Shown here in pieces: positions 1-64,000 of a stretch of 64,000 bases of DNA (positions are counted from its first letter, which is position 1; every line of letters starts with the position of its first letter). The stretch is from Desulforapulum autotrophicum (lineage in GTDB: Bacteria > Desulfobacterota > Desulfobacteria > Desulfobacterales > Desulfolunaceae): NCBI GenBank assembly GCA_020723285.1, contig DYJE01000010.1, positions 1 to 64,000 of the forward strand. The letters run 5' to 3'. The notes beneath the pieces are model-generated. The model worked only from the letters and a program-made list of their open reading frames with translations, had not been told where the DNA came from and made no database searches. The position numbers were made by a program, and so were the translations under genes.

Positions 1-270
1 TTTAACACGCTGTTAATATTGCTTTATTAAAATTTGACTGTTCAACTTCAGTCAAGGCTCTTGATTTGATTATCTATGGATTCACCGGCAAAAGAAGATG
101 AATAAAGAAGCATCAAGAATATAAATATCGATATGAATGTTAATGATTTCATTAAATCTCCAATGTGCATTTATCGCAGCAAATGAGGAAGCACCATATT
201 TAATTTAAGATTAGTGTAACACCATCGTTTGAAATAAGTATGGTATCCTCAGAATTCTCTACAATCACTA

Positions 271-819
271 CTATTCTTCTTCACATCCTGTTTTGAAACA
301 CTTGATAGAATTATTTGATAACCCTGCTTTTTTTTCTAATATAATAGATTTCGAATCATTTTGATTGACAGTAATAGAGCAAGCATCGCACGACAAAGGA
401 AGCCATGAAGATTCATGATTACCTTCTGAAAGATTTATATATACTTGAAATATCTCTGGTTGAGCAAGATATTCAGGTATAGTGGTAATTTCAATTGATG
501 TACTTCCCTCACCCTTTTGAAATATGTCATATACGTTTTGAACATTATACCAATTCGGCATATTAAGACTGTTAAACCCGCAATAGACTATTCCATACTC
601 TGTTGACGACAAATTGTAATTAAAAGAAACAATAAAGGTTGTTTCGTCCCCTTCATTGACAACTCTTGGTTGTACTGATGTGATTTCAATATAATCTTCA
701 TAATCATGACTGTTATCATTACCATTTGATGAATCATTTTCACTCGGACTACAAGAAATCACCAAAACCAAAACTGCGCATAAACAAATCATTAAAAACG
801 AATAGCGAAATAATCTCAT
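271..819 (-). CDS. Predicted lipoprotein, AT-rich, function unknown
   Basis: This gene encodes about 182 residues of unknown function. The N-terminus has a basic start (MRLFRYS), a hydrophobic stretch and a lipobox ending in Cys23 (VISC), followed by a Ser/Asn/Asp-rich linker, so export and lipid anchoring are likely. The rest is polar and beta-rich with no family I recognise. I chose the ATG at 819 because GAGGAA sits seven bases before it; a start eight codons earlier lacks such a site. The gene is much more AT-rich than the core genes further right and lies beside transposon remnants, which suggests horizontal acquisition. Confidence 0.6.
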   Translation of the reverse strand: MRLFRYSFLMICLCAVLVLVISCSPSENDSSNGNDNSHDYEDYIEITSVQPRVVNEGDETTFIVSFNYNLSSTEYGIVYCGFNSLNMPNWYNVQNVYDIFQKGEGSTSIEITTIPEYLAQPEIFQVYINLSEGNHESSWLPLSCDACSITVNQNDSKSIILEKKAGLSNNSIKCFKTGCEEE

Positions 820-922
820 CGTAAATTCCTCATTTAATCCCAAATTATCATAAAGTTGGTGTCAAACCTTGATTAACGATAAATAAACATATCATATTAA
901 TTCCGTAATTCAGGTAATTCCT

Positions 923-1207
923 AATTCCGTGGCACCTTACTTAATTTTAAGGTTTGGTCCAGGTTTTTTAGGCCTATGTGTCCGGCCGAATCGCCTCTCA
1001 ATCATACCTCAAACACGATTCCGACATCAGTTCAAGATACGCCTGATAATCATTTTCATTGAAAAATGTCTGCTGATGCCTGAACCATACTGGGTGACGT
1101 GGTGCGGAAATCCCGGAGCCACTGTTCGTGATGGTCGTGCCACAGTGAACCACTACTCACATATGTCACTTTTCAAATCAATAATTAAGTGTGGTGTCCA
1201 CGGAATT
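923..1207. mobile_element. Deletion derivative (MITE-like) of a REP-associated/IS200-type element
   Basis: The ends at 923-946 and 1183-1207 form an inverted repeat of about 25 bases with two mismatches and one indel; each begins AATTCCGTGG reading inward. Between them, on the minus strand, lie the N-terminal and C-terminal coding ends of a Y1 (REP-associated tyrosine) transposase with the middle missing. The element is therefore a non-autonomous, internally deleted copy. A related end motif (GGTGTTCCCGGAATTC) recurs near 4614-4629. Confidence 0.7.
937..1143 (-). pseudogene. REP-associated tyrosine transposase, internally deleted and frameshifted
   Basis: Reading the minus strand from the GTG at 1143 gives VARPSRTVAPGFPHHVTQYG, matching the conserved start of Y1_Tnp/RAYT proteins (PRxxRxVxPGxPHHVTQRGN). 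After a frame change comes TFFNENDYQAYLELMSE, the next conserved block, then a stop at 998-1000. In another frame the stretch GRTHRPKKPGPNLKIK followed by a stop at 937-939 resembles the basic C-terminal tail of the family. The central domain with the catalytic HUH and tyrosine residues is missing, so no active transposase is made. Confidence 0.7.
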
Positions 1208-1284
1208 CTGGTTTAAATATTGATTCGTGAATACATGAAAACAAAATAAATTGCAGGTTCCAGGCATCCATGTGGACCATGTAT

Positions 1285-1836
1285 TTAAAGCCGCGGATTC
1301 TGACAGACATGGAGATGCAAGCCGGACTCTCCGTCCTTACCCTCAAACGAAAAACCGCAGCGGGACAGAACGTTGGCCGAGGCCAGATTCCCAGGCACTG
1401 TATGGGCGATAACCCTTTTCACCCTGGGATCTCTGAAAGCGTTCGAGACCAGCATCACGGCAAGCTCCGTGGCATAACCGGAGTTCCGCCGGGAAGGCAT
1501 GATGGAAAAACCGATTTCCACCGTACCGTCATCCTCCGGCGGGCCGAAGTACCCCCCTGCCCCGACCAGCATGGAGGGCCGGGACGCATTGCCACGCAAA
1601 ACGCCATACCACACAAGCCATCCAGCCAAACCGTTTCCCCCTTCTTTCAAGAGATCCCGGAAAAATTCCTGGGCGTTCCGGTCATAATCTCCAGGAGGCC
1701 ACCCAGGTTCCACATGGACACCCAGAAGATCCGCCAGCCCTTCCGGCCCCTCCAGTTCGGCACAGACGTGCTCAAGGGAGGCCGGAATCAGATCCAGCCG
1801 TTCGCTTACCATCTTCCGGGTCGTTGCCCCATCCAT
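1285..1836 (-). CDS. GNAT-family N-acetyltransferase (RimJ/RimL-like)
   Basis: The gene encodes a protein of about 183 residues in the GNAT superfamily, which transfers acetyl groups from acetyl-CoA to amines. The N-terminal SERLDLIPAS is the usual RimJ/RimL-type beta strand. EIGFSIMPSRRNSGYATE carries the acetyl-CoA pyrophosphate loop (R-N-S-G-Y-A), and the later SANVLSRCGFSFEG is the typical closing motif. The substrate is unknown. I prefer the ATG at 1836, preceded by GGAG, over an in-frame ATG at 1872 that lacks a ribosome site. The codon use is GC-rich, like the core genes and unlike the flanking lipoprotein genes. Confidence 0.8.
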   Translation of the reverse strand: MDGATTRKMVSERLDLIPASLEHVCAELEGPEGLADLLGVHVEPGWPPGDYDRNAQEFFRDLLKEGGNGLAGWLVWYGVLRGNASRPSMLVGAGGYFGPPEDDGTVEIGFSIMPSRRNSGYATELAVMLVSNAFRDPRVKRVIAHTVPGNLASANVLSRCGFSFEGKDGESGLHLHVCQNPRL

Positions 1837-2008
1837 CGTTTCTCCTACCCGGCCTGTGTCTTTCACATTCATCCATTATTCACCATTCCGCTCATCGCCT
1901 TTCCGCCCGGTTTTTGATTGAAACCTTATTTACACCTGGGATTAAATTTTATATATATTCATACTTGCCCATGAAAGTGTCAACCATAAGCATCCGGGCC
2001 GGATATCT

Positions 2009-2254
2009 TTGATTCAGGGAATGGTGTTAAAGCATATGCCAATCGATTTTCGTGATAAATGCCTCCAGCGGAGGATTAAAGTCCGAAATGAATTCCGTAA
2101 ATACCTGCCCATGTATGACAACATAAACGATATCATAGATACGGCCCTTGAGCTGATCGAACTCGAAAAACAATCTCCCATACTCTACAAAAAAGCCATG
2201 GATAACATCAAATATGACTATTACAAAAACTACCAACCCGACTGGAGTGCCTGA
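2009..2254 (+). CDS. Small hypothetical protein, doubtful
   Basis: This is an open frame of up to 81 residues (internal start possible at 2024) rich in charged residues and predicted helical, e.g. NINDIIDTALELIELEKQ. I recognise no family and see no strong ribosome site (only CAGGGA close to the start). It sits in a stretch full of gene remnants, so it may be a fragment of a lost gene. Confidence 0.3.
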   Translation: MIQGMVLKHMPIDFRDKCLQRRIKVRNEFRKYLPMYDNINDIIDTALELIELEKQSPILYKKAMDNIKYDYYKNYQPDWSA

Positions 2255-2259
2255 CCTGA

Positions 2260-2484
2260 CAGCTTATCTTTGACGAATACCTGTATCAACCCCTCCCCAA
2301 AGAAGACGGCTCATCCACCGGCACGGGTGTCATCATCACCCGGAACGCCCAGGTCTCCATCCTGGACATCCACAACCGCATACCATCCATCGTGGCCATG
2401 GACCGAATCAATGTATTCAGTTATGAGAAGAGCTTAAGCGTGTTAGCTTTGGACGTTTCAATAAAGCTGTCATGTAATCATTGA
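2260..2484 (+). pseudogene. Gene remnant without a start codon
   Basis: An open stretch bounded by stop codons reads QLIFDEYLYQPLPKEDGSS, then TGTGVIITRNAQVSILDIHN and RIPSIVAMDRINVF. It looks like real protein in composition and codon use but has no suitable start codon near its beginning. I do not recognise the family. The likeliest reading is a truncated gene left by rearrangement between the acetyltransferase and the dehydrogenase. Confidence 0.4.
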
Positions 2485-2534
2485 CCTGTCTTCCAATTGT
2501 TCTTTTATTTTTTTCTGGAATGGCTTCTATTGTA

Positions 2535-2563
2535 TTGACAGCTCTTTAAAGTTTACGTAAACG
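2535..2563 (+). promoter_or_regulatory. Candidate promoter and operator for hbd
   Basis: TTGACA (2535-2540) is followed by the perfect 12-base palindrome GTTTACGTAAAC (2551-2562), which overlaps the expected -10 position (TAAACG, 17-base spacing). A second short palindrome (GTTAAC) follows. Such an arrangement suits repression of the dehydrogenase by a dimeric regulator. The -10 match is poor, so the promoter itself is uncertain. Confidence 0.4.
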
Positions 2564-2625
2564 TTAACAACAAAGATCATTTCACCGGAAATTCCGGTTA
2601 ATACTTTTAAAATAGGGGAAAAATT

Positions 2626-3471
2626 ATGGTTGCGTTTAAAAAAGTCGGCGTTGTGGGTGCCGGGATGATGGGGGCTGAAATTGCTCTCTGTTGTGCAACG
2701 GCGGGGATGGATGTTCTGATGAAGGAGATCAGCCAGGAACTTGCTGACAAGGGTAAAAAGACGATTGATAAAATCCTTTCCAAATCGGTCGAAAAGGGAA
2801 AACTCGACGCAGCGGAAAAAGAGGCGATTTTAGGGCGAGTAACCCCACAGGCATCAAACGATGGTTTTGAAGACGTTGATATCGTCATAGAAGCTATTCT
2901 TGAAGTGATCGATATCAAACAGAATCTCTTCAAAGAACTCCATGCCGTCTGCAAACCGGATTGTCTTTTCGCATCAAACACCTCGTCCATTTCAATCACT
3001 AAACTGGCCTCAGCCGCGCGGCCCGAGCAGTTCATTGGGCTTCACTTTTTCTCACCCGCATCGATCATGAAACTCGTTGAAGTGATCCCCGGTCTCATGA
3101 CCGCCCAGGAAACTGTGGACATGTCCTTAGCGTTCTGCGAGGCGATCGGCAAGAAACCGGTCAAGGTTCGAAATGTGGAAGGATTTGTGGTCAACCGGAT
3201 CCTGCTTGCCATGATGAATGAAGCATACAGGCTTTTAGATGAAGGTGTCGCAACCATCGAGGATATTGACACAGCCTGCATGCTCGGCCTCGGCCATCCG
3301 GTTGGCCCCTTCCGTCTCAGTGACAACATAAGCCTCGACCTTCTGTCAAAAGTTTTCGACATCCTGAATGACGCCTACGGCGACCGTTTCAAAGCTCCAG
3401 GCATCTTCCGTGAGCACCTGGACGCCGGGCGGATAGGCAGGAAAGCAGGAAAAGGGTGGTACGATTATTAG
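2626..3471 (+). CDS. hbd: 3-hydroxybutyryl-CoA dehydrogenase
   Basis: The 281-residue product should be a soluble NAD(P)-dependent enzyme interconverting acetoacetyl-CoA and 3-hydroxybutyryl-CoA, a step of butyrate formation or oxidation. [14 protein letters not shown] near residue 7 is the Rossmann GxGxxG motif. [15 protein letters not shown] carries the catalytic His (about residue 140) and Glu, and DNISLDLL near the C-terminus is the substrate-side helix. The length is normal and the ending GWYDY is typical, so the gene is intact. GGGGAA precedes the ATG. It stands alone among remnants: a chemoreceptor fragment begins immediately after its stop codon on the other strand. Confidence 0.9.
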
Positions 3472-3472
3472 A

Positions 3473-3702
3473 GTGTCTGTAGCCGTTGGGGCTTGCTTTG
3501 CAAGCTCCTCGATCTCTTTTGCAACACCAGCAAAGCCCTTCCCGGCTTCTCCGGCTGATGCGGCTTCTATGGTGGCATTCAATGAGAGCAGATTGGTTTG
3601 TGCCGATATATTTGTTATTGTTTCATTAACATTTCCGATTTCTTTCGCCGCCATCTCCAATTCTTTCATGGCTGAGTCACCGGAATTCAACAAATCGCGT
3701 CC
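3473..3702 (-). pseudogene. Methyl-accepting chemotaxis protein, signalling-domain fragment
   Basis: Read on the minus strand, this gives the hairpin tip and flank of an MCP signalling domain: [20 protein letters not shown], then [20 protein letters not shown] and LAKQ. Only about 70 residues remain. The homology ends at the hbd stop codon, and upstream it runs into unrelated sequence with no start codon or membrane part. It is a dead fragment left by recombination. Confidence 0.85.
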
Positions 3703-3735
3703 CAGGAAGGTGTGCCGGAGGCAAAGATTACAAAA

Positions 3736-4245
3736 TCAAATGAACCGCGAATTTTTTTTCCTGAATCGCAATTCGCATTTTTTGTCGCCCCTGGCGATAG
3801 TTTTTGGAAGTTCAAACATCGCGCCGTATGTTTCGGCAATTCCCCGGTCACCGCACATCGCGATGTCACAGAGTTTTTCTATCTGCTCACCCGTGCAATT
3901 CTGTTTTTGCCATGCTTTGACCAGAGGACAATAATAAAAATCGATTTCAAGATTGTTTTCATCGCTTTTTATTATCTTCATTTCGAAAACTATCCGGGCC
4001 GCAATACCGAACAAGGCTCTTTTTAAACCGTTTAAACTATCTGTTTTCCCTTTTTTTAAAAGATTCCCCCCCTGGTAAAAACCACACCGTTTTATGGCAT
4101 CTCGCATTGTATCTTCATACGGAATGCCTTTTTTATCGGCCTCATCCATGATGAAATACAACCATAACGCCCGATGTTCCAATAAACCCCGGATTGAATT
4201 GACAACCGGATTATTTATTCTGGCCTCGTTTTCTATACAGCGCAT
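3736..4245 (-). CDS. ATC hydrolase-like family protein (L-2-amino-thiazoline-4-carboxylate hydrolase-like)
   Basis: The product has 169 residues and resembles the ATC_hydrolase family. LEIDFYYCPLVKAWQKQ, the following CDIAMCGDRGIAET and the ending ARGDKKCELRFRK fit the conserved C-terminal half of that family. The founding member opens a thiazoline ring during cysteine synthesis, but most relatives are uncharacterised, so the substrate is not known. The start at 4245 has GGAGG five bases upstream. An open extension to 4332 looks non-coding. Its flanks are remnants on both sides. Confidence 0.65.
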   Translation of the reverse strand: MRCIENEARINNPVVNSIRGLLEHRALWLYFIMDEADKKGIPYEDTMRDAIKRCGFYQGGNLLKKGKTDSLNGLKRALFGIAARIVFEMKIIKSDENNLEIDFYYCPLVKAWQKQNCTGEQIEKLCDIAMCGDRGIAETYGAMFELPKTIARGDKKCELRFRKKNSRFI

Positions 4246-4627
4246 CTTGCCTCCATTCATGAGCCGGTTCGTCGACTGGTTGTTTTGCGGCACTTTGTTG
4301 CGTAAACAGGATCGGAGTACCTGATGAATCAATCAGAATCGGACCTTTTTGACAAGCATTATCACCATCAGCAGGCCTTGGCATCCTGCTGACCCTGGCC
4401 ACCGGCACGGGAGATTTCTGGGTTGTCAGTCGGGGCTCCATCGAAACCATCGTAAGCGTGGTTCGTGAACAAAAGAAACAGTTAATATCAAGGAATTCCC
4501 CGACCCCGGAATTCTCATCGAAATTCCCATGAGCAATACAGGAATGTAGGTCAAACATTGATTATTGATTATTATGATTAAATCACAATTCGATGTTTGA
4601 CCCCAATGCCGTTGGTGTTCCCGGAAT
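4246..4627. other. Gene-free stretch with coding debris and inverted repeats
   Basis: No intact gene is visible. On the plus strand 4353-4532 is open and reads AGLGILLTLATGTGDFWVV, possibly debris of a GHKL-type ATPase (weak). The sequences 4549-4560 and 4591-4602 form an inverted repeat (GGTCAAACAT/ATGTTTGACC) around an AT-rich 30-base centre. The stretch GGTGTTCCCGGAATTC at 4614-4629 resembles the end of the REP-associated element at 923-1207. Confidence 0.4.
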
Positions 4628-5425
4628 TCATAAGTCACTTGGAATAATATTGGTCAGCCTGCGTTTATATCCAGTCGCCCAAAAAGTTGATTTATCATTA
4701 ATTTCATAAACGTCTATCATGTTTAGATTGCTTAATGTAATACCTATCCATTTTAACTTATCTTCATTGAAAAATAGTCTAAGATCATACGATGTTTCAT
4801 AAGTTAGATCTGCCGATGTTTCATAAGTTAGATCTGCCGATGTTTCATAAGTTAAATCTTCTCCACTGTAAAAGAGAGAGAAAAAATCCTGGTCTTGTGA
4901 ATTTATTTCATGATTATACAACTCAAACCCAACCCTATAACGACTTACATTTTCAATTGGCCTCCAAGATATAGAATATGTATTAGAAAAATTTTCGCTA
5001 CCCGTTGGGGGAAAATCAGGGTTTGTTATAAACTCAGGCGGTGTTAATTCTGGGATTGTCAATTGAACGTCTTTAACGGAAAATCTACTGTTATAAATTG
5101 ATAGTCTAACAGTATCACCCGTATGAAAAGAACCGATTCCGGATTTATAAAATACTACTTGTGATTTATCATGATAATATGTGGCAGGAATTCGAGTATT
5201 ATTAATAAAAATAGCTGTATCTGATAAATCAATTCCCAATGAATTATTCAGATAGCATGTGGCACCAAAAACATTGGAGTTATTTTCTATCGGCCAGTCC
5301 TCATCTGGAGAAACAATGCACGTTAAATAAATTGTCGACATATCAAAATCAAAATTGTTTTTGTTGTGGTCACAACCACAAAAATGAACCACGGCCAAGC
5401 TTAATGCAAAAATGATCAATCTCAT
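4628..5425 (-). CDS. Predicted lipoprotein with an internal octapeptide repeat
   Basis: This AT-rich gene encodes about 265 residues of unknown function. A signal peptide starts MRLIIFALSLAVVHF and ends at a Cys pair (Cys16/Cys18) suited to lipidation. The middle resembles a fibronectin-like fold (SISWRPIENVSRYRVGFELY). Near the C-terminus the octapeptide DLTYETSA is repeated three times, the last copy changed. The start is uncertain: an upstream ATG at 5443 is possible and neither has a strong ribosome site. Composition and position, with another lipoprotein at 271-819, suggest acquired DNA. Confidence 0.6.
   Translation of the reverse strand: MRLIIFALSLAVVHFCGCDHNKNNFDFDMSTIYLTCIVSPDEDWPIENNSNVFGATCYLNNSLGIDLSDTAIFINNTRIPATYYHDKSQVVFYKSGIGSFHTGDTVRLSIYNSRFSVKDVQLTIPELTPPEFITNPDFPPTGSENFSNTYSISWRPIENVSRYRVGFELYNHEINSQDQDFFSLFYSGEDLTYETSADLTYETSADLTYETSYDLRLFFNEDKLKWIGITLSNLNMIDVYEINDKSTFWATGYKRRLTNIIPSDL
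4791..4862. repeat. Tandem 24-base repeat, three units
   Basis: Three consecutive 24-base units begin GATGTTTCATAAGTTA at 4791, 4815 and 4839. The first two are identical and the third differs at three places near its end. They lie inside the lipoprotein gene. Because the unit is a multiple of three, changes in copy number would lengthen or shorten the protein without a frameshift. Confidence 0.9.
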
Positions 5426-5542
5426 TGTAATAGGTTTTTCCATATTTATTTTGAGGCCGTAAACAGAATCGGGAAGATTATCCATAACCATGACCAATCA
5501 GGCAAATAACAAAAAACAGTGACCAAGACAGTGACCAAACAG

Positions 5543-5582
5543 AAACAGGGTTTTACAGCCTATACCGTAAAACCCTGTTTTT
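5543..5582. terminator. Strong stem-loop, probable tRNA terminator
   Basis: AAACAGGGTTTTAC (5543-5556) pairs perfectly with GTAAAACCCTGTTT (5567-5580) across a ten-base loop. It lies directly beyond the 3' end of tRNA-Leu. The T-run is better on the plus strand (TTTTTATTATT); on the minus strand the stem is followed by TTTCTGTTT. It can probably act in both directions. Confidence 0.75.
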
Positions 5583-5587
5583 ATTAT

Positions 5588-5672
5588 TGGTACCGAAGAA
5601 GGGACTTGAACCCCCACGCCTCACGGCACTAGATCCTAAGTCTAGCGTGTCTACCAATTCCACCACTTCGGC
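5588..5672 (-). tRNA. tRNA-Leu (anticodon UAG)
   Basis: The minus strand folds as a class II tRNA of 85 bases including an encoded CCA. The acceptor stem GCCGAAG pairs with CTTCGGT (one G-U). The anticodon stem-loop GCTAGAC-TTAG-GATCTAG gives anticodon UAG, reading CUA leucine codons. The variable arm (TGCCGTGAGGCG) is long, as expected for leucine, and the T-arm has GGGGGTTCAAGTCCC. A consensus promoter lies just upstream. Confidence 0.95.
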
Positions 5673-5718
5673 ATTGGACAAAAAAATATGTAAATGATTT
5701 CAGCATTTAAACCAGTGT

Positions 5719-5747
5719 CATATACGTGGTTTAGCAGGTGTTGTCAA
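5719..5747 (-). promoter_or_regulatory. Sigma-70 promoter of tRNA-Leu
   Basis: On the minus strand TTGACA (5742-5747) and TATATG (5719-5724) are separated by exactly 17 bases, placing transcription start about 40 bases before the mature tRNA. The -35 is perfect and the -10 is close to consensus. Confidence 0.8.
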
Positions 5748-5784
5748 GACGGTTTTTGTCACCGGGTTCAATGAACACAGGGAT

Positions 5785-7707
5785 TCAGGCGTTTACAACG
5801 GCATCGAGAACGCGCCGCACGGCTTCAGCCAGATCGCGCTTCACGATGGGCTTGAATATCAGTTCATGGATACCCGATTCACGAACCAGGGTTTCGGATA
5901 TCCTTTCGCTGAAACCTGTGCCGATGATCACCTTCATGGTTGGCGTCATGGCCAGGATCTGCTCCGCAAGCCGCAGACCGTTCATGTCCGGCATGTTCAT
6001 GTCGGTGATCAGCAGGTCAAAATCATCGGGCGACGTCTGGTAAAGCTCAAGGGCGGCCAGTGAATCCGATACCGCGATCACACGATAACCCAGAGAAGAA
6101 AGCATGGTATCCATCAGCTCGGCCAGCGCCTTTTCATCATCCACCAGAAGGATTCGTTCATTCCCTCCCGGAATCGGCCGGTCAATGGCCTGTTCCTGTT
6201 CGACCGACGGGTCAGCCACAGGAAAAAACACCTTGATGGTGGTGCCTCTTCCTGGCTCACTGTAGACCAGAATCTGACCGTCATGGGTTTTGACAATGCC
6301 ATGAACCACGGAAAGCCCCATACCCGTTCCGACCCCCTCCCCCTTGGTTGTGAAAAACGGTTCAAACATGCGGTCGCGGATTTCATGATTCATTCCGTGA
6401 CCGGTGTCGCTGACCATCAGTTTCACGTATTTTCCCTGGGGCATGCCAAGAAAACGTTTGGCGAATTCCGGATCCACATCGATATCCCGAAGCTCAACGG
6501 TCAGCTCTCCCTTGTCCATATCCAGCATAGCGTGGGCGGAATTGGAGCAGAGATTCATCACCACCTGGTGGATCTGCGTGGCATCGGCATAGATTCTGGA
6601 TGACGATTCCAGAGTCTCGACAATACGGATGGACGTCGGCAGCGTGGCCCGGATCAGCTTCAGCGTTTCCCTGACCACCCCACGAATCATGATGGTTTTC
6701 TTCTGCTCGGTGTTCTTACGGCAGAACGTCAGAATCTGGCTCACCAGGTCCTTAGCCCGGCTTCCCGCTTCGAAAATCCGCTGAATGTTTTTATGGAGAC
6801 TCCCTCCCGCTTCGGTCATTTCAAGGGACATTTCCGCAAAACCATTGATGGCAAAAAGGATATTATTGAAATCATGGGCGATTCCACCGGCCAGGGTGCC
6901 TATGGCTTCCAGTTTCTGGGACTGCCGCAACTGTTTTTCAATCCGTTCCCGCGCTTTTTCAGACTCCTTGAGGGCCGTGATATCCTGCACCGTTCCAATA
7001 CTTCTGAGCGGCCTGTTGCTGTCATCCCGTTCCGTTTTCCCACGCTCATTGACGTATTTGATGCGGCCGTCTTTCATCCTGAGCCTGTGAACCACGTCGT
7101 ATGGGGTGTCGTTCGCAACTGAATCTCTATAAGCCTGATCCACCATGTCCCGGTCATCGGGATGGATCAGATCCAGAAACGTTTCATAGGATGCTGAAAA
7201 TTTTAAAGGGTCCATATCGAATATCCGAAAGATTTCTTCAGACCAGCTGAGCTTTTGGCTGATCAAATCCAGCTCCCAGTGCCCGATATGGGCGATTTCC
7301 TGAGCTTCGCGATACAAAAACTCGCTGTGTTTCAATGCGGTTTCAAATTCTCTCCGCTCCGTGTTTTCATGTCCCGACACCACGATCCAGGATAAATCCG
7401 AAGCGCTGAAAACCCCCGAAGACAGCACATAAGACTGAACATCGCCCGAAGCGCAGATCAGATCCGCCTCAATCCCCAAAAACCAGGACCGGTCGTTTGG
7501 TATGACCCATCGGATGTCGCGGCCGTCAGATCCTTTGAAGCATTCCAGATCCGTTAACGCTTTTCCGATAAAAAAAGCCTCGTCATACCCCGATTTCATG
7601 CAAAACGAAGCATTCACCCGGAATATCACTCCGTTTTCCCGGTCTGCGAGAAACAGAGCGCACGGTGAAAAAAGAAGCGCGCGTATGGTGTTTTCTTTTT
7701 CGTCCAT
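5785..7707 (-). CDS. Hybrid sensor histidine kinase (PAS-PAS-HisKA-HATPase-REC)
   Basis: The 640-residue protein has no membrane segment and is probably cytoplasmic. A first PAS-like region (residues 1-110) is followed by a clear PAS/PAC domain (about 120-245; VVHRLRMKDGRIKYVNERGK). The phospho-accepting His is in AGGIAHDFNNIL (about 275). The ATPase domain shows the N-box region VVMNLCSNSAHAM and G-boxes DTGHGM and GTGMGLSVVHGI. A C-terminal receiver domain begins RILLVDDE with phospho-acceptor Asp in LLITDMNMPDMNG. No response-regulator gene is adjacent, so the downstream partner is unknown. The start has AAGGA upstream. Confidence 0.9.
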   Translation of the reverse strand: MDEKENTIRALLFSPCALFLADRENGVIFRVNASFCMKSGYDEAFFIGKALTDLECFKGSDGRDIRWVIPNDRSWFLGIEADLICASGDVQSYVLSSGVFSASDLSWIVVSGHENTERREFETALKHSEFLYREAQEIAHIGHWELDLISQKLSWSEEIFRIFDMDPLKFSASYETFLDLIHPDDRDMVDQAYRDSVANDTPYDVVHRLRMKDGRIKYVNERGKTERDDSNRPLRSIGTVQDITALKESEKARERIEKQLRQSQKLEAIGTLAGGIAHDFNNILFAINGFAEMSLEMTEAGGSLHKNIQRIFEAGSRAKDLVSQILTFCRKNTEQKKTIMIRGVVRETLKLIRATLPTSIRIVETLESSSRIYADATQIHQVVMNLCSNSAHAMLDMDKGELTVELRDIDVDPEFAKRFLGMPQGKYVKLMVSDTGHGMNHEIRDRMFEPFFTTKGEGVGTGMGLSVVHGIVKTHDGQILVYSEPGRGTTIKVFFPVADPSVEQEQAIDRPIPGGNERILLVDDEKALAELMDTMLSSLGYRVIAVSDSLAALELYQTSPDDFDLLITDMNMPDMNGLRLAEQILAMTPTMKVIIGTGFSERISETLVRESGIHELIFKPIVKRDLAEAVRRVLDAVVNA

Positions 7708-7827
7708 GAAGAATCCTTAAAAAAAATTTCAACCATATTATCACAGCCTCACATCTCATCCAATGCTTTTCACCTTCATGGCCTAATAATCTTGTTCCGC
7801 GTCACGATCATGACGCACATCTGTGGA

Positions 7828-7856
7828 TTGACACATTTTACCAGATCATGTAATGT
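7828..7856 (+). promoter_or_regulatory. Sigma-70 promoter for the radical SAM/NIPSNAP pair
   Basis: TTGACA (7828-7833) and TAATGT (7851-7856) are spaced by 17 bases. The predicted leader to the ATG at 8021 is about 155 bases. The rest of the 313-base gap (7708-8020) between the divergent kinase gene and this operon shows no gene. Confidence 0.6.
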
Positions 7857-8020
7857 TCGTGAATCATATCGTGAATAGCTCAGACGCTGATACAGCCTCA
7901 TCATCCTGAAAACATCATCCTGGTTCATCGCCTGTTCTGAAAGGCTTTCAGTGCAACATCCTGACTTGTGACGACCCTTTTCAAGCCATCTTCATACTTT
8001 ATGAACGAAAGGAGAAGATC

Positions 8021-9484
8021 ATGAAATATCATTTAAAAAAAGACCTGTTCGAAGAACTCTTATCCCTTGAAAAAGAAACAAGCGAAACGTGGGCCTCATC
8101 CGGAAAAATGGGCCAATGCGAAAACTGGAACGCAAAAACACTGACGGATAAAGCCTGGTGTGTGGCAGAAAATTTAAAGTCCACACCTTACCTTTCAGGT
8201 CAAATCATTTCAGAAAAACACGGCCTCACACGGGACAGTCTCGCGGTGATATATAAAATGATCCAGCGGTCGGGGGCCTGCCGGACATTTTTCACAGAAT
8301 CTTCAAACAGGGATTATTTCAATGTGGTCAATCATTATTTCAATCACAGGCTTTACACTCTGGTATTTTTCGTGGGGACCACATGCCCGAGCCGTTGCGT
8401 GTACTGCCCCAACGTCAAAGTGGACAATGCCGGACGGCGAAAACTGGCGGGTTACGGCCGGAAAAAAGACCGGCTACTGTCGGAAGCCGCCCTTGAAAAG
8501 GTGTTCGGCGATCTTCACACCATGAAAAAAAAGGGAACGGATATCCTCGTCAAGATTTCCGGCGGTCTTGAACCCTTGACGGATATCATCACCATGAGTG
8601 CCATCATCCATCAGGCGAAAAAATATGACATCCCCGTCAAGCTGTTCACCAACGGCCTTCTGTTTTCTGATTCTCTCAGGCGCACAGCCGCACTTCAGAC
8701 CAGTGACATCCGGATCAGCCTGAGCACCCCCGACGAAACCCAGTATCAAAAGATCTGTTTTTCCGATTCAGGCCGTGGGAAAAGCCGCGCGCTGGCCGGA
8801 TTGATAAAAAGCATCCGGGAACTTGTGGCCGAGCGCGACAGGAGCGGAAGCCCATGCAAAATAGGTTTCAACAGCCTCGTCCTGCCCTCGAATCACACCC
8901 TTCTCGTGCCCCTTCTTGAAATGGCCAGGGACCTTGGGGTGGATTACGTGGATTTCAAGCCGGACTACTTTTCCACCTATCCCCAGGACACCCTCGAACA
9001 GATGGAAGATTCCGTCCGGGAGGCCCGAATCGTCGCGTCCCATGACTCGTACAAAAACCTTTTCGTCAATTTTACCTGTTCCCTGTCGCGAAGCGACCTG
9101 TTCTGGAACGACTGGAAAGGGACCTGCGACGCCCTGAGACAATCGGAATTCAAGATGTTCATCACACCTTTCGGCGATTGCAGTCCGGTGCATTACGGGG
9201 CTTTTCCCCATTCGGCTCGGTCTGTCAAAGGCGCTGTTTCAGCGTATTCCATCGGGGCTGTCAACCCTGAGCGCAGCTTGTTTGACGTGCTCCGCGATCC
9301 CGCGAAAACCCCTGAAATCGCCATGAAAAAGCTGAATCCTTTCGAGTTGATGCTGAGCCTTGAAATCAGTCGGGAAGAGCAGGACAAGGCTTTCGGGCTT
9401 CCTCTTTGTGTCAGTCCCTACCACACAAGGGAGAAAGCAAGAAATCCTGCGGATCTGTTTTTCCGTTTGAACATCACATCCTGA
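8021..9484 (+). CDS. Radical SAM protein, function unknown
   Basis: The 487-residue protein carries the radical SAM cluster motif CPSRCVYCP (CxxxCxxC) near residue 125, preceded by the strand LVFFVGTT, and the SAM-binding KISGGLEPL. It therefore should bind a 4Fe-4S cluster and cleave S-adenosylmethionine. The roughly 110-residue N-terminal region is helical and contains no family I recognise. Further cysteines in the C-terminal part (CSLSRSD, GTCDAL, GDCSPVHYG) could bind an auxiliary cluster as in SPASM/twitch proteins. AAGGAG precedes the ATG. A NIPSNAP gene follows after 12 bases, implying co-transcription and possibly a joint role. The substrate is unknown. Confidence 0.8.
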   Translation: MKYHLKKDLFEELLSLEKETSETWASSGKMGQCENWNAKTLTDKAWCVAENLKSTPYLSGQIISEKHGLTRDSLAVIYKMIQRSGACRTFFTESSNRDYFNVVNHYFNHRLYTLVFFVGTTCPSRCVYCPNVKVDNAGRRKLAGYGRKKDRLLSEAALEKVFGDLHTMKKKGTDILVKISGGLEPLTDIITMSAIIHQAKKYDIPVKLFTNGLLFSDSLRRTAALQTSDIRISLSTPDETQYQKICFSDSGRGKSRALAGLIKSIRELVAERDRSGSPCKIGFNSLVLPSNHTLLVPLLEMARDLGVDYVDFKPDYFSTYPQDTLEQMEDSVREARIVASHDSYKNLFVNFTCSLSRSDLFWNDWKGTCDALRQSEFKMFITPFGDCSPVHYGAFPHSARSVKGAVSAYSIGAVNPERSLFDVLRDPAKTPEIAMKKLNPFELMLSLEISREEQDKAFGLPLCVSPYHTREKARNPADLFFRLNITS

Positions 9485-9496
9485 TGGAGGCTGATC

Positions 9497-9814
9497 ATGT
9501 TATTCGAGCTCAGGGAATACAGAATCAGGGACGGGCGGCGGGATGAATTCGTCCGTCTCATGGATGAAACCATCATTCCGTTTCAGCGGGACAAAGGCAT
9601 GGAGATTATTGGGAGCTTCGTGTCCCTGGAAGAGCCGGATCTTTACGTGTGGCTCAGACGATTTGAATCCGATGAACAGCGAAAAAAACTGTATGATGCC
9701 GTGTACGGGGACCCGTACTGGACCGAAACCATCAAACCCGCCATGGGCGACATACTGATCCGGGAAACCGTCACCGTCCGGCTTCTTGAAGCCACCCCCG
9801 GCTGCGCTCTTTAA
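9497..9814 (+). CDS. NIPSNAP family protein
   Basis: The 105-residue protein matches the NIPSNAP fold, a ferredoxin-like dimeric alpha/beta barrel: FELREYRIRDGRRDEFVRLM at the start and LYVWLRRFES in the middle are typical. Bacterial members have no settled function. GGAGG precedes the ATG, and the gene follows the radical SAM gene by 12 bases. Its stop codon overlaps that of the convergent plsC gene by four bases, so no terminator fits between them. Confidence 0.85.
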   Translation: MLFELREYRIRDGRRDEFVRLMDETIIPFQRDKGMEIIGSFVSLEEPDLYVWLRRFESDEQRKKLYDAVYGDPYWTETIKPAMGDILIRETVTVRLLEATPGCAL

Positions 9815-10584
9815 AAAAGACCCAGCTCCACTCGTTTTTCGATCAGTTTCAGATGTTTGGCCATCAGCTCCCGGGCTCTTTCCAGGTTTTCCTCCTGGCT
9901 GAGTTTTGAATGCTCGTCGTAAGGGATTTCATCCAGAACCTTCACACGGATCTGGTGAACGCCCAGGGACATGAGGCTGTTTTTGGGAAGGGCTTTGAGG
10001 GTGCCGTAAATCACCACGGGAAGGACGGACAACTTTTGTTTTTCGGCCAGGATGAACGCACCGGGTTTCAAAGGTTTGATCTCTCCGTCCTCGCTCCGGG
10101 TTCCTTCGGGAAAAAGCAGGATGGACGACCCCTGAACCAGGGCATTTTCGCAGTCCTCCATCATTTTCGAAATGCTGTTCACGTAACCCCGCCTGAGAAG
10201 GATATACCGGTTCAAGGCCATCTGCCAGCCCAGCACCGGGACTTTCAGGATTTCGGCTTTGGAAATCCATTTGAAATGGGTGAAAAGAAGAGCGGTCATC
10301 ATGATGTCAAGCTGGGACTGATGATTGGCGATGATCACGTAAACACGGTCTTTCCTGATTTTTTCACGACCCTCCACCTTGATCCGCCATGTGGGCATGA
10401 TGAATGCCCAGAATGCCAGATTGTAACAGGTGAACCGGTGAAGCACTTTCCTGTTTCTGTCAAAAGGTGCCGTAAACGCCCAAAGCACCAGGGATATGAA
10501 GAAAAAGACAACGGCGGTGACCGCCACAATCGTAAGCATCAGAACAGACAGAATCACTCCGCCCAGTTTTTTTACAGCGTCCAT
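9811..10584 (-). CDS. plsC: 1-acyl-sn-glycerol-3-phosphate acyltransferase
   Basis: The 257-residue inner-membrane enzyme should acylate lysophosphatidate to phosphatidate in phospholipid synthesis. A long hydrophobic segment occupies residues 8-40. The acyltransferase signature NHQSQLD (the HX4D-type His/Asp motif) and the glycerol-phosphate motif FPEGTRSEDG are both present. It is the last gene of a minus-strand run behind a lipid kinase and a GHMP kinase, which fits a lipid function. The C-terminus is rich in Glu/Lys helices. Confidence 0.88.
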   Translation of the reverse strand: MDAVKKLGGVILSVLMLTIVAVTAVVFFFISLVLWAFTAPFDRNRKVLHRFTCYNLAFWAFIMPTWRIKVEGREKIRKDRVYVIIANHQSQLDIMMTALLFTHFKWISKAEILKVPVLGWQMALNRYILLRRGYVNSISKMMEDCENALVQGSSILLFPEGTRSEDGEIKPLKPGAFILAEKQKLSVLPVVIYGTLKALPKNSLMSLGVHQIRVKVLDEIPYDEHSKLSQEENLERARELMAKHLKLIEKRVELGLF

Positions 10585-10602
10585 CGGTCAATCTCCTTAT
10601 GT

Positions 10603-11532
10603 TCACACCGCCAGAACCCTCACCACAGGCCCCATGGAAATGGTCAGCGGTTCTTCCGTTTCATACATGTCGCCGTCCATCATCCAGCGCAGCAAGCCCT
10701 GATGATCTATCACCGCGCGGCGGGAAGGCCCATGATGCAGAAAACCCGGATGATTCGGATTCTGTCCGGCCCAGAGCCTGAACATCATGGGAACAAGCGC
10801 AAGAGGCGCTATATCTGCGGCGATGAGATGAAATCTTCCCGGCCGTTCATAACACCGCGACGTCAGCTTGAAGCCCAGTCCCACTTCCCTCACCGTGCTG
10901 GCCAGCACGGCGGTATACGCCGAACGGCCCAGATCGGAATCATCGTGAACCACCCGCATGGGAACCGGGCGGAACATGTCTCTGACAGCCTCCGTCCCCA
11001 GCACAGCGCCGGGCACAAGGGTCCCGATCATGGACAACGCTTTGAGCGCCCCGGTTTTTCCTCCCTCATAATACGCGTCGAGAAACCGGCTGACCACGCC
11101 TGTTCCTGTGATGAATCCGATTTTCCCGTTCACGTTGAGCGTGGGTTGCCTCAAGATTTTCACAGCATCACGATCACGGACCCCGATCCAGCGCCGGAGA
11201 ATCTGATCCGGGGTTCCTGAAAGCCCCATGGCTTTGGACACCGTGTTCATGGTCCCGCCCCTTAAGATGAGAAACGCGGGGAGTTGCCGTGCTCCGTAAA
11301 CCTTGACAAACGCGGTGAGTACCGCGTGGATGGACCCGTCACCCCCGTTGATGCCAAGAACCGGGAGATCCCGTTTGAGGCAGTGTGCCGCAAGATCCGA
11401 CAGCTCATCGGGATGCCCGGTCTGATACAGATCGCCCTTCCCCGCCAGCATGGATTTCAGCTCTCCGGCCAGGTGTTTTTTTCTGCGGTTCCGCCGTGCA
11501 AAGGGGTTATGCACCACACCGATACGATTCAT
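10603..11532 (-). CDS. Diacylglycerol/lipid kinase family protein (YegS-like)
   Basis: The 309-residue product has the DAGK catalytic-domain features: GVVHNPFARRN at the N-terminus, the nucleotide-binding INGGDGSIHAVL (GGDG motif) near residue 80 and ILRGGTMNTVSKAMG (the GTxN motif). It should phosphorylate a lipid such as diacylglycerol. The exact substrate is not determined, as relatives also act on sphingoid bases or multiple lipids. The start overlaps the stop of the upstream GHMP kinase by four bases (ATGA), implying translational coupling, and plsC follows after 18 bases. Confidence 0.82.
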   Translation of the reverse strand: MNRIGVVHNPFARRNRRKKHLAGELKSMLAGKGDLYQTGHPDELSDLAAHCLKRDLPVLGINGGDGSIHAVLTAFVKVYGARQLPAFLILRGGTMNTVSKAMGLSGTPDQILRRWIGVRDRDAVKILRQPTLNVNGKIGFITGTGVVSRFLDAYYEGGKTGALKALSMIGTLVPGAVLGTEAVRDMFRPVPMRVVHDDSDLGRSAYTAVLASTVREVGLGFKLTSRCYERPGRFHLIAADIAPLALVPMMFRLWAGQNPNHPGFLHHGPSRRAVIDHQGLLRWMMDGDMYETEEPLTISMGPVVRVLAV

Positions 11533-12614
11533 GACAACGCCTTTTGAGTCAGGGCCGATTCCTCAAGCAGCGGCTCTTCCCTCAGACCTTCGCCATCAAT
11601 GACCGTATCCAGATATCCTGCGTTGGGCGACTCGGCCAGAATGCCGTCCCAGTCCGCGCGCAGCCGTGACAGATTGTCCGCATCGCCCAGGGCCCACACG
11701 CAACCGCCGCCCCCCGCTCCGGTGAAACGGACACCGCAGTCCCTCATCCTTGCCGCTTCCGCCAGTTTTTTCCCGGTATCATCGAGAACATCCGGTGTCA
11801 TGCCCGTGCGGAGGTCTGTTTCCCGGTTCATCCAGCGGGCCGCCTCGCCGTAATTCCCGCTGTATAGGGCTTCGGCAAAACCCGCTGAACAGTCCATGAT
11901 GTCATGCCAGACTGTCCGGTCCACCCCGCGCATGAAATGATCCACCCATTTTCCGTTGATGTTCACCGATTCGTGGGGTTCGCCGCAGTAAGCCGCCATG
12001 ATTCGGTTTTCAAGCTTGCCGTAATCCGATGGCGGAACGAGAATTCTCCGTTTATACGGAACCGCTGCCATATCCCCGGTGAAACACCAGGCGTTCACGC
12101 CTCCGTAAGCTGCGGCCAGCTGATCCTGCATGCCGCAGGGGACGCGGAGCACGCTGCTTTCGATGGAATAGGCCAGAAGAACGATGGCGTCCAGGGGCAG
12201 AGGCCCTTTTTCACCGTGCCCCACGGCTTTCATAAGAGCCGCGATCAGCGCCACCGCTGCCACGGACGAGCCGCCCAAAGCGCTTCGCGGCGGGGATGAA
12301 GACCGGATATCGATGGCAAGGCCGTCCGCACCGAAGTACTCGCATATGGCGAACATCAGGCCCATGCTGTGGGTGATGGGCGCTTCCCCGCACCTGAACG
12401 CCGCCGTCTCGAAACCCAGGGATGAAACCTGGATCCAGCCCGGATCAAAGGGTGTGACGGTGACGGTGGTCCGCATGGACAATGCGAGGTTCACTGTGGT
12501 GGGTGAAAAGCGTCGCAAAGGATAAAAAAAAGTGCTGATATCGAGAGTTCCACCCAGATCCAGCCGGCATGGGGCAGACATGGAGACGGATCGGGTGGCG
12601 GGTTTTGATGTCAT
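11529..12614 (-). CDS. GHMP-family kinase
   Basis: The enzyme of about 361 residues belongs to the galactokinase/homoserine/mevalonate/phosphomevalonate kinase superfamily. APCRLDLGGTLDISTFF is the N-terminal substrate loop, SSSPPRSALGGSSVAAVA the ATP-binding P-x-x-x-GLGSS motif, and RFTGAGGGGCVWALG motif 3. A sugar (heptose-type) kinase is one possibility, but the substrate cannot be told from sequence. The start at 12614 has GAGGAA eight bases upstream; a second ATG two codons earlier is possible and the longer open frame to 12692 is not supported. It is coupled to the lipid kinase gene by a four-base overlap. Confidence 0.78.
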   Translation of the reverse strand: MTSKPATRSVSMSAPCRLDLGGTLDISTFFYPLRRFSPTTVNLALSMRTTVTVTPFDPGWIQVSSLGFETAAFRCGEAPITHSMGLMFAICEYFGADGLAIDIRSSSPPRSALGGSSVAAVALIAALMKAVGHGEKGPLPLDAIVLLAYSIESSVLRVPCGMQDQLAAAYGGVNAWCFTGDMAAVPYKRRILVPPSDYGKLENRIMAAYCGEPHESVNINGKWVDHFMRGVDRTVWHDIMDCSAGFAEALYSGNYGEAARWMNRETDLRTGMTPDVLDDTGKKLAEAARMRDCGVRFTGAGGGGCVWALGDADNLSRLRADWDGILAESPNAGYLDTVIDGEGLREEPLLEESALTQKALS

Positions 12615-12716
12615 GTTCATTTCCTCAGATAATTTGTTTTTCCGTCCATGTGTCAGGTCCAACTCCGAAAAATCGACCCCTCCGTAAACCATGGCTCATA
12701 AACACATCCCCCATCT

Positions 12717-13496
12717 TTATTCTTTCCGGATGGTGTTCAGAAACTTCAGGCTCATCAGTTCCTTTTCCAGGTGAAAAGGCAGAAACCGTTCAAGAAAAGC
12801 CAGGCTTTCAAGAAGGGTCTTCCTGGAAAACCGGATCACCGAAGCCTTGCCCGGCTGGGTTTCCTCAAACCAGATCATCTGCTTCAGCGCCCCTTTGGTG
12901 AGCATCAGGGTTTTTCCCGTACCCCTGTTGCAACGCCGGCAAAAAATCCCTCCCTCGCCGACGTCGAAAAGAACCCGCACATGGTCCATATGATCCAGGG
13001 TTTTTTTGCAGGCGATGCAGGCTGAAAGTTCCGGTTTGTGACCTGTAAGCCCCAGAAACTTCAGTTGAAAAAAAAGGCTTGTTTCCTCGCATGTGCGCTG
13101 CCCTGAATCAAGGTCCGAAAACGTGTGGAACAGAAGGTCGAAAACCCCTTCATCCCTTGTCCCCTCTTCAAGAAAGCGGTTCACGATTTCCGAAAAATAA
13201 CTGGCATACGCCGTTTTCAGGATATCCTTCCGGATGTTTTCAAAGGGTTCTGAAAGCGAGGCTTCCTGAAGGTGGGCCATGCGGCTGTTTTCCCGGATCA
13301 CAACGTCCAGGGCATAAAAAAGTTCGAGAATGCCTGAAAACCGTTTCACGCTTTTCCTGGCGTTTTTCGCCATCACCGAAAGTTTGCCCCGATTTTGGGT
13401 CATCAGAGTCAGAATCTGGTCATGATCGCCGTAATCCGTTTTACGGATCACCAGGGCACGGGTGTTGTATATCAGAGCGTCGTCCGGTGGTTTCAT
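12717..13496 (-). CDS. recO: DNA repair protein RecO
   Basis: RecO helps load RecA on SSB-coated single-stranded DNA and anneals strands, working with RecR and RecF. The 259-residue protein begins with the oligonucleotide-binding fold (ALVIRKTDYGDHDQILTLMT) and has a four-cysteine zinc site in the middle (CIAC ... CRRC, about residues 150-180). Length and layout are normal for the family. It sits between mgtE and the GHMP kinase in the long minus-strand run. Confidence 0.92.
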   Translation of the reverse strand: MKPPDDALIYNTRALVIRKTDYGDHDQILTLMTQNRGKLSVMAKNARKSVKRFSGILELFYALDVVIRENSRMAHLQEASLSEPFENIRKDILKTAYASYFSEIVNRFLEEGTRDEGVFDLLFHTFSDLDSGQRTCEETSLFFQLKFLGLTGHKPELSACIACKKTLDHMDHVRVLFDVGEGGIFCRRCNRGTGKTLMLTKGALKQMIWFEETQPGKASVIRFSRKTLLESLAFLERFLPFHLEKELMSLKFLNTIRKE

Positions 13497-13528
13497 GCGC
13501 TGTCAACCCACATCCCGGCCGCCATTGG

Positions 13529-14887
13529 CTATATCAGCAATGTGGCGATAGACAGATAGATGAAAATGCCGATCACGTCGATGGCCGTTGAAATAAACGG
13601 CCCTGAAGCCACGGCAGGGTCGATGTCAAGGCGCCTGAAAATCATGGGAACGAGTGATCCCATGAGTGCCGCAAGAGACATGGAGCAGAGCACCGACACT
13701 CCCACCACCAGAGCAAGAATCCCGGCCGACACCTCGTGGTGAAACCGGAACCTGGCCACGACACCGAGAAAGGAACCGTAGATCAGGCCCAGGAGAACTC
13801 CCACGGTCAGCTGTTTGTACACAACGCTCCAGATATCCCGCACGTCGAGGCGGCCTGTGGCAAGCCCACGGACAACGATTGTGGAGGACTGGGCCCCCAC
13901 GTTACCGCCCATACCGGTGATAACCGGAATAAACGGCGCGAGGTATATAAAATATTTCAGGCCCCCTTCGAAATGACTGATCACCAGCGAGGCCAGAACA
14001 CCGCCCAGACAGCTTGCGAAAAGCCAGGGAAGACGGATGCGCGTGCTTCTGAAAATGCTCTGGGTTTCAACGAAGTCTTCGCCCACACCGGCCATTTTCA
14101 AAATATCTTCCGTGGCCTCACGGCGGAAAATGTCGATGACGTCGTCCACGGTGACGATACCCACCAGCTTGTTCTGGTCATCCACGACAGGAACGGCCAG
14201 GATATCGTAGCGGGCCACCAGCTTGGCCACCTCTTCCTGGTCCATGTCGGTCCTGACGGAAAAGATATCACGGGTCATGAAATCCTTGAGCGGCGTGTTG
14301 GGTTTCACCACCACCAGTTGACGGAGAGAGACCACACCGAGAAGCCGTTCGGATTCATCCACCACGTACAGGTAGAAAGGCATTTCGACGTCATGGTAAT
14401 CTTTCTGAATGGATTCGATGGCCTCTCTGGCCGTGGATATTTCCCTCAGGGCGATAAAGTCGGGAACCATGATCCCGCCCGCCGTGTCCTTGTCGTAGCG
14501 GAGCAGCTCCTCGACCTCTTCCGAATCCTCGACATTCATTTTCTTGAGAATCAGATCGGCTTTTTCCTGGGGAAGCTTGCTGATCAGGTCCGCCACGTCG
14601 TCGGCGGGCATGTGATTGAAAATCTCGACGCTTTCCTCGATGGTCAGGTGCTCGATAAGATCGAGAAACATGTACTCTTCAAGTTCGCTGAGGAGAAACG
14701 CCTTCTGCTCGATGTCGTTGATCAGATCGAACAGTTTACGCTGATGTTCAAGGGGCAGGGACCGGAATACCAGCGAAAGGTCCGCCGCGTGGGCCTTGTT
14801 GACGATTTTCTTCAGATGGGTTGTGGCGTCCCGTCTGAGCAGACGTTTGATGGTTTCATTCAGGATTGTGTTCCGGTCGTTCGCCAT
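13529..14887 (-). CDS. mgtE: Magnesium transporter MgtE
   Basis: The 452-residue protein is a homodimeric inner-membrane Mg2+ channel. The N-terminal superhelical domain (DDVADLISKLPQEKADLIL) and two CBS domains (e.g. DKLVGIVTVDDVIDIFRRE in type) form the cytosolic Mg2+ gate. Five membrane helices follow from about residue 285, including the conserved GMGGNVGAQSSTIVVRGLAT with the pore-lining motif. The start may be ATG 14887 or an in-frame GTG at 14893; neither has a strong ribosome site. Lengths of all domains are normal. Confidence 0.93.
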   Translation of the reverse strand: MANDRNTILNETIKRLLRRDATTHLKKIVNKAHAADLSLVFRSLPLEHQRKLFDLINDIEQKAFLLSELEEYMFLDLIEHLTIEESVEIFNHMPADDVADLISKLPQEKADLILKKMNVEDSEEVEELLRYDKDTAGGIMVPDFIALREISTAREAIESIQKDYHDVEMPFYLYVVDESERLLGVVSLRQLVVVKPNTPLKDFMTRDIFSVRTDMDQEEVAKLVARYDILAVPVVDDQNKLVGIVTVDDVIDIFRREATEDILKMAGVGEDFVETQSIFRSTRIRLPWLFASCLGGVLASLVISHFEGGLKYFIYLAPFIPVITGMGGNVGAQSSTIVVRGLATGRLDVRDIWSVVYKQLTVGVLLGLIYGSFLGVVARFRFHHEVSAGILALVVGVSVLCSMSLAALMGSLVPMIFRRLDIDPAVASGPFISTAIDVIGIFIYLSIATLLI

Positions 14888-14946
14888 GGCCACACCTATT
14901 CCCGCAGAGGTTGATTATTACAAGGACCGTTTATCCGTGTATCCGG

Positions 14947-15780
14947 TTACGGCAACTGGAGATTCACCGTCTGCCCGCATTTCCCCGGCAGAGTGACGGG
15001 ACTGTTGTTGAGAGAAAGGGTCACCCCGCACTTGTCTTCAACGAGAATGTTGAACATGGATTTCGCCTTGAGCTCGATACGGTCCTTGGGTTTCATGGCG
15101 TATTCATCCGGCGCCCCTCCGTCCACACTGACTTTGACGGATGTGGCATTCACACAGACAACCTCAAGCACCGGATTTTCAACGGGTTTTTCTTCCTTCT
15201 TTTCAGAAGCGGCGGGTTTTTCAGCGGACTGGGCCTCAACCGGTGACGGCACCTTTTCCACAGCGGCGGAGTCCTGGACGGTCTGAACCGGATCGACAGG
15301 AGCATCTGCGGTTTTCTTTCTGTAGTCCTTGTAGATAAACACCCCGGTACCCACTGAGGCGGCGATAAAAAGTACCAGGAATCCCTTGAAGAATCCGCCT
15401 TTTTTTCTTTCCCTGGGCTGTTTGACCGTCCGATAGGAAATCCGGCGGATGTCCGAAGCATTTTTCACCGGTTCGGCCTGGGAAGGTTCGCGGGTTAAAG
15501 CCCTGTTGTAACGTTCGATGACATCCACGGGGTCCAGACCCACCACCTGAGCGAATGTTCTAAGAAATCCCTTGAGGAAGACAGGTTCGGGCAGTTTCGA
15601 CAAATTCTCGGCTTCGATCTGCTGAACCACAAACCTGGATATCCTGGAGTATTCCATGATGTCTTCCACGCTCATTCCCTTGGCCAGCCTGGCGTTTTTC
15701 AGCACAGCCCCGAAAGACAGCCTGAAATCATCTGCCGGTATATACCCTTCACCCTGATTGTTATCCTTGTTGTCCATCAT
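14947..15780 (-). CDS. RodZ-like helix-turn-helix membrane protein
   Basis: The 277-residue protein has an N-terminal HTH_25-type domain (FGAVLKNARLAKGMSVEDIM onward, about residues 24-90), a basic stretch, one membrane helix (GFLVLFIAASVGTGVFIY, about 130-150), a Pro/Ala/Glu/Lys-rich periplasmic linker and a C-terminal DUF4115 beta domain. This is the RodZ layout. RodZ links MreB to the cell-wall elongation machinery, and here the role is inferred. I chose ATG 15780 because AGGTGA sits just upstream; the open frame extends further to 15861. The gene lies between the SurA-like gene and mgtE. Confidence 0.8.
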   Translation of the reverse strand: MMDNKDNNQGEGYIPADDFRLSFGAVLKNARLAKGMSVEDIMEYSRISRFVVQQIEAENLSKLPEPVFLKGFLRTFAQVVGLDPVDVIERYNRALTREPSQAEPVKNASDIRRISYRTVKQPRERKKGGFFKGFLVLFIAASVGTGVFIYKDYRKKTADAPVDPVQTVQDSAAVEKVPSPVEAQSAEKPAASEKKEEKPVENPVLEVVCVNATSVKVSVDGGAPDEYAMKPKDRIELKAKSMFNILVEDKCGVTLSLNNSPVTLPGKCGQTVNLQLP

Positions 15781-15812
15781 GATTTCACCTGTCTGTGGCA
15801 CTTTTATAAACG

Positions 15813-16481
15813 TCACTCGATGATCTTGATCTGGGCCTGTTCCCTCAGATCCGCCACCCATTTGTTGAATTTTTCATCCGCCTGGGTCTGGTAGACTTTA
15901 TCGGAAATCACCTCGGTGAGTTCTTCCTTTTTCTTTTCCTTATACTCGTCCTTGTGTTTTTCATAATATTCGTCGATGTCTTTCTGGGTCACCACGATCC
16001 GTGATTTGACTTCGTACTGGATCAGCTTGTTCCTCAAAAGGAGATTCCGGATTTCCTTTTTGTACTGTTCAAGAGTGACCCCGTCGTTTTCCAGCATTTT
16101 CCGCAGATCCTCCTCGGTAAACGAGTTCATCTGCTTGATCCGCTCGATGTAGGTGTCCACCTCGCCGTCGCTGATGCTGATCTGGGCTTTCTTCACCGCC
16201 TGATTGGTGATTTCCTGGTCAATGAGCTGTTGAATCAGATTGCTCCGGATCTTGAACCGGATCTCCACTTCCTTGTCCAGAGGGTAGGCCTTTTCCCTGA
16301 TTTTCTTTTCATAGGGCACAAAAGCCTCGTTCACCATGGCGTAGGTGATGATCTCATCGTTGACGATGGCGACAATGCGGTCCACCATTTCCAGATCTTC
16401 AGCAACGACCGCCGGAGCGGCAGAGACAGCCATCACCCATACGGCCAGAACGGCGGCCGTGCATATTCTCATCGTTTTCAT
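15813..16481 (-). CDS. SurA-like periplasmic chaperone without a PPIase domain
   Basis: The 222-residue protein begins with a cleavable signal peptide ending near AVVAED. It then has the SurA N-terminal chaperone region: VDRIVAIVNDEIITYAMVNE, NLIQQLIDQEI and the helical ISDGEVDTYIERIKQMN. The expected parvulin domain is absent; after the chaperone segment come only the acidic/basic helices DEYYEKHKDEYKEKKKEE and a C-terminal helix. It likely escorts unfolded outer-membrane proteins through the periplasm without isomerase activity. It follows mfd by about 150 bases, a neighbourhood often seen in the group. Confidence 0.82.
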   Translation of the reverse strand: MKTMRICTAAVLAVWVMAVSAAPAVVAEDLEMVDRIVAIVNDEIITYAMVNEAFVPYEKKIREKAYPLDKEVEIRFKIRSNLIQQLIDQEITNQAVKKAQISISDGEVDTYIERIKQMNSFTEEDLRKMLENDGVTLEQYKKEIRNLLLRNKLIQYEVKSRIVVTQKDIDEYYEKHKDEYKEKKKEELTEVISDKVYQTQADEKFNKWVADLREQAQIKIIE

Positions 16482-16631
16482 GTTGTGTCAGTTTTCCCCG
16501 TGGTCCTGATTCCTGATACCTTCGCGGTTGCCCGCATCGTAAAGTCCACCTTCTTTTCCCACATTTTATCTTGAACTTCAATCGAATTATCCACCTTTTT
16601 CAAGGGGGTTTATTCATGACTGAAAGGCGGT

Positions 16632-19600
16632 TCAGATGTTCACATGCTGGGCGATATCCTTGAGAATTTTCTTGATATGAGACAGCGTGGCCGGCACCGA
16701 CGCTTTGGGCAGCCGGGCTTTCAGAACGCAGTCCGGTGTCAGCTCGAAACGGTCCGGTTCCGGGGTCACCAGGTTCACGATGTTCTGGGGGTTTTTCTGG
16801 TGACGTTCGGAAAAATAAGCGCTCATCTGCTGACCCGCCACATCCAGCCGTTTCACTCCGGCTTTCACGGCCATGATCTTCAGCATGATTTTTAAAAGCA
16901 TGTTCTGGGATTCTTCGGGCATTTCACCATAACGGTCGATCAGCTCGTCGCGAACGTCGGAAAGCTCCTTGAGATCCACAAAGCCCGACAAACGCCGGTA
17001 CAGCATCAGCCTCTGGTCCAGGGACGGAATGTACTCCTCGGAAAAATATGCGGACATCTGGATGTTGATCTCCGGTTCCAGGTCTTCCACCTGGTGTTCT
17101 CCCTTGATGTCGGCCATGGCTTCCTCCATGAGCTTCAGGAACATGTCGTAACCCACCGCCGCGATGTGGCCGCTCTGGGACGCGCCCAGTGCCGCGCCGC
17201 CCCCCCGGATCTGGAGGTCACTCATGGCGATCTGGAAACCCGCACCCAGATCGCTGTGCTCCATCAGGACCCTCAGCCGTTTCCGGGCGTCCCGCGACAG
17301 GGCGTTGTCCTCGGGCACGAACAGGTAGGCATAGGCCTGTTCCTCGCTGCGCCCGATCCTTCCCCTCAGCTGGTACATCTGAGACAGTCCGAACCGGTCG
17401 GCCTTGTTGACGAACATGGTGTTGGCCGCAGGGATGTCCAGCCCCGACTCGATGATGGTGGTACACACCAGAAGATCGATGTCCCTGTTCACGAACTGCA
17501 TCATCACCTTTTCCAGATCCTGCTCCTTCATCTGGCCGTGGGCCACGGCGGTCCGAACCTCCGGGACGATGGTTTTCAGGTGCTCGTTCATCCTTTCGAT
17601 GCTCTTCACATGGTTGTGAACGAAAAAGATCTGGCCGTTCCTCTCCAGCTCCCGGCGGATGCCTTCTTCGATCACCGAGTCATCGAATTCGGATACATAG
17701 GTGATGATGCTCTGACGTTTTTCCGGAGGTGTGGTGATGACGCTGATGTCCCTGATTCCCGTCATGGCCATGTGCAGCGTCCTCGGAATGGGCGTGGCCG
17801 TAAGGGTCAGGACGTCCACGGTATTCCTGATCTTCTTGAGCTTTTCCTTGTGTTTCACCCCGAAGCGCTGCTCTTCGTCCACCACCACCAGACCCAGATC
17901 CCTGAACCGGATGTCGTCGGACAGAAGGCGGTGGGTTCCAACCACCACATCCACCTTGCCCTGTGCCAGAGCCTCCACGATATCATTCTGTTTTGCCTTT
18001 GTCTTGAACCGGGAAAGCCCGGCCACCTGGACCGGATAGCGTTTGAACCGCTCGGTGAAGGTCTTGAGGTGCTGCTCGGCCAGAATGGTGGTGGGCACGA
18101 GAACCGCCACCTGCTTGCCGTCGTTCACCGCCTTGAAGGCGGCCCTAAGCGCCACCTCGGTCTTGCCGTATCCCACGTCACCGCAGACCAGCCGGTCCAT
18201 GGGCGTGTCTTTTTCCATGTCTTCGGTGACATCCTCGATGGCGGCGATCTGGCCTGACGTTTCCTCGTATTCGAACCCGGCCTCGAAATCCCTGAAATAA
18301 CTGTCCGCGGAAGAAAAGGCGAAACCCGCACGCACACGCCTTTCGGCGTACAGGTTCAGCAGCTCCCCGGCGATTTTCTCCACTTCCCGCTTGGCTTTTT
18401 CCTTGACCTTGTCCCAGGATTTTCCACCCATCTTGTCCATGGCCGGAGTGTAGCCGTCCACGCCGATGTATTTCTGGATCATCCCCATACGCTCCACCGG
18501 CAGGTAAAGCTTGTCGTCGTCTTTATAAACGATGTGAAGAAAATCCCCGGTGACGCCTTTCAGCGTGATCTTGGAAATCCCCTCGTAACGCCCGATGCCG
18601 TGTTCCGAATGAACCACGTAATCCCCTTCGGACAGTTCGCTGAAGGAAAGGAAATCCTTGCCCTTGATCCGCGACGCACTGCGGGCCACCCGGCGTTTGG
18701 CCCCGAAAATCTCGTCTTCGGTGATCAAGGCCAGCGCTGTTTCCGGCCACACAAATCCCCGGCTCACCAGCCCGATGCAGATGACAGACATCCTCCTCAT
18801 CCGTTCAAGATCCGGGATATGCTCGAATACCGGGGGTTCCAGGCCGTAGGGCCTAAGGAGGTCCTTGAGACGTTCCGCCTGGGACCGTGTGCTCACGGCC
18901 ATGAGGGTTGTGAATCCACGTTCCTTTTTATCCTCGATCCACTGAACCAGGGGCAGAAGAGGGTTGTCCACGGTTGACCGTGTTTTCAGCTCCGAACTCA
19001 CCGCCCGGTTTTCACCGATGGAATAATGCACTGTGGCATAACCGGAAGCTGCGCCCTTCACCGGGTCTGTCTGGAACTCGTGAAACGACATCCGCCTGAA
19101 CCGGACGAGCCTTTCGCGGACCTCGTCCCAGGCCAGATACAGATGTTCCGGCTCCACGCAGAGACGTTTATCTTTGATCGACCGTTCGTAACCGGACCGG
19201 GCTTTTTCCTCAAAGGCATCCACGGTTTTACGAAGCTCGTCCTCGTGCTCCATCACGAACACCGATGACGGGGGAAGGTAATCGAACAGCGTGTCGGTTT
19301 CGGGATATACCAGGGGCAGAAGATTTTCCGTTTCACCCGGCCCTCCTTCACCTTTGATCAGGTCCACAATGCTGCGGATCTTGGACACGGGAACCCCGCA
19401 GAGCGACGCCTGTTTCCGAACCCGGTTCACAATCTCGTCCATTTCCGAGCGTTTGAGGATGGTTTCACAGGCCGGAACGATAAGGGCCTCTGTCAGGGAA
19501 TCGATTTTCCGCTGGCTGGCCACAGAGAAAAACCGTAAAGATTCCACCGTGTCCCCGAACAGTTCCATACGCACCGGATGGTCGTACATCGGTGAAAAAA

Positions 19601-20138
19601 AGTCCACGATGCCGCCCCGAACGGAAAAATCTCCCGGCTCCTCCACAATGGCCGTCCGGGTGTAGCCCCCTGCGATGAATCTGGCCACCAGATCATCCAG
19701 ATCCACATCCTCGTTCACCATGACGATGTCGGCAAAAGACAGAAGCTCGGTTTTGGGAATCAGACGCTGAACCAGAACCTCCGGTGTCAGCACCAGGATA
19801 TCCGGAACGTCCCCGGAGGCCAGAAGGTTCAGGATTCTCATCCTCTCCGCCACCGTATCCGAATGGTAAGACAGGGATTTCAAAGGAATCAAGGTGTTGG
19901 CCGGAAACCAGGTGAAAGGATTCCTGTCTCCGGACATAAAAAACGACAGGTCGTTCATCCGTTTCTCCGCCTCGGCCCTGTCCGGTGAAACCAGCACCAG
20001 AGGGCCTTTCACCTTCCCTTTCAGCGCGCGGATCAGAATCCCTTTTTCCGAACCTGAAAAACTGGAAAGCCGGATCTCGGCCTCATCCTTCTTCAGCTTT
20101 TCAGCCATGTCCCCTGCAATCTGGTCAAACGTTATCAT
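16632..20138 (-). CDS. mfd: Transcription-repair coupling factor
   Basis: Mfd is an ATP-driven translocase that removes stalled RNA polymerase and recruits UvrA to the lesion. The 1168-residue protein has the UvrB-like N-terminal part, the RNA-polymerase interaction module (DYVVHSEHGIGRYEGISK, about residue 510), the helicase with Walker A GDVGYGKTEVALRA (about 650) and DEEQRFGVKHKEKL (about 755), the RGRIGRSEEQAYAYL motif VI region and the C-terminal TRCF domain. The length is standard. It is the first gene of the minus-strand run that continues to plsC. Confidence 0.96.
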   Translation of the reverse strand: MITFDQIAGDMAEKLKKDEAEIRLSSFSGSEKGILIRALKGKVKGPLVLVSPDRAEAEKRMNDLSFFMSGDRNPFTWFPANTLIPLKSLSYHSDTVAERMRILNLLASGDVPDILVLTPEVLVQRLIPKTELLSFADIVMVNEDVDLDDLVARFIAGGYTRTAIVEEPGDFSVRGGIVDFFSPMYDHPVRMELFGDTVESLRFFSVASQRKIDSLTEALIVPACETILKRSEMDEIVNRVRKQASLCGVPVSKIRSIVDLIKGEGGPGETENLLPLVYPETDTLFDYLPPSSVFVMEHEDELRKTVDAFEEKARSGYERSIKDKRLCVEPEHLYLAWDEVRERLVRFRRMSFHEFQTDPVKGAASGYATVHYSIGENRAVSSELKTRSTVDNPLLPLVQWIEDKKERGFTTLMAVSTRSQAERLKDLLRPYGLEPPVFEHIPDLERMRRMSVICIGLVSRGFVWPETALALITEDEIFGAKRRVARSASRIKGKDFLSFSELSEGDYVVHSEHGIGRYEGISKITLKGVTGDFLHIVYKDDDKLYLPVERMGMIQKYIGVDGYTPAMDKMGGKSWDKVKEKAKREVEKIAGELLNLYAERRVRAGFAFSSADSYFRDFEAGFEYEETSGQIAAIEDVTEDMEKDTPMDRLVCGDVGYGKTEVALRAAFKAVNDGKQVAVLVPTTILAEQHLKTFTERFKRYPVQVAGLSRFKTKAKQNDIVEALAQGKVDVVVGTHRLLSDDIRFRDLGLVVVDEEQRFGVKHKEKLKKIRNTVDVLTLTATPIPRTLHMAMTGIRDISVITTPPEKRQSIITYVSEFDDSVIEEGIRRELERNGQIFFVHNHVKSIERMNEHLKTIVPEVRTAVAHGQMKEQDLEKVMMQFVNRDIDLLVCTTIIESGLDIPAANTMFVNKADRFGLSQMYQLRGRIGRSEEQAYAYLFVPEDNALSRDARKRLRVLMEHSDLGAGFQIAMSDLQIRGGGAALGASQSGHIAAVGYDMFLKLMEEAMADIKGEHQVEDLEPEINIQMSAYFSEEYIPSLDQRLMLYRRLSGFVDLKELSDVRDELIDRYGEMPEESQNMLLKIMLKIMAVKAGVKRLDVAGQQMSAYFSERHQKNPQNIVNLVTPEPDRFELTPDCVLKARLPKASVPATLSHIKKILKDIAQHVNI

Positions 20139-20374
20139 GACAGTCTAAAAACCCCGTACCCGTTTTAAAATGGATGGCCCTCATTAATAAGGAAGGGTGC
20201 ATCATAATGGAATCCGGTCTGTTTTACAAAAAGATTTATGATTTCATCATGAACGGGATTCTCCGGCAAAAAACCCAAACATAAAAATAACTTGACTACA
20301 TCTGACGCCTTTGTTAATCACAACTTTTACTTATAATGGCTCACACTTAAGGTGAAGCGCAAGGGACATCCGCC

Positions 20375-21109
20375 GTGAATATTTTCGATTTCATCATCGC
20401 CGCCATCATCGTCTACTGCGTCATACGCGGGATCTTCAGGGGGATCATCAAGGAAGCGTCCTCCATCATCGGCGTCCTGGCGGGCCTTTACGCCGCATAC
20501 ACCTACTATCCCGGCCTCAGCCAGGATCTTCTGGGTTTCAAAAACCTGTTTTCCTCCGGGGAATACGTGGACATCATCAGCTTTCTTCTGCTGTTCACCC
20601 TCGTATTCCTGATGGTGGGGGCCCTTGGAATCCTGATCCGGGTGCTTCTCAAAATCGTCTTCATGTCCTGGGTGGACCGCCTTTTCGGCGGGGTTTTCGG
20701 TTTTATACGAGGTTTCATGATCGCGTCCATGCTGGTCCTTGTCCTCACCACCTTTCTTTCGAGCGGATCACCGGTGATCCGGGAATCGTCCCTGACACCC
20801 TATGTGGCGTCGGCGGCTGGCGTCATGAGCTCCTTTGCCGGAAACGCCATGCGGAACAAGTTCAATTCCAACATGAGCGCCGCGAAAAAATCCTGGGATG
20901 ACCCCGACGGTGTCCGCCAAGCGGCCGAAGATGCCCCGAAACCGGCGGACAAAAAACAGGACATCACACCCAAAAAAACCGTGAAGAAAACTCCGGCGGC
21001 CAAACAGACTTCGAATAAAAAACCGGCAGCTTCAGATAAAAAACCGGTGAAGAAAAAAACGGGTGCAAAAAAACCGTCGACTCATGGAACCCCGGCGGAC
21101 CGGGCCTGA
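20375..21109 (+). CDS. CvpA family membrane protein with a Lys/Pro-rich tail
   Basis: The first 150 residues match CvpA: FDFIIAAIIVYCVIRGIFRG with the typical small-residue helix start, four hydrophobic segments and VDRLFGGVFGFIRGF. CvpA proteins are linked to envelope homeostasis and, in E. coli, colicin V production. The last 80 residues are a low-complexity Lys/Pro/Ala tail (KKTVKKTPAAKQTSNKKP) that is likely cytoplasmic and disordered and could bind nucleic acid or acidic lipid. The start is GTG with AAGGGA upstream. The gene opens a run with mazG, hisH and hisF. Confidence 0.8.
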   Translation: MNIFDFIIAAIIVYCVIRGIFRGIIKEASSIIGVLAGLYAAYTYYPGLSQDLLGFKNLFSSGEYVDIISFLLLFTLVFLMVGALGILIRVLLKIVFMSWVDRLFGGVFGFIRGFMIASMLVLVLTTFLSSGSPVIRESSLTPYVASAAGVMSSFAGNAMRNKFNSNMSAAKKSWDDPDGVRQAAEDAPKPADKKQDITPKKTVKKTPAAKQTSNKKPAASDKKPVKKKTGAKKPSTHGTPADRA

Positions 21110-21137
21110 ACCCCCATCATGAACCCTGGAAAAAACG

Positions 21138-21950
21138 TTGACTGATCGAGCCGAAAGTACGCCATCGCCCATGGATTCCCTGAAGTGTCTTGTTGAAACA
21201 CTGAGAGCCAAGTGTCCGTGGGACAGAAAGCAGACCCCTGAAACCGTCATCGTGTACCTCATCGAAGAAGCCTACGAACTCCTGGATGCCCTGTCGTCCG
21301 GCAATATGACCCACATCAGGGAGGAACTGGGCGACGTGCTGTTCCAGGTGGTGTTCATCGCCCTCATGCACCAGGAAAAAAACGGATTCACCCTGGACGA
21401 CGCCATAGCGGCCATCATGGAAAAAATGATCCGGCGGCATCCCCATGTGTTCGGAGACGAAACAGCCGACACCGCTGAAAAGGTCAAGGAGAACTGGGCC
21501 ATCATCAAAGCCTCGGAAAAAGACCGTGCGGGCTCCGAAACGTCGCTGCTCGACGGGATTCCGTCGGGCATTCCGGCACTGCACAGGGCGTACATGATTT
21601 CGGACAAGGTGGGCCGGGCGGGATTCGACTGGGACGATATGGCAGGGGTCATGGTGAAAGTGGAAGAAGAATGGAAAGAGCTGGCCGAAGCCATCCGTTC
21701 GGGGCAGAAAAAACACATTTCCATGGAGTTCGGAGACCTGCTGTTCACCCTGACCAACGTGGCCCGTTTTGCGGGAATCCATCCTGAAACGGCGCTGGCC
21801 GCTTCAGTGAAAAAATTCGAAACCCGATATAAATATATGGAAAAACGCCTGGCGGAGGCGGAAAAACTGCTGTCCGCCCTCTCCCAGGAAGAAAAGGACC
21901 GCCTGTGGGAGCGTGCGAAACAGGATACGAAACAAACATTCGGAAGTTAG
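21138..21950 (+). CDS. mazG: Nucleoside triphosphate pyrophosphohydrolase MazG
   Basis: MazG hydrolyses NTPs and dNTPs to the monophosphate and pyrophosphate, acting as a house-cleaning enzyme. The 270-residue protein contains two MazG repeats. The first shows CPWDRKQTPETVIVYLIEEA and the EExxD metal motif EELGDVLFQVVF; the second shows EEWKELAEAI and EFGDLLFTL. The TTG at 21138 has a weak GGA before it. An ATG at 21171 giving MDSLKCLVETLR matches the family's usual start and is equally likely. The next gene, hisH, begins 10 bases after the stop. Confidence 0.92.
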   Translation: MTDRAESTPSPMDSLKCLVETLRAKCPWDRKQTPETVIVYLIEEAYELLDALSSGNMTHIREELGDVLFQVVFIALMHQEKNGFTLDDAIAAIMEKMIRRHPHVFGDETADTAEKVKENWAIIKASEKDRAGSETSLLDGIPSGIPALHRAYMISDKVGRAGFDWDDMAGVMVKVEEEWKELAEAIRSGQKKHISMEFGDLLFTLTNVARFAGIHPETALAASVKKFETRYKYMEKRLAEAEKLLSALSQEEKDRLWERAKQDTKQTFGS

Positions 21951-21959
21951 GAAACTGAA

Positions 21960-22589
21960 ATGATAGCGATCATCGATTACGAGGCGGGAAACCTGACCAG
22001 CGTGTCACGGGCCCTCTCCTACCTGGGTTATCCCAACCAGGTCACCGGGGACAAAGATATCATATCCCGATCTGAGCGCGTGATTTTTCCCGGCGTGGGT
22101 TCTGCGGGTGCGGCCATGGAAAGCCTGAAGCGCCTGGGGCTTGACACCCTGATCAAAGATATCCGTCAAAGCGGCAAGCCTGTGCTGGGCATCTGTCTGG
22201 GGACCCAGATCATCCTGGGCCACAGCGAAGAGCACGACACAGCCTGTCTGAACATCATCGAGGGCCGGGTCCCCATGTTCGACGCCAAAGACAAGGACGA
22301 CGACGGTTCAGCCATCAAAATCCCCCACATGGGATGGAACCGGGTCACGGTGCAGAAAGAGCATCCGGTTCTGGCAGGTTTGAAAGAGGATGACGAATTC
22401 TACTTTGTCCACAGTTACTACCCGGCTCCGTTTTCAAGCGGCCATGTGCTGGGGACCACGCGGTACGGAAGAGAGTTCGCCTCCATCATCGGATTTGAAA
22501 ACCTCGTGGCCACCCAGTTCCATCCGGAAAAAAGCGGGCGCGCCGGACTAAACATTCTTAAAAATTTCTGTGAGTGGAAACCATGCTGA
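21960..22589 (+). CDS. hisH: Imidazole glycerol phosphate synthase, glutaminase subunit
   Basis: HisH supplies ammonia from glutamine to HisF, which closes the imidazole ring in histidine synthesis and releases AICAR. The 209-residue class I amidotransferase has the nucleophile in [12 protein letters not shown], an oxyanion-type region FPGVGSAG, and the catalytic His/Glu in QFHPEKSG. The stop overlaps the hisF start by seven bases, matching obligate heterodimer partners. No other his genes are in the window. Confidence 0.93.
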
Positions 22590-23362
22590 GCCGACGAATC
22601 ATACCCTGTCTCGATGTTCACGAAGGGCGAACCACCAAGGGCATCAAATTCAAAAACAACATCGACATCGGCGACCCCGTTGAAATGGCCCGGATGTACT
22701 ACGAACAGGGTGCCGATGAAATCGTGTTTTACGACATCACCGCCTCCCATGAAAAACGGAACATCATGATCGATGTGGTCCGCCGCGTGGCGGAAACCAT
22801 TTTCATTCCCTTTTCCGTGGGCGGGGGCATCAGGACTCTGGAGGACATGCGGGCCGTGCTTCTTGCCGGGGCCGAAAAAGTCAGTGTGAATTCCGCAGCG
22901 GTGAACAATCCGGATATTATCAGCCAGGGTGCCAAAGCCTTCGGAAACCAGTGTGTGGTTCTGGGCATGGATGTGAAGCATGTGGGAAAAAGCGCGGCCA
23001 TCCCCTCCGGTTATGAAATCGTCATCAACGGAGGCCGGAAGCATATGGGCATTGACGCCCTGGAATGGGCGAAACGGGGTCAGTACCTGGGAGCCGGAGA
23101 AATCTGCCTCAACTCCATTGACGCCGACGGCATGAAAACAGGCTACGAACTGACCCTCACGGCCATGATCTCATCCCAGGTGGACATACCGGTGATCGCG
23201 TCGGGTGGTGCCGGTGAACCCTCCCATCTGTACGACGTGCTGACGGAAGGCCGGGCCGACGCGGCCCTGATCGCGTCCATGGTTCATTACGGCACGTACA
23301 CCGTGCCGGACATCAAGTCCTATCTTCACGACCGGGGAGTGAAAATGCGGATGGGGTGGTAA
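22583..23362 (+). CDS. hisF: Imidazole glycerol phosphate synthase, cyclase subunit
   Basis: The 259-residue (beta/alpha)8-barrel uses HisH-derived ammonia to convert PRFAR to imidazole glycerol phosphate and AICAR. The start [12 protein letters not shown] is canonical and places catalytic Asp11. The second catalytic Asp is in [10 protein letters not shown]. Phosphate-binding loops VGGGIRT and ASGGAGEP are present. I use the ATG at 22583, inside the end of hisH; an open GTG at 22574 is not needed. Confidence 0.94.
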
Positions 23363-23388
23363 TCAAACGGCGGAAACGGCAGGGATTT

Positions 23389-24597
23389 CTATATCATCCT
23401 CAACGCGTCGGCCCACGCCACCGATTCCGTGTAGAGAACCGGCAGCATTTCCGCTTCCACGCCGATGGAGCGGGCCTGGCTGTCCAGCCGTTTCCACTCG
23501 CCCTTCTCGAAAGCCACCACCAGCTTGAGATAATCGGAAAGCAGGCCTTTCTGGTTGACCAGGGCATCCCTGATGGTGTCGGACAGCGGAAGGTTCTCCA
23601 TGATTTTTTCCATGGGCTGGTCAAGGATGGCGTCGATCAGGGAGAAAAGCCCGAAAGTGAACAATTCCTGATGGGCTTGTGTTTTTTTGCCGTAATCCCC
23701 CAGCCGTTCACAGAACCTCGCCCGGATGCAGGAAGCGATGGCCAGTTCCGGCGTGGTGGAACCGGCGAGGTTTGACATGAGAATCACGGACATGAACCGC
23801 CTCAGCTCATCCTGGCCAAGGTAGACCAGAGCGTTTTTGATCGAGGTGATCTCGTTCACCCGTTTGAAAAACGCCGAGTTGATATAGCGAAGAAGCTTGT
23901 AAGATATGGCCACATCCTTGGATATTTTGTCCGTAACCTTTTCAAAGTCCAGGTCTCTGTTGTTCACTTCCTTCATGATTCCGAGAAGGGCCATGGACGT
24001 GGCCGGAACCTCGCGCCCTTTCACCACTTCCGGCTTGCAGAAAAAATAGCCCTGAAACAGTGTGAAGCCCATGTCGATGGCGGCCCGGAATTCCTCCCAG
24101 GTTTCGATCTTTTCGGCGAGAAGCCTGATCCGCGAAGGCAGACCCGAAACCTTATTCCGGATTTCGTCCAGAGACACCCCCATGAAATCCACTTTGACGA
24201 TGTCCGCCACCTCCAGAAAGGCATTGTGGACACTGTCAAACACGTAATCATCCAGAGCCAGGGTATAGCCTTTTTTCTTGAGCGTCTTGCAGGCTTCAAT
24301 GACATCCGGTGTGGGTTCGATGGTTTCAAGGATCTCCACGATGGTGTCCTTGGCCGGAAACATCAGAGGGATCAGGTTCAGGATCAGGTTTTTCGTGAAA
24401 TTGATGAAGACGTTCCGCCCACCGGACAAAGACTCCAGCCCGAGATTCAAAAACGAGCTGGACAACACCGATGAGGTTGCCGAATCCCCGTCGACCTTGG
24501 GCATGTAGTTTTCCATGCTGTGACGGAACAGGAGTTCGTATGCGAATACTTTCCGATTTTTGTCGAATATCGGCTGCCTGGCCACATAAATATCCAT
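23389..24597 (-). CDS. EAL-HDOD signalling protein (YuxH-like)
   Basis: The 402-residue protein joins an N-terminal EAL-like domain (residues 1-200) with a C-terminal HDOD domain (about 205-390). The EAL motif is degenerate: FAYELLFR occupies the place of E-A-L and several metal ligands are not evident, though LALDDYVFDS and KVDFMGVS are recognisable. Cyclic-di-GMP hydrolysis is therefore doubtful and binding or protein interaction is more likely. The HDOD part shows LLGIMKEVNNRDLDFEKV and YKLLRYINSAFF. Proteins of this layout are common in motile or twitching Proteobacteria. It is convergent with hisF. Confidence 0.85.
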   Translation of the reverse strand: MDIYVARQPIFDKNRKVFAYELLFRHSMENYMPKVDGDSATSSVLSSSFLNLGLESLSGGRNVFINFTKNLILNLIPLMFPAKDTIVEILETIEPTPDVIEACKTLKKKGYTLALDDYVFDSVHNAFLEVADIVKVDFMGVSLDEIRNKVSGLPSRIRLLAEKIETWEEFRAAIDMGFTLFQGYFFCKPEVVKGREVPATSMALLGIMKEVNNRDLDFEKVTDKISKDVAISYKLLRYINSAFFKRVNEITSIKNALVYLGQDELRRFMSVILMSNLAGSTTPELAIASCIRARFCERLGDYGKKTQAHQELFTFGLFSLIDAILDQPMEKIMENLPLSDTIRDALVNQKGLLSDYLKLVVAFEKGEWKRLDSQARSIGVEAEMLPVLYTESVAWADALRMI

Positions 24598-24852
24598 AGA
24601 CGACCTTGTGTGAAGATGGGTTTGGCGAAAAATGGATTTAATTTTGAACTGTCATCGGCATTTATCGCAAGATGTGATTGTCATCAATATACCCGCGACA
24701 GCGGTGCATGTCAATAAACCCGTTTCCTTGAGCGGCGTTGCGCTTGCATATTCCTTGACGTGCAGGCAGAATACCGTCAGAATCGGCGAAAAAAACATAG
24801 GATAAAAAAACACCTCCCCGCGGCCTGAACCCTCAAGCAAAGGACACGAGCC

Positions 24853-26865
24853 ATGACTGAAACCCTTTTCATCGACCTTCCTTTTATCCGTGACCGGCGT
24901 GCTGTGGTCAGAAACTTTGATGGCGTCTGTGACGACCTTCTCTCCGGTGGCCGGGGTTTTGACGGTTTCAGAGACAAAAAGGCTCCTGCTTTTGAAAACC
25001 CGGATGTCCCGGACACACGTACCCTCAGGACCCGGACACTGTGGTACAACTACCGGGCACTCATGGATGTGGACAGCCGCTGTTACGGGACGTATTACGG
25101 ACCTGGAACAGGATACGGAGCCCCCGCCCTCATCGCCGGACGGGAAATCATGGCCCTGTCCGAGGAGGGTGTGACCATGATGGTTCAGATTCCCCGTCAT
25201 TTCAACCCTCAAAAGCCTGTGCTGGTGGCCGTGCCTTCATCAGGCTCCCGAGGAATCTACGGAGGCATCGGCGTGGTGGGGGAATGGGCGCTCAAGCGGG
25301 GATTTGCCGCGGTATACACCGACAAAGGAACAGGTGTGGGCTATCATCTTCTGGACGACGACACGGTGATCCTCATGGACGGGCGGCTGGCCTCCGGGGA
25401 ACACGCCGGTGAACCCCTCCCTTTCGACGCCCTTTCAGGACTTAAAGGCGCTGAAAGAAGGAAAAGCCTGTCCGAACACAACCGCAGCTATCCCCACCGC
25501 ATCGCCGTCAGACACGCCCATTCCGGCATCAACCTCCAGGAAAACTGGGGGCGCTATGTGCTGGAATCCATTGCCTTTGGAAGAACCGTTCTTGAAAAGG
25601 ATTTTCCGGGTATCGGAAAAAGCCTCAAAGTCATCGCCGCCGGCATCTCCAACGGAGGCCTGTCCTCCATCATGGCCAAAGAGCAGGACAGCGAAGGCCT
25701 CATCCACGCCGTGGCCGTATCGGAACCCAATGTCACGCCGTTCCATACCCACCGGATTTCCATTGTCCAGGGCAACGCCCCTAAAGTCCCCGCCCATTCC
25801 ATGAGCCTTGCGGACTACGCCACACTTTTCAACATCTACCTGCCCTGCGCAGCCCTTGCAAAAGACTTTGAAAAAGCGCCGTTCCGGCTGGACGCCTTCG
25901 GCCTTACCCGCGCCATGTGTGAAAACCGCTGCCTCTCCCTCAGGGACAAAGGCCTCCTCCGGGGAGAAAACACCGATGAACTGTCACGTCACGCCCTTTC
26001 ACTTCTCAGAAGCATCGGCGTGAACAGGGAATCGGAAATCCTTCTGCCTTCGCACTACACCCTGGATGTGGCCCGGAGTATCGCCGTCACCTACGTGTCC
26101 CAGTACGCCGGGGCCCGGGTCTTCGACCATCTGGCTGGATTCAGTTTCGCCGCCACAGATCCCATGGGACGGCCCCGCGCCCTGACCCGGCCTGAAGCGG
26201 CATCACTGTTTTCAGACCAGAGCGGCATCCCGCCGTTTACCCTCATCAAACTGATCAACGACCACAACCCCGACGGTCCCCTGGAAGACCGGCAATCCGT
26301 ATCGCCCTCCACAGGCCGGATGGACATGAATCTCGACGGGGCACTCGCCCTTCGCCGGCTGGTCACAGGTGTGGACGAGCAGGGGAATCCTGTCACTGGA
26401 ACGGCAATGGATCTTCACCTTCGCATTACCCGAAGCATGGACGCCATCAAAGTCACCGGGAATCTGAAGGGCTGCCCGGCCGTCATGGTCACCGGGCGCT
26501 GCGACGCGGTGCTGCCCATCAACCACACGTCACGGCCCTATCTGGGGGCCAACGCGCTGGCCGAAGGCGGTGAGAGCCGCCTCAGGTATTATGAAGTCAC
26601 GGAGGCCCACCATGTGGACGCCCTGAACATGCTGTACAAAAATCCCGACACCTGCGATTCCCCCATGGATTTCGCCCCCCTTCATGTGGTGTACCTGAAG
26701 GCCCTGGACCTGATGGTCGATCATCTTGAAAACCGGACAGCCCTGCCGCCGAGCCAGGTGATCCGGCCTGTTCCGCCTTACCACACCTGTCCTGAGATCG
26801 TGAGCTGGCCGGAGCCTGAAAACAGAATCGATTGTCGGGATGGGGTTGTTTTCATTCCGGAGTGA
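24853..26865 (+). CDS. 3-hydroxybutyrate oligomer hydrolase family protein
   Basis: The 670-residue protein matches the D-(-)-3-hydroxybutyrate oligomer hydrolase family, which cuts short 3-hydroxybutyrate oligomers from polyhydroxybutyrate into monomers. Diagnostic stretches are VPSSGSRGIYGGIGVVGEWA, YTDKGTGVGYHLLDD, HAHSGINLQENWGRYVL and AAGISNGGLSSIMA; the last holds the likely nucleophilic Ser. There is no signal peptide, so it probably acts on intracellular oligomers, unlike secreted relatives. No PHB synthase or depolymerase is in the window. The 3' end overlaps the convergent diguanylate cyclase gene by 14 bases. Confidence 0.82.
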   Translation: MTETLFIDLPFIRDRRAVVRNFDGVCDDLLSGGRGFDGFRDKKAPAFENPDVPDTRTLRTRTLWYNYRALMDVDSRCYGTYYGPGTGYGAPALIAGREIMALSEEGVTMMVQIPRHFNPQKPVLVAVPSSGSRGIYGGIGVVGEWALKRGFAAVYTDKGTGVGYHLLDDDTVILMDGRLASGEHAGEPLPFDALSGLKGAERRKSLSEHNRSYPHRIAVRHAHSGINLQENWGRYVLESIAFGRTVLEKDFPGIGKSLKVIAAGISNGGLSSIMAKEQDSEGLIHAVAVSEPNVTPFHTHRISIVQGNAPKVPAHSMSLADYATLFNIYLPCAALAKDFEKAPFRLDAFGLTRAMCENRCLSLRDKGLLRGENTDELSRHALSLLRSIGVNRESEILLPSHYTLDVARSIAVTYVSQYAGARVFDHLAGFSFAATDPMGRPRALTRPEAASLFSDQSGIPPFTLIKLINDHNPDGPLEDRQSVSPSTGRMDMNLDGALALRRLVTGVDEQGNPVTGTAMDLHLRITRSMDAIKVTGNLKGCPAVMVTGRCDAVLPINHTSRPYLGANALAEGGESRLRYYEVTEAHHVDALNMLYKNPDTCDSPMDFAPLHVVYLKALDLMVDHLENRTALPPSQVIRPVPPYHTCPEIVSWPEPENRIDCRDGVVFIPE

Positions 26866-28747
26866 CGACGGAATAAATCTGCGGGGGGCGCGGTTCGGAG
26901 AGTACGTCTTTCACCTCGCTGTCAAAAAGTGTCACCCGGTTGCGGCCGAGAGCCTTGGACTGATACAGTGCTTCATCGGCCTGATTCAAAAGGATCTCGG
27001 CATTTTTCTTGTGAACAGGGACCGTGGAAGCCACACCGATGCTGATGGTGATGGGAACGGACTCCCCGTTTTTGACCACCTGGAGGTTCTCCACACAGAA
27101 CCGGATGTTTTCAGCCACCTGAAGAGCCCCTTCTTCCCCGGTGCTGGTGAGCAGAACGCAGAATTCCTCCCCCCCGTAACGGGACAGGAAATCGTTTTCC
27201 CGCATGAGCTGGGCCTGAATGGTCTGGGCCACGTCCTTCAGACACTCGTCACCCAGAAGATGGCCGTAACTGTCGTTGATCCGCTTGAAATGATCGATAT
27301 CCATGATCAGGCAGGACAATGGGGTTTTCTCACGGATGGCCCGGTTGTACTCCCTGTAATAGATTTCGTTGAAATAACGCCGGTTTTTCAGTCCCGTAAG
27401 GCTGTCCGTGGTACTCAGTTCCCTTAATCTTTCGTTCATCACTTCCAGTTCACGGGTCCGCATCCTGACGTTCATTTCAAGATTTTCGTTGGCTTCCTTT
27501 TCCAGTTCAAGGGCCATGGCCTGGGCTGTCCTTGCAAGCTGTTCGTGTTTCAGGGCCTTGCGCTGGGCATCGTACCTCACGGTTTTTTCCCGGCTGAGCC
27601 GGTCCGCAAGAGCAAAGGAAAGTAAAAGGACCTCCACGGCAGAACCGATCTGAAGGGCGTTTTCCGTAAAGACATTCCGGGGGACAAGGGCCAGTTTGTT
27701 CAGGGCCAGCACCGCACCGCCCAGAAGCATGGCAAACCAGGACAGGGTGTAATACCGCGCCGCCGTGTAGCCTCCGGCCCAGAGAACGACAGCCGCCACG
27801 AGGGACAGAAGAATCATGCACACCGCGATGACGATGACGGGAAAAATGATCACGTTGTAGGGGACGATAAAACAGACCGTGAGATGGAGAAAAAGAAAAA
27901 CGGCCAGATAGATGCTGAGCTGGTTGATCCAAGGCTTCCAGCCGGGAAGATCCAGAAATTTCCGGGTGAACAGATGGGCGAAAAGAACGACGCTTCCGAT
28001 GCTGGCCGCGGTGATCTGTTCGTTCCACCAGGTGTATTCAGGCCAGAAGTACTGGTAGCTGAAACCGTTCAGGGTCAGGAGGAAGGCCGCCATGGAGCAT
28101 ACGTAAAGAACATAGTAAAAGTAGGTGACCTCCCGGACGGAAATGAACACGAAAAGATTGTACACCACCATGGCCAGCATGATGCCGTAATACAAGCCGT
28201 AACACAGGTCCTGCAACTGGCTTCGCTGGATGAAGGACTTTTCGCTTGAAAGGGTGAGGGGCACCTGCATGGAACTTCTCGTTTTCACCCGGAACACCAT
28301 GTCCACCGATTCGCCGGGCGTCAGACGGACAGGCACGATAAAATTCCGGTGGGCGACGATACGGGCTGAAAAGGGATAGTTGTCACCGAAAAGATAGCCT
28401 TCGGCCATGTGTCCGTTCCGGATGAAATCCACTTTGATGTGATCGATGAGGGGATAGGCGATTTCAAGCACCGTGTCAACAGGCTCCGTGTCCCGGCTTT
28501 TCAGACTGACTTTGATAAAAAAAACCGATGAGGTGAAACCGTGATTTACCGTGGTTCCCTTAATTCGTTTCCATTTTTTTTTCTGGGAACCGCCCACAAG
28601 ATCCGTCAACGACAGCTTGCCTTCAGGGTCTTCCACTTCCATCGCGTAAGCCCCGAGGTTGACCGAGTCGATGTTGCGATCGACGGACAAAACTTCACCC
28701 CATGAACGTTCCTCGGATGAAAGAACTGTCACGATGAAAAAAGACAA
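26852..28747 (-). CDS. 7TM-DISM sensor diguanylate cyclase
   Basis: The 631-residue protein has a signal/anchor, a periplasmic 7TMR-DISM extracellular beta domain (about 30-190), seven membrane helices (about 195-400), a short coiled coil (EKEANENLEMNVRMRTRELE) and a C-terminal GGDEF domain. The active-site motif is RYGGEEFCVLL, and RxxD (RENDF) five residues before it is an intact allosteric inhibition site. It should synthesise cyclic-di-GMP in response to an external ligand or envelope signal. No receiver or PAS domain is seen. Confidence 0.9.
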   Translation of the reverse strand: MSFFIVTVLSSEERSWGEVLSVDRNIDSVNLGAYAMEVEDPEGKLSLTDLVGGSQKKKWKRIKGTTVNHGFTSSVFFIKVSLKSRDTEPVDTVLEIAYPLIDHIKVDFIRNGHMAEGYLFGDNYPFSARIVAHRNFIVPVRLTPGESVDMVFRVKTRSSMQVPLTLSSEKSFIQRSQLQDLCYGLYYGIMLAMVVYNLFVFISVREVTYFYYVLYVCSMAAFLLTLNGFSYQYFWPEYTWWNEQITAASIGSVVLFAHLFTRKFLDLPGWKPWINQLSIYLAVFLFLHLTVCFIVPYNVIIFPVIVIAVCMILLSLVAAVVLWAGGYTAARYYTLSWFAMLLGGAVLALNKLALVPRNVFTENALQIGSAVEVLLLSFALADRLSREKTVRYDAQRKALKHEQLARTAQAMALELEKEANENLEMNVRMRTRELEVMNERLRELSTTDSLTGLKNRRYFNEIYYREYNRAIREKTPLSCLIMDIDHFKRINDSYGHLLGDECLKDVAQTIQAQLMRENDFLSRYGGEEFCVLLTSTGEEGALQVAENIRFCVENLQVVKNGESVPITISIGVASTVPVHKKNAEILLNQADEALYQSKALGRNRVTLFDSEVKDVLSEPRPPQIYSVVTPE

Positions 28748-28932
28748 TAAGAAAACGGCGCTTTTCAGCGGTATTTTGCATGATGCTCGGATAACTATCT
28801 CCCCCCACGAAACGATAGATATTTTTTTATAGTTTCTCTTTTTTTTTTAAGCAAGGAAAAGCTTAAATAAAAAACTTAAAATGGCCGATAGGTTTAACAG
28901 GATTTTCGTGGTCTGATTTCACGCGGGTTCAG

Positions 28933-29005
28933 GCGGCCGGTCACCGGCCGCTAAACAGTTCTGCTTCGGACACCGCCGCGAAAATCAAGGCAGGGACGCC
29001 TTGAT
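28933..29005. other. Two hairpins in the leader of the EF-hand protein gene
   Basis: GCGGCCGG (28933-28940) pairs with CCGGCCGC (28944-28951) around TCA, and ATCAAGGC (28984-28991) pairs with GCCTTGAT (28998-29005) around a six-base loop. The second ends about 26 bases before the chosen start codon. They could be regulatory leader structures or a terminator remnant. I could not match them to a cyclic-di-GMP riboswitch. Confidence 0.35.
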
Positions 29006-29031
29006 CCAAACATAACCAAGGGATGGTTGAT

Positions 29032-30123
29032 ATGAAAATCGACAGTTACAGCATCAATCTTTCTTCGTCGCGAGTCTATGAAGAAAAAAATCAGGAAACG
29101 GAAGAACTCAGGGAATGGGGGAAAAAAAACGATTCCCGCCGCCTTTCCCAGGAAGCCGCGGAAGGCAGCCCGCGCCGGGCTTTGACGGACCTTGTCAGTA
29201 TTTCTGAAGAAGCCATGGCCGGTCTGCGCCAGGGTGGTTTAAGGGACTCGCCGGACATTGCAGAGCAAACCGTGGGCGATGTGCCTTCAGACGAAGACGA
29301 ACAGGGCATGGACGCCCGTTTGATGATCCTCAAACGCCTCATCGAAGCCTTCACAGGCCGGGAAATCAAAATCGCGAAAGTCGGTTCATCGGAGGCCGGA
29401 CAGGCGGAAGCTTCCGGATCCCAGGGTGAACCGGCTCCGGCCGAAGCCCCGCGTGAACAGGAATGGGGCATGAGTTACACCCACTATGAATCCCATTACG
29501 AATCGGAACAAACCCGCTTCTCAGCCCAGGGAATCGTCCGCACGGCCGACGGCAGGGACATCGCTTTTTCCATGGATCTGTCCATGAGCCGTGAGTATTT
29601 CAGTGAGGAACGGCTTGAAGTCAAGGCGGGCGCGCCCCTTATCGACCCCCTTGTCATCAATTACGGCGGAACGGCGGCTGAGCTTTCGGACATGACCTTT
29701 GAATTCGATCTCACCATGGACGGGGAGAACGAAACCCTGCGGCAGCTTGAACCGGGCAGCGGATTTCTGGTTTTCGACAAAAACAAGGACGGCAAGGTAA
29801 ACGACGGCAGCGAACTTTTCGGCCCGAAAACCGGGGACGGATTCGACGAGCTGGCCGCCTACGACGAGGACGGCAACAGCTGGATCGATGAAAACGACAG
29901 CATTTACACCCGTCTGTCCCTGTGGAGGCGCGAAAACGACACCGACGTTTTAACAGGCCTCAAAGCCGCCAACGTGGGTGCCATTTATCTAGGGAACGCC
30001 GACACATCCTTTGATCTGAAAAACGAGACCAACGACCTCATGGCCCAGATCAGGAAAACCGGGGTTTATCTCAAGGAAAACGGCGGCGCGGGAACCGTTC
30101 AGCAGATCGATTTTTCGGCGTGA
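29032..30123 (+). CDS. Uncharacterised protein with EF-hand-like calcium loops
   Basis: The protein of about 363 residues has no signal peptide. The N-terminal half is polar, Ser/Glu-rich and likely disordered. The C-terminal half is ordered and contains calcium-loop sequences FDKNKDGKVNDGSELFG (near residue 245) and YDEDGNSWIDENDSIYTRL, both with the D-x-[DN]-x-[DN]-G spacing of EF-hand/dockerin loops. Similar C-terminal regions occur in many Proteobacterial proteins of unknown role, some of them secreted without a classical signal. The start at 29032 has AAGGGA at good spacing; ATG 29023 is too close to it. Confidence 0.65.
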   Translation: MKIDSYSINLSSSRVYEEKNQETEELREWGKKNDSRRLSQEAAEGSPRRALTDLVSISEEAMAGLRQGGLRDSPDIAEQTVGDVPSDEDEQGMDARLMILKRLIEAFTGREIKIAKVGSSEAGQAEASGSQGEPAPAEAPREQEWGMSYTHYESHYESEQTRFSAQGIVRTADGRDIAFSMDLSMSREYFSEERLEVKAGAPLIDPLVINYGGTAAELSDMTFEFDLTMDGENETLRQLEPGSGFLVFDKNKDGKVNDGSELFGPKTGDGFDELAAYDEDGNSWIDENDSIYTRLSLWRRENDTDVLTGLKAANVGAIYLGNADTSFDLKNETNDLMAQIRKTGVYLKENGGAGTVQQIDFSA

Positions 30124-30155
30124 CCGCCCTCGTGCAGAACTGGCCGGTAACCGGG

Positions 30156-31163
30156 TTATTTCTTTTTCATGATCTGGCCGGCCACAGCGTTCCAGTCGAT
30201 CTGGTTGACAAGCATCTGGGAACGGACCGGATATCCGAATCGCGTGAGATGGGCCGCCATGTCCTCGGCGCTCATCTGCGGAAACCAGAACGTCATGAAC
30301 TGAATGGCCGACGGCGGAAGTGAACGGTCCCAGTAGTCGGGGTTGAACCGCATCAGGGGCAGCCCCTGCTTTTTACCGTTCATCCTGAAAACGATATTGG
30401 AATCATGGCCCGTATACGCCGGCTCGTCCAGTTCATCCGCCGGAATCCCCATGATCTCCTTTTTCAATTCCTGCAAGAGCAGCTGATCCGACGGTCGGAG
30501 CGAATAATATTCCAGATAGATGCCCGCCAGCTCCTTCACCGTAACAGGCAGCCAGTAGGCCGGGCGCTTTGGGTTGAACACTATGACGTTGTATCCCGAA
30601 CTGCCGGGATTCTCGTAGATATGAACACCCGGAGCCAACTCCTCCCTCAAAGGAAACACCACCCTTACTTCATCCATCTTTGTGGCGGCTCTGTCGATAG
30701 CCTTTTCACGCTTCGGATCGTCCGTGCCATTGCTGAAATAGGGAAACGTTCCATGGGGATTCATCGCGCCGAGGGTGGAATTAATCGTGAAACCGTAATA
30801 CGACGCCGAAGGCAGCTCCGCTTTCCAGGTCTTTCCGTCTTTCATGAAAAGATGGAAATAGAACGTCATGTTCGCCCGTAAGCCGTAATTGGCTTTGGAC
30901 AGGAGGTAATGGTCGTCCCAGTCACCTGTGACGGCGACCTGCATGTCAAACCCTTTGGGATGGGCAAGAATGGGAACGTTCCTCCTGAACCATTCCGACA
31001 GCACGTGAACATTCGTTTTGAACTGAACCTCATCGGGGGTTTTAGCCTCGATCGCGTACTTGAACGAATTCTGGCCCGGTTTTTCATGAAGAAATAAGGA
31101 TGCCTCATCCGCCAGCGCCTGGGTGTGAATCAGCAGAACACAAATCATAAATAGAGGTCTCAT
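30156..31163 (-). CDS. Predicted periplasmic protein, function unknown
   Basis: The 335-residue protein starts with a signal peptide (MRPLFMICVLLIHTQALADE). The mature part is rich in aromatic residues (NMTFYFHLFMKDGKTWKAEL, MTFWFPQMSAED) and ends in a basic KKK. I recognise no family. No neighbour on the same strand suggests a role, and no lipobox or membrane anchor is seen, so it is probably soluble in the periplasm. Confidence 0.6.
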   Translation of the reverse strand: MRPLFMICVLLIHTQALADEASLFLHEKPGQNSFKYAIEAKTPDEVQFKTNVHVLSEWFRRNVPILAHPKGFDMQVAVTGDWDDHYLLSKANYGLRANMTFYFHLFMKDGKTWKAELPSASYYGFTINSTLGAMNPHGTFPYFSNGTDDPKREKAIDRAATKMDEVRVVFPLREELAPGVHIYENPGSSGYNVIVFNPKRPAYWLPVTVKELAGIYLEYYSLRPSDQLLLQELKKEIMGIPADELDEPAYTGHDSNIVFRMNGKKQGLPLMRFNPDYWDRSLPPSAIQFMTFWFPQMSAEDMAAHLTRFGYPVRSQMLVNQIDWNAVAGQIMKKK

Positions 31164-31410
31164 GTTTTTTTGTCCTTGTTAAGAAAAAAAATTAGTTTGA
31201 AGCCCATCTGATTTTCATGTAAAAAAGCTCATGCTTCATTGTTCAAAGGGGACGTTCTTTCAGCCGACGGGGCCATCTGTCATCCGTCTGACGCAAATCC
31301 CCCACCCCGGCGAACAGATGCGCCATGTATATCACAAACCTGGACAGGATAAAATCCCGTCCTTCTTGATATTTGAAATCCATTAAATAAAGACTCAACG
31401 AGGAGAACCG

Positions 31411-33195
31411 ATGGAACGGTTGAATATTCTTGTTATCGGCAGCGGCGGCCGTGAACACGCCCTGGTATGGAAGCTGGCTCAGAGCCGTCATGTGAAAAAA
31501 ATTTTCTGCGCCCCCGGCAACGCGGGCATCGCCGGTCTTGCCACCTGCGTGGACATCAACGCCGACGACCTTGACGGCCTTCTTTCTTTCGCCTTAACGG
31601 AAAAAATCGGGCTCACGGTGGTGGGGCCGGAAGCGCCACTGTCCATGGGCATCGTGGACCTGTTCGAAAAGAAAGGCCTCAAGGTGTTCGGAGCGAGTAA
31701 AAAAGCCGCCCAGATCGAGGCCAGCAAATCCTTTTCAAAACAGCTGATGGCGAAGTACGGCATCCCCACAGCGTCAGGCCAGAGTTTCACCAGCTACGAC
31801 CAGGCCGAAAAGTACATCAGGCGTCAGGGCAAGGCCCTGGTGCTCAAAGCCGACGGTCTGGCCGCCGGCAAAGGCGTCCTTATCTGCCCCACGGAAAGTG
31901 AAGCCCTGGCCGCGCTTAAAACCATCATGAAAGACAAGGCTTTCGGGGACGCCGGAGCCAAAGTGGTGATCGAGGAATGCCTTACAGGCGAGGAAGCCTC
32001 GTTTCTCGCCCTGACCGACGGAAAGACCGTTCTTGCCCTTCCCACGTCCCAGGATCACAAACGCGTTTTCGACAACGATGAAGGCCCCAACACCGGCGGC
32101 ATGGGCGCATACTCTCCCGCTCCGCTGGTGGACAGCATCCTCACTGAAAAGGTCATGAAGGACGTCATGATTCCCACGGTGAAAGCCATGGAAGCCGAAG
32201 GCGCTCCGTACAAAGGCATTCTCTACGCCGGGCTCATGATCGACCGTGACCGGATCAAGGTCCTGGAATTCAACGCAAGGTTCGGCGACCCCGAAGCCCA
32301 GCCCCTCCTGATGCGTGTGAAAAACGATCTGGTGGAACTGATCATGGCCTGCATCGACGGCACCCTGGCCCAGCACACCATCGACATCGACGACCGGGCC
32401 GCCGTGTGCCTTGTCATGGCTGCGGGCGGTTACCCCGACGCCTACGCCAAAGGTAAAGAAATCAGCGGCCTTGACGACGCGGCGAAAATCAAGGACGTGG
32501 TGGTGTTCCATGCCGGAACAGGCCTTGAAAACGGAAAAACCGTCACCACGGGCGGACGGGTTCTGGGGGTTACAGCCCTGGGCGACGGCGTTGAAAAAGC
32601 CATTGAAAAAGCCTACCAGGCCGCCGGAAAAATTTCCTGGGACAAGGTCCACTACCGGACGGACATCGGGAAAAAAGCCCTGATCCGCCTGAACACCCCG
32701 CCCCAGGTGGGCATTGTCATGGGCAGCGACTCGGACTTCGCCGTGATGAAGGAAACCCTGGTGGTATTGAAAAAATTCGGCATTCCCTATGAAATCACCG
32801 TGGCCTCCGCCCACCGGACCCCGGAACGGGCGGCGGTTTTCGCATCCACCGCCAGACAGCGGGGCGTCAAAGTCATCATCGCCGCGGCAGGTCAGGCGGC
32901 CCATCTGGCCGGAGCCATGGCGGCCCAGTCCACCCTCCCGGTAATCGGCGTACCCATTGACGCCTCATCCCTCAACGGCCTGGACGCCCTTCTGTCCACG
33001 GTGCAGATGCCTCCGGGAGTCCCCGTGGCCACCGTGGCCATCGGAAAACCCGGCGCCACCAACGCAGGGATCCTCGCCGCCCAGATCATCGGCGTGGCCG
33101 ACGAACGGATCGCGGGTTATCTTGCCGAATACAAAGAGGAAATGGCCAAAGGTGTGACCAAAAAGGCGGCGGCTCTTGAAGCGAAGCTGAAATGA
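31411..33195 (+). CDS. purDE: PurD-PurE fusion (GAR synthetase and N5-CAIR mutase)
   Basis: The 594-residue protein joins two purine-pathway enzymes. Residues 1-425 are phosphoribosylamine-glycine ligase: start ILVIGSGGREHALVWKL, ATP-grasp region VLKADGLAAGKGVLICPT and signature ARFGDPEAQPLLMR. Residues from about 430 are a class I PurE: VGIVMGSDSDFAVMKETL, VASAHRTPERA and AAAGQAAHLAGAMAAQS. These catalyse non-consecutive steps, so the fusion aids co-production more than direct channelling. GAGGAG precedes the ATG. Both domains look complete. Confidence 0.93.
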   Translation: MERLNILVIGSGGREHALVWKLAQSRHVKKIFCAPGNAGIAGLATCVDINADDLDGLLSFALTEKIGLTVVGPEAPLSMGIVDLFEKKGLKVFGASKKAAQIEASKSFSKQLMAKYGIPTASGQSFTSYDQAEKYIRRQGKALVLKADGLAAGKGVLICPTESEALAALKTIMKDKAFGDAGAKVVIEECLTGEEASFLALTDGKTVLALPTSQDHKRVFDNDEGPNTGGMGAYSPAPLVDSILTEKVMKDVMIPTVKAMEAEGAPYKGILYAGLMIDRDRIKVLEFNARFGDPEAQPLLMRVKNDLVELIMACIDGTLAQHTIDIDDRAAVCLVMAAGGYPDAYAKGKEISGLDDAAKIKDVVVFHAGTGLENGKTVTTGGRVLGVTALGDGVEKAIEKAYQAAGKISWDKVHYRTDIGKKALIRLNTPPQVGIVMGSDSDFAVMKETLVVLKKFGIPYEITVASAHRTPERAAVFASTARQRGVKVIIAAAGQAAHLAGAMAAQSTLPVIGVPIDASSLNGLDALLSTVQMPPGVPVATVAIGKPGATNAGILAAQIIGVADERIAGYLAEYKEEMAKGVTKKAAALEAKLK

Positions 33196-33270
33196 TGCCA
33201 CAGGCCTCCGCTTAACACCGGAGGCCCACAATCACTGGTTTTATACCGATACCGGCACGTTGGCAACCCA

Positions 33271-33435
33271 TCGTAGGTCGGGTTCAAAAACCCGACAAAT
33301 GGCCCGATCCACTGAAGAATCGAACGGTCGTTTCACACCGATGTTCTTTTTTTGACAAAAATTGTGTGCCGAATGGGAGTGTTCAGCAGGATAAGGATGG
33401 AGGCATTTGTCGGGTTTGAAGAACCCGACCTACGA
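33271..33435. repeat. BIME: paired inverted REP elements, copy 1
   Basis: GTAG (33273) followed by a hairpin (GTCGGGTT-caaa-AACCCGAC, 33277-33296) is mirrored by GTCGGGTT-tgaag-AACCCGAC-CTAC (33409-33433). The outer 15 bases are perfect inverted repeats. The GTAG-plus-hairpin design is that of REP sequences moved by REP-associated transposases. The right end lies 14 bases before the tsaC start codon. An inverted homologous copy is at 37112. Confidence 0.85.
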
Positions 33436-33449
33436 GACAGCAAAGCCCT

Positions 33450-34091
33450 ATGGTGCAACGCAATAAAATCATAGCCGTTGATTCCGGCATGCCCGGCACA
33501 GGCGAAATTACCATGGCCGCAGAAGTCATACGAACGGGCGGGGTGGTGGTCATCCCCACCTTCTGCCTGTACGGGCTGGCGGCGGACGCTTTCAACGCCG
33601 CAGCGCTCCAAAAAATATTCGACATCAAAAAACGGCCGGATTCCAATCCACTGCTCATTTTCATCAAGGACATCCGGGATATCGGCGATCTGGTCAAGGA
33701 TGTGTCACCTGCGGCGGTCAAACTCATGAACCGGTTCTGGCCCGGCAAAGTGACATTGATTTTCAACGCAAAGGACCACCTCCCTCAGGCCCTCACAGCG
33801 GGTACCGGCAAAATCGGCATCAGGATTCCCGACCATCCCGTGACCTCGGCCCTGGTGAAAGCCGCAGGGTGTCCCATCACCGGAACGAGCGCCAACATCT
33901 CCGGCCAGCCGGGATGCCATCGTGTCACGGATCTTGCAGAAAGCCTGATCCAAAATGTGGACCTGGTGTTGGACGCGGGAGACCTTTCTGGCGGAACGGG
34001 TTCCACGGTCGTGGACACCACCCTCGAAACCCCAAGTATCCTTCGTGAAGGCGTGGTCAGTGCCAGCGCCATTGATGACGCCTTGAAATAA
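33450..34091 (+). CDS. L-threonylcarbamoyladenylate synthase (Sua5/YciO/YrdC family)
   Basis: The 213-residue protein belongs to the family that makes threonylcarbamoyl-AMP from threonine, bicarbonate and ATP for t6A37 modification of ANN-reading tRNAs. VVVIPTFCLYGLAADAFN replaces the usual PTETVYGL, while IKKRPDSNPLLIFI and PITGTSANISGQPG keep the K-R and S-x-N motifs. The sequence may be nearer the YciO branch, whose role is less clear. Only a weak ribosome site precedes the ATG, and the BIME lies immediately upstream. The convergent radical SAM gene ends 10 bases after its stop. Confidence 0.85.
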   Translation: MVQRNKIIAVDSGMPGTGEITMAAEVIRTGGVVVIPTFCLYGLAADAFNAAALQKIFDIKKRPDSNPLLIFIKDIRDIGDLVKDVSPAAVKLMNRFWPGKVTLIFNAKDHLPQALTAGTGKIGIRIPDHPVTSALVKAAGCPITGTSANISGQPGCHRVTDLAESLIQNVDLVLDAGDLSGGTGSTVVDTTLETPSILREGVVSASAIDDALK

Positions 34092-34101
34092 TCAAACGAA
34101 A

Positions 34102-35547
34102 TTATTTGAATTTGCACACATTCCGAAACAGCTTTGCGGCATAGGCCACGTACCTGAAAAAAGCCCGCGCCGTCAAATCCGGATCAGCCAGCTTCCTTTT
34201 GATGTAAGCTCCCCTGAAATAGTAGCGCCTCAAAACATTCCGCCGGAATCTCACAAGTTCCTCGATGGAAAGATGCTCCGTACCCAGCGCGGGAGACCGG
34301 TGATAATCACTGCCCAGTTCATCCACCCCGTCCGGTGCTTCACAGGCGCAGATAGTCCGAAGCTCCGTGAGGGCGTAAGGCACGGGAATGTGGATTTCGA
34401 TGAAGTCCGCGTCAAGCGCGAAAATCAGGTCTTCGGTCATGCGGAGGTGGTGCATGTCCTCCCAGGGGAAACCCGCCATATAAAACCCAAAAACCTTGAG
34501 GCCCAGGACTTTCGCCAGATGCATGGCGCGGAAACTGTCGGCCACCGTGGTTCCTTTTTTCATCCGTTCCAGGGATTCGGCGCTGCCCGATTCGAAACCG
34601 AAGGCCACGAGCCAGCACCCGGCGTCTTTCATGATGGAGAGAGTCTCCCGCTCAAGGGGCCGTGTTCTGGAGTTGGCCACCCAGGCTATTTTCCCTGAAA
34701 GTTCCGAATGGAGAATCTGGGTGCACAACTGTTCCACCCAGTCCTTGTCCATGGTAAAGGTGTCGGATTTCATGAAAAAATTACGGATGCCGTAGGTGTG
34801 GAAGCAGTCCCGCATCTCTTCGATCACGCTTTGGGGACTTCTCTGGCGGAGTTTTTTTCCTGAAATCAGGGGGGTCAGACAGTAGATGCAGCCTGAGGGG
34901 CAGCCCCGCCCCACACTGATGGTTGCCTGGGGCTCCCCGGTGTCCGGCCGGGTGTAAAGCTTGTTGTTCATAAGCGACCGGGCCGGAAACGGAAGGGCGT
35001 CCAGGTTTTCGTCCCAGACGGCGAAATCGGTTTTTTTCCATTCTCCCCCGGACCGGTAAAGGATGCCGGGAATGTTTTCAGGGCTTGTCATGCAGAAATG
35101 GGCGTCGATGAGTTCGGCTCCCACAAAGTCGCTTTCCCCGCCGATGAGGTAATCGACGTGATGGAGGTCCAGCCGTTTCAGGCGTTTCGGATCGGCGTCG
35201 AAAAACACAGCGCCTTTGAGGATGATCGTGGCGTCGGGCATCATGGCCTTGACCCGGTTTATGGTTTCAAGATCACCGAAAATCGTGGCGCTGGTGACGC
35301 TCATGAACACCAGATCGGGCATAAATTTTTCCACATCCCTAATCAGGTGGCGGATCTTTTTTCTCTCGCCCTGGTAATCTTTCAAAAAAAGCCGGTATGG
35401 CCTTTTCATCAGGGCCGCCGCCACATAGCCCAGATCGTTGCAGGCCCGCATGGTGGTGGCCGCCGAATCCTCGATATTTCCCTGGCACCTGTCCTCTCCG
35501 CGCTGGTACACCCGGCCCGGCGGATAGATCAGCATGATGTTTTTCAT
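34102..35547 (-). CDS. B12-binding-domain radical SAM protein
   Basis: The 481-residue protein has an N-terminal cobalamin-binding-like domain (MKNIMLIYPPGRVYQRG to about residue 160, with LVFMSVTSATIFGDLETIN) and a radical SAM domain with GRGCPSGCIYC (CxxxCxxC, about residue 235). Such enzymes often methylate unreactive carbons or rearrange cofactors and lipids. The canonical DxHxxG cobalamin motif is not evident. The true start is the ATG at 35547; it overlaps the stop of the upstream paralogue by four bases (ATGA). The C-terminal YIKRKLADPDLTARAFFRYV is basic and helical. The substrate is unknown. Confidence 0.82.
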   Translation of the reverse strand: MKNIMLIYPPGRVYQRGEDRCQGNIEDSAATTMRACNDLGYVAAALMKRPYRLFLKDYQGERKKIRHLIRDVEKFMPDLVFMSVTSATIFGDLETINRVKAMMPDATIILKGAVFFDADPKRLKRLDLHHVDYLIGGESDFVGAELIDAHFCMTSPENIPGILYRSGGEWKKTDFAVWDENLDALPFPARSLMNNKLYTRPDTGEPQATISVGRGCPSGCIYCLTPLISGKKLRQRSPQSVIEEMRDCFHTYGIRNFFMKSDTFTMDKDWVEQLCTQILHSELSGKIAWVANSRTRPLERETLSIMKDAGCWLVAFGFESGSAESLERMKKGTTVADSFRAMHLAKVLGLKVFGFYMAGFPWEDMHHLRMTEDLIFALDADFIEIHIPVPYALTELRTICACEAPDGVDELGSDYHRSPALGTEHLSIEELVRFRRNVLRRYYFRGAYIKRKLADPDLTARAFFRYVAYAAKLFRNVCKFK

Positions 35548-37040
35548 GGTTTTCCGTCCTCCTCGACCCTGTTGTAGCGGAAAAAATAACGAAACGAAAG
35601 AACGATGACGTCCCGCCATGAACCTTTGTTGATCCGGCAAAGGCCGAAAGTCATACCGGCACCGAATATCAGCCGATACAGAAACGGCAGCGGCAGCCTC
35701 ACCAGAACCCGGAGAACCCGTTCGGGAAGGTTCAGGATCACAGCGGCGTTCATCAGTTTCTGGAGATGGACCATGGCCTGTTTTTCAGGAATCAGCAACG
35801 GGGAGTCGGTAAAATAGGACGAGCCTGTTTCACAGGCATGTAAAGAGGAAGAAATCCATCCCTTTTGTTTGCAGAAATCGAAAATGGCTGTGCCCGGGTA
35901 GGGATTCAGAAGCGAACACCACACGAAATCAGGGCGGATGCGCCGGTTCAGCGCGTAAGTTTCAAGGGCCATGTTCATGTTTTCTTCCGGGCAGCAGACC
36001 ATGTTGAAGGTCTGAAACCGGATGCCGTGTTTTTTCAAAAGACCCGCAGCAGCAACAATGTCCGCCTCAGAGAGGTTCTTGGACAAAATCAGGTTGCGGA
36101 CCCTTTCATTGCCGCTTTCAAGGCCCATTTTAACCGCATGGCACCCCGCACGCTTCAGGCGTTTCACCAGGTCCTCATCCAGGGCGTCTGCGGTGGAATT
36201 GATTTTGAACGGAAGCCCCACAGCCCGTTCATAGGACGAGCAAAATTCCACAAGCCATGACCGGGGAGCCAGTGTGAAACTGTCGTCGTCCAGGGTGATG
36301 AACCGGACCTTGCCGGACTGTTTCAGCACCCGGAGTTCGGCGATGAGATGGGGCACGGATCGCCTTCTGACCACCCGGCCTTTTCCCTTGTACAGCCTGT
36401 TGTAGTTTTGGTTAAAACAGAACGCGCAGGCTTTGGGGCAGCCCCTTCCGGCCATCACCACCCGGTGGTACAGGATGTCCCGGCCTTTTTTCGCATAAAG
36501 TCCGTAACGTGTGTAGATATCCCGGTCATAAAACGGCAGATGGTCCAGGTCGTCGATCAGGGGGCGGACGACGTTATCATAAACGCGCCCGTCTTTTTTC
36601 ACCCAAAAATTGGGGAGATGCGCCGTATCCCCGGCCGATGCCAGGGCGTTCAGGAATTCAGGAAACGCTTCGTCCCCCTCCCCCCGGCACACGGCGTCGA
36701 GATACGGTTCATCAATGACCTCGGGATAAAACGTGGGGTGAGGTCCGCCGCAGATCATCACCGCATCGCCGCACGCCGCCCGGAGCGTTGGCCCCTGGGT
36801 TCTCATGAACGCCAACTCCGCCGTGGTGATGGAAAACGCGATGACTTGGGGCTTTAGCATGGCCACGGCACGGACCGGATCGTTCTCCAGATCGGCGATC
36901 ACGACAAAACACCTATGCCCCGCCTGTTTTGCCATAGCCGACAGCGCCATGACCGCAGGTTTGGCGAAAACATCTTTCTGGACAAACACAACACGGATGG
37001 AGGAATGGGGCTTGTCTTTATGGATGACAAAAGGTGTCAT
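35544..37040 (-). CDS. B12-binding-domain radical SAM protein, coupled paralogue
   Basis: The 498-residue protein has the same layout as its downstream neighbour. Residues 1-150 form a B12-binding-type fold (IRVVFVQKDVFAKPAVMALS, VMICGGPHPTFYPEVID) and the radical SAM motif is GRGCPKACAFCFNQ (about residue 205). KMGLESGNERVRNLIL is the usual SAM-domain strand. The GGPHPTFYPE signature is common in B12-radical SAM enzymes that act on lipids or secondary metabolites. The C-terminal region has a hydrophobic patch (FLYRLIFGAGMTFGLC). Translational coupling with the next gene suggests two steps of one pathway. Confidence 0.82.
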   Translation of the reverse strand: MTPFVIHKDKPHSSIRVVFVQKDVFAKPAVMALSAMAKQAGHRCFVVIADLENDPVRAVAMLKPQVIAFSITTAELAFMRTQGPTLRAACGDAVMICGGPHPTFYPEVIDEPYLDAVCRGEGDEAFPEFLNALASAGDTAHLPNFWVKKDGRVYDNVVRPLIDDLDHLPFYDRDIYTRYGLYAKKGRDILYHRVVMAGRGCPKACAFCFNQNYNRLYKGKGRVVRRRSVPHLIAELRVLKQSGKVRFITLDDDSFTLAPRSWLVEFCSSYERAVGLPFKINSTADALDEDLVKRLKRAGCHAVKMGLESGNERVRNLILSKNLSEADIVAAAGLLKKHGIRFQTFNMVCCPEENMNMALETYALNRRIRPDFVWCSLLNPYPGTAIFDFCKQKGWISSSLHACETGSSYFTDSPLLIPEKQAMVHLQKLMNAAVILNLPERVLRVLVRLPLPFLYRLIFGAGMTFGLCRINKGSWRDVIVLSFRYFFRYNRVEEDGKP

Positions 37041-37111
37041 GAATCCCGTCCAAACAACAGAAAATTGAAGGTTCGTGCCGTTTCATCAATGGTTATTTCC
37101 TGAACGCCCTC

Positions 37112-37351
37112 TCGTAGGTCGGCTTGAGGTCACGAAAGCCGACACATGCCCCTAAGCCTTATCATGCGACGTTCTCCCATCCGACACACAATTCTCACCA
37201 TATAAATGGCCATCGCTCAATAACGACCGATCGATTGTTCTGTGGATCGGGCCATTTGTCGGGTTTATAGAACCCGACCCACTATAGCTTTGCGATTTAT
37301 GAAAGGCCAATCGTAGATCGGTTTGGGGCATGAAAGCCGACACATGCCCCG
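37112..37351. repeat. BIME copy 2 plus an extra REP unit
   Basis: From 37112 to about 37285 the sequence is an inverted, diverged copy of the repeat at 33271-33435: read on the minus strand it shares the stretch ACCCGACAAATGGCCCGATC and the following segment. A further REP unit starts with CGTAGATCGG at about 37312 and repeats the left end, including AAAGCCGACACATGCCCC. The block fills the 313-base gap between the radical SAM gene and the MBL-fold gene; no gene is visible in it. Confidence 0.8.
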
Positions 37352-37353
37352 GC

Positions 37354-38175
37354 CTAAAACACCAGAACCTCATACAGATCCGGATCAAAAATCGTCACTG
37401 AGCGATCAAAATCCCGAATCCGGCGGACCAGACCCGGCACATCGGCCCCCGGAAGAATGGGCGTTTTTTTTCCAGGGATGACGGGCCTGAAAAAATCATG
37501 GTGATGAAAAAGGACCACCGTTCGGGCCCCCGTGATTTCAAGCAGTTTTTCGGGGTAATGTTCCATGCGTTTCCATCCGGGCACGCAAAGGAAAATCACA
37601 TCGGCGCGGTGGCCGTTCAATGTCTCTTCCACAAACCCCGCGCTGCCCGCGTGGAGAATGGTCGTTCCCCCGATGTCCAGTTTCGGCATGAACACCGGCC
37701 CCACCCTGTAAGCGGAGGCTTTCACCGGAGGATTGACCGAATCCGTGATGTCCCCAGGATAAGGCACCCTGCCGAACATGACCCGACCGTGCTGGGAGGG
37801 GATCATGGTGACACGGATGTCGGGAGTCAGAGCCTCTGTCTCACCGCCATCACAAACGGTCACCCGGCTTCTCATGCCCCAGGCCGCCATAAGACAGGCG
37901 AGACTCCGGCTTCCAACAATCGGTCCCCGGACGTATTTCGCCAGCTCCGGGACATCCACGGCATGATCGAAGTGGGTATGGCCGATGACCATGGACGTCT
38001 GTGAGCCGAGATTCCCGGCATGACGCCGGACCGCGTCCTTGTCCGCCACGGCTTTTCCAAACAGCATGGCCCACTTTCCGATCCGGGTGTGATAGGGGTC
38101 CACCAGAACGGTGGCGTCCCTGTAGGAAATTCGCAGCCCCGCCGCTCCGGTGAGACACAGGCTTATCGTGTGCAT
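37354..38175 (-). CDS. MBL-fold metal-dependent hydrolase (UlaG-like)
   Basis: The 273-residue protein begins like UlaG-type enzymes (LCLTGAAGLRISYRDATVLVDPY) and carries the metal-binding IGHTHFDHAVD (HxHxDH), further ligand regions MIPSQHGR and ILHAGSAGF, and a C-terminal VVLFHHHDFFRP. The HHHD cluster is unusual and may add a ligand. No signal peptide is evident. The substrate is unknown. GGAGG lies before the ATG within the end of the preceding 3D-domain gene, and the two genes abut with no gap. Confidence 0.8.
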   Translation of the reverse strand: MHTISLCLTGAAGLRISYRDATVLVDPYHTRIGKWAMLFGKAVADKDAVRRHAGNLGSQTSMVIGHTHFDHAVDVPELAKYVRGPIVGSRSLACLMAAWGMRSRVTVCDGGETEALTPDIRVTMIPSQHGRVMFGRVPYPGDITDSVNPPVKASAYRVGPVFMPKLDIGGTTILHAGSAGFVEETLNGHRADVIFLCVPGWKRMEHYPEKLLEITGARTVVLFHHHDFFRPVIPGKKTPILPGADVPGLVRRIRDFDRSVTIFDPDLYEVLVF

Positions 38176-38694
38176 TCAGTCCTCCGTTTCAACGATCACC
38201 TCGGCCTTCCGTCGACCCCAGGCGTTCGCGCCGCGATGGGTGTAGTGATACAGATCGATCCGCAGGGGACCTTTGATGGCCCCGCCCCGGTCTTCCACCA
38301 CACCCCAGCCGTAGCCGGGAATGAACATCCGTGTTCCGAAGGGATAATATTCCGTGTCCGCCGCAACAGTTCCGTCGCTTGGCAGAAGTAGCCAGGGAAA
38401 GAACAGGACGCGGATGGGAATCATCCAGGGTTTTTTCAGACTGTCCCAGGAAAAAAGGCCGGGATGGGGAATGTGGGGCCGGGTGCCGCTGGCTGTAAGC
38501 CCTGAATACGGCTGACCCTTGGATTTTCCCGTAGACACATATTTGTTCCAGAAATCGAATGTCCCCCGTTCCCATCCGCAGCACTGGCCGCATCCGCAGT
38601 AGCCCGTCGTCTCCATGACGACGATGCGGTCCTTTCCGGCGCATCCGGACATGATGATCAGCAACAGGATCGCCGTGATGAATGCTTGTTTCAT
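38176..38694 (-). CDS. 3D-domain lipoprotein
   Basis: The 172-residue protein has a lipoprotein signal (MKQAFITAILLLIIMSGC), a cysteine cluster (GYCGCGQCCGW) and a C-terminal 3D domain: AADTEYYPFGTRMFIPGYG, then VVEDRGGAIKGPLRIDLYH, with the three conserved aspartates. 3D domains share the double-psi barrel of MltA-type lytic transglycosylases, so peptidoglycan binding or cleavage is probable. The start is set by the signal peptide; the upstream open frame to 38817 has no support. It is followed directly by the MBL-fold gene. Confidence 0.8.
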   Translation of the reverse strand: MKQAFITAILLLIIMSGCAGKDRIVVMETTGYCGCGQCCGWERGTFDFWNKYVSTGKSKGQPYSGLTASGTRPHIPHPGLFSWDSLKKPWMIPIRVLFFPWLLLPSDGTVAADTEYYPFGTRMFIPGYGWGVVEDRGGAIKGPLRIDLYHYTHRGANAWGRRKAEVIVETED

Positions 38695-38881
38695 AAATTT
38701 TCGAAAAACCCTTGTCCAAACATGATTTCTGGTTTTTATATACAAAGCGCGCATGAAACACCTTGCCGTACTGTGGGCGAAAGTCCACCCATTAAGAGCA
38801 ACAGGCATGTGAGTCAATGTTCATGTGTCACCGACCGTAGCAGCAACAGCCAGTCTTGTAAACCATCAAACAGGAGGAGTT

Positions 38882-39775
38882 ATGATCGTCGACTGTCACC
38901 AGCACTATCATCCGGACATCCTTACCCCGGAAACCCTCATCGCCCAAATGGAACAGACAGGCATCGACCGCGTTGCGCTCATGCCGGCCATTTGCGGAGC
39001 CATTCAGATCCCCTCCCCCTTCATCATTTCGGCCATGCGCTATTCCCTTAAAAAAACAACGTTAAGGCCCCTTGTCAGGAAAATCATCACCCGGTTCACC
39101 GATGAAGGCGATTTCAAGCTGCCCTCGTCGGTGATCCGCATTATCAAGACCCCGGACAACGCATCGGTTTTCGACCTGGCCGACCGCTATCCCGGACGTT
39201 TTTTCGCCTGGTGCATGATCAACCCCCAGGGCGGCACCGATCCTGTCCGGGAACTCGACACATGGAAGACCCACGCCGCTTTCGCCGGTGTCAAGGCACA
39301 CCCCTTCTGGCACAGGTTTCCCCTGAAGCAGCTTGACGGAATTGCCGAGAGCCTCGTGGCCATCAACGCCCCCCTCATCCTCCACCTGGGCTTTGGCGAT
39401 CACGGCGACATCGTTTCCCTGGTAAATCGGTTCCCGCGCCTCATCGTCATCCTCGCCCACGCGGCCTTTCCGAATTTCAAAGACACCTGGAAACAGATCA
39501 AGGGCCTGAAAAACATTTTTGTGGATCTGTCCGCCACGTCCTACGTGGATGAAAAAACCATGACCGAGGTAACGTCGTATCTTGGCATCGAACGCTGTCT
39601 TTTCGGGACGGACGGGCCTTTTGGCTCCCACAACAGCCATGGAGGCTTTGACCTGGGACTGATCAAACGCAAAATCGAAAACGTGTTTCCGGACAGAACC
39701 CATCAGCAACTGATCCTCGGTGAAAACTTCATGAACATCGTAGGCGGGATCAAACGTGACCGGAGCGCAGCATGA
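38882..39775 (+). CDS. Amidohydrolase family protein (metal-dependent, amidohydrolase_2 type)
   Basis: The 297-residue TIM-barrel enzyme shows the metal motif HxH in MIVDCHQHYHPD, a later FAGVKAHPFWHRFP, HLGFGDHG, VILAHAAFPNF and LFGTDGPFGS, which give the usual His/Asp ligand set. Relatives hydrolyse or decarboxylate small acids and amides; the substrate here is unknown. GGAGGAG sits ideally before the ATG at 38882, ruling out the longer frame. It overlaps the GDPD gene by four bases. Confidence 0.85.
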   Translation: MIVDCHQHYHPDILTPETLIAQMEQTGIDRVALMPAICGAIQIPSPFIISAMRYSLKKTTLRPLVRKIITRFTDEGDFKLPSSVIRIIKTPDNASVFDLADRYPGRFFAWCMINPQGGTDPVRELDTWKTHAAFAGVKAHPFWHRFPLKQLDGIAESLVAINAPLILHLGFGDHGDIVSLVNRFPRLIVILAHAAFPNFKDTWKQIKGLKNIFVDLSATSYVDEKTMTEVTSYLGIERCLFGTDGPFGSHNSHGGFDLGLIKRKIENVFPDRTHQQLILGENFMNIVGGIKRDRSAA

Positions 39776-40530
39776 GCTTTTCATTCCGTCAACACCCACA
39801 GGTCATTGCCCACCGTGGAGACAAGGCACGGAATCCGGAGAACACTGTTTCAGCTTTCAGGGCAGCGCTGGACCTGGGTGCCTCCATGGTCGAGCTGGAC
39901 GTCACCCTCACCCGCGACAGGAAAATCGTGGTGATTCATGACGACACACTGAATAGAACCACCAGCGGACACGGACGGGTCAGAGACAAAAAACTGTCCG
40001 AAATCCTCACCCTTGACGCGGGTTCCTGGTTTTCACCGGTATTCGCTTCCGAAAAGGTTCCGGTTCTCGAAGACGTGCTCACCTTATGCCGGGGGAACAC
40101 CCTGGTGAATGTGGAGATCAAACCCGAAGCCGTTGAACATCCCATGCCCGACGACGCCATTGAAATTCAGGTGCTGGAACTGATCCGCCGTCTGGGCATG
40201 ACGGACAGCATCCTGATATCGAGTTTTCATCGACGGGTGATTCAAAGAATGACCGGCATGAAGGGACCGAAACCCGCTCTCGCCCTCCTGTCCGATGAGC
40301 CTCTCGATGATGACACGATGCAATTCATGACGGAATGCAGGGTGTTTTCATACCATGCCGATCATCGGATCCTCACATCGGAACAGATTCGAAAAACCCA
40401 TGATCATGGGTTGAAGGTGTTGACGTATACGGTGAACACTGAAGAGGATGCGCGGAGATGTCTGGATATGGGGGTGGATGGATTTTTTACCGATGATCCG
40501 GCACAGTTTATACGATTTTTGGAAAGGTGA
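39772..40530 (+). CDS. Glycerophosphodiester phosphodiesterase family protein
   Basis: The 252-residue enzyme should cleave glycerophosphodiesters to sn-glycerol 3-phosphate and an alcohol. VIAHRGDKARNPENTVSAFR and VELDVTLTRDRKIVVIHDD carry the catalytic His-Arg and the Glu/Asp metal ligands, and VNVEIKPE the third Glu. No signal peptide is present, so it is of the cytoplasmic UgpQ type. Coupling with the amidohydrolase gene (ATGA overlap) suggests a shared degradative role. Confidence 0.88.
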   Translation: MSFSFRQHPQVIAHRGDKARNPENTVSAFRAALDLGASMVELDVTLTRDRKIVVIHDDTLNRTTSGHGRVRDKKLSEILTLDAGSWFSPVFASEKVPVLEDVLTLCRGNTLVNVEIKPEAVEHPMPDDAIEIQVLELIRRLGMTDSILISSFHRRVIQRMTGMKGPKPALALLSDEPLDDDTMQFMTECRVFSYHADHRILTSEQIRKTHDHGLKVLTYTVNTEEDARRCLDMGVDGFFTDDPAQFIRFLER

Positions 40531-40590
40531 CGGGCTGCACTGATTCCATGTTGCAATAAAAAAATGACCCACAGGTATCGTCAGACGCAG

Positions 40591-40663
40591 TAGTCGGGCT
40601 CACGCCCGACCAACTGCTTTAAAACCGACAGCGGGTCATTGGCCGGGTCTTTTGACCCGACCT
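40591..40663. repeat. REP/BIME-like hairpin pair, short copy
   Basis: TAGTCGGGC-tcac-GCCCGAC at the left and GGCCGGGTC-tttt-GACCCGACC at the right form two hairpins related to the BIMEs at 33271 and 37112, but with a shorter core. They lie in the convergent gap between the GDPD gene and the barrel gene and may also end transcription. Confidence 0.6.
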
Positions 40664-40714
40664 GAGATGGGCTGCCATGACGCCAATACTCGTTCCAGAT
40701 GGGCTTAAAACAAA

Positions 40715-42229
40715 TCAGAACGTGGCCATGGCGCTGATGCTGATGCTTTTGACCATTTCATCCTCGTCTTCCACGTCTTCATCGCCGTTCCGGTCCACAA
40801 AGGTGTACTTGTTGTCCACGGACAGCGTGGTTCCACCCACGTTCATCTGAACCACATAGCCGAGAATGGTGCTGGGGGTCCGCCATTCCGTCAGGCGTTC
40901 CACGTTGTTCTGGGCATAGTAGCCTTTCACCGTGGGAAGGTAGTCGAAGGCCTTGTTGTTGATGACGACATCACCGTATACGGATTTTCGTTCGGTGACA
41001 TCGCCTTTCATATTCTGGAACTGACCGCTCATGGTCACGTAGTTGAACAGGTTGAACGACAGCCCGGCAAGGTAACCGTCCATATCTTCCGTGATGTTTT
41101 TAAGAGTATCCTGCTTTCTGACCGCATAAGGACCTGAACCGGAATCGGCGATCTGGCACCGTTCCAGCTCGTAAGTCTGGTTAAAATACCCGAAAAGGAA
41201 TTCCTCGCTCTGCATCCGGTATTCCGCCGTGAAGGTCATGTGTTCGCCCAGGCGTGTCCTGAAACCCGGTGCCGTAAGGCCCCAGCCGTAATCCACGATG
41301 TCGGTGTAGGCGGAGTACAGGTCAACTTTAAGAAAATCACCCTCGATCAAAGGGATTCCGGCGTCGATGCCCCAGATGGTAAGTCTCGATCTCTTTTTGG
41401 AGTAATCGGTGAGATTCGAACGGTCCAGGTTGGGCAGATCGCCGATGGCGATCAGGTTGTTGATGGTCGTTGTGGGATCGATGCTCAGAGCCCGGAGCTC
41501 GTTTTCGATGCGTTCACGTTCGAGCACCAGACTGTCGTCATAAGGAAACTGGTCGATCTCATCCGGATACCCGTCATCATCGGTGTCCCTCAGCCCGTTG
41601 TATTCGTTCAAATCCGAAACGATGCTGGCTCCGATTTCAAGCTTGCTGAACGGGCGGTAACCCAGACGGGTGCCCACCACCATGGAAGGACGTTCATCGG
41701 TCAGTTCCTTGTAATCGTTGATCAGAAGTTCACCCACCAGCTGATCGCTCTTGAAGGACATTTCCATACCGATGCGTTTGTAGTCCGGCCATTCAATGGC
41801 ATTGGAATACCCGTTGACGATGTTGGAATACCCGAGATAGCTGTAGTCCAGAGCTCCGACCTTGGCATAGAAGGGAGCGCCTTTGCGGTCCCAGCGCAGG
41901 TAGTAGAGCATGTTGAAATAGTCTTCAGCATCATCCCAGTCTTCTTTCCGGACTTTGCCTTCTTCGTCCAGAAGAATCTGGAGGTCCACGCCGATTCCCA
42001 GTTTGCCCAGGGGAATGTCCGCCCGGATGCCGATCTGCTGGTAGTTTTCCCCGTCCAGGGTCACGGCACCCACCACGATCCCCGCCGTTGTTTTCTCACT
42101 GCCGGCAAGCCCCGTATCCAGGGTCCCGCCACTGTTTCCAATGGCTGTATCTTCCGCAAAAACCGGTTGACCCGCAGCGAAAAAGGCCAGCGCCACAGCC
42201 AGAAACACCACGAACTTCAGACTTTTCAT
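40715..42229 (-). CDS. Predicted outer-membrane beta-barrel protein
   Basis: The 504-residue precursor starts with a clear signal peptide (MKSLKFVVFLAVALAFFAAG, cleavage near VFAED). The rest alternates hydrophobic and polar residues in many short strands with Tyr/Trp girdles (YFNMLYYLRWD, LTAPGFRTRLGEHMTFTAEY) and ends with a terminal Phe, the outer-membrane insertion signal. A calcium-type acidic loop DTDDDGYPDEIDQFPYDD lies in the middle. The transported solute is unknown. AGGAGAGG lies before the ATG at 42229. Confidence 0.75.
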   Translation of the reverse strand: MKSLKFVVFLAVALAFFAAGQPVFAEDTAIGNSGGTLDTGLAGSEKTTAGIVVGAVTLDGENYQQIGIRADIPLGKLGIGVDLQILLDEEGKVRKEDWDDAEDYFNMLYYLRWDRKGAPFYAKVGALDYSYLGYSNIVNGYSNAIEWPDYKRIGMEMSFKSDQLVGELLINDYKELTDERPSMVVGTRLGYRPFSKLEIGASIVSDLNEYNGLRDTDDDGYPDEIDQFPYDDSLVLERERIENELRALSIDPTTTINNLIAIGDLPNLDRSNLTDYSKKRSRLTIWGIDAGIPLIEGDFLKVDLYSAYTDIVDYGWGLTAPGFRTRLGEHMTFTAEYRMQSEEFLFGYFNQTYELERCQIADSGSGPYAVRKQDTLKNITEDMDGYLAGLSFNLFNYVTMSGQFQNMKGDVTERKSVYGDVVINNKAFDYLPTVKGYYAQNNVERLTEWRTPSTILGYVVQMNVGGTTLSVDNKYTFVDRNGDEDVEDEDEMVKSISISAMATF

Positions 42230-42369
42230 AAACCTCTCCTTAATGAACGTTGCAGACATGGTAAAGGCTCGCTCCGCTAAACATGAAAGCGGAACAGGCC
42301 TCAACTCCTAAAGACTTTTTTTTGTGATAGCTTTATTAAGGCATTAGAACACGTATCGGAAAGAGAATA

Positions 42370-42537
42370 TGATTTTCATCACATCACGTCAAAGATATTT
42401 TTCTTCGCTGGCCATTTCATAATCTTACCCAGGGAGGGATTCCTCTTTTGAAACCTGCCTCCCGGTTCATGCCAACAGGGGAATTTCAAAAAAAGAAAAC
42501 AGGCACCTGTCGATATTTCGTCACAATACGAAATATC
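42370..42537. promoter_or_regulatory. Regulatory-looking palindromes upstream of the barrel gene
   Basis: The 333-base gap 42230-42562 has no gene. TGATTTTCATCA (42370-42381) has the TGAT-N4-ATCA form of a CRP/FNR-type half-site pair. Farther upstream GATATTTCGT (42512-42521) pairs perfectly with ACGAAATATC (42528-42537) around six bases. Either may bind a regulator; the second may also act as a terminator for the upstream gene although it lacks a T-run. Confidence 0.35.
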
Positions 42538-42562
42538 ATCCTCCGTCGGGAATCCGAAACCA

Positions 42563-43291
42563 TCATTGGATGGAACTTGCGGGATGACCGGCATCCAGAC
42601 CGGACAACATTTTATCGTTTTCACCGGAGGTCGCGGCGCTTAAGAGACAGCCCAGATAACCTTCACAGATCTTGTCTTTTTTATCACGACGGTTTTTCAC
42701 CGTATAAACAGCTTTATAAGATTCAAACATTTTCATGCGTGAAGACGTTCCTGATTTCGTTACCGGATCCATCAGGCCGCTCGCTATCATGTTCAGAAGA
42801 TAAAGTTCACGCAGAGTCAGCTGGTTTTCGTTGAATATCAGCCACCACAGGCGGTCGCTCGCGGAATACCCGTTCCTCCCGGAGTTGAACACGGAATCCA
42901 TGCCCTCGATTTCAGCCCCGGCCAGGTAGTAGGCATCGCCTTCCGCGCCAGTCCGTCCCATGAACGCCTTCACCTGCCCCATCATGTCCTTGAAGTGCAG
43001 ACCCGAACGTTTCATGTCGTTGATGGTGTTTCTCAGATACGTGGACGCCGTGATTTCAAAACCGCCCTGATTTCTGAAAATATCGAGAACCGCTTCGGCA
43101 TACTTCTGGCCGATGATAAAATGGGCGTCGTAGTCATCGGCACCGCCGAAATCCAGGATCACATTGTAATAAAGAGCACGGCTTTGCGGATCGTTCAGAA
43201 GGGAAACCTCCACGGTTTGAGCCCCGTAGAGTGTATTTGAAAAATATGAAACAGCAAAAAAACAGCAAAAAGGCAACAAAAGATATTTCAT
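42563..43291 (-). CDS. Exported protein of unknown function
   Basis: The gene encodes about 242 residues. The N-terminus MKYLLLPFCCFFAVSYF ending near LYGAQ is a signal peptide. The mature part is mixed alpha/beta (ALYYNVILDFGGADDYDAHF, TLRELYLLNMIASGLMDP) and ends in a Ser/Gly-rich tail. I recognise no family. The start at 43291 is set by the signal peptide; no strong ribosome site is seen, and an ATG at 43303 is possible. It lies upstream of the barrel gene on the same strand, with over 300 bases between. Confidence 0.55.
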   Translation of the reverse strand: MKYLLLPFCCFFAVSYFSNTLYGAQTVEVSLLNDPQSRALYYNVILDFGGADDYDAHFIIGQKYAEAVLDIFRNQGGFEITASTYLRNTINDMKRSGLHFKDMMGQVKAFMGRTGAEGDAYYLAGAEIEGMDSVFNSGRNGYSASDRLWWLIFNENQLTLRELYLLNMIASGLMDPVTKSGTSSRMKMFESYKAVYTVKNRRDKKDKICEGYLGCLLSAATSGENDKMLSGLDAGHPASSIQ

Positions 43292-43539
43292 GCACCACCA
43301 CATAGGGTTCACAGTCCGTCCACCCTTTCCCGAATATTTACTCCGGGTCATTGGAAAATCCGGCAACCATGATCTTAACCTTTCAATAACTCTGTAAAAA
43401 CAACGTTCAGCCATCTCTTATCGTTTTCCTTTGACTTTGTAAATGCCAAACAAAAAAGCAAAATTCATTCCAGGGCAATAAAACCTCGTCGCGGATCACC
43501 TTCAGGGACTGCGTTCATATCGTGCTCCGACTCTGAATC

Positions 43540-43568
43540 TTGAGATTTTTTTTGAAGTGTGGTTATGT
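43540..43568 (+). promoter_or_regulatory. Candidate sigma-70 promoter in the divergent gap 43292-43611
   Basis: TTGAGA (43540-43545) and TTATGT (43563-43568) are 17 bases apart, about 45 bases before the ATG at 43612. The remaining 320-base gap is otherwise featureless. Confidence 0.45.
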
Positions 43569-43611
43569 GTCGTTGTTTTGGATTGAACGACTTTATGAAA
43601 GGAATTGCTGA

Positions 43612-45237
43612 ATGAAGCTGAAAACATGCGTATCTCCATCAGGCCATTTTGTTTACGGCGTTCACCGGCCTTCTTTTCATATCGAAAATTTCAGGGAAAA
43701 ACCTGAGGAAAAAGATGAAATCAGGTCGCTGGGCCTTGACGAAAACGGGCATCCTGTTCTCAACAGCGCCAATTTCCCGATTGGCGCGGTCCTCGAACCC
43801 CGGGCAGATATCATTTACGAGATTCCGAACGCCTTTCCCTTCAGGGGAGCCACGTATATCGCCTCCAACTGGGCCGATGCCAGAAGCCGTGAGCCCGGCG
43901 ATATCCGCCTCACCTTCAAACCCCCATTTTCCTTCACGGACAGCATGCGCGGCTGCCTGGGCAAAACTTCGGACATGGATGTCCTTTTCTCAAAGCTTCC
44001 CCAGCAGATACTCCTCACCATCGCCGGCGAATCCTCTGATGGTGAAGAGCTTTCACAGCTTGCCGCCCTTTGCTGCGATTTTCAGCTGACCGGAAACGCC
44101 CCCGAAGGACTTTTTCACACCACAGACCCCAAAGGTTTCAAGCGTCCGGTGATCCGAAACCATGTACTGTTCGAAGCCCTGGTGAACAACCCCTTTCTGC
44201 CCGATCACCTGAAAGAAATCATGGTTCTCCGGCCCGGAGTCCAGGGGGGCAGCGAAATCGTCGGCTCGTATCTTGACGCGGCGGAAGGTGTCCATATCTA
44301 TGAATACCTCAGACGAAACAGCTATATCCCCTGGGGACACTTTGCCGCCAACATGGCAGAAGACGCCGTCAGATACGACATGGCGTCCCTCAGCCTGACG
44401 GACATGACGGGATTGAGGCATCTTTACTATCAGCGGACCTATTCACGGGTGGCAGACATGCTTGGCCTGAAAAGCCTCGAACCCGGCAAAACAGCGTCGG
44501 ACGAGGACCTTGAAACCGTTCGCAGAAGCATTTCCCGTCATTTGAAATCTCAGGGAGGGGACAATCTCGATTTCAATGCCACGCTGTGGGGCTGGAATTA
44601 CGGTTTCAATTTCACGGCGGGAGGATACAACCTCCACGGCTCGCACCAGCAGATACACCAGCAGTTCGCCCTGATTCCCCGGGCCGTGGACTCAGAGAGC
44701 GGCTTCGGACAAGACCGGGGCCCAATGGACACCTACGGATGCGGCGATCAGATTTACGCGTTTATCAGACGTTACAGAGAGGAAACAGGCCGGCATTTCT
44801 TCGACGCATACGTTTCCGCCATTCACGGCAACCGTCGCATGGACCGGCAGGACGAAACCCGAAACTCCCTGGTGGTCTACGCCGACGATCACGTGCTCCT
44901 GTTTGTTCCCAAGGCCCAGACCTCCCAGTGGGAGCTGAACCTGATGACACAACGGCCCTTGTCGAACATCCTCGAAACCGACACAGAGGTCAGAAAATCA
45001 CTGGATTCGGCCATGCACAAAGCCATGACCGTCCTGACACGCCTCGGGGTAAAAATGATCTCCGTCATCGAATTTTCCGGACGATTTGCCCTGTCGGATG
45101 AAAAACAGCACATGCTCTACGCGTTTCTGCCTAAAATCCCCTATTCCATGGGCGCGTTCACCGAAGCCCAGCAGCGGTTTATCAACGGCCATTATCCCGA
45201 GGATTTTGCGGAGGCCTGTCGCCGGGTGCTCTCATGA
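43612..45237 (+). CDS. Uncharacterised 541-residue protein with a HIT/GalT-like signature
   Basis: I do not recognise this as a named family. It is cytoplasmic in appearance, with no signal peptide or membrane helix. The segment GYNLHGSHQQIHQQFALIP (about residue 344) resembles the active-site strand of Ap4A phosphorylase and GalT-type HIT proteins (GxSxxHxHxQ), with the first His of the HxH pair absent. LVVYADDHVLLFVPKAQTSQ resembles a later strand of the same fold. The N-terminal EIPNAFPFRGATYIAS is reminiscent of the substrate-loop region. A nucleotidyl-transferase or phosphorylase activity is therefore possible but unproved. AAGGAA precedes the ATG. No neighbour clarifies its role. Confidence 0.55.
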   Translation: MKLKTCVSPSGHFVYGVHRPSFHIENFREKPEEKDEIRSLGLDENGHPVLNSANFPIGAVLEPRADIIYEIPNAFPFRGATYIASNWADARSREPGDIRLTFKPPFSFTDSMRGCLGKTSDMDVLFSKLPQQILLTIAGESSDGEELSQLAALCCDFQLTGNAPEGLFHTTDPKGFKRPVIRNHVLFEALVNNPFLPDHLKEIMVLRPGVQGGSEIVGSYLDAAEGVHIYEYLRRNSYIPWGHFAANMAEDAVRYDMASLSLTDMTGLRHLYYQRTYSRVADMLGLKSLEPGKTASDEDLETVRRSISRHLKSQGGDNLDFNATLWGWNYGFNFTAGGYNLHGSHQQIHQQFALIPRAVDSESGFGQDRGPMDTYGCGDQIYAFIRRYREETGRHFFDAYVSAIHGNRRMDRQDETRNSLVVYADDHVLLFVPKAQTSQWELNLMTQRPLSNILETDTEVRKSLDSAMHKAMTVLTRLGVKMISVIEFSGRFALSDEKQHMLYAFLPKIPYSMGAFTEAQQRFINGHYPEDFAEACRRVLS

Positions 45238-45353
45238 TGGTCAAAAAAACCTGCCGCCTTAAAAAAAATAAATAAATTCCTCACGAGGTCCTAACAGGGG
45301 CTCTTTAATCTGTTGCCGAACCAACCACTCACGCACGGATTCAGGAGGTCCCC

Positions 45354-45776
45354 ATGATTGAAACAACAAACCCGCCGACGGACATTCGTTTTCTTGAGCC
45401 TTATATGACAACTGATCAGCTTGACTATTTTAAAAACAGGCTTCTTGACTGGAGGTCTGAGCTGGCCGCGGATCATCGTATCAGTCTCACAAAAATCAAT
45501 GAACCTGATTCAAGACCCATCGAAGAAATGGAGCGGAGCGCCCAGGCCGTTGACCGCGAAATTGAAATCAGCACCCAGATCCGCATCCGTCAGCTCATCT
45601 GCCGGATTGACGAAGCCCTTAACAGAATTTCCTCGGGAACGTTCGGCTACTGTGAGGAAACCGACGAACCCATTGGTATCGAACGTCTGAAAGCAAGCCC
45701 TGTGGCCGCTTATTGCCTGACGGTTCAGGAACAAATCGAACAAAATGAGAAAAAACGGCGATTTGGAATATTCTGA
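45354..45776 (+). CDS. DksA/TraR-type regulator with two of four zinc cysteines
   Basis: The 140-residue protein has the DksA layout: N-terminal helix pair forming a coiled coil (LDYFKNRLLDWRSELAADHR to IDEALNRISSGTFGYC) and a C-terminal globular region GYCEETDEPIGIERLKASPV and AYCLTVQEQ. Canonical DksA has CxxC twice; here each pair keeps only its first cysteine (CEET, CLTV), as in zinc-independent paralogues. It should bind RNA polymerase through the secondary channel. AGGAGGT precedes the ATG. Confidence 0.88.
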   Translation: MIETTNPPTDIRFLEPYMTTDQLDYFKNRLLDWRSELAADHRISLTKINEPDSRPIEEMERSAQAVDREIEISTQIRIRQLICRIDEALNRISSGTFGYCEETDEPIGIERLKASPVAAYCLTVQEQIEQNEKKRRFGIF

Positions 45777-45808
45777 ACCCCATGAAACGGCCGTCCCGCC
45801 ATTCGCCA

Positions 45809-45848
45809 CCGGTAAAACAAGGAGGCGCAAGCCTTCTGGTTTTACCGG
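45809..45848. other. Stem-loop after the DksA gene
   Basis: CCGGTAAAAC (45809-45818) pairs perfectly with GTTTTACCGG (45839-45848), enclosing a smaller AAGG/CCTT hairpin. It is followed by an A-run rather than a T-run, so it may terminate transcription weakly or protect the 3' end of the message. Confidence 0.5.
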
Positions 45849-45900
45849 GAAAAAAAACATCCCTCATCCACGATAAAAATCATCAAGACGGTTTATTTTA

Positions 45901-45931
45901 TTGACATTCTGTAAAACATAAGCCATAAAAT
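45901..45931 (+). promoter_or_regulatory. Candidate promoter for the penicillin-binding protein gene
   Basis: TTGACA (45901-45906) is followed by CATAAAAT; TAAAAT at 45926-45931 gives 19-base spacing, and CATAAA gives 17. The region is AT-rich and 90 bases before the ATG at 46022. Confidence 0.45.
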
Positions 45932-46021
45932 TACTAAATTTCGAATGACATAGACTCCTGTTTTTCCTTAAAGCAGTATAGACCAACGCTTAACAGATTA
46001 ATATTATTTAGTGATAACAGT

Positions 46022-47512
46022 ATGATAAAAGAAAGACAAAGCTGGCGGACATTTCAAAACGACCTTAAAAAAAAGGCTGCGAGAAAAAAAATGCTACAGT
46101 CTACCGTGAGAGCTCTTTTTATCGTTCCGTTCATCGTTATAGCCTGTTATGCCATCAGCCTTGGAATCCAGACTTCGGACAGTCCCAAGCAAGCACCTGC
46201 TGAACCCAAACTGTCAGCCGCTGTTTCCCCCGTTGAAAAACCCGCTGAAACCCGGGCCGAAACCCCTCAACCTTCCCCGGAAAAATCGTTCATAGCCTCC
46301 CTGATTCCCACGACATCCATCAGCAAAAAAGACGTCCGCCGGTTCATCAGGGAGAACGACCTGACCAACATTTCGAACAAAAGTTTCGTTTTGAATACAG
46401 GCGACAAAAAACTGCGTGTCAACACGTCCATCGATATGGATCTCCAGGGTTTTCTTCTGAAACAGGTTGAAAACGCCAAAAAAGCCGGACGCGGCAGACC
46501 CCGGTATCTGGCGGTGGTGGCCCTTGATCCCGTCACCGGCAAAGTGCTTTCCATGGCAAGCTACGACAACAAGAACCCCATGAACAACACCTGCCTTTCC
46601 ACGGAATACCCTGCGGCGAGTATTTTCAAAATCATCACCGCCTCCGCAGCCATCGAAACATGCGGCCTCAGCCCTGTTTCCTACCTGAATTTCAGCGGGT
46701 CCCGCTACACTCTGTACAAAAGGCAGCTTGAAGACACCTCCGGAAAATACACCAACACCATTTCATTCAAAGACAGTTTCGCTCAGTCCGTCAATCCCGT
46801 ATTCGGAAAAATCGGCAGTCAGTACGTGGGAAAACAGAACCTCGAAAAATACGCCAGTGCCTTCGGCTTCAACCATCCCATCACTTTTGAAGCCCCGGTC
46901 CCCGTCAGTCCGCTCAACATGGTCGACGATCCTTACAAGCTGGCTGAAATCGCCTGCGGATTCAACAGGGACACCCATCTGTCGCCTCTCCATGCTGCCC
47001 TGCTTTCAGGAGTCATCGTCAACAACGGCCAACTTCTCGAACCCACCATCATCGATCAGATCGTGGATGAATCCGGTAAAATCATTTACGCCGGCAAACC
47101 CAATCCCACCCGCCAGGCCATCAAGCCCGAAACATCGAATATCGTCAAAGAGATGATGGCCACCACCATCACCGACGGAACGAGCCGGAAAAGTTTCCAG
47201 GGTTTCATGAACGACCCCGTTCTCGCCCACCTCAACATCGGCGGTAAAACCGGTTCCATATATAACAACAGACACGACGTGCGTTTCGACTGGTTTGTCG
47301 GATTCGCCGAAGATAAAAACGGTCAGGACAAACTGGCGGTCAGCGTTCTTGTGGGCCATGAAAAGTACATTGGAACAAAAGCGTCATATTATGCGAGAAT
47401 GACGATGAAACACTACTTCGGCAATCAGTTCGCAAAAAACCAAAATGAGACCAAACAACTCATGGCCAGCAATCATGAAAATCCATTGCAGCAAGACATC
47501 AGAATACGATAG
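46022..47512 (+). CDS. Penicillin-binding transpeptidase domain protein
   Basis: The 496-residue protein has a short basic cytoplasmic tail, one membrane helix (ALFIVPFIVIACYAISLGI, about residues 32-52), a Pro/Glu-rich spacer and a periplasmic transpeptidase domain. Catalytic motifs are intact: SxxK in AASIFKI (about residue 200), SxN in FAQSVNP and KTG in IGGKTGSIY. The N-terminal dimerisation module of class B PBPs is missing, so this is a small, atypical D,D-transpeptidase. The GlmS-like gene begins 125 bases downstream on the same strand, which suggests a cell-wall theme. Confidence 0.85.
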   Translation: MIKERQSWRTFQNDLKKKAARKKMLQSTVRALFIVPFIVIACYAISLGIQTSDSPKQAPAEPKLSAAVSPVEKPAETRAETPQPSPEKSFIASLIPTTSISKKDVRRFIRENDLTNISNKSFVLNTGDKKLRVNTSIDMDLQGFLLKQVENAKKAGRGRPRYLAVVALDPVTGKVLSMASYDNKNPMNNTCLSTEYPAASIFKIITASAAIETCGLSPVSYLNFSGSRYTLYKRQLEDTSGKYTNTISFKDSFAQSVNPVFGKIGSQYVGKQNLEKYASAFGFNHPITFEAPVPVSPLNMVDDPYKLAEIACGFNRDTHLSPLHAALLSGVIVNNGQLLEPTIIDQIVDESGKIIYAGKPNPTRQAIKPETSNIVKEMMATTITDGTSRKSFQGFMNDPVLAHLNIGGKTGSIYNNRHDVRFDWFVGFAEDKNGQDKLAVSVLVGHEKYIGTKASYYARMTMKHYFGNQFAKNQNETKQLMASNHENPLQQDIRIR

Positions 47513-47637
47513 CCATATCTCTTTGAACCTTGATGCCCGTTGCAATTTCATATCTGGAAATCTTAACGACCCATCTTACGATACCATCAAAAAAAAATTG
47601 CTCATACCTGCTCCAATCAGCCGGTCATGGGAAAGGA

Positions 47638-50600
47638 ATGCCTGAACCCACTATGAACTCTTCGCGTTTTTTCAAAAAAGCCATTGTCACTGCCGGCCAC
47701 ATCGCCTCAACCCGTCTTTTTTTCGGGAGATGCCCTTCGGGATACAGCAAACCGGCTCTCGTGTTTTTCCCTTACCAGACCACAACCCTGAACTGCGGGC
47801 TTTCTGGCATCGTGTCCTACCGTAAAGGCGATGCAAAGCCCGAGTCGGTGGATGTCGACAAACTGGAAGCCCTCTTCATCGCCATTGAAAACCTTGGGTT
47901 TCACTCCTGCACCAAAGACAAGAGGCCGCTTGGGGAGCATTATCTCGGTGGTGCCGGGCCGATTTCAGAATTCCGGGAACTAACAAGGGACCTCAACCGT
48001 GATGACCTGTTCAGCGGCATTTATTTTAACCCCCCTGTTTTTTCGGCACTCTCAACACTGGCCGGACGTGTCCATTCCCTGATCAGCACGGAAAAAGTGG
48101 TCCTTGATTCCCAGTCGGGCATACTTCCTCCTTCGGACGTGGACGTGATGACAGCCCGGATCGAGACCCTTCTGGATGTTCACTGGAGCCTTGAGAAAGA
48201 GATTTTCTCGAACATCCAGAAAGTCCGTGAACTGGCCAACCCCCTTCACGGGAATCCAACGGAAACGATGGTCTGTGTTTTCAAGAAAATCAACAGCGTC
48301 CTCAACGCCATTGACCGGCTTGAAGTCCGAGGCAGGGATTCCGCAGGCATTTCCCTGATGTTCACCCTGAGCAGAAACCAGTATGACGCATTCAAAAAAG
48401 CCCTCACCGACGAAGCACTCCAGGGCCAGTTCTCCAAACGTACCGGGAGCGACGTTCTTCTGAACAACTGTATCACCGTCCATGAAACAACGGATGAAAA
48501 CCAGACCAAAATATTCTGCCTTGCGTTCGCGTACAAAATCTCGGCGGAAATCGGCAGCCTGGGTGACAATGTGCATTTTCTCCGTCACACCATCAGCATC
48601 GATCCTGTTCTTCAGATTCTCGCAGGCCTCGACCATCTCAACCATACGGTTTCCGCCCATACAAGGTGGGCTTCCGTGGGAGCCATCTCCGAAGCCAACT
48701 GCCATCCGGTGGACAATGAAACAAAAGGTGGACGAACCCCCAAAAGCGGCGTGATCCACGTTTGCCTGAACGGCGACATCGACAATCATATCCAACTCAA
48801 AGACGAATACGAGGACCGCTACGATAAAATCCAGCCGGAGATCACCACAGACACCAAAATCATTCCCATGCAGATTGAACGGCACCTTAAATCCGGCTGC
48901 GATCTGAAAACGGCTTTCCTCAAATCACTGAACGATTTTGAAGGATCCCACGCCATCTCCATGCACAGCGATCTTGCACCGGGCAAACTGTTCCTGGGTC
49001 AACGGGGAAGCGGTCAGGCCGTTTTTGTGGGGATCGCCAAAAACCATTTCATGGCCGCCTCTGAAGTGTATGGCTTTGTGGAAGAAACCCCTTATTACAT
49101 TAAAATGGACGGAGAGAAAATCGTCGAAACGCCCAAAGGAAAAAGCCAGGGCCAGGTTTTCATTCTTCACCAGGATAAAAAAGATCCCACCTCCCTGGTG
49201 TCAGGCATCGAAGCCATGCATTACGACGGAACGCCCATCGTTCTAACCGACGAGGACGTGAAAACCACCCAGATCACCTCCAGGGATATCGACCGACAGC
49301 ATTTTTCCCATTATTTCCTCAAGGAGATCACCGAATCCCCGGTCTCTGTGGAGCGGACCATCCGAAACCGCTGGAAAATCAAGAACGATGGGGGCAGGGA
49401 ATACTATGTCACCAGCCTGGATGACCATGTGGTCCCCTCTTCCATCGTGGACGCTTTTAAAAACAAAACCATTCGCCGGGTCTTTCTTGTGGGTCAGGGA
49501 ACGGCAGGCGTTGCGGCCCTTGCCTGCTCCGGTATCATGAACCACTATCTGAACGACACCAGCATTCAGGTTACGGCTCTTAAAGCCTCTGAATTTTCAG
49601 GTTTTTTCGTAAGCGCAGACGACAGCCCGGACAGCATGAATGACACCCTGGTCATCGCCATCAGCCAGTCCGGAACCACCACGGACACCAATCTGGCCGT
49701 GGACATGGTCAGGGAGCGGGGAGCCCATACCCTTGCCATCGTGAACCGAAGGGATTCGGACCTGACGTTCAAAGTCAACGGCGTGATCTACACCAGTAGC
49801 GGAAGGGATATCGAAATGTCCGTGGCCTCCACCAAGGCGTTCTATTCCCAGATCGTGGCCGGAGCGATACTCGGGCTTCACATGGCCGCCATCACCGGCA
49901 AGCGGGACGCGCTGTTCGTCTCCGAAGAGATCAGGCAGATCCTGAACCTGCCCGCTGCCATGCGTAGCGTTCTCGATCTTCGCGACACGATCAGGGAATC
50001 CGCCGAGACCTACGCGGTCCAGAGGACTTACTGGGCCGTGGTTGGAAGCGGCTACAACAAATCATCGTCGGACGAGATCCGCATCAAACTCAGTGAACTC
50101 TGCTACAAAACCATCTCCTCCGATTTCGTGGAAGACAAGAAACACATCGACCTGTCGTCCGAACCGCTGATACTGGTCTGCGCTGCAGGAACACGGGAAA
50201 GCGTTCTGGGGGACGTCATCAAAGACACGGCCATTTTCAACGCGCACAAGGCCCTGCCCATTGTCATCGCCAACCAGGGCGAAGACCGTTTCGCCTCTTA
50301 TGCCAAAAGCGTGTTCCACGTGCCCGTGGTGAGCGAACACCTGGCCCCAATCATGAACACCCTGGCCGGCCATATCTGGGGCTATTACGCAGCCCTGTCC
50401 ATCAATGAAAGTTCCCGTTTCCTGTTCAATCAGCGTGAAGAGCTGGCAAGCCTCATTGACGGTTACGCTCAGAAAGGCATGAACGTTTACGAAATATTCC
50501 TTGAAAACGCCTTCAGGGAAAAAATTATGGAATTCTACCTGGAATTCAGAAAACGCAGCCAGGAGCAACGGCTCCCTTCGGTCATCGGTTTCAAGGCGGC

Positions 50601-51405
50601 GTCCGATCTCTGCCTGATCCTGAAGTATCTTTCAGGTAAACTTCCCGTCTCCGACTTCGAACTGGACTTCACCCTCAAGGGGACGCCCATGAACATGCTG
50701 GACACGCTTTTCGAATGCCTGAACCAGTGTATCAACAACCTCGCCCGTCCCATCGACGCCATCAAACACCAGGCCAAAACCGTCACCGTCGGCACCAGCC
50801 GAATCAGCGAAAAAGTCGAGGGTTTCCTCTTTGAATTCCTCGAATCCAACGGAATCACCCTGGCCCAGCTGACAAGTTCCAACATCCTTGTTCTCCGGAA
50901 TCTCCAAGGCGTGATCGGGGGCATCAACGGATTTGTGCTTTACAGAATCGACAATCTGAGTCTTCTCGGACAGGCCACAGCCACCACAGCCATCCATCTG
51001 GTGAAAAAAGACGGGGTTTTCAAATCCATTCCCTCACGGGTTGAAACAGATCACAGACTGACCGGAACCAAAAGCATCATCGTGCGGGAAGGCAACGTTT
51101 TTATCGGCAAAGGGCTGAAAGACAGCCGGAACATCCTGTCCATCCCCGTCAAATCAACACATTCCAACGTGATCGAATACATCATGTCCCTCAACGTGGT
51201 GTTCAAGGACGAAAAGATTCCCTTGTTCGCCAAGGTCAAAGCCCTGGGTGGAAAACATGAGCGAATCAGAAACCTGGTTCAAGAGCGGGGTGTCAGCTGG
51301 GATGACACATACCTTCAGTCGTTGAAACTCGATGACCTGTTCGGCCTCTCGGCTGAAAAGCTCGCCGACCGGATCACTGAAGCGTCAAACGGCAAAAGCC
51401 ATTAG
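47638..51405 (+). CDS. Very long GlmS-like protein (glutamine amidotransferase plus SIS domains plus extension)
   Basis: The product of about 1,255 residues is twice the length of normal glucosamine-fructose-6-phosphate aminotransferase. The N-terminal Ntn amidotransferase region shows NCGLSGIVSYRKG, RLEVRGRDSAGISL, HTRWASVGAISEANCHP and VCLNGDIDNH. Two SIS sugar-isomerase regions follow (VFLVGQGTAGVAALACS, VIAISQSGTTTDTNLA, SVASTKAFYSQ, then ILVCAAGTRESV). About 400 further residues at the C-terminus match nothing I know. The catalytic Cys is not at position 2 but near residue 53, which would need processing for activity. The start is uncertain: ATG 47638 has GGGA upstream, ATG 47653 is possible, and the frame is open back to 47530. 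Confidence 0.78.
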   Translation: MPEPTMNSSRFFKKAIVTAGHIASTRLFFGRCPSGYSKPALVFFPYQTTTLNCGLSGIVSYRKGDAKPESVDVDKLEALFIAIENLGFHSCTKDKRPLGEHYLGGAGPISEFRELTRDLNRDDLFSGIYFNPPVFSALSTLAGRVHSLISTEKVVLDSQSGILPPSDVDVMTARIETLLDVHWSLEKEIFSNIQKVRELANPLHGNPTETMVCVFKKINSVLNAIDRLEVRGRDSAGISLMFTLSRNQYDAFKKALTDEALQGQFSKRTGSDVLLNNCITVHETTDENQTKIFCLAFAYKISAEIGSLGDNVHFLRHTISIDPVLQILAGLDHLNHTVSAHTRWASVGAISEANCHPVDNETKGGRTPKSGVIHVCLNGDIDNHIQLKDEYEDRYDKIQPEITTDTKIIPMQIERHLKSGCDLKTAFLKSLNDFEGSHAISMHSDLAPGKLFLGQRGSGQAVFVGIAKNHFMAASEVYGFVEETPYYIKMDGEKIVETPKGKSQGQVFILHQDKKDPTSLVSGIEAMHYDGTPIVLTDEDVKTTQITSRDIDRQHFSHYFLKEITESPVSVERTIRNRWKIKNDGGREYYVTSLDDHVVPSSIVDAFKNKTIRRVFLVGQGTAGVAALACSGIMNHYLNDTSIQVTALKASEFSGFFVSADDSPDSMNDTLVIAISQSGTTTDTNLAVDMVRERGAHTLAIVNRRDSDLTFKVNGVIYTSSGRDIEMSVASTKAFYSQIVAGAILGLHMAAITGKRDALFVSEEIRQILNLPAAMRSVLDLRDTIRESAETYAVQRTYWAVVGSGYNKSSSDEIRIKLSELCYKTISSDFVEDKKHIDLSSEPLILVCAAGTRESVLGDVIKDTAIFNAHKALPIVIANQGEDRFASYAKSVFHVPVVSEHLAPIMNTLAGHIWGYYAALSINESSRFLFNQREELASLIDGYAQKGMNVYEIFLENAFREKIMEFYLEFRKRSQEQRLPSVIGFKAASDLCLILKYLSGKLPVSDFELDFTLKGTPMNMLDTLFECLNQCINNLARPIDAIKHQAKTVTVGTSRISEKVEGFLFEFLESNGITLAQLTSSNILVLRNLQGVIGGINGFVLYRIDNLSLLGQATATTAIHLVKKDGVFKSIPSRVETDHRLTGTKSIIVREGNVFIGKGLKDSRNILSIPVKSTHSNVIEYIMSLNVVFKDEKIPLFAKVKALGGKHERIRNLVQERGVSWDDTYLQSLKLDDLFGLSAEKLADRITEASNGKSH

Positions 51406-51417
51406 CGAGGTCAAAAC

Positions 51418-52050
51418 GTGGAAGAAGACAAAACATTTCAGAAACTCAGGGAAAACGAACGGGAAGTCCGGAAAAACCTCATTCTTGATGCGGCGCTCAA
51501 CGTGTTCGAAAAGAAAACGTTCTACAAAACATCCATGAGCGATATCGCCAAGGAACTTGGGGTTTCCACCGCCACACTGTACAGTTATTTTTCGAGCCAG
51601 GAAGAGCTGTTTCTCGAAGCCTTTATCCGTGATCTTTCCAATATCGACACCATTCTCAAAGCAAGTTTCGATCAGTCGTTCAACCCTGACGAAAACACGG
51701 CCATAGACACCCTGGCCGAAGCCATGGTGAGCCACCTTCTGAACAGCGAGGCCACGTTCCAGCTGATCACCTTGCTGATGACCGAACGGGACATGCCCGA
51801 ACATCTCAAGGATAAATTCTATCTGATGAAAAACGAGCTGAACGAGCGGGTGTTGAACGTGCTCAAACTTTCGGGCATCAAAGACCCGGACATCAAAACG
51901 TCACGGGCCTTTTTCGCATCCGTCATCGGTGCGATCCTTCTGTTCAAGAATTTTCCCGAACGCGAGATGAAAAACAACGATGCAAACATCATCGATCTTG
52001 TCCGGTACATTGTTTCGGTTTACAAAGCGGGAATTCAGGCTCTGGCCTGA
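51418..52050 (+). CDS. TetR-family transcriptional regulator
   Basis: The 210-residue protein has the TetR N-terminal helix-turn-helix: ILDAALNVFEKKTFYKTSMS, then DIAKELGVSTATLYSYFSSQ, ending EELFLEAF. The C-terminal ligand domain is variable, so the inducer is unknown. The start is GTG with GAGGT six bases upstream, only 12 bases after the GlmS-like gene, so the two are probably one operon and the regulator may control it. Confidence 0.9.
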   Translation: MEEDKTFQKLRENEREVRKNLILDAALNVFEKKTFYKTSMSDIAKELGVSTATLYSYFSSQEELFLEAFIRDLSNIDTILKASFDQSFNPDENTAIDTLAEAMVSHLLNSEATFQLITLLMTERDMPEHLKDKFYLMKNELNERVLNVLKLSGIKDPDIKTSRAFFASVIGAILLFKNFPEREMKNNDANIIDLVRYIVSVYKAGIQALA

Positions 52051-52062
52051 GGCTTTTTTTTA
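52035..52062 (+). terminator. Terminator of the GlmS-like/TetR operon
   Basis: TCAGGC-tctg-GCCTGA (52035-52050) is followed by GGC and nine T residues. The hairpin overlaps the last codons of the TetR gene. Confidence 0.65.
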
Positions 52063-52063
52063 C

Positions 52064-52095
52064 AAGCCCTCATCATGGCCATGATGAGGGCTTGG
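52064..52095. other. Perfect 32-base palindrome between convergent genes
   Basis: CAAGCCCTCATCATGG (52064-52079) is followed at once by its exact complement (52080-52095), with no loop. It lies between the TetR terminator and the 3' end of the pRiA4b-type gene. It may form a cruciform, back up termination, or bind a protein; no T-run follows on either strand. Confidence 0.85.
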
Positions 52096-52102
52096 CTCAA
52101 CA

Positions 52103-52717
52103 TCAATGAACCGGAGACCAGGGCAGATAACGGTCACGGGACCATCGCTGGTAAATCAGAAGCTCATGATTCACCGATTCAAGATCGAACTCCTCGCTGT
52201 CGAATTCTTCGTCATCCCAGTCGTCATCGTAGTCATCATCATCAATGTCTTCGGCGTCATCCTCGTCCCCGGAAAGGTCGTTCAGCTCCTGACAGAGTTC
52301 TTCGTATCCTGCAACACCCCCAATATCTTCCGGAGGACAGGCCCGTTCCCCATCGATGCATTCCACCGGAGACAACAGTTCGTCATTGGTGTAACGGTTG
52401 TCTTCCAGGGTGATGTCATGACGCCAGTTGTCTCCGAAGTCATAAACATAGGTAAAGGTCTGCCCCTTGTCTTTCACAAGGTCGTTCAGTCGGTACTTTC
52501 CTTCGAGGACTCCATCCTCTTCAGATTCCGGGATTTCCGTGTAATGGGTTTTTCCGATGATAAATTCGTGCAGATGGCTTTCGCCCCAGCCCATGACGGT
52601 CTGGATCACATCGTGGAGCCGGTCCAGTGTTATGTCCGCAGGGACGACAAATCGCCGCCATATTTCGGGTTCGATATCCTGGATCGCGATTCGGAGCAGG
52701 TACAGTCGTTGGGCCAT
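52103..52717 (-). CDS. Plasmid pRiA4b ORF-3-like family protein
   Basis: The 204-residue protein matches the PRiA4_ORF3 family: LLRIAIQDIEPEIWRRFVVP, LDRLHDVIQTVMGWGESHLH, then FTYVYDFGDNWRHDITLE and the acidic-plus-Cys region CPPEDIGGVAGYEEL. The function is unknown; homologues occur widely, often near mobile DNA. The C-terminal 50 residues are extremely acidic (DDDYDDDWDDEEFDSEEFD). It is the downstream neighbour of the FadR-type gene, 13 bases after that stop going the same way? The two lie on the minus strand, with the FadR-type gene upstream. Confidence 0.85.
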   Translation of the reverse strand: MAQRLYLLRIAIQDIEPEIWRRFVVPADITLDRLHDVIQTVMGWGESHLHEFIIGKTHYTEIPESEEDGVLEGKYRLNDLVKDKGQTFTYVYDFGDNWRHDITLEDNRYTNDELLSPVECIDGERACPPEDIGGVAGYEELCQELNDLSGDEDDAEDIDDDDYDDDWDDEEFDSEEFDLESVNHELLIYQRWSRDRYLPWSPVH

Positions 52718-52730
52718 GGTTCAACCTCCT

Positions 52731-53480
52731 TTACGGGTTATTGTTTTTTCCCGACATCATTTGCGTGATGTCTATTCTTTTGCCGGTGTTATCCTTCGGA
52801 AGGGATTCCCGGACAAGTGTTTCAGCAAACGCAAGGATTCTGCCCATGGCAAAGCTGGCAAATTCCTGATCTTTCCTGACCGCCGCATCATACAGGCTCC
52901 GGTAGTGACGGAGGATTTCCCTGGAACCTTCGATGGAATAAAAGTAATCCACGTAATATACATATAGGGACCGGATGGAGTTGAACACCAGACGGGCGAT
53001 CATGTTTCCGCCACGGCTGACGAACAGCTCATGAAACGCTGCATCGGCTTCGGTCAAATCGGCACGGCCGCTGTTCCGGGCCTCCATGATCCAAAGAATC
53101 TCTCCCAGGCGTCTGATATCGTCCTCATCGAACCGAAGCACGGCTTTCCCAGCCAGATGCACTTCGAAAACCTTCCGGATCTCCAGAAGAGAATCCAGGA
53201 TATCACTGTCTATGCGACTTGTGCACTGCAATATCCCCATCAGGAGAGAAATGGACGCCTCACCCCTGTAGTCGTTCACATAGGTCCCGCTCTTCGGTTT
53301 CTTCAAGAGAAGGCCTTTCTGGGTAAGGTTTCTTACCGCATCACGGACTGTGATCCGGCTGACACTGTAAGCTGCCGCCAGGTTTCTTTCCGAAGGAATC
53401 CGGGAACCGATGGGATACACTCCGTTGAAAATATCTTTCTGAAGGGTCAGGGACAGCGAACTTGAAAGGTTGTCCGTCAT
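52731..53480 (-). CDS. FadR/GntR-family transcriptional regulator (FCD domain)
   Basis: The protein of about 249 residues has a GntR winged helix (IPSERNLAAAYSVSRITVRD, AVRNLTQKGLLLKKPKSGTY) and a C-terminal all-helical FCD ligand domain, whose metal-binding site would use residues around DAAFHELFVSRGGN. FCD ligands are usually small carboxylic acids. I choose the ATG at 53480 because an operator-like TGGTCTTACCA lies directly upstream at 53490-53500; the longer frame to 53522 would place this inside the gene. A second such site lies before the glycyl radical enzyme gene. The pRiA4b-type gene follows on the same strand after 13 bases. Confidence 0.87.
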   Translation of the reverse strand: MTDNLSSSLSLTLQKDIFNGVYPIGSRIPSERNLAAAYSVSRITVRDAVRNLTQKGLLLKKPKSGTYVNDYRGEASISLLMGILQCTSRIDSDILDSLLEIRKVFEVHLAGKAVLRFDEDDIRRLGEILWIMEARNSGRADLTEADAAFHELFVSRGGNMIARLVFNSIRSLYVYYVDYFYSIEGSREILRHYRSLYDAAVRKDQEFASFAMGRILAFAETLVRESLPKDNTGKRIDITQMMSGKNNNP

Positions 53481-53489
53481 GGGTTTGCC

Positions 53490-53500
53490 TGGTCTTACCA
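53490..53500. promoter_or_regulatory. FadR-type operator at the regulator's own gene
   Basis: TGGTCTTACCA fits the FadR-subfamily consensus TNGTNNNACNA exactly. It is 10 bases upstream of the chosen start codon, a position suited to autorepression. Confidence 0.6.
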
Positions 53501-53842
53501 AAAAGAGATTCATACGCGCCAATCTTGGAAAAACCGGATGTTCAAGGCGTCATGAAATTGGACCGTCGCTGGATCATCCGGAACTGCTGATTCATACCAC
53601 GATCCCAGGGGTTAGACAAGATAGGATGTTCGACCCTGTGCATTTGAGAAGGACCGGGTCTCTGACGGCCTCCGCGGTCATTCCATTTTAACCCTCGTTT
53701 TCAGATACTTGGAATTCTCTTTCATCGGGCAACTCAGCCCCAGGCTCACCCGAATGTCGCATGGTGGGGGGCGATGCTCAAGCCTCGGGATGCGTGATTT
53801 TTTGATTGATTTTTATTTATACGAAAGGTAAGGTGGCTTATC

Positions 53843-53853
53843 TGGTATTACCA
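53843..53853. promoter_or_regulatory. FadR-type operator before the glycyl radical enzyme gene
   Basis: TGGTATTACCA fits TNGTNNNACNA and is a perfect inverted repeat around one base. It lies 29 bases before the ATG at 53883, downstream of an AT-rich promoter-like stretch (53795-53825). The rest of the 402-base divergent gap 53481-53882 has no gene. Confidence 0.65.
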
Positions 53854-53882
53854 ATAATAAAACAACGCCCAAAAGGAGTCCC

Positions 53883-56249
53883 ATGAATCCAGACACCATG
53901 AAGGACCGGATCACCCGGCTGAAAGAAGCGGTACAAAACATTCGCCCTGTGGTTTGCCCTGAAAGGGCCCTTTTATGGACCGATTATGCCCGAAAAAGGT
54001 CCCATAGAAAAAAGCCCCAGGTGATCCGAATGGCCGAAGCGCTGCATCATGTGCTTCTGAACAGAACCCTGTCCATATACCCCGATGAACTTCTGGTGGG
54101 GAATTTCACATCCGGCCGCGTGGGGGGTGGTATTTATCCGGAACTGCACGGAATCCAGGTCCTGATGGAGATCGGGGGATTCCCGGAGCGCCCTGTCAAT
54201 CCTCTTTCCATCAGCAAAAAGAATATCCGGAAGCTCAGGAGGATCATTCCATTCTGGCTTTTGCGAAACATTCCCGCCCAAACCTATGCCTCGCCTTTCA
54301 AAGCCATCCCCTTTCTCCTGGACCAGTTCACAGCCAGGCATTACCTGATCAACGAGCTTGGGGGCATTGTCCATTTCGCCCCGGATTACGAGTCACTCAT
54401 CCGCCTGGGAGCGGAAGGCCTCTCCGCCCGTGCGGCACTGCATATGACAAGGCCGGACAGGACGCCTGAACATCAAGCCTTTCTTCAAGCGGTCAAAATA
54501 TCTGCGAAAACCCTTTCAATGTTTGGCGTCAGGTATGCGGAACTCGCGGAAAGCATGGCCATGGACACCCCCGATACCCAGCGGCGAGATGAACTACTTG
54601 AAACAGCGCGCATCTGCCGGAAAGTCCCTGGAAAACCGGCGGAGACATTTCACGAGGCCCTTCAGTCCATCCTCCTTGCCCACATCGCCATCAATCATGA
54701 AAGCATCGATGTAACCATCTGCCTGGGACGCATGGATCTGATTCTTTATCCCTATTATTTGAAGGACATCGAACAAGGCATTCTCACACCGGACAAGGCC
54801 AGGGAACTCCTCGCCTGCTTTGCAGTGAAACTCTGCGAAACGGTTCCCGCCTTTTCAAAACTGGTGGGCCGTTTCCACAGCGGACTTCCCAGTTTTCAGA
54901 CCCTTGTGGTGGGCGGCGTTGACAAAGACGGCAACGACGCATCCAACGCCTTGAGTATCCTGTTCCTTAACATTATGAACGATCTTCGCATGCGGCAACC
55001 GAATTTCCAGGCGCGCATCCATGCAAACGCCCCGGCAACCTATCTTGAAGCCGTTTACCGGACGCTGGCCCAAGGGTCGAATCCCCTGGCTGTGTATAAC
55101 GACGATGTCATCATCCCCACCATGACCGATCACGGTTACTCTCTTGAAGACGCCAGGAACTACACCCCCATCGGATGCGTGGAACCCACATGTCAGGGCA
55201 AGAGTTTCGGGTCCACCGACGCCGCCCTGTTCAACACGCCCATGCTCATCGAACTGGCCCTGAACCGGGGTCGCCGGTTTGGTTCGATGCTCCGGGAAGG
55301 TGCCAAAACTCAGCCGCCCTCCACCATGAACACCATGGACGATGTGTTCAAAGCTTTCGAGACACAGCTCCAGTACAAACTTTCGAAACTGATCACCGAT
55401 CTCCGGCACGTTGAGACAGCCAACCGCCGTTTCAAACCCACCCCCCTTTCAAGCATGCTCATCGACGGCTGCATCGACCAGGGAACGTGTTCCACCGCAG
55501 GCGGGGCCAAGTACAATTTTTCAGGCATCCAGTGCGTTGGGCCCACCGAAGCCGGAGATTCCCTTTACGCCATCGAAAAACTGGTGTTCACAGACCGTGT
55601 CGTCTCCTTGAAGGAACTTGTGACTCATCTTAAAAAAAACGTTCGCGATCCTGTCATGGCCGCACGGATGAAGAACCTTTCTGCTTTCGGCAACGGGGAC
55701 GCCGAAACCGACCGGTGGACGTCCAGGGTCATCGATGGTTTTGTTTCAATCCTCAACAACTCCGGCTTGAACACACGGGGCGGCCGTTATGTGACCGGAC
55801 TCTATTCCAGTACGTCCCACGACTATTTTGGATCTGTGACCTCCGCCCTTCCCAGCGGACGGAAAAAAGGAGAGCCCTTCCCTTCCGGCCTTGCCCCGAG
55901 CAACGGGCGTGACAGACATGGGGCCACGGCCCTTCTGAATTCCATGAACCATATCGATGTCCGGCAGTGCCTGAACGGTGTGAATTTCAACATGAAATTT
56001 CAGAAAACGGCACTGACCGGCGACCAGGGCCGAATAACGTTGAAAGCCCTCCTCACACCCTATTTCAACCGGGGGGGCATGCAGGTCCAGGTCAACGTTC
56101 TTGACAGAAAAACCCTGATGGAGGCCCGGGATTTCCCCGAACGTCACCCCGGCCTTCTTGTGAGAGTCTCTGGTTATTCCGCCTATTTCAGTGATCTTTC
56201 AGACGCCATGAAAGACGAGATCATCCGTCGGACGGAGATCACGGCCTGA
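53883..56249 (+). CDS. Glycyl radical enzyme (pyruvate formate-lyase superfamily), substrate unknown
   Basis: The 788-residue protein has the PFL domain and a C-terminal glycine-radical domain. The thiyl-radical Cys and the general base Glu lie in IGCVEPTCQG (about residue 435), and the radical Gly in LLVRVSGYSAYFSDL (about residue 765). GCVEP is typical of dehydratase-like members (glycerol, propanediol, choline, hydroxyproline, isethionate types) rather than PFL itself, but the active-site residues do not let me name the substrate. AAGGAG precedes the ATG. No radical SAM activase is next to it, which is unusual. The oxygen-sensitive radical implies anaerobic use. A FadR-type regulator with matching operators lies divergently upstream. 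Confidence 0.88.
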   Translation: MNPDTMKDRITRLKEAVQNIRPVVCPERALLWTDYARKRSHRKKPQVIRMAEALHHVLLNRTLSIYPDELLVGNFTSGRVGGGIYPELHGIQVLMEIGGFPERPVNPLSISKKNIRKLRRIIPFWLLRNIPAQTYASPFKAIPFLLDQFTARHYLINELGGIVHFAPDYESLIRLGAEGLSARAALHMTRPDRTPEHQAFLQAVKISAKTLSMFGVRYAELAESMAMDTPDTQRRDELLETARICRKVPGKPAETFHEALQSILLAHIAINHESIDVTICLGRMDLILYPYYLKDIEQGILTPDKARELLACFAVKLCETVPAFSKLVGRFHSGLPSFQTLVVGGVDKDGNDASNALSILFLNIMNDLRMRQPNFQARIHANAPATYLEAVYRTLAQGSNPLAVYNDDVIIPTMTDHGYSLEDARNYTPIGCVEPTCQGKSFGSTDAALFNTPMLIELALNRGRRFGSMLREGAKTQPPSTMNTMDDVFKAFETQLQYKLSKLITDLRHVETANRRFKPTPLSSMLIDGCIDQGTCSTAGGAKYNFSGIQCVGPTEAGDSLYAIEKLVFTDRVVSLKELVTHLKKNVRDPVMAARMKNLSAFGNGDAETDRWTSRVIDGFVSILNNSGLNTRGGRYVTGLYSSTSHDYFGSVTSALPSGRKKGEPFPSGLAPSNGRDRHGATALLNSMNHIDVRQCLNGVNFNMKFQKTALTGDQGRITLKALLTPYFNRGGMQVQVNVLDRKTLMEARDFPERHPGLLVRVSGYSAYFSDLSDAMKDEIIRRTEITA

Positions 56250-56361
56250 TCGTATTCGATTTGAAGTATAACCTTTATGGAAAAGGAATAGACTGTTCAA
56301 TGGACTGCCATGAATACGATTGAAGCTGAACACCCGTGTTAACCCCAATAACTTGATCCGT

Positions 56362-56379
56362 TGTGAATAATATTTCACA
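56362..56379. promoter_or_regulatory. Possible enhancer palindrome for the PEP-CTERM gene
   Basis: TGTGAA and TTCACA (56362-56379) form an 18-base interrupted palindrome, 130 bases upstream of the sigma-54 promoter, where an activator of sigma-54 could bind. The 369-base gap 56250-56618 holds no gene. Confidence 0.4.
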
Positions 56380-56506
56380 CAAAATTCAAAGTATTGAACT
56401 ATGTTCTATAGATTTAACATACTGCAGAAACAAACGCCACAACACTAAAATGTTTAACCATCTGATAATAATGGAATCCATTTAATCATCATTTTATAAT
56501 GGATTC

Positions 56507-56522
56507 TGGCTTTTATCTTGCA
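56507..56522 (+). promoter_or_regulatory. Sigma-54 promoter of the PEP-CTERM gene
   Basis: TGGCTTTTATCTTGCA places GG (56508-56509) and GC (56520-56521) exactly ten bases apart, the -24/-12 spacing of RpoN promoters. A perfect palindrome TGTTTATATAAACA (56524-56537) covers the expected start site, and a hairpin (TTGGCC/GGCCAA, 56558-56582) lies in the leader. Confidence 0.65.
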
Positions 56523-56618
56523 GTGTTTATATAAACAGTGCATAGCACCGACTGAGGTTGGCCGTTTCATTGGAATGGCCAATCAGATGGATTTTTAATT
56601 ATCAAAGGAGAAGATAGG

Positions 56619-57248
56619 ATGAAAAAGAAGTTTTTATTGGGCCTGGCTGCTGGATTGTTCTTTTTAGCAACTGCGGGAATCGCTGTATCAGCTCCCGTGA
56701 CGCTGATTGATAACGGGGCTTCGTGGAATTACAATGTTCTTTCCAATGATTTATACCCAAATTGGAACACCGCCGGATACAACTCATTTAACTGGAATAC
56801 AACATCATGGTCTACAGGATTAGCTGCATTCGGAAATCCCTACAGCAATCCTAAAAACCTGGCATACAATACCTATTGGGCACCGAACACTGACCTCGCG
56901 CTTAAAAAAACCTTCAATATCGATGGTTACCTCAACACACCCATCACCTTGAATGTTGCTTCCGATAATGGTTTTATGGTTTTTATCAATGGTCAGCTGG
57001 TGGCCAAACAAATGGCCGAAGGTTACACATCATACTGGGAATACACCTTACCATTGACCACACTGGGTTTTGTCAATGGTGCCAATGTTATTCAGGTTTT
57101 AGCTGAAGACCACGGTGGAGCGACTTTTTTTGATCTGAAACTCACAGCTGACATAACCGAACCCGTTCCTGAGCCAGCGACCATGTTTCTTTTCGGAACA
57201 GGCATGGTCAGCCTCTTTGGCTCACGCCTTAGAAAAAAAAAGAAATAG
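56619..57248 (+). CDS. PEP-CTERM sorting-domain protein
   Basis: The 209-residue exported protein begins with a signal peptide (cleavage near VSAPV) and ends with a PEP-CTERM tag: PVPEPATMFLFGTGMVSLFG followed by a basic RLRKKKK tail. The tag is recognised by a membrane exosortase, which processes and releases or anchors the protein, often linked to exopolysaccharide. The body is Asn/Trp/Tyr-rich with short beta strands (NGFMVFINGQLVAKQMAEGY). The exosortase is not in the window. A ribosome site GGAGAAG precedes the ATG. Confidence 0.9.
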   Translation: MKKKFLLGLAAGLFFLATAGIAVSAPVTLIDNGASWNYNVLSNDLYPNWNTAGYNSFNWNTTSWSTGLAAFGNPYSNPKNLAYNTYWAPNTDLALKKTFNIDGYLNTPITLNVASDNGFMVFINGQLVAKQMAEGYTSYWEYTLPLTTLGFVNGANVIQVLAEDHGGATFFDLKLTADITEPVPEPATMFLFGTGMVSLFGSRLRKKKK

Positions 57249-57310
57249 CCGATTAACCCGGCAGTAATTTAAATGGCGGTTGTCAATGAATCGTCTTGTT
57301 TTAACAAAAA

Positions 57311-57342
57311 AATCCGGCCTGTTTATTCAGACCGGGTTTTTT
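57311..57342 (+). terminator. Rho-independent terminator of the PEP-CTERM gene
   Basis: AATCCGGCCTG (57311-57321) pairs with CAGACCGGGTT (57328-57338) across a six-base loop, with one mismatch and one G-T pair, followed by TTTTTT. It separates the PEP-CTERM gene from the CoA-transferase. Confidence 0.75.
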
Positions 57343-57472
57343 CATGTCATTTCTTATCTGATTTTTACACCTCGTAAACCGGCCTGACACCCCTGGCCTG
57401 CCCCATAAACACCTTCAATCATTTTTTAAACATATCCTACTGATTTTATAATTAATTATTAAATATCCCCCA

Positions 57473-57488
57473 TGGCACACACTATGCT
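57473..57488 (+). promoter_or_regulatory. Sigma-54 promoter of the CoA-transferase gene
   Basis: TGGCACACACTATGCT has the consensus TGGCAC at -24, ten bases between GG and GC, and TGCT at -12. The start site would fall near 57499, about 35 bases before the ATG. An AT-rich stretch just upstream (57441-57465) could bind IHF. Confidence 0.75.
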
Positions 57489-57534
57489 ATGAACTGATCC
57501 TTCGATTGTTTGACATTTAAAACAGGGGGACATC

Positions 57535-58890
57535 ATGACACATCCAAATCAGACCTTATACCAGCAGAAACTCGTCACCGCGGACCAGGCCGTCCGCCTC
57601 ATCGAATCTGGAAACCGGATCTACTACGGTGAATTCGTTCTTTTTCCACAGACTCTGGACAGGGCACTGGCCCTTCGCATGAAAGAGGCAAACCTGTCGG
57701 ACATCACCGTGGAATCGGTGTGCCTGACCCGTGTTCCCGAAGCCGCGAAACAGCCTGAAACAGCGGGAAACCTCAGCATCAACGACTGGCATTTCGGTGT
57801 GACATCCCGCAACCTCTACAATCAGGGAGCCTGCGCCTACAAGCCCATCACTTACCACCAGGGACCTCGCATCATCCGCAAATACGGAGAATACGATGCG
57901 GTGTTCCTGCCCGCAGGCCCCATGGGCCCCCGGGGCAATTTCAATTTCGGGGTGTGCAACTCCATCAGTTCGGCGGTGCTGGACAAAGCCCGGGCCATCG
58001 TCATCGAGGTGAACAAAAACATCCCCAAATGCTTAGGGGGCAACCAGGAGTCCATCCATATCAGCCGGGTCACCCATGTGGTGGAAAGCGATGACCCGTC
58101 ACTTCTCGAAGTGCCTCCGGCCAAACCCACTGAAACGGAAATCACCATTGCCGGGCACCTGATGAAAGAAATCGAGGACGGTTCCTGCATTCAACTGGGC
58201 ATCGGAGGCCTTCCCAACGTCATCGGGGAAATGATCGCCGACAGCGACCTCAAGGACCTCGGGCTTCATACGGAAATGATGGTGGATTCCTGCGTCGAAC
58301 TCTACGAAAAAGGCCGGATCACCGGAGCCCGGAAAGTGGTGGACAAGTACAAGATGGCCTACACCTTCGCCATGGGAACACGCAAGCTGTACGAATTCCT
58401 GGACGACAACCCGGTGTGCGCGTCATATCCTGTAAACTACATCAACGATCCCCGGATCATCGCCCTGAATCCCAAAGTGGTGGCCATCAACAACGCCATC
58501 GAAGTGGATCTGTTCACCCAGGTCGCCTCCGAGTCCGTGGGCCCCCGCCACATTTCAGGCACCGGCGGTCAGCTTGATTTCATCATGGGGGCCTTCTATT
58601 CAAGGGGCGGCAAAGGCTTCATCTGCCTTTCCTCCACATACACGGACAAGCAGGGCAACAAGAAATCCCGGATCGTACCCACACTGAATCCCGGTACCAT
58701 CGTCACCGTACCCCGGTCCATGGTTCATTACGTGGCCACGGAATTCGGCATTGCCCAACTCAAAGGCAAATCCACCCGTGAAAGGGCAGAAGCCCTCATC
58801 GGCATCGCTCACCCCTGCTTCCGGGATGAACTGATCGCCGACGCGGAACAGATGGGAATCTGGAAAAATTCCATTCGCAAGGAAGCCTGA
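57535..58890 (+). CDS. Acetyl-CoA hydrolase/transferase family protein (butyryl- or 4-hydroxybutyrate CoA-transferase type)
   Basis: The 451-residue enzyme of class I CoA-transferases moves CoA between acyl-CoA and acetate. The conserved block around VASESVGPRHISGTGGQLDF carries the catalytic Glu and the acyl-binding GTGGQ loop; the N-terminal half has AGPMGPRGNFNFGV and the central QLGIGGLPNVIGEM. Relatives are butyryl-CoA:acetate and 4-hydroxybutyrate CoA-transferases, so C4 metabolism is likely. A GGGGGA ribosome site precedes the ATG. The promoter is sigma-54-dependent, implying activator control by a specific signal. Confidence 0.88.
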   Translation: MTHPNQTLYQQKLVTADQAVRLIESGNRIYYGEFVLFPQTLDRALALRMKEANLSDITVESVCLTRVPEAAKQPETAGNLSINDWHFGVTSRNLYNQGACAYKPITYHQGPRIIRKYGEYDAVFLPAGPMGPRGNFNFGVCNSISSAVLDKARAIVIEVNKNIPKCLGGNQESIHISRVTHVVESDDPSLLEVPPAKPTETEITIAGHLMKEIEDGSCIQLGIGGLPNVIGEMIADSDLKDLGLHTEMMVDSCVELYEKGRITGARKVVDKYKMAYTFAMGTRKLYEFLDDNPVCASYPVNYINDPRIIALNPKVVAINNAIEVDLFTQVASESVGPRHISGTGGQLDFIMGAFYSRGGKGFICLSSTYTDKQGNKKSRIVPTLNPGTIVTVPRSMVHYVATEFGIAQLKGKSTRERAEALIGIAHPCFRDELIADAEQMGIWKNSIRKEA

Positions 58891-58943
58891 TAAGGTTTTT
58901 CACCTTGGCCGGGGATTGAGCCATTGCTTCAGGTAGCACGTTT

Positions 58944-59696
58944 TCACGATTTGAAATCACGGTAGGCCGAGGTCACCCGGCTGATGTAGTTCCGGGTTTC
59001 TTCGGGCATGGTGCGGTTGTTTTTGTCCACGTTTCCCGGCCCCCAGTTGTAGGCGGCCAGGGCTTTGGCCGTGTTCCCGTCGTAGCGGTCAAGGAGACGC
59101 TTGAGGTATTTGGTCCCGCCCATGACGTTTTCATAGGGATCGTAGGGGTTCTGAACTCCCAGATCCCGGGCGGTTCCGGGCATGAGCTGCATCAGTCCCA
59201 TGGCACCTTTGGGCGAGGTGCTGTCCGGCCGGAAAGCACTTTCTGTCCTGATGACGCTGCGGATCAGGTCCGGGTCCACGTTGTAGGCCTTTGAGGCCGC
59301 ATGGATAGCGGCATCGTAATCTCCGCGCACAGCCGGGGGGCTATAGGCTTTTTCAACCTGCTGGTTTTTTGACACCTGGGGAAGCGGGGCGTCATCCCGG
59401 GGGATATCCGGATGCCAGCTCAGCGGCATGCTGGATTCCCCGGAACCGGTGTCGGGGTTGTCGTCCATCATGTCGAGGATGCTGTCATCCATCAGGGCGT
59501 CGATACGCTTTTGAGCCAGCGTGGACGCCTCTTTCCGGTTTTCAGCCTCATGAACATCCGCGATAATGCGGCGAAGGGCCGTTTCAAACGAATCACCTGG
59601 TGTTTCCAAAGCCTGCTCCGGCTTTTTCAGGTTTTCGGATGTTCTGGGATATAAAGCATCCAATCCTTTCGGATCGTTCATGGGTGTCACGGCCAT
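58944..59696 (-). CDS. Lytic transglycosylase (SLT domain)
   Basis: The protein of about 250 residues has a polar, helical N-terminal region ([20 protein letters not shown]) with Met-rich acidic stretches, and a C-terminal SLT/GEWL-type domain: [20 protein letters not shown] with the catalytic Glu, then [18 protein letters not shown] and [11 protein letters not shown]. It should cleave peptidoglycan glycan chains. No classical signal peptide is seen, so the export route is unclear. I choose the ATG at 59696, with GGAGG about nine bases before it, over a longer frame to 59735. Confidence 0.8.
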
Positions 59697-59802
59697 GGGC
59701 ATTGTCCTCCACGGGGTCATGAAAAATTCATTCATGGGAATAGCACCGAATGTCCTATTCCCATTTCGATATCAATTTTCATGCCATGAAGAACGTAAGG
59801 TT

Positions 59803-61530
59803 TTAAAACAATCCCCAGATAAGCGCGATAAAGCCCGTGAGGATCAGCAGGGTTTCGATGAGGAACTCCAGGCGGATGCCGAAACAGTCGATGGTTTTCT
59901 CGTACATGTAAAGAAGCCCCAGCATCATCACCGGGAAAAGGGAAAGGGAGTATCCCAGGCTTGAGACCAGACCGAGGGCGCTGGACACCGGCAGAATCAC
60001 CAGCAGGCCCAGCAGGATTTTCCGAAGCAGGCGGATGGTTTTCTTATCCCCCATGAGCAGCGGCAGAGTTCTCTGGCCCACGATGCGGTCTCCCTGCATA
60101 TCCAGGACATCATAAAAAACAGTGCGTGCGAACACCATGCCCGTGGATAAAAGAAAAGCGGGAACGGTGGCCAGGGAAAAGGATTCATGGGACGACAGGG
60201 CCGGAAGAAGGGCCGTGACAACACCCCAGGCCAGGGCGATCAGCACCGTTTTCGAACCAGGGATATCGCTGATTTTATGGTATTTTTTATCGCAGATCCC
60301 CTGTGGAAAAAGGTAAAGGTTGTACGACAGCCCCATCAGACTCATGGTAAGAAGCAGGATGAAGGGGAAAACGCCTGACCGAAGAACAAGAAAAAGACCC
60401 ACAGCCCCCACGGTCAATGCCAGGACCGCCATCTGACGTTTGTTCCGTTTGTAGAACTCCGCCCGTTCGGGATCGTTGTACACGGCCGAATGAATGGCGG
60501 TAAGATGGTTGAGGATGTGCATGGCCAGCACGTACATCATGGCCACGATGGCGGAATAGAATCCGTGTTCGATACCCTGGAGTTTGGAACAGGCATAAGA
60601 GAGACTGCCCGCACCCAAAGCCAGATAAAGGTTCGTGCGAAGAAGAAACTGCTGGAGCGCATGCAGATTCCGCCTGTAAGGATGTTTCAGGCTGACAAGT
60701 TCCGATTCAAGATACTTCTGAACCCGGTTGATGATCCAGTTGGGTGTGGAGGCTCCGGCCGAAATGGCGATGGAACGAGCGTGGGCCAGCTTCACCATGT
60801 CCAGCTCTGCTTCTGTTTCAATGTGGAACGCCGGTTTTCCGGCCTGTTCCGCCAGTTCCGCCAGCCTCTGGGTGTTGCCGCTGTTTTTGCCGCCCACAAT
60901 GACCACGGCGTCAGATGAACCGGCAAGGGCCAGGATTTCGTTCTGCCGTTTTTCCGTGGAATCGCAGATGGTGTTGAAAAATTCATAATGGGGGTATGTG
61001 GCCTGGGCCCACTGCCGGATTTCTTCATAAAACCGGGTGTTCTGGGTGGTCTGGGCCACGATGATGGCTTTGTCGAAAGGGGGAAGGGCCTTAAGGGCCT
61101 CGAAGCTGTTCACCACATGGCCGTTTCCTTCGGCGTAACCGTTCAAGCCCACCACTTCCGGGTGATCGTCGTCTCCGATGATGATGGAGGCGTAGCCTTT
61201 TTTCGCGTATTTCCGAATAATCCTCTGGACTTTGATCACCCTGGGGCAGGTGGCGTCCACCACGGTGAATCCTGCGTTTTTCAGCCGCTCAAAGGCTTCA
61301 GGCGGCACACCGTGGGCCCTGACCAGAACGGTTCCCGTTCCTTTTTCCGGAATCTCGTGAAGTACGGGTATGCCTTTGTCTTTGAGAAGATCAAGAACCT
61401 GGGGATTGTGGATCAGGGGTCCGAAGGTGCAGATCGGTTCGTTGCTGGCATTGGCCCGGTCCAGGGCGATTTCAACGGCCCGGCGGACACCCATGCAGAA
61501 GCCCGCTGTTTTTGCGATGGTGATTTTCAT
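59803..61530 (-). CDS. IspH-UbiA fusion (HMBPP reductase plus prenyltransferase-like membrane domain)
   Basis: The 575-residue protein begins with a complete IspH (residues 1-288): GFCMGVRRAV, DATCPRVIKVQ and NTICDSTEKRQ supply the three Fe-S cysteines, and GDDDHPEVVGL is typical. IspH makes IPP and DMAPP in the MEP pathway. From about residue 290 a UbiA-type integral membrane domain follows, with about eight hydrophobic segments, NHLTAIHSAVYNDPERAEF in the place of the first Asp-rich motif and DVLDMQGDRIVGQRTLP as the second. This fusion couples isoprenoid supply to a possible prenyl transfer. The first motif lacks the full NDxxD pattern, so catalysis is uncertain. Confidence 0.88.
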   Translation of the reverse strand: MKITIAKTAGFCMGVRRAVEIALDRANASNEPICTFGPLIHNPQVLDLLKDKGIPVLHEIPEKGTGTVLVRAHGVPPEAFERLKNAGFTVVDATCPRVIKVQRIIRKYAKKGYASIIIGDDDHPEVVGLNGYAEGNGHVVNSFEALKALPPFDKAIIVAQTTQNTRFYEEIRQWAQATYPHYEFFNTICDSTEKRQNEILALAGSSDAVVIVGGKNSGNTQRLAELAEQAGKPAFHIETEAELDMVKLAHARSIAISAGASTPNWIINRVQKYLESELVSLKHPYRRNLHALQQFLLRTNLYLALGAGSLSYACSKLQGIEHGFYSAIVAMMYVLAMHILNHLTAIHSAVYNDPERAEFYKRNKRQMAVLALTVGAVGLFLVLRSGVFPFILLLTMSLMGLSYNLYLFPQGICDKKYHKISDIPGSKTVLIALAWGVVTALLPALSSHESFSLATVPAFLLSTGMVFARTVFYDVLDMQGDRIVGQRTLPLLMGDKKTIRLLRKILLGLLVILPVSSALGLVSSLGYSLSLFPVMMLGLLYMYEKTIDCFGIRLEFLIETLLILTGFIALIWGLF

Positions 61531-61552
61531 TCCGGGGTCCTATGGTCGATGG

Positions 61553-62434
61553 TCAGTCGCGGTTCAGAATGGCAAGAACCCGTTCCAGGTCCGAATCGTT
61601 GTAGAAATCGATTTCCACACGGCCTTTTTTGCCTTTCCTGTTGATCTGGACTTTGGTTCCGAAATCACGGGACAGTTTTTCCGAAAGCTGGGCGTAATAA
61701 ATCTGGCTTTCACCTTTTTCCACCGGCAATTTTTCATCCACGTGCTTTTTGATCCGGCGGATAAGGTTTTCCGTTTCGCGAACGCTGAGACCTTTGGCGA
61801 TGACGGTTTTCCAGGCCTTGTCCTGCTGGACCGGGTTTTCCGCACCCAAGAGAGCCCGGGCGTGCCCCATGCTGATTTCCTGTTTGTTGATGCTGTCCTT
61901 GATATGAACGGGAAGCTGGCGAAGTCTTAAAAAATTGGCCACGGCCGGCCTGCTTTTTCCCACCTTGGCAGCCACCTGGTCCTGGGTGAAGTCGAATTCG
62001 TCGATAAGCCGCTGATAGGCGTCGGCTTCTTCCATCGGGGTGAAGTCTTCACGCTGGATGTTTTCCACAATGGCCATTTCCAGCATTTCTTTGTCGCTAA
62101 GGTCTTTCACCACCACAGGGATGGATTCAAGTCCCGCCATTTTCGACGCCCGGAGACGCCGTTCTCCGGCAACAAGCTCGTATCCGCTGTCCGCCTTCCT
62201 GACGATGAGGGGCTGGATCACCCCCTGTTCCGCGATGGACTGACAGAGTTCCGCCAGTTCCTCGTCGGAAAAAATATGCCGGGGCTGATAACGGTTGGGC
62301 TCGATGAGATTTATGTCGCACATGAAATAATCCGCCGAACCGTCCACAGGCATGTCCGGTTCAGGGATCAGGGCGCTCAATCCCCGGCCCAGACCTTGTT
62401 TTTTCCGTCCTTTCGAATTTTTCAAATCAGCCAT
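61553..62434 (-). CDS. parB: Chromosome partitioning protein ParB
   Basis: The 293-residue protein has the ParB layout: basic N-terminus with GLGRGLSALIPE, the CTP-binding domain with VAGERRLRASKMAG (GERR motif), the helix-turn-helix TQDQVAAKVGKSRPAVANFL and a C-terminal dimerisation region. ParB loads on parS sites and acts with ParA in chromosome segregation. No parS site was found in the window. It lies 62 bases downstream of parA. Confidence 0.95.
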   Translation of the reverse strand: MADLKNSKGRKKQGLGRGLSALIPEPDMPVDGSADYFMCDINLIEPNRYQPRHIFSDEELAELCQSIAEQGVIQPLIVRKADSGYELVAGERRLRASKMAGLESIPVVVKDLSDKEMLEMAIVENIQREDFTPMEEADAYQRLIDEFDFTQDQVAAKVGKSRPAVANFLRLRQLPVHIKDSINKQEISMGHARALLGAENPVQQDKAWKTVIAKGLSVRETENLIRRIKKHVDEKLPVEKGESQIYYAQLSEKLSRDFGTKVQINRKGKKGRVEIDFYNDSDLERVLAILNRD

Positions 62435-62496
62435 TTTTTCCGACCTTCACAAAGAGAGAAATTGTAACGAGAGCGTCTTTATTGCAGGAAACACGG

Positions 62497-63255
62497 TTAT
62501 CGGGCAACCACTTCCCGTGCAAGGGCCATGTAACACTTGGCACCCACGGAAGCGGCGTCATAGGTAAAAATGGATTCGCCGAAGCTGGGGGCTTCGCTGA
62601 GCCTGACGCTCCGGGGAATGCGCGTGGCGAAAACCAGATCCTTGAAATGCTTTTCAGCTTCCTCGGCCACCTGGAAAGACAGGTTGGTCCTTTTGTCGAA
62701 CATGGTGAGAAGGATGCCGGTGATTTTAAGGGAGGGATTCAGGCTCTGCTTGATCCGTTTCACGGTCTGCATCAACTGGCTCAGACCCTCCAGGGCGTAA
62801 AACTCGCTCTGGAGCGGAACGAGGATGGAATCGGCGGCGGCCATGGCGTTCAGGGTGAGAAGGCTTAAAGACGGCGGACAGTCGATCACCACGTAATCAT
62901 AGTTGCCATTGAGCCCGGCCAGAAAATTCTTTAAAATCAGCTCCCGTCCGGCGTCGGACATCATTTCCACTTCAAAACCGATGAGTTCCACCCGTGAAGG
63001 AACCACATCCAGATTCTTGATGCCGCTCGGAACGATAGCGTCCTTGATCTGAACCTCTCCGATCAGCCCGTGGTACAAGGTCTTTTTGACGGAAGGTTTG
63101 TCAATGCCGATCCCGGTGGTGGCGTTGGCCTGGGGATCGCAGTCCACCAGCAGTGTTTTTTTGGACAACTGTGCCAGAGCCGTCGACAGGTTGATCGCCG
63201 TCGTCGTCTTTCCCACCCCACCTTTCTGGTTTGCTATACATATTATTTTTGCCAT
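62497..63255 (-). CDS. parA: Chromosome partitioning ATPase ParA (Soj)
   Basis: The 252-residue MinD/ParA-type ATPase shows the deviant Walker A motif KGGVGKTTTAINLS, switch region DCDPQANATTGIG and VIDCPPSLSLLTLNAMAA. It binds DNA non-specifically as an ATP dimer and moves ParB-parS complexes. The pairing with parB is the usual chromosomal arrangement and hints that the origin of replication is not far away. The preceding gap (63256-63442) is AT-rich and may contain its promoter. Confidence 0.95.
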   Translation of the reverse strand: MAKIICIANQKGGVGKTTTAINLSTALAQLSKKTLLVDCDPQANATTGIGIDKPSVKKTLYHGLIGEVQIKDAIVPSGIKNLDVVPSRVELIGFEVEMMSDAGRELILKNFLAGLNGNYDYVVIDCPPSLSLLTLNAMAAADSILVPLQSEFYALEGLSQLMQTVKRIKQSLNPSLKITGILLTMFDKRTNLSFQVAEEAEKHFKDLVFATRIPRSVRLSEAPSFGESIFTYDAASVGAKCYMALAREVVAR

Positions 63256-63442
63256 AGTGGGCGAAAGACTATCATAAAAAACGTGAATTGCAAAGAAAAT
63301 ATCCTGGCGTCACAGGCAATACCCAATGGCCTGAAACGCACATTCAACATACTGAAATCAATATATAAACATTATAAGTCCAAAGTTTGCCGAGCCCGAT
63401 TCCCAAACGGCCGCACGAATCCGTCATCCCTTCGGTCAAACC

Positions 63443-64000
63443 CTATCGCATTCCGGCATCCACCGCTTCCGGCTGGGGTTCTGGGGGAATATTGGACCGT
63501 ATGAGAACGTTCTTTTTCAGGGACTGGACCACCTGATCCACGTTTTCCACCGCAGCCCTGATTTCGCTGACACCGTTTTTCACCGAACCGGTCACCGGTG
63601 GAATATCCCGGCTGCCTTTTTCAATATTGGCGATGATGGACTTCAGCTCGGCGATACGGGCCAGAAGCTCGTTGCCGATTTCATGGACCTTTTCCAGATC
63701 GGCCTGAACTTGATCCACGGCCCTGGGAGCCTTACCCGTGGCTTTTTCCACGTTGGCCATGATCAGTCCCACTTTCTTCTCCACTTCCGACAGGGATTTG
63801 TTGACGCTGGCCATGGCCGTAAACAGCGGCCCTTCAGGCTGTTTGATCCGGGCCGTGATTTCGGCGAGGTCCTGAACGGCACGGATCACCATCTTGGCGG
63901 TTTTTTCGATCTCGAATTCCTTGAGAAGATCCGAGATGGATTTGTTCTCCACCGACCGGATTTCCCCTTCTTCCTCAACAGGCGGCGAGCTTTCGCTTCC
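63443..64000 (-). CDS. MCE/MlaD-family lipid-transport protein, 3' part
   Basis: The reading frame is open to the window edge, so only the C-terminal 185 residues are seen. They form long helices (KKVGLIMANVEKATGKAPRA, IARIAELKSIIANIEKGS in type) ending with SVKNGVSEIRAAVENVDQVV and QSLKKNVLIRSNIPP. This ending is typical of MCE (MlaD-like) proteins that carry phospholipids across the periplasm with an ABC transporter. The MCE domain itself and any signal anchor lie beyond the window. A Pro/Glu tail ends the protein. Confidence 0.65.
   Translation of the reverse strand, partial: GSESSPPVEEEGEIRSVENKSISDLLKEFEIEKTAKMVIRAVQDLAEITARIKQPEGPLFTAMASVNKSLSEVEKKVGLIMANVEKATGKAPRAVDQVQADLEKVHEIGNELLARIAELKSIIANIEKGSRDIPPVTGSVKNGVSEIRAAVENVDQVVQSLKKNVLIRSNIPPEPQPEAVDAGMR

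Follow-up and report, generated by a model that had tools for sequence, protein, structure and literature searches.

The 64,000-nucleotide stretch of Desulforapulum autotrophicum DNA analyzed here (the window) contains an uninterrupted ORF on the plus strand, at 47530-51405, which codes for an oversized relative of the glucosamine-6-phosphate (GlcN6P) synthase GlmS. The encoded protein, hereafter the giant, is about 1250 residues long (Table 1). Its likeliest start codon is the ATG at 47653, with the ATG at 47638 as the alternative; the closest relative (L002, 71% identity) has its Met aligned with the former, and the sequence AAAGGA lies 14-15 nt upstream of the start in both. All residue numbers are counted from ATG 47638. 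On this count the nucleophile Cys is residue 53, the approximate position given in an earlier note on this DNA, which had taken it from the likeliest start; from ATG 47653 it is residue 48. The main claim of that note, an oversized GlmS-like protein with a buried catalytic Cys, is borne out, and the same layout is found across the relatives.

Table 1. Features of the giant GlmS-like gene and of its upstream neighbor (residues numbered from ATG 47638).
Feature	Position	Strand	Evidence
Penicillin-binding transpeptidase-domain protein, 496 aa, upstream neighbor	46022..47512	+	Pfam PF00905, E 2e-36
N-terminal extension, putative propeptide, residues 6-52	47653..47793	+	Extension in 79/93 members; Met in L002
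VFFP motif, Pro at -8 from Cys	47761..47772	+	Pro in 79/79, Phe at -9 in 74/79 extended members
Nucleophile Cys53, taken as GlmS Cys1, predicted mature N-terminus	47794..47796	+	Cys in 93/93 members
Helical insertion 1, residues 67-205	47836..48252	+	AlphaFold2 helices
Glutaminase (class II GATase, Ntn) core, residues 206-547	48253..49278	+	Fold match, GATase_6, catalytic residues
SIS1-SIS2 sugar isomerase domains, residues 556-935	49303..50442	+	Pfam SIS, PDB sequences, catalytic residues
Helical insertion between SIS2 and C-tail, residues 936-1036	50443..50745	+	AlphaFold2 helices; no Pfam family in window piece
GlmS-type isomerase tail, residues 1037-1055, K1047 taken as Lys603	50746..50802	+	HQAKTVTVG motif
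Probable PAS/GAF-like domain and terminal helices, residues 1061-1252	50818..51393	+	AlphaFold2, structural match

A TetR-type ORF begins at 51418, the 12 bases downstream of the giant ORF that had been reported. The suggestion of a dedicated cell-wall or amino-sugar locus holds for one flank only: the transpeptidase neighbor recurs, the TetR neighbor does not. By tblastn (E 1e-8) a transpeptidase homologue is present in 42 of the best 80 of 134 related loci, 59 of the 80 holding at least 1.5 kb upstream. ORF clustering grouped 42 transpeptidase ORFs from 41 loci, all 42 on the same strand as the giant and 29 of them ending no more than 300 nt from it. A TetR homologue (tblastn, E 1e-8) was found in none of the best 80 of the 134 loci, 58 of which hold at least 1.5 kb downstream, and a dedicated operon under TetR control was rejected on this ground.

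The related loci were the best 80 kept from 134 relatives. Twelve of them, whose ORFs are truncated where a contig stops, were omitted from the window alignment, and the Cys is present in all 69 aligned sequences (the window and 68 loci with an uncut ORF). The layout recurs in these 68 loci, except in L048, which diverges past residue 1119. The giant ORF is intact, belongs to a conserved family and is no fusion artifact. The family set of 93 members omits L109 (cut 5' end) as well as L108, L111, and L114, which were judged from their N-termini to be repeats of L052, L042, and L036; L093, which is extended and has a visible Cys, is absent from it because an 840-residue frame was taken instead. 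L052, whose 3' end is cut, was restored in a later profile alignment, and both L048 and L052 were omitted from the C-terminal alignment A2.

AlphaFold2 was run on two separate pieces, one N-terminal and one C-terminal. The N-terminal model aligns with the glutaminase domain of E. coli GlmS (1xff) over 230 residues (VIA-align Z 27.1, rmsd 1.7), and PurF chains match it at Z 18-20. The structural match to GlmS starts only at residue 213, corresponding to GlmS residue 10, and insertion 1 separates the Cys strand from the first glutaminase helix. The assignment of this strand and of the tail to their GlmS counterparts was made by motif, the profile alignment having set the GlmS ends elsewhere. The earlier note missed two insertions in the glutaminase domain, insertion 1 (67-205) and one of about 65 residues within 241-335. 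GATase_6 was detected in all 70 members scanned, and the SIS region of the window protein (Pfam SIS, E 3.4e-15) matches GFAT/GlmS chains in PDB by sequence. When 24 GlmS sites were mapped, 21 proved to hold a single residue in all 93 members, and at 19 of these it is the GlmS residue: Cys1, Arg26, Arg73, Trp74, Asn98, Gly99, Asp123, Gly301, Thr302, Gln348, Ser349, Thr352, Val399, Ser401, Lys485, Glu488, His504, Ala602, and the lid lysine Lys603. The position of Thr76 is Ser and that of Ser303 is Ala in 93/93; the position of His77 is Val in 84 of the 93, and that of Ser347 is Ser in 77 and Thr in 16. The giant has two of the features by which a GlmS is recognized, the class II glutaminase fold with Cys1 (by motif), Arg73, Asn98, Gly99, and Asp123, and the SIS pair with Lys485, Glu488, His504, and the sugar-binding residues Ser347 (Ser or Thr here), Gln348, Ser349, and Thr352.

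The SIS pair is followed by about 320 residues (936-1255) rather than the roughly 400 first estimated, and the region is not wholly the unknown it was thought to be, for the GlmS C-terminal tail was found inside it. The HQAKTVTVG tail motif with its Lys occurs in 93/93 members, about 200 residues before the protein end; when the 336-aa piece was shuffled 200000 times, the pattern AK[ST]VTV arose in 8 cases. The tail is internal in the giant and precedes a domain that, judging from a moderate fold match of its predicted structure, is probably a PAS/GAF-like sensor. The best structural match, to residues 174..361 of 7jsr (Z 9.5, 168 aligned), has an rmsd of 5.1 and 9% identity and may therefore reflect a common PAS/GAF arrangement only; many GAF/PAS domains follow at Z values of about 7 and lower, and the best Foldseek E is 0.01. 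At the sequence level no consistent Pfam family emerged: among the 25 families listed for 68 scanned C-terminal pieces there was neither a PAS nor a GAF family, no listed family occurred in more than 4 of the 68, and an ACT family occurred in 2 (best E 0.026). A PDB-sequence profile search with the C-terminal alignment returned nothing below E 0.87, the organism's own genome no second copy of the region at E ≤1, and the plasmid search no match at E 1e-5. Matches in the viral fold library were weak, some of them GAF-like and none at E ≤0.001.

Among the related genomes examined, the giant takes the place of canonical GlmS. Of 227 genomes, 118 encode the giant, 99 canonical GlmS, 10 neither, and none both. 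In one order the giant occurs in 74 of 78 sampled genomes, and a single genus (g22) contains two genomes with the giant (G026 and G086) and one with the canonical enzyme (G073). A search of 118 genomes of the phylum with the C-terminal profile A2 matched 14, the same 14 that were counted as giant, and none of the 97 canonical phylum genomes; canonical GlmS is without this region. The window protein scores 234.8 bits on TIGR01135, for which the curated cut-off is 418.05; no giant reached this cut-off in the genome searches, and one intact giant (G097) was missed by the GlmS-model search at its threshold. In the organism's own genome glmM was found above the cut-off, and neither nagB nor a GlmS above the cut-off was found. 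Since the catalytic residues are kept, the two enzymes co-occur in none of the 227 genomes, and the own genome has glmM and lacks nagB and canonical glmS, the giant most likely is the GlmS of its lineage.

Homologues that start right at the Cys, which the earlier note had named as refuting its reading, do exist in part of the family: 14 of the 93 members begin with Met-Cys, and the other 79 have an extension before the Cys. Extended and Met-Cys states switch 6 times on the larger, IQ-TREE tree (quick search, SH-aLRT support, no bootstrap), at least 4 of the switches being forced by starred branches, and an earlier FastTree tree with a canonical outgroup gave 6 changes, of which only 2 were forced. 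The VFFP motif keeps a fixed register, with Pro at exactly -8 from Cys in all extended members (Table 1). Pooled over 11 close pairs, some of which share rows, pN/pS is 0.48 in the extension and 0.35 in the first 45 mature codons; the set comprised 12 close pairs, with some loci in two pairs, and 3 of 24 comparisons were dropped for low ungapped identity. The window and L002 alone, with 33 of 48 extension codons nonsynonymous, form a comparison that is uninformative for the extension, and the close pairs were therefore used instead. By this measure the extension is under purifying selection, and from the ratio of 0.48 together with the fixed Pro we infer that it is translated. AlphaFold2 is silent on the placement of the Cys in the precursor, because pLDDT falls below 50 at residues 47-57 and 59-61. 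By analogy with PurF, the simplest reading would be a propeptide whose removal frees an N-terminal Cys, and the giant probably has to lose this short leader before working. Of the two options originally offered, propeptide removal is well supported indirectly, by the invariant Cys, the fixed-register extension under purifying selection, and the Met-Cys sisters, which together point to a putative cleavage. We estimate at a little over three in four the probability that the giant is the GlcN6P synthase of its lineage, made as a precursor whose extension is removed and equipped with a sensor-set lid, with activity and cleavage both predicted from sequence.

Among the alternatives, all of them unlikely, the least improbable is that the extension is retained for docking or regulation, with a Cys that stays internal and an enzyme that either draws on free ammonia or relies on a nucleophile arranged differently. 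The FFP motif in its fixed register is indeed more conserved than a discarded leader needs. However, an ammonia-only enzyme would not need the glutaminase residues equivalent to Cys1, Arg73, Trp74, Asn98, Gly99, and Asp123, which are invariant in 93/93, and the members without extension have an exact Met-Cys start. Slightly less probable again is the amination of another sugar, or a new role beside GlmS. Such a role could account for the score below the GlmS cut-off and for the Ala in place of Ser303 in every member, but a genome with the giant would then be expected to hold a separate GlmS to do the job, and none of the 227 does; the absence of nagB from the own genome also speaks against it. 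The new role that the earlier note considered thus finds no support, given the conserved GlmS catalytic residues and the replacement of canonical GlmS. It is quite unlikely that the extension is untranslated and that the true start is the Cys or a codon close to it, such as the CTG that precedes Asn-Cys in the window, despite the relatives that begin with Met-Cys. Among 66 extended loci none has a start codon directly before the Cys, and only 2 have an ATG within 12 codons of it (21 if GTG and TTG are included). In 45 of the 66, a start codon preceded by an SD-like site lies upstream at a distance of 20-78 residues (median 53), a count without chance control, and the pN/pS of the extension is near that of the mature codons; the candidate was rejected on these three grounds. 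A lipoprotein or export signal with a lipidated Cys would fit a leader that has basic residues near its start and ends at an invariant Cys, but it is very improbable and was rejected, as a lipobox-like pattern precedes the Cys in 1 of the 79 extended members, a hydrophobic stretch of membrane strength (KD ≥1.6 over 19 residues) occurs in 2 of the 79, and the domain after the Cys has the GlmS glutaminase fold. Least likely of all is a frameshift, gene fusion artifact or misassembly joining two genes, which the unusual size might suggest and the 68 complete relatives refute.

In the preferred reading of a GlmS precursor, the 47-residue extension would be removed just before Cys53, either autocatalytically, in the manner of PurF, or through the action of a protease. 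Once freed, the Cys would hydrolyze glutamine in the Ntn glutaminase domain, and ammonia would travel past W344 into the SIS domains, where K817, E820, and H836 together with K1047 of the internal tail would turn fructose-6-P into glucosamine-6-P, from which both peptidoglycan and LPS are supplied. Metabolite sensing is the probable role of the PAS/GAF-like domain behind the tail, and the domain may position the tail lid. The internal tail and the putative sensor domain suggest a form of control that, to our knowledge, neither the GlmS of E. coli nor the GFAT of humans is known to have. More tentatively, and at clearly less than even odds, the giant could be a zymogen that stays inactive until its FFP-type leader is clipped, its lid being held by the helical insertion on one side and by the sensor domain on the other. 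If this is true, entry into cell-wall synthesis would be gated once, through maturation, and continuously, through sensing. GlmS produces the first amino sugar that goes into the cell wall of bacteria. As the standard model misses a GlmS of double size, such genomes can appear to be without the enzyme. PMC7948480 describes GlmS as feeding cell-wall synthesis and its loss as lethal in E. coli. In the open-licence PMC literature we found no report of a GlmS propeptide, a giant GlmS, or a missing glmS in Desulfobacterales. The sisters with and without leader offer a ready test of propeptide gain and loss in an Ntn amidotransferase.

Three known systems invite comparison. The large 180-kDa glutamate dehydrogenase of M. 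smegmatis (7jsr), whose N-terminal sensor segment gives the C-terminal domain its best fold match, has a different catalytic domain and did not appear in the PDB sequence matches at E ≤10. PurF carries a phosphoribosyltransferase domain instead of the SIS domains of the giant. GltB likewise has a propeptide, and a leader before the nucleophile Cys, as in PurF and GltB, is present and presumably translated in the 79 extended giants. The PurF-like protein of the own genome has a short stretch before its Cys and no FFP motif. PurF of the Bacillus and plant type resembles the giant in being a class II Ntn glutaminase whose nucleophile Cys is preceded by a leader, and many PurF enzymes have a propeptide that is cleaved autocatalytically (PMC7056826). 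GlmS/GFAT (TIGR01135) differs in its length of about 610 residues, in having the Cys at encoded position 2, as only the 14 Met-Cys giants do, in lacking the insertions of about 140, 65, and 100 residues, and in ending with the tail that in the giant is internal and followed by an extra, probably PAS/GAF-like domain. It shares with the giant the class II glutaminase, the two SIS domains, the tail with the catalytic lysine, the catalytic residues, and the position in the pathway.

The oversized GlmS-like protein of the window (the "giant" GlmS) is encoded on the plus strand by an ORF of 1291 codons without a stop (47530-51405). Counted from the ATG at 47638 it has 1255 residues and its Cys is residue 53, in agreement with the earlier note, which had placed the Cys about 53 residues from the start. 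Among the best 80 of 134 relatives, which were retained as loci from the genome-wide scan, the closest (L002) shares 71% identity with the window protein. Because its Met aligns with the ATG at 47653 and an AAAGGA motif is similarly spaced in both, this codon is the likeliest start and would leave 47 residues before the Cys; the ribosome-binding site is not ideal at either ATG. In another related locus, L048 (ORF end at 9465), the match to the window protein ends at residue 1119 and the ORF stops early, which likely reflects a frameshift or sequencing error close to the C-terminus.

Domain layout of the giant GlmS-like protein of the window; residues are counted from the ATG at 47638
Feature	Residues	Strand	Remark
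Extension	1-52	+	
Nucleophile Cys	53	+	
Helical insertion	67-205	+	
Glutaminase core	206-547	+	~65 extra residues within 241-335
SIS pair	556-935	+	
Helical insertion after SIS pair	936-1036	+	
GlmS-like tail RPIDAIKHQAKTVTVGTSR	1037-1055	+	by motif
C-terminal domain	1061-1252	+	

Both the SIS and the GATase_6 Pfam domains score above their cut-offs in this protein, and profile-profile alignment with four canonical GlmS sequences gave 100% probability (E 7.9e-75). As this global alignment misplaced both ends, with the N-terminal strand of GlmS falling at residue 214 and its tail at about 939, these two elements were located by motif. The N-terminal structure model (mean pLDDT 88.3) superimposes from residue 213 on the E. 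coli GlmS glutaminase domain (Z 27.1, rmsd 1.7, 230 residues aligned). For the C-terminal model (mean pLDDT 85.7, pTM 0.57) the top match was the 180-kDa glutamate dehydrogenase 7jsr over its residues 174..361 (Z 9.5, rmsd 5.1, 168 aligned; Foldseek E 0.01), followed by many GAF and PAS domains with Z 7 and less, a range (Z <8) in which matches may reflect just a common arrangement. With moderate confidence, the modelled domain may thus be regarded as a PAS/GAF-like sensor. All 93 family members analysed contain HQAKTVTVG. When the 336-residue C-terminal piece of the window protein was shuffled 200000 times, AK[ST]VTV arose by chance in 8 cases.

Twenty-four GlmS sites, for which we assume E. 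coli GlmS numbering, were mapped by motif; when ten motifs were checked for this numbering on one canonical relative, nine lay at the index expected or one position lower, and the tenth was not found as typed. A single residue occupies 21 of the sites in 93/93 members, namely the GlmS residue at 19 and a fixed change at two, where Ser stands for Thr76 and Ala for Ser303. At the Ser347 position 77 members have Ser and 16 have Thr, at that of Arg599 82 have Lys and 11 have Arg, and at that of His77 84/93 have Val. The residues kept and the pattern of replacement suggest that the giant works like GlmS.

The distribution of the two forms was tallied over 227 distinct genomes (G000-G226) from order, class, phylum, and direct searches, chosen by kinship within the phylum. 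The order search (78 genomes) found the giant in 73 and canonical GlmS in two (G012 and G073), in neither of which direct search detected a giant; in G005, one of the three remaining genomes, the giant is split across two contigs. The class search (60 genomes, E 1e-40) yielded 56 giant, one canonical, and three with neither, but direct search recovered an intact giant from one of these three (G097), and the GlmS-model search can therefore miss one. In the phylum search (118 genomes), where some genomes had more first-look candidates than were scored, canonical GlmS prevailed (97, against 14 giant and seven with neither). As an independent check, a profile of the giant's C-terminal region was run over 118 phylum genomes and matched exactly the same 14, and thus none of the 97 canonical genomes has this region. 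Overall, 118 genomes have the giant, 99 canonical GlmS, 10 neither, and none both; a genome was scored as "giant" if it had a match below the cut-off within a frame of at least 935 residues, or was G005 with its pair of pieces, or G097, some without alignment, and the counts are non-independent owing to phylogeny. Within one genus (g22), G026 and G086 carry the giant and G073 canonical GlmS, and family f89 likewise contains both in different genomes (phylum search). The switch within a genus argues for one shared job. Two genomes of the order, G058 and G060, have two giant GlmS-like frames apiece (1269 and 1313; 1331 and 968 residues).

The earlier note had named homologues starting right at the Cys as evidence against a buried nucleophile. 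Such direct Met-Cys starts, which define the short form, do occur in 14 of the 93 members, but the other 79 carry an extension, and no member lacks both, as would be expected if the working protein starts with Cys. The extended members share Pro at -8 (79/79), Phe at -9 (74), Leu at -2 (58), and Asn at -4 (41). A start codon preceded by an SD-like site, 20-78 residues (median 53) ahead of the Cys, was seen in 45/66 extended loci, a count without chance control, and a start codon immediately before the Cys in 0/66. In close pairs, pN/pS was 0.48 for the extension (n=11) and 0.35 for the first 45 mature codons (n=10). In an IQ-TREE tree built from residue 206 onward, and hence leaving out the extension, the state switches six times, at least four of them forced by starred branches. 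The switches may run in either direction, since L092 (genome G200) is Met-Cys. This very divergent, long-branched member from outside the order, whose match to the C-terminal profile is weaker (E 3.5e-29), may hold the key to the ancestral state.

The proposed dedicated locus with a transpeptidase and a TetR regulator was retained only in its first half. Among the best 80 of 134 relatives, tblastn found a transpeptidase homologue in 42 loci (59/80 with at least 1.5 kb upstream) and a TetR homologue in none (58/80 with at least 1.5 kb downstream); of ten window neighbours tested against these loci, the transpeptidase alone matched. ORF clustering gave 42 transpeptidase ORFs from 41 loci, and 29 of these ORFs end no more than 300 nt away from the giant ORF. 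Where 5 kb of upstream sequence is available (49 loci), MetG-like (41), transpeptidase (34), PSP1-like (31), and HolB-like (29) ORFs recur, the three "-like" names being our reading of the sequences. Every clustered ORF of these four groups, including all 42 transpeptidases, lies on the giant's strand. In many of the relatives, the surroundings of the gene are thus of a housekeeping kind. Elsewhere in the window, a PRiA4_ORF3-family protein (52103-52717, minus strand; Pfam E 5.9e-56) adjoins a GntR/FCD regulator (52731-53522), and an ORF at 53883-56249 (plus strand) resembles, by sequence reading, a pyruvate formate-lyase-type glycyl radical enzyme.

The organism's own genome contains glmM above cut-off. 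No GlmS or GlmU above cut-off was found there, and a search aimed at nagB itself, as distinct from NagB-II and GlmD-type routes, gave no match. A nucleotidyltransferase-like part is encoded at G000:C63:4067-4912, and in C25:148599-151173 a 412-residue ORF adjoining glmM shows a weak match to the GlmU model over the latter's second half. Downstream of GlmS, too, the route to UDP-GlcNAc may be unusual.

In the best-supported scheme, the giant would be made as a precursor whose leader is then removed; the freed Cys53 would hydrolyse glutamine, and ammonia would pass to the SIS site, where GlcN6P is formed. The tail lysine K1047 would close the sugar site despite lying inside the chain and no longer being terminal, and the last domain may be regulatory.

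Compared with GlmS, the giant falls outside the equivalog by the curated cut-off (234.8 against 418.05 bits for TIGR01135) and the encoded Cys of the window protein is not at position 2; it is filed as a new GlmS variant, beyond the range of the curated model. A protein of the same genome (L089; C18 near 8116-8200), which we take from its sequence to be PurF-like, has residues before its Cys and a Glu-Cys junction, as in propeptide-type PurF. In GFAT, according to PMC7948480, Met removal exposes the N-terminal Cys, and PMC7056826 describes autocatalytic propeptide cleavage in many PurF enzymes. Like the propeptide before the Cys of these PurF enzymes, the giant's extension is probably removed by cleavage.
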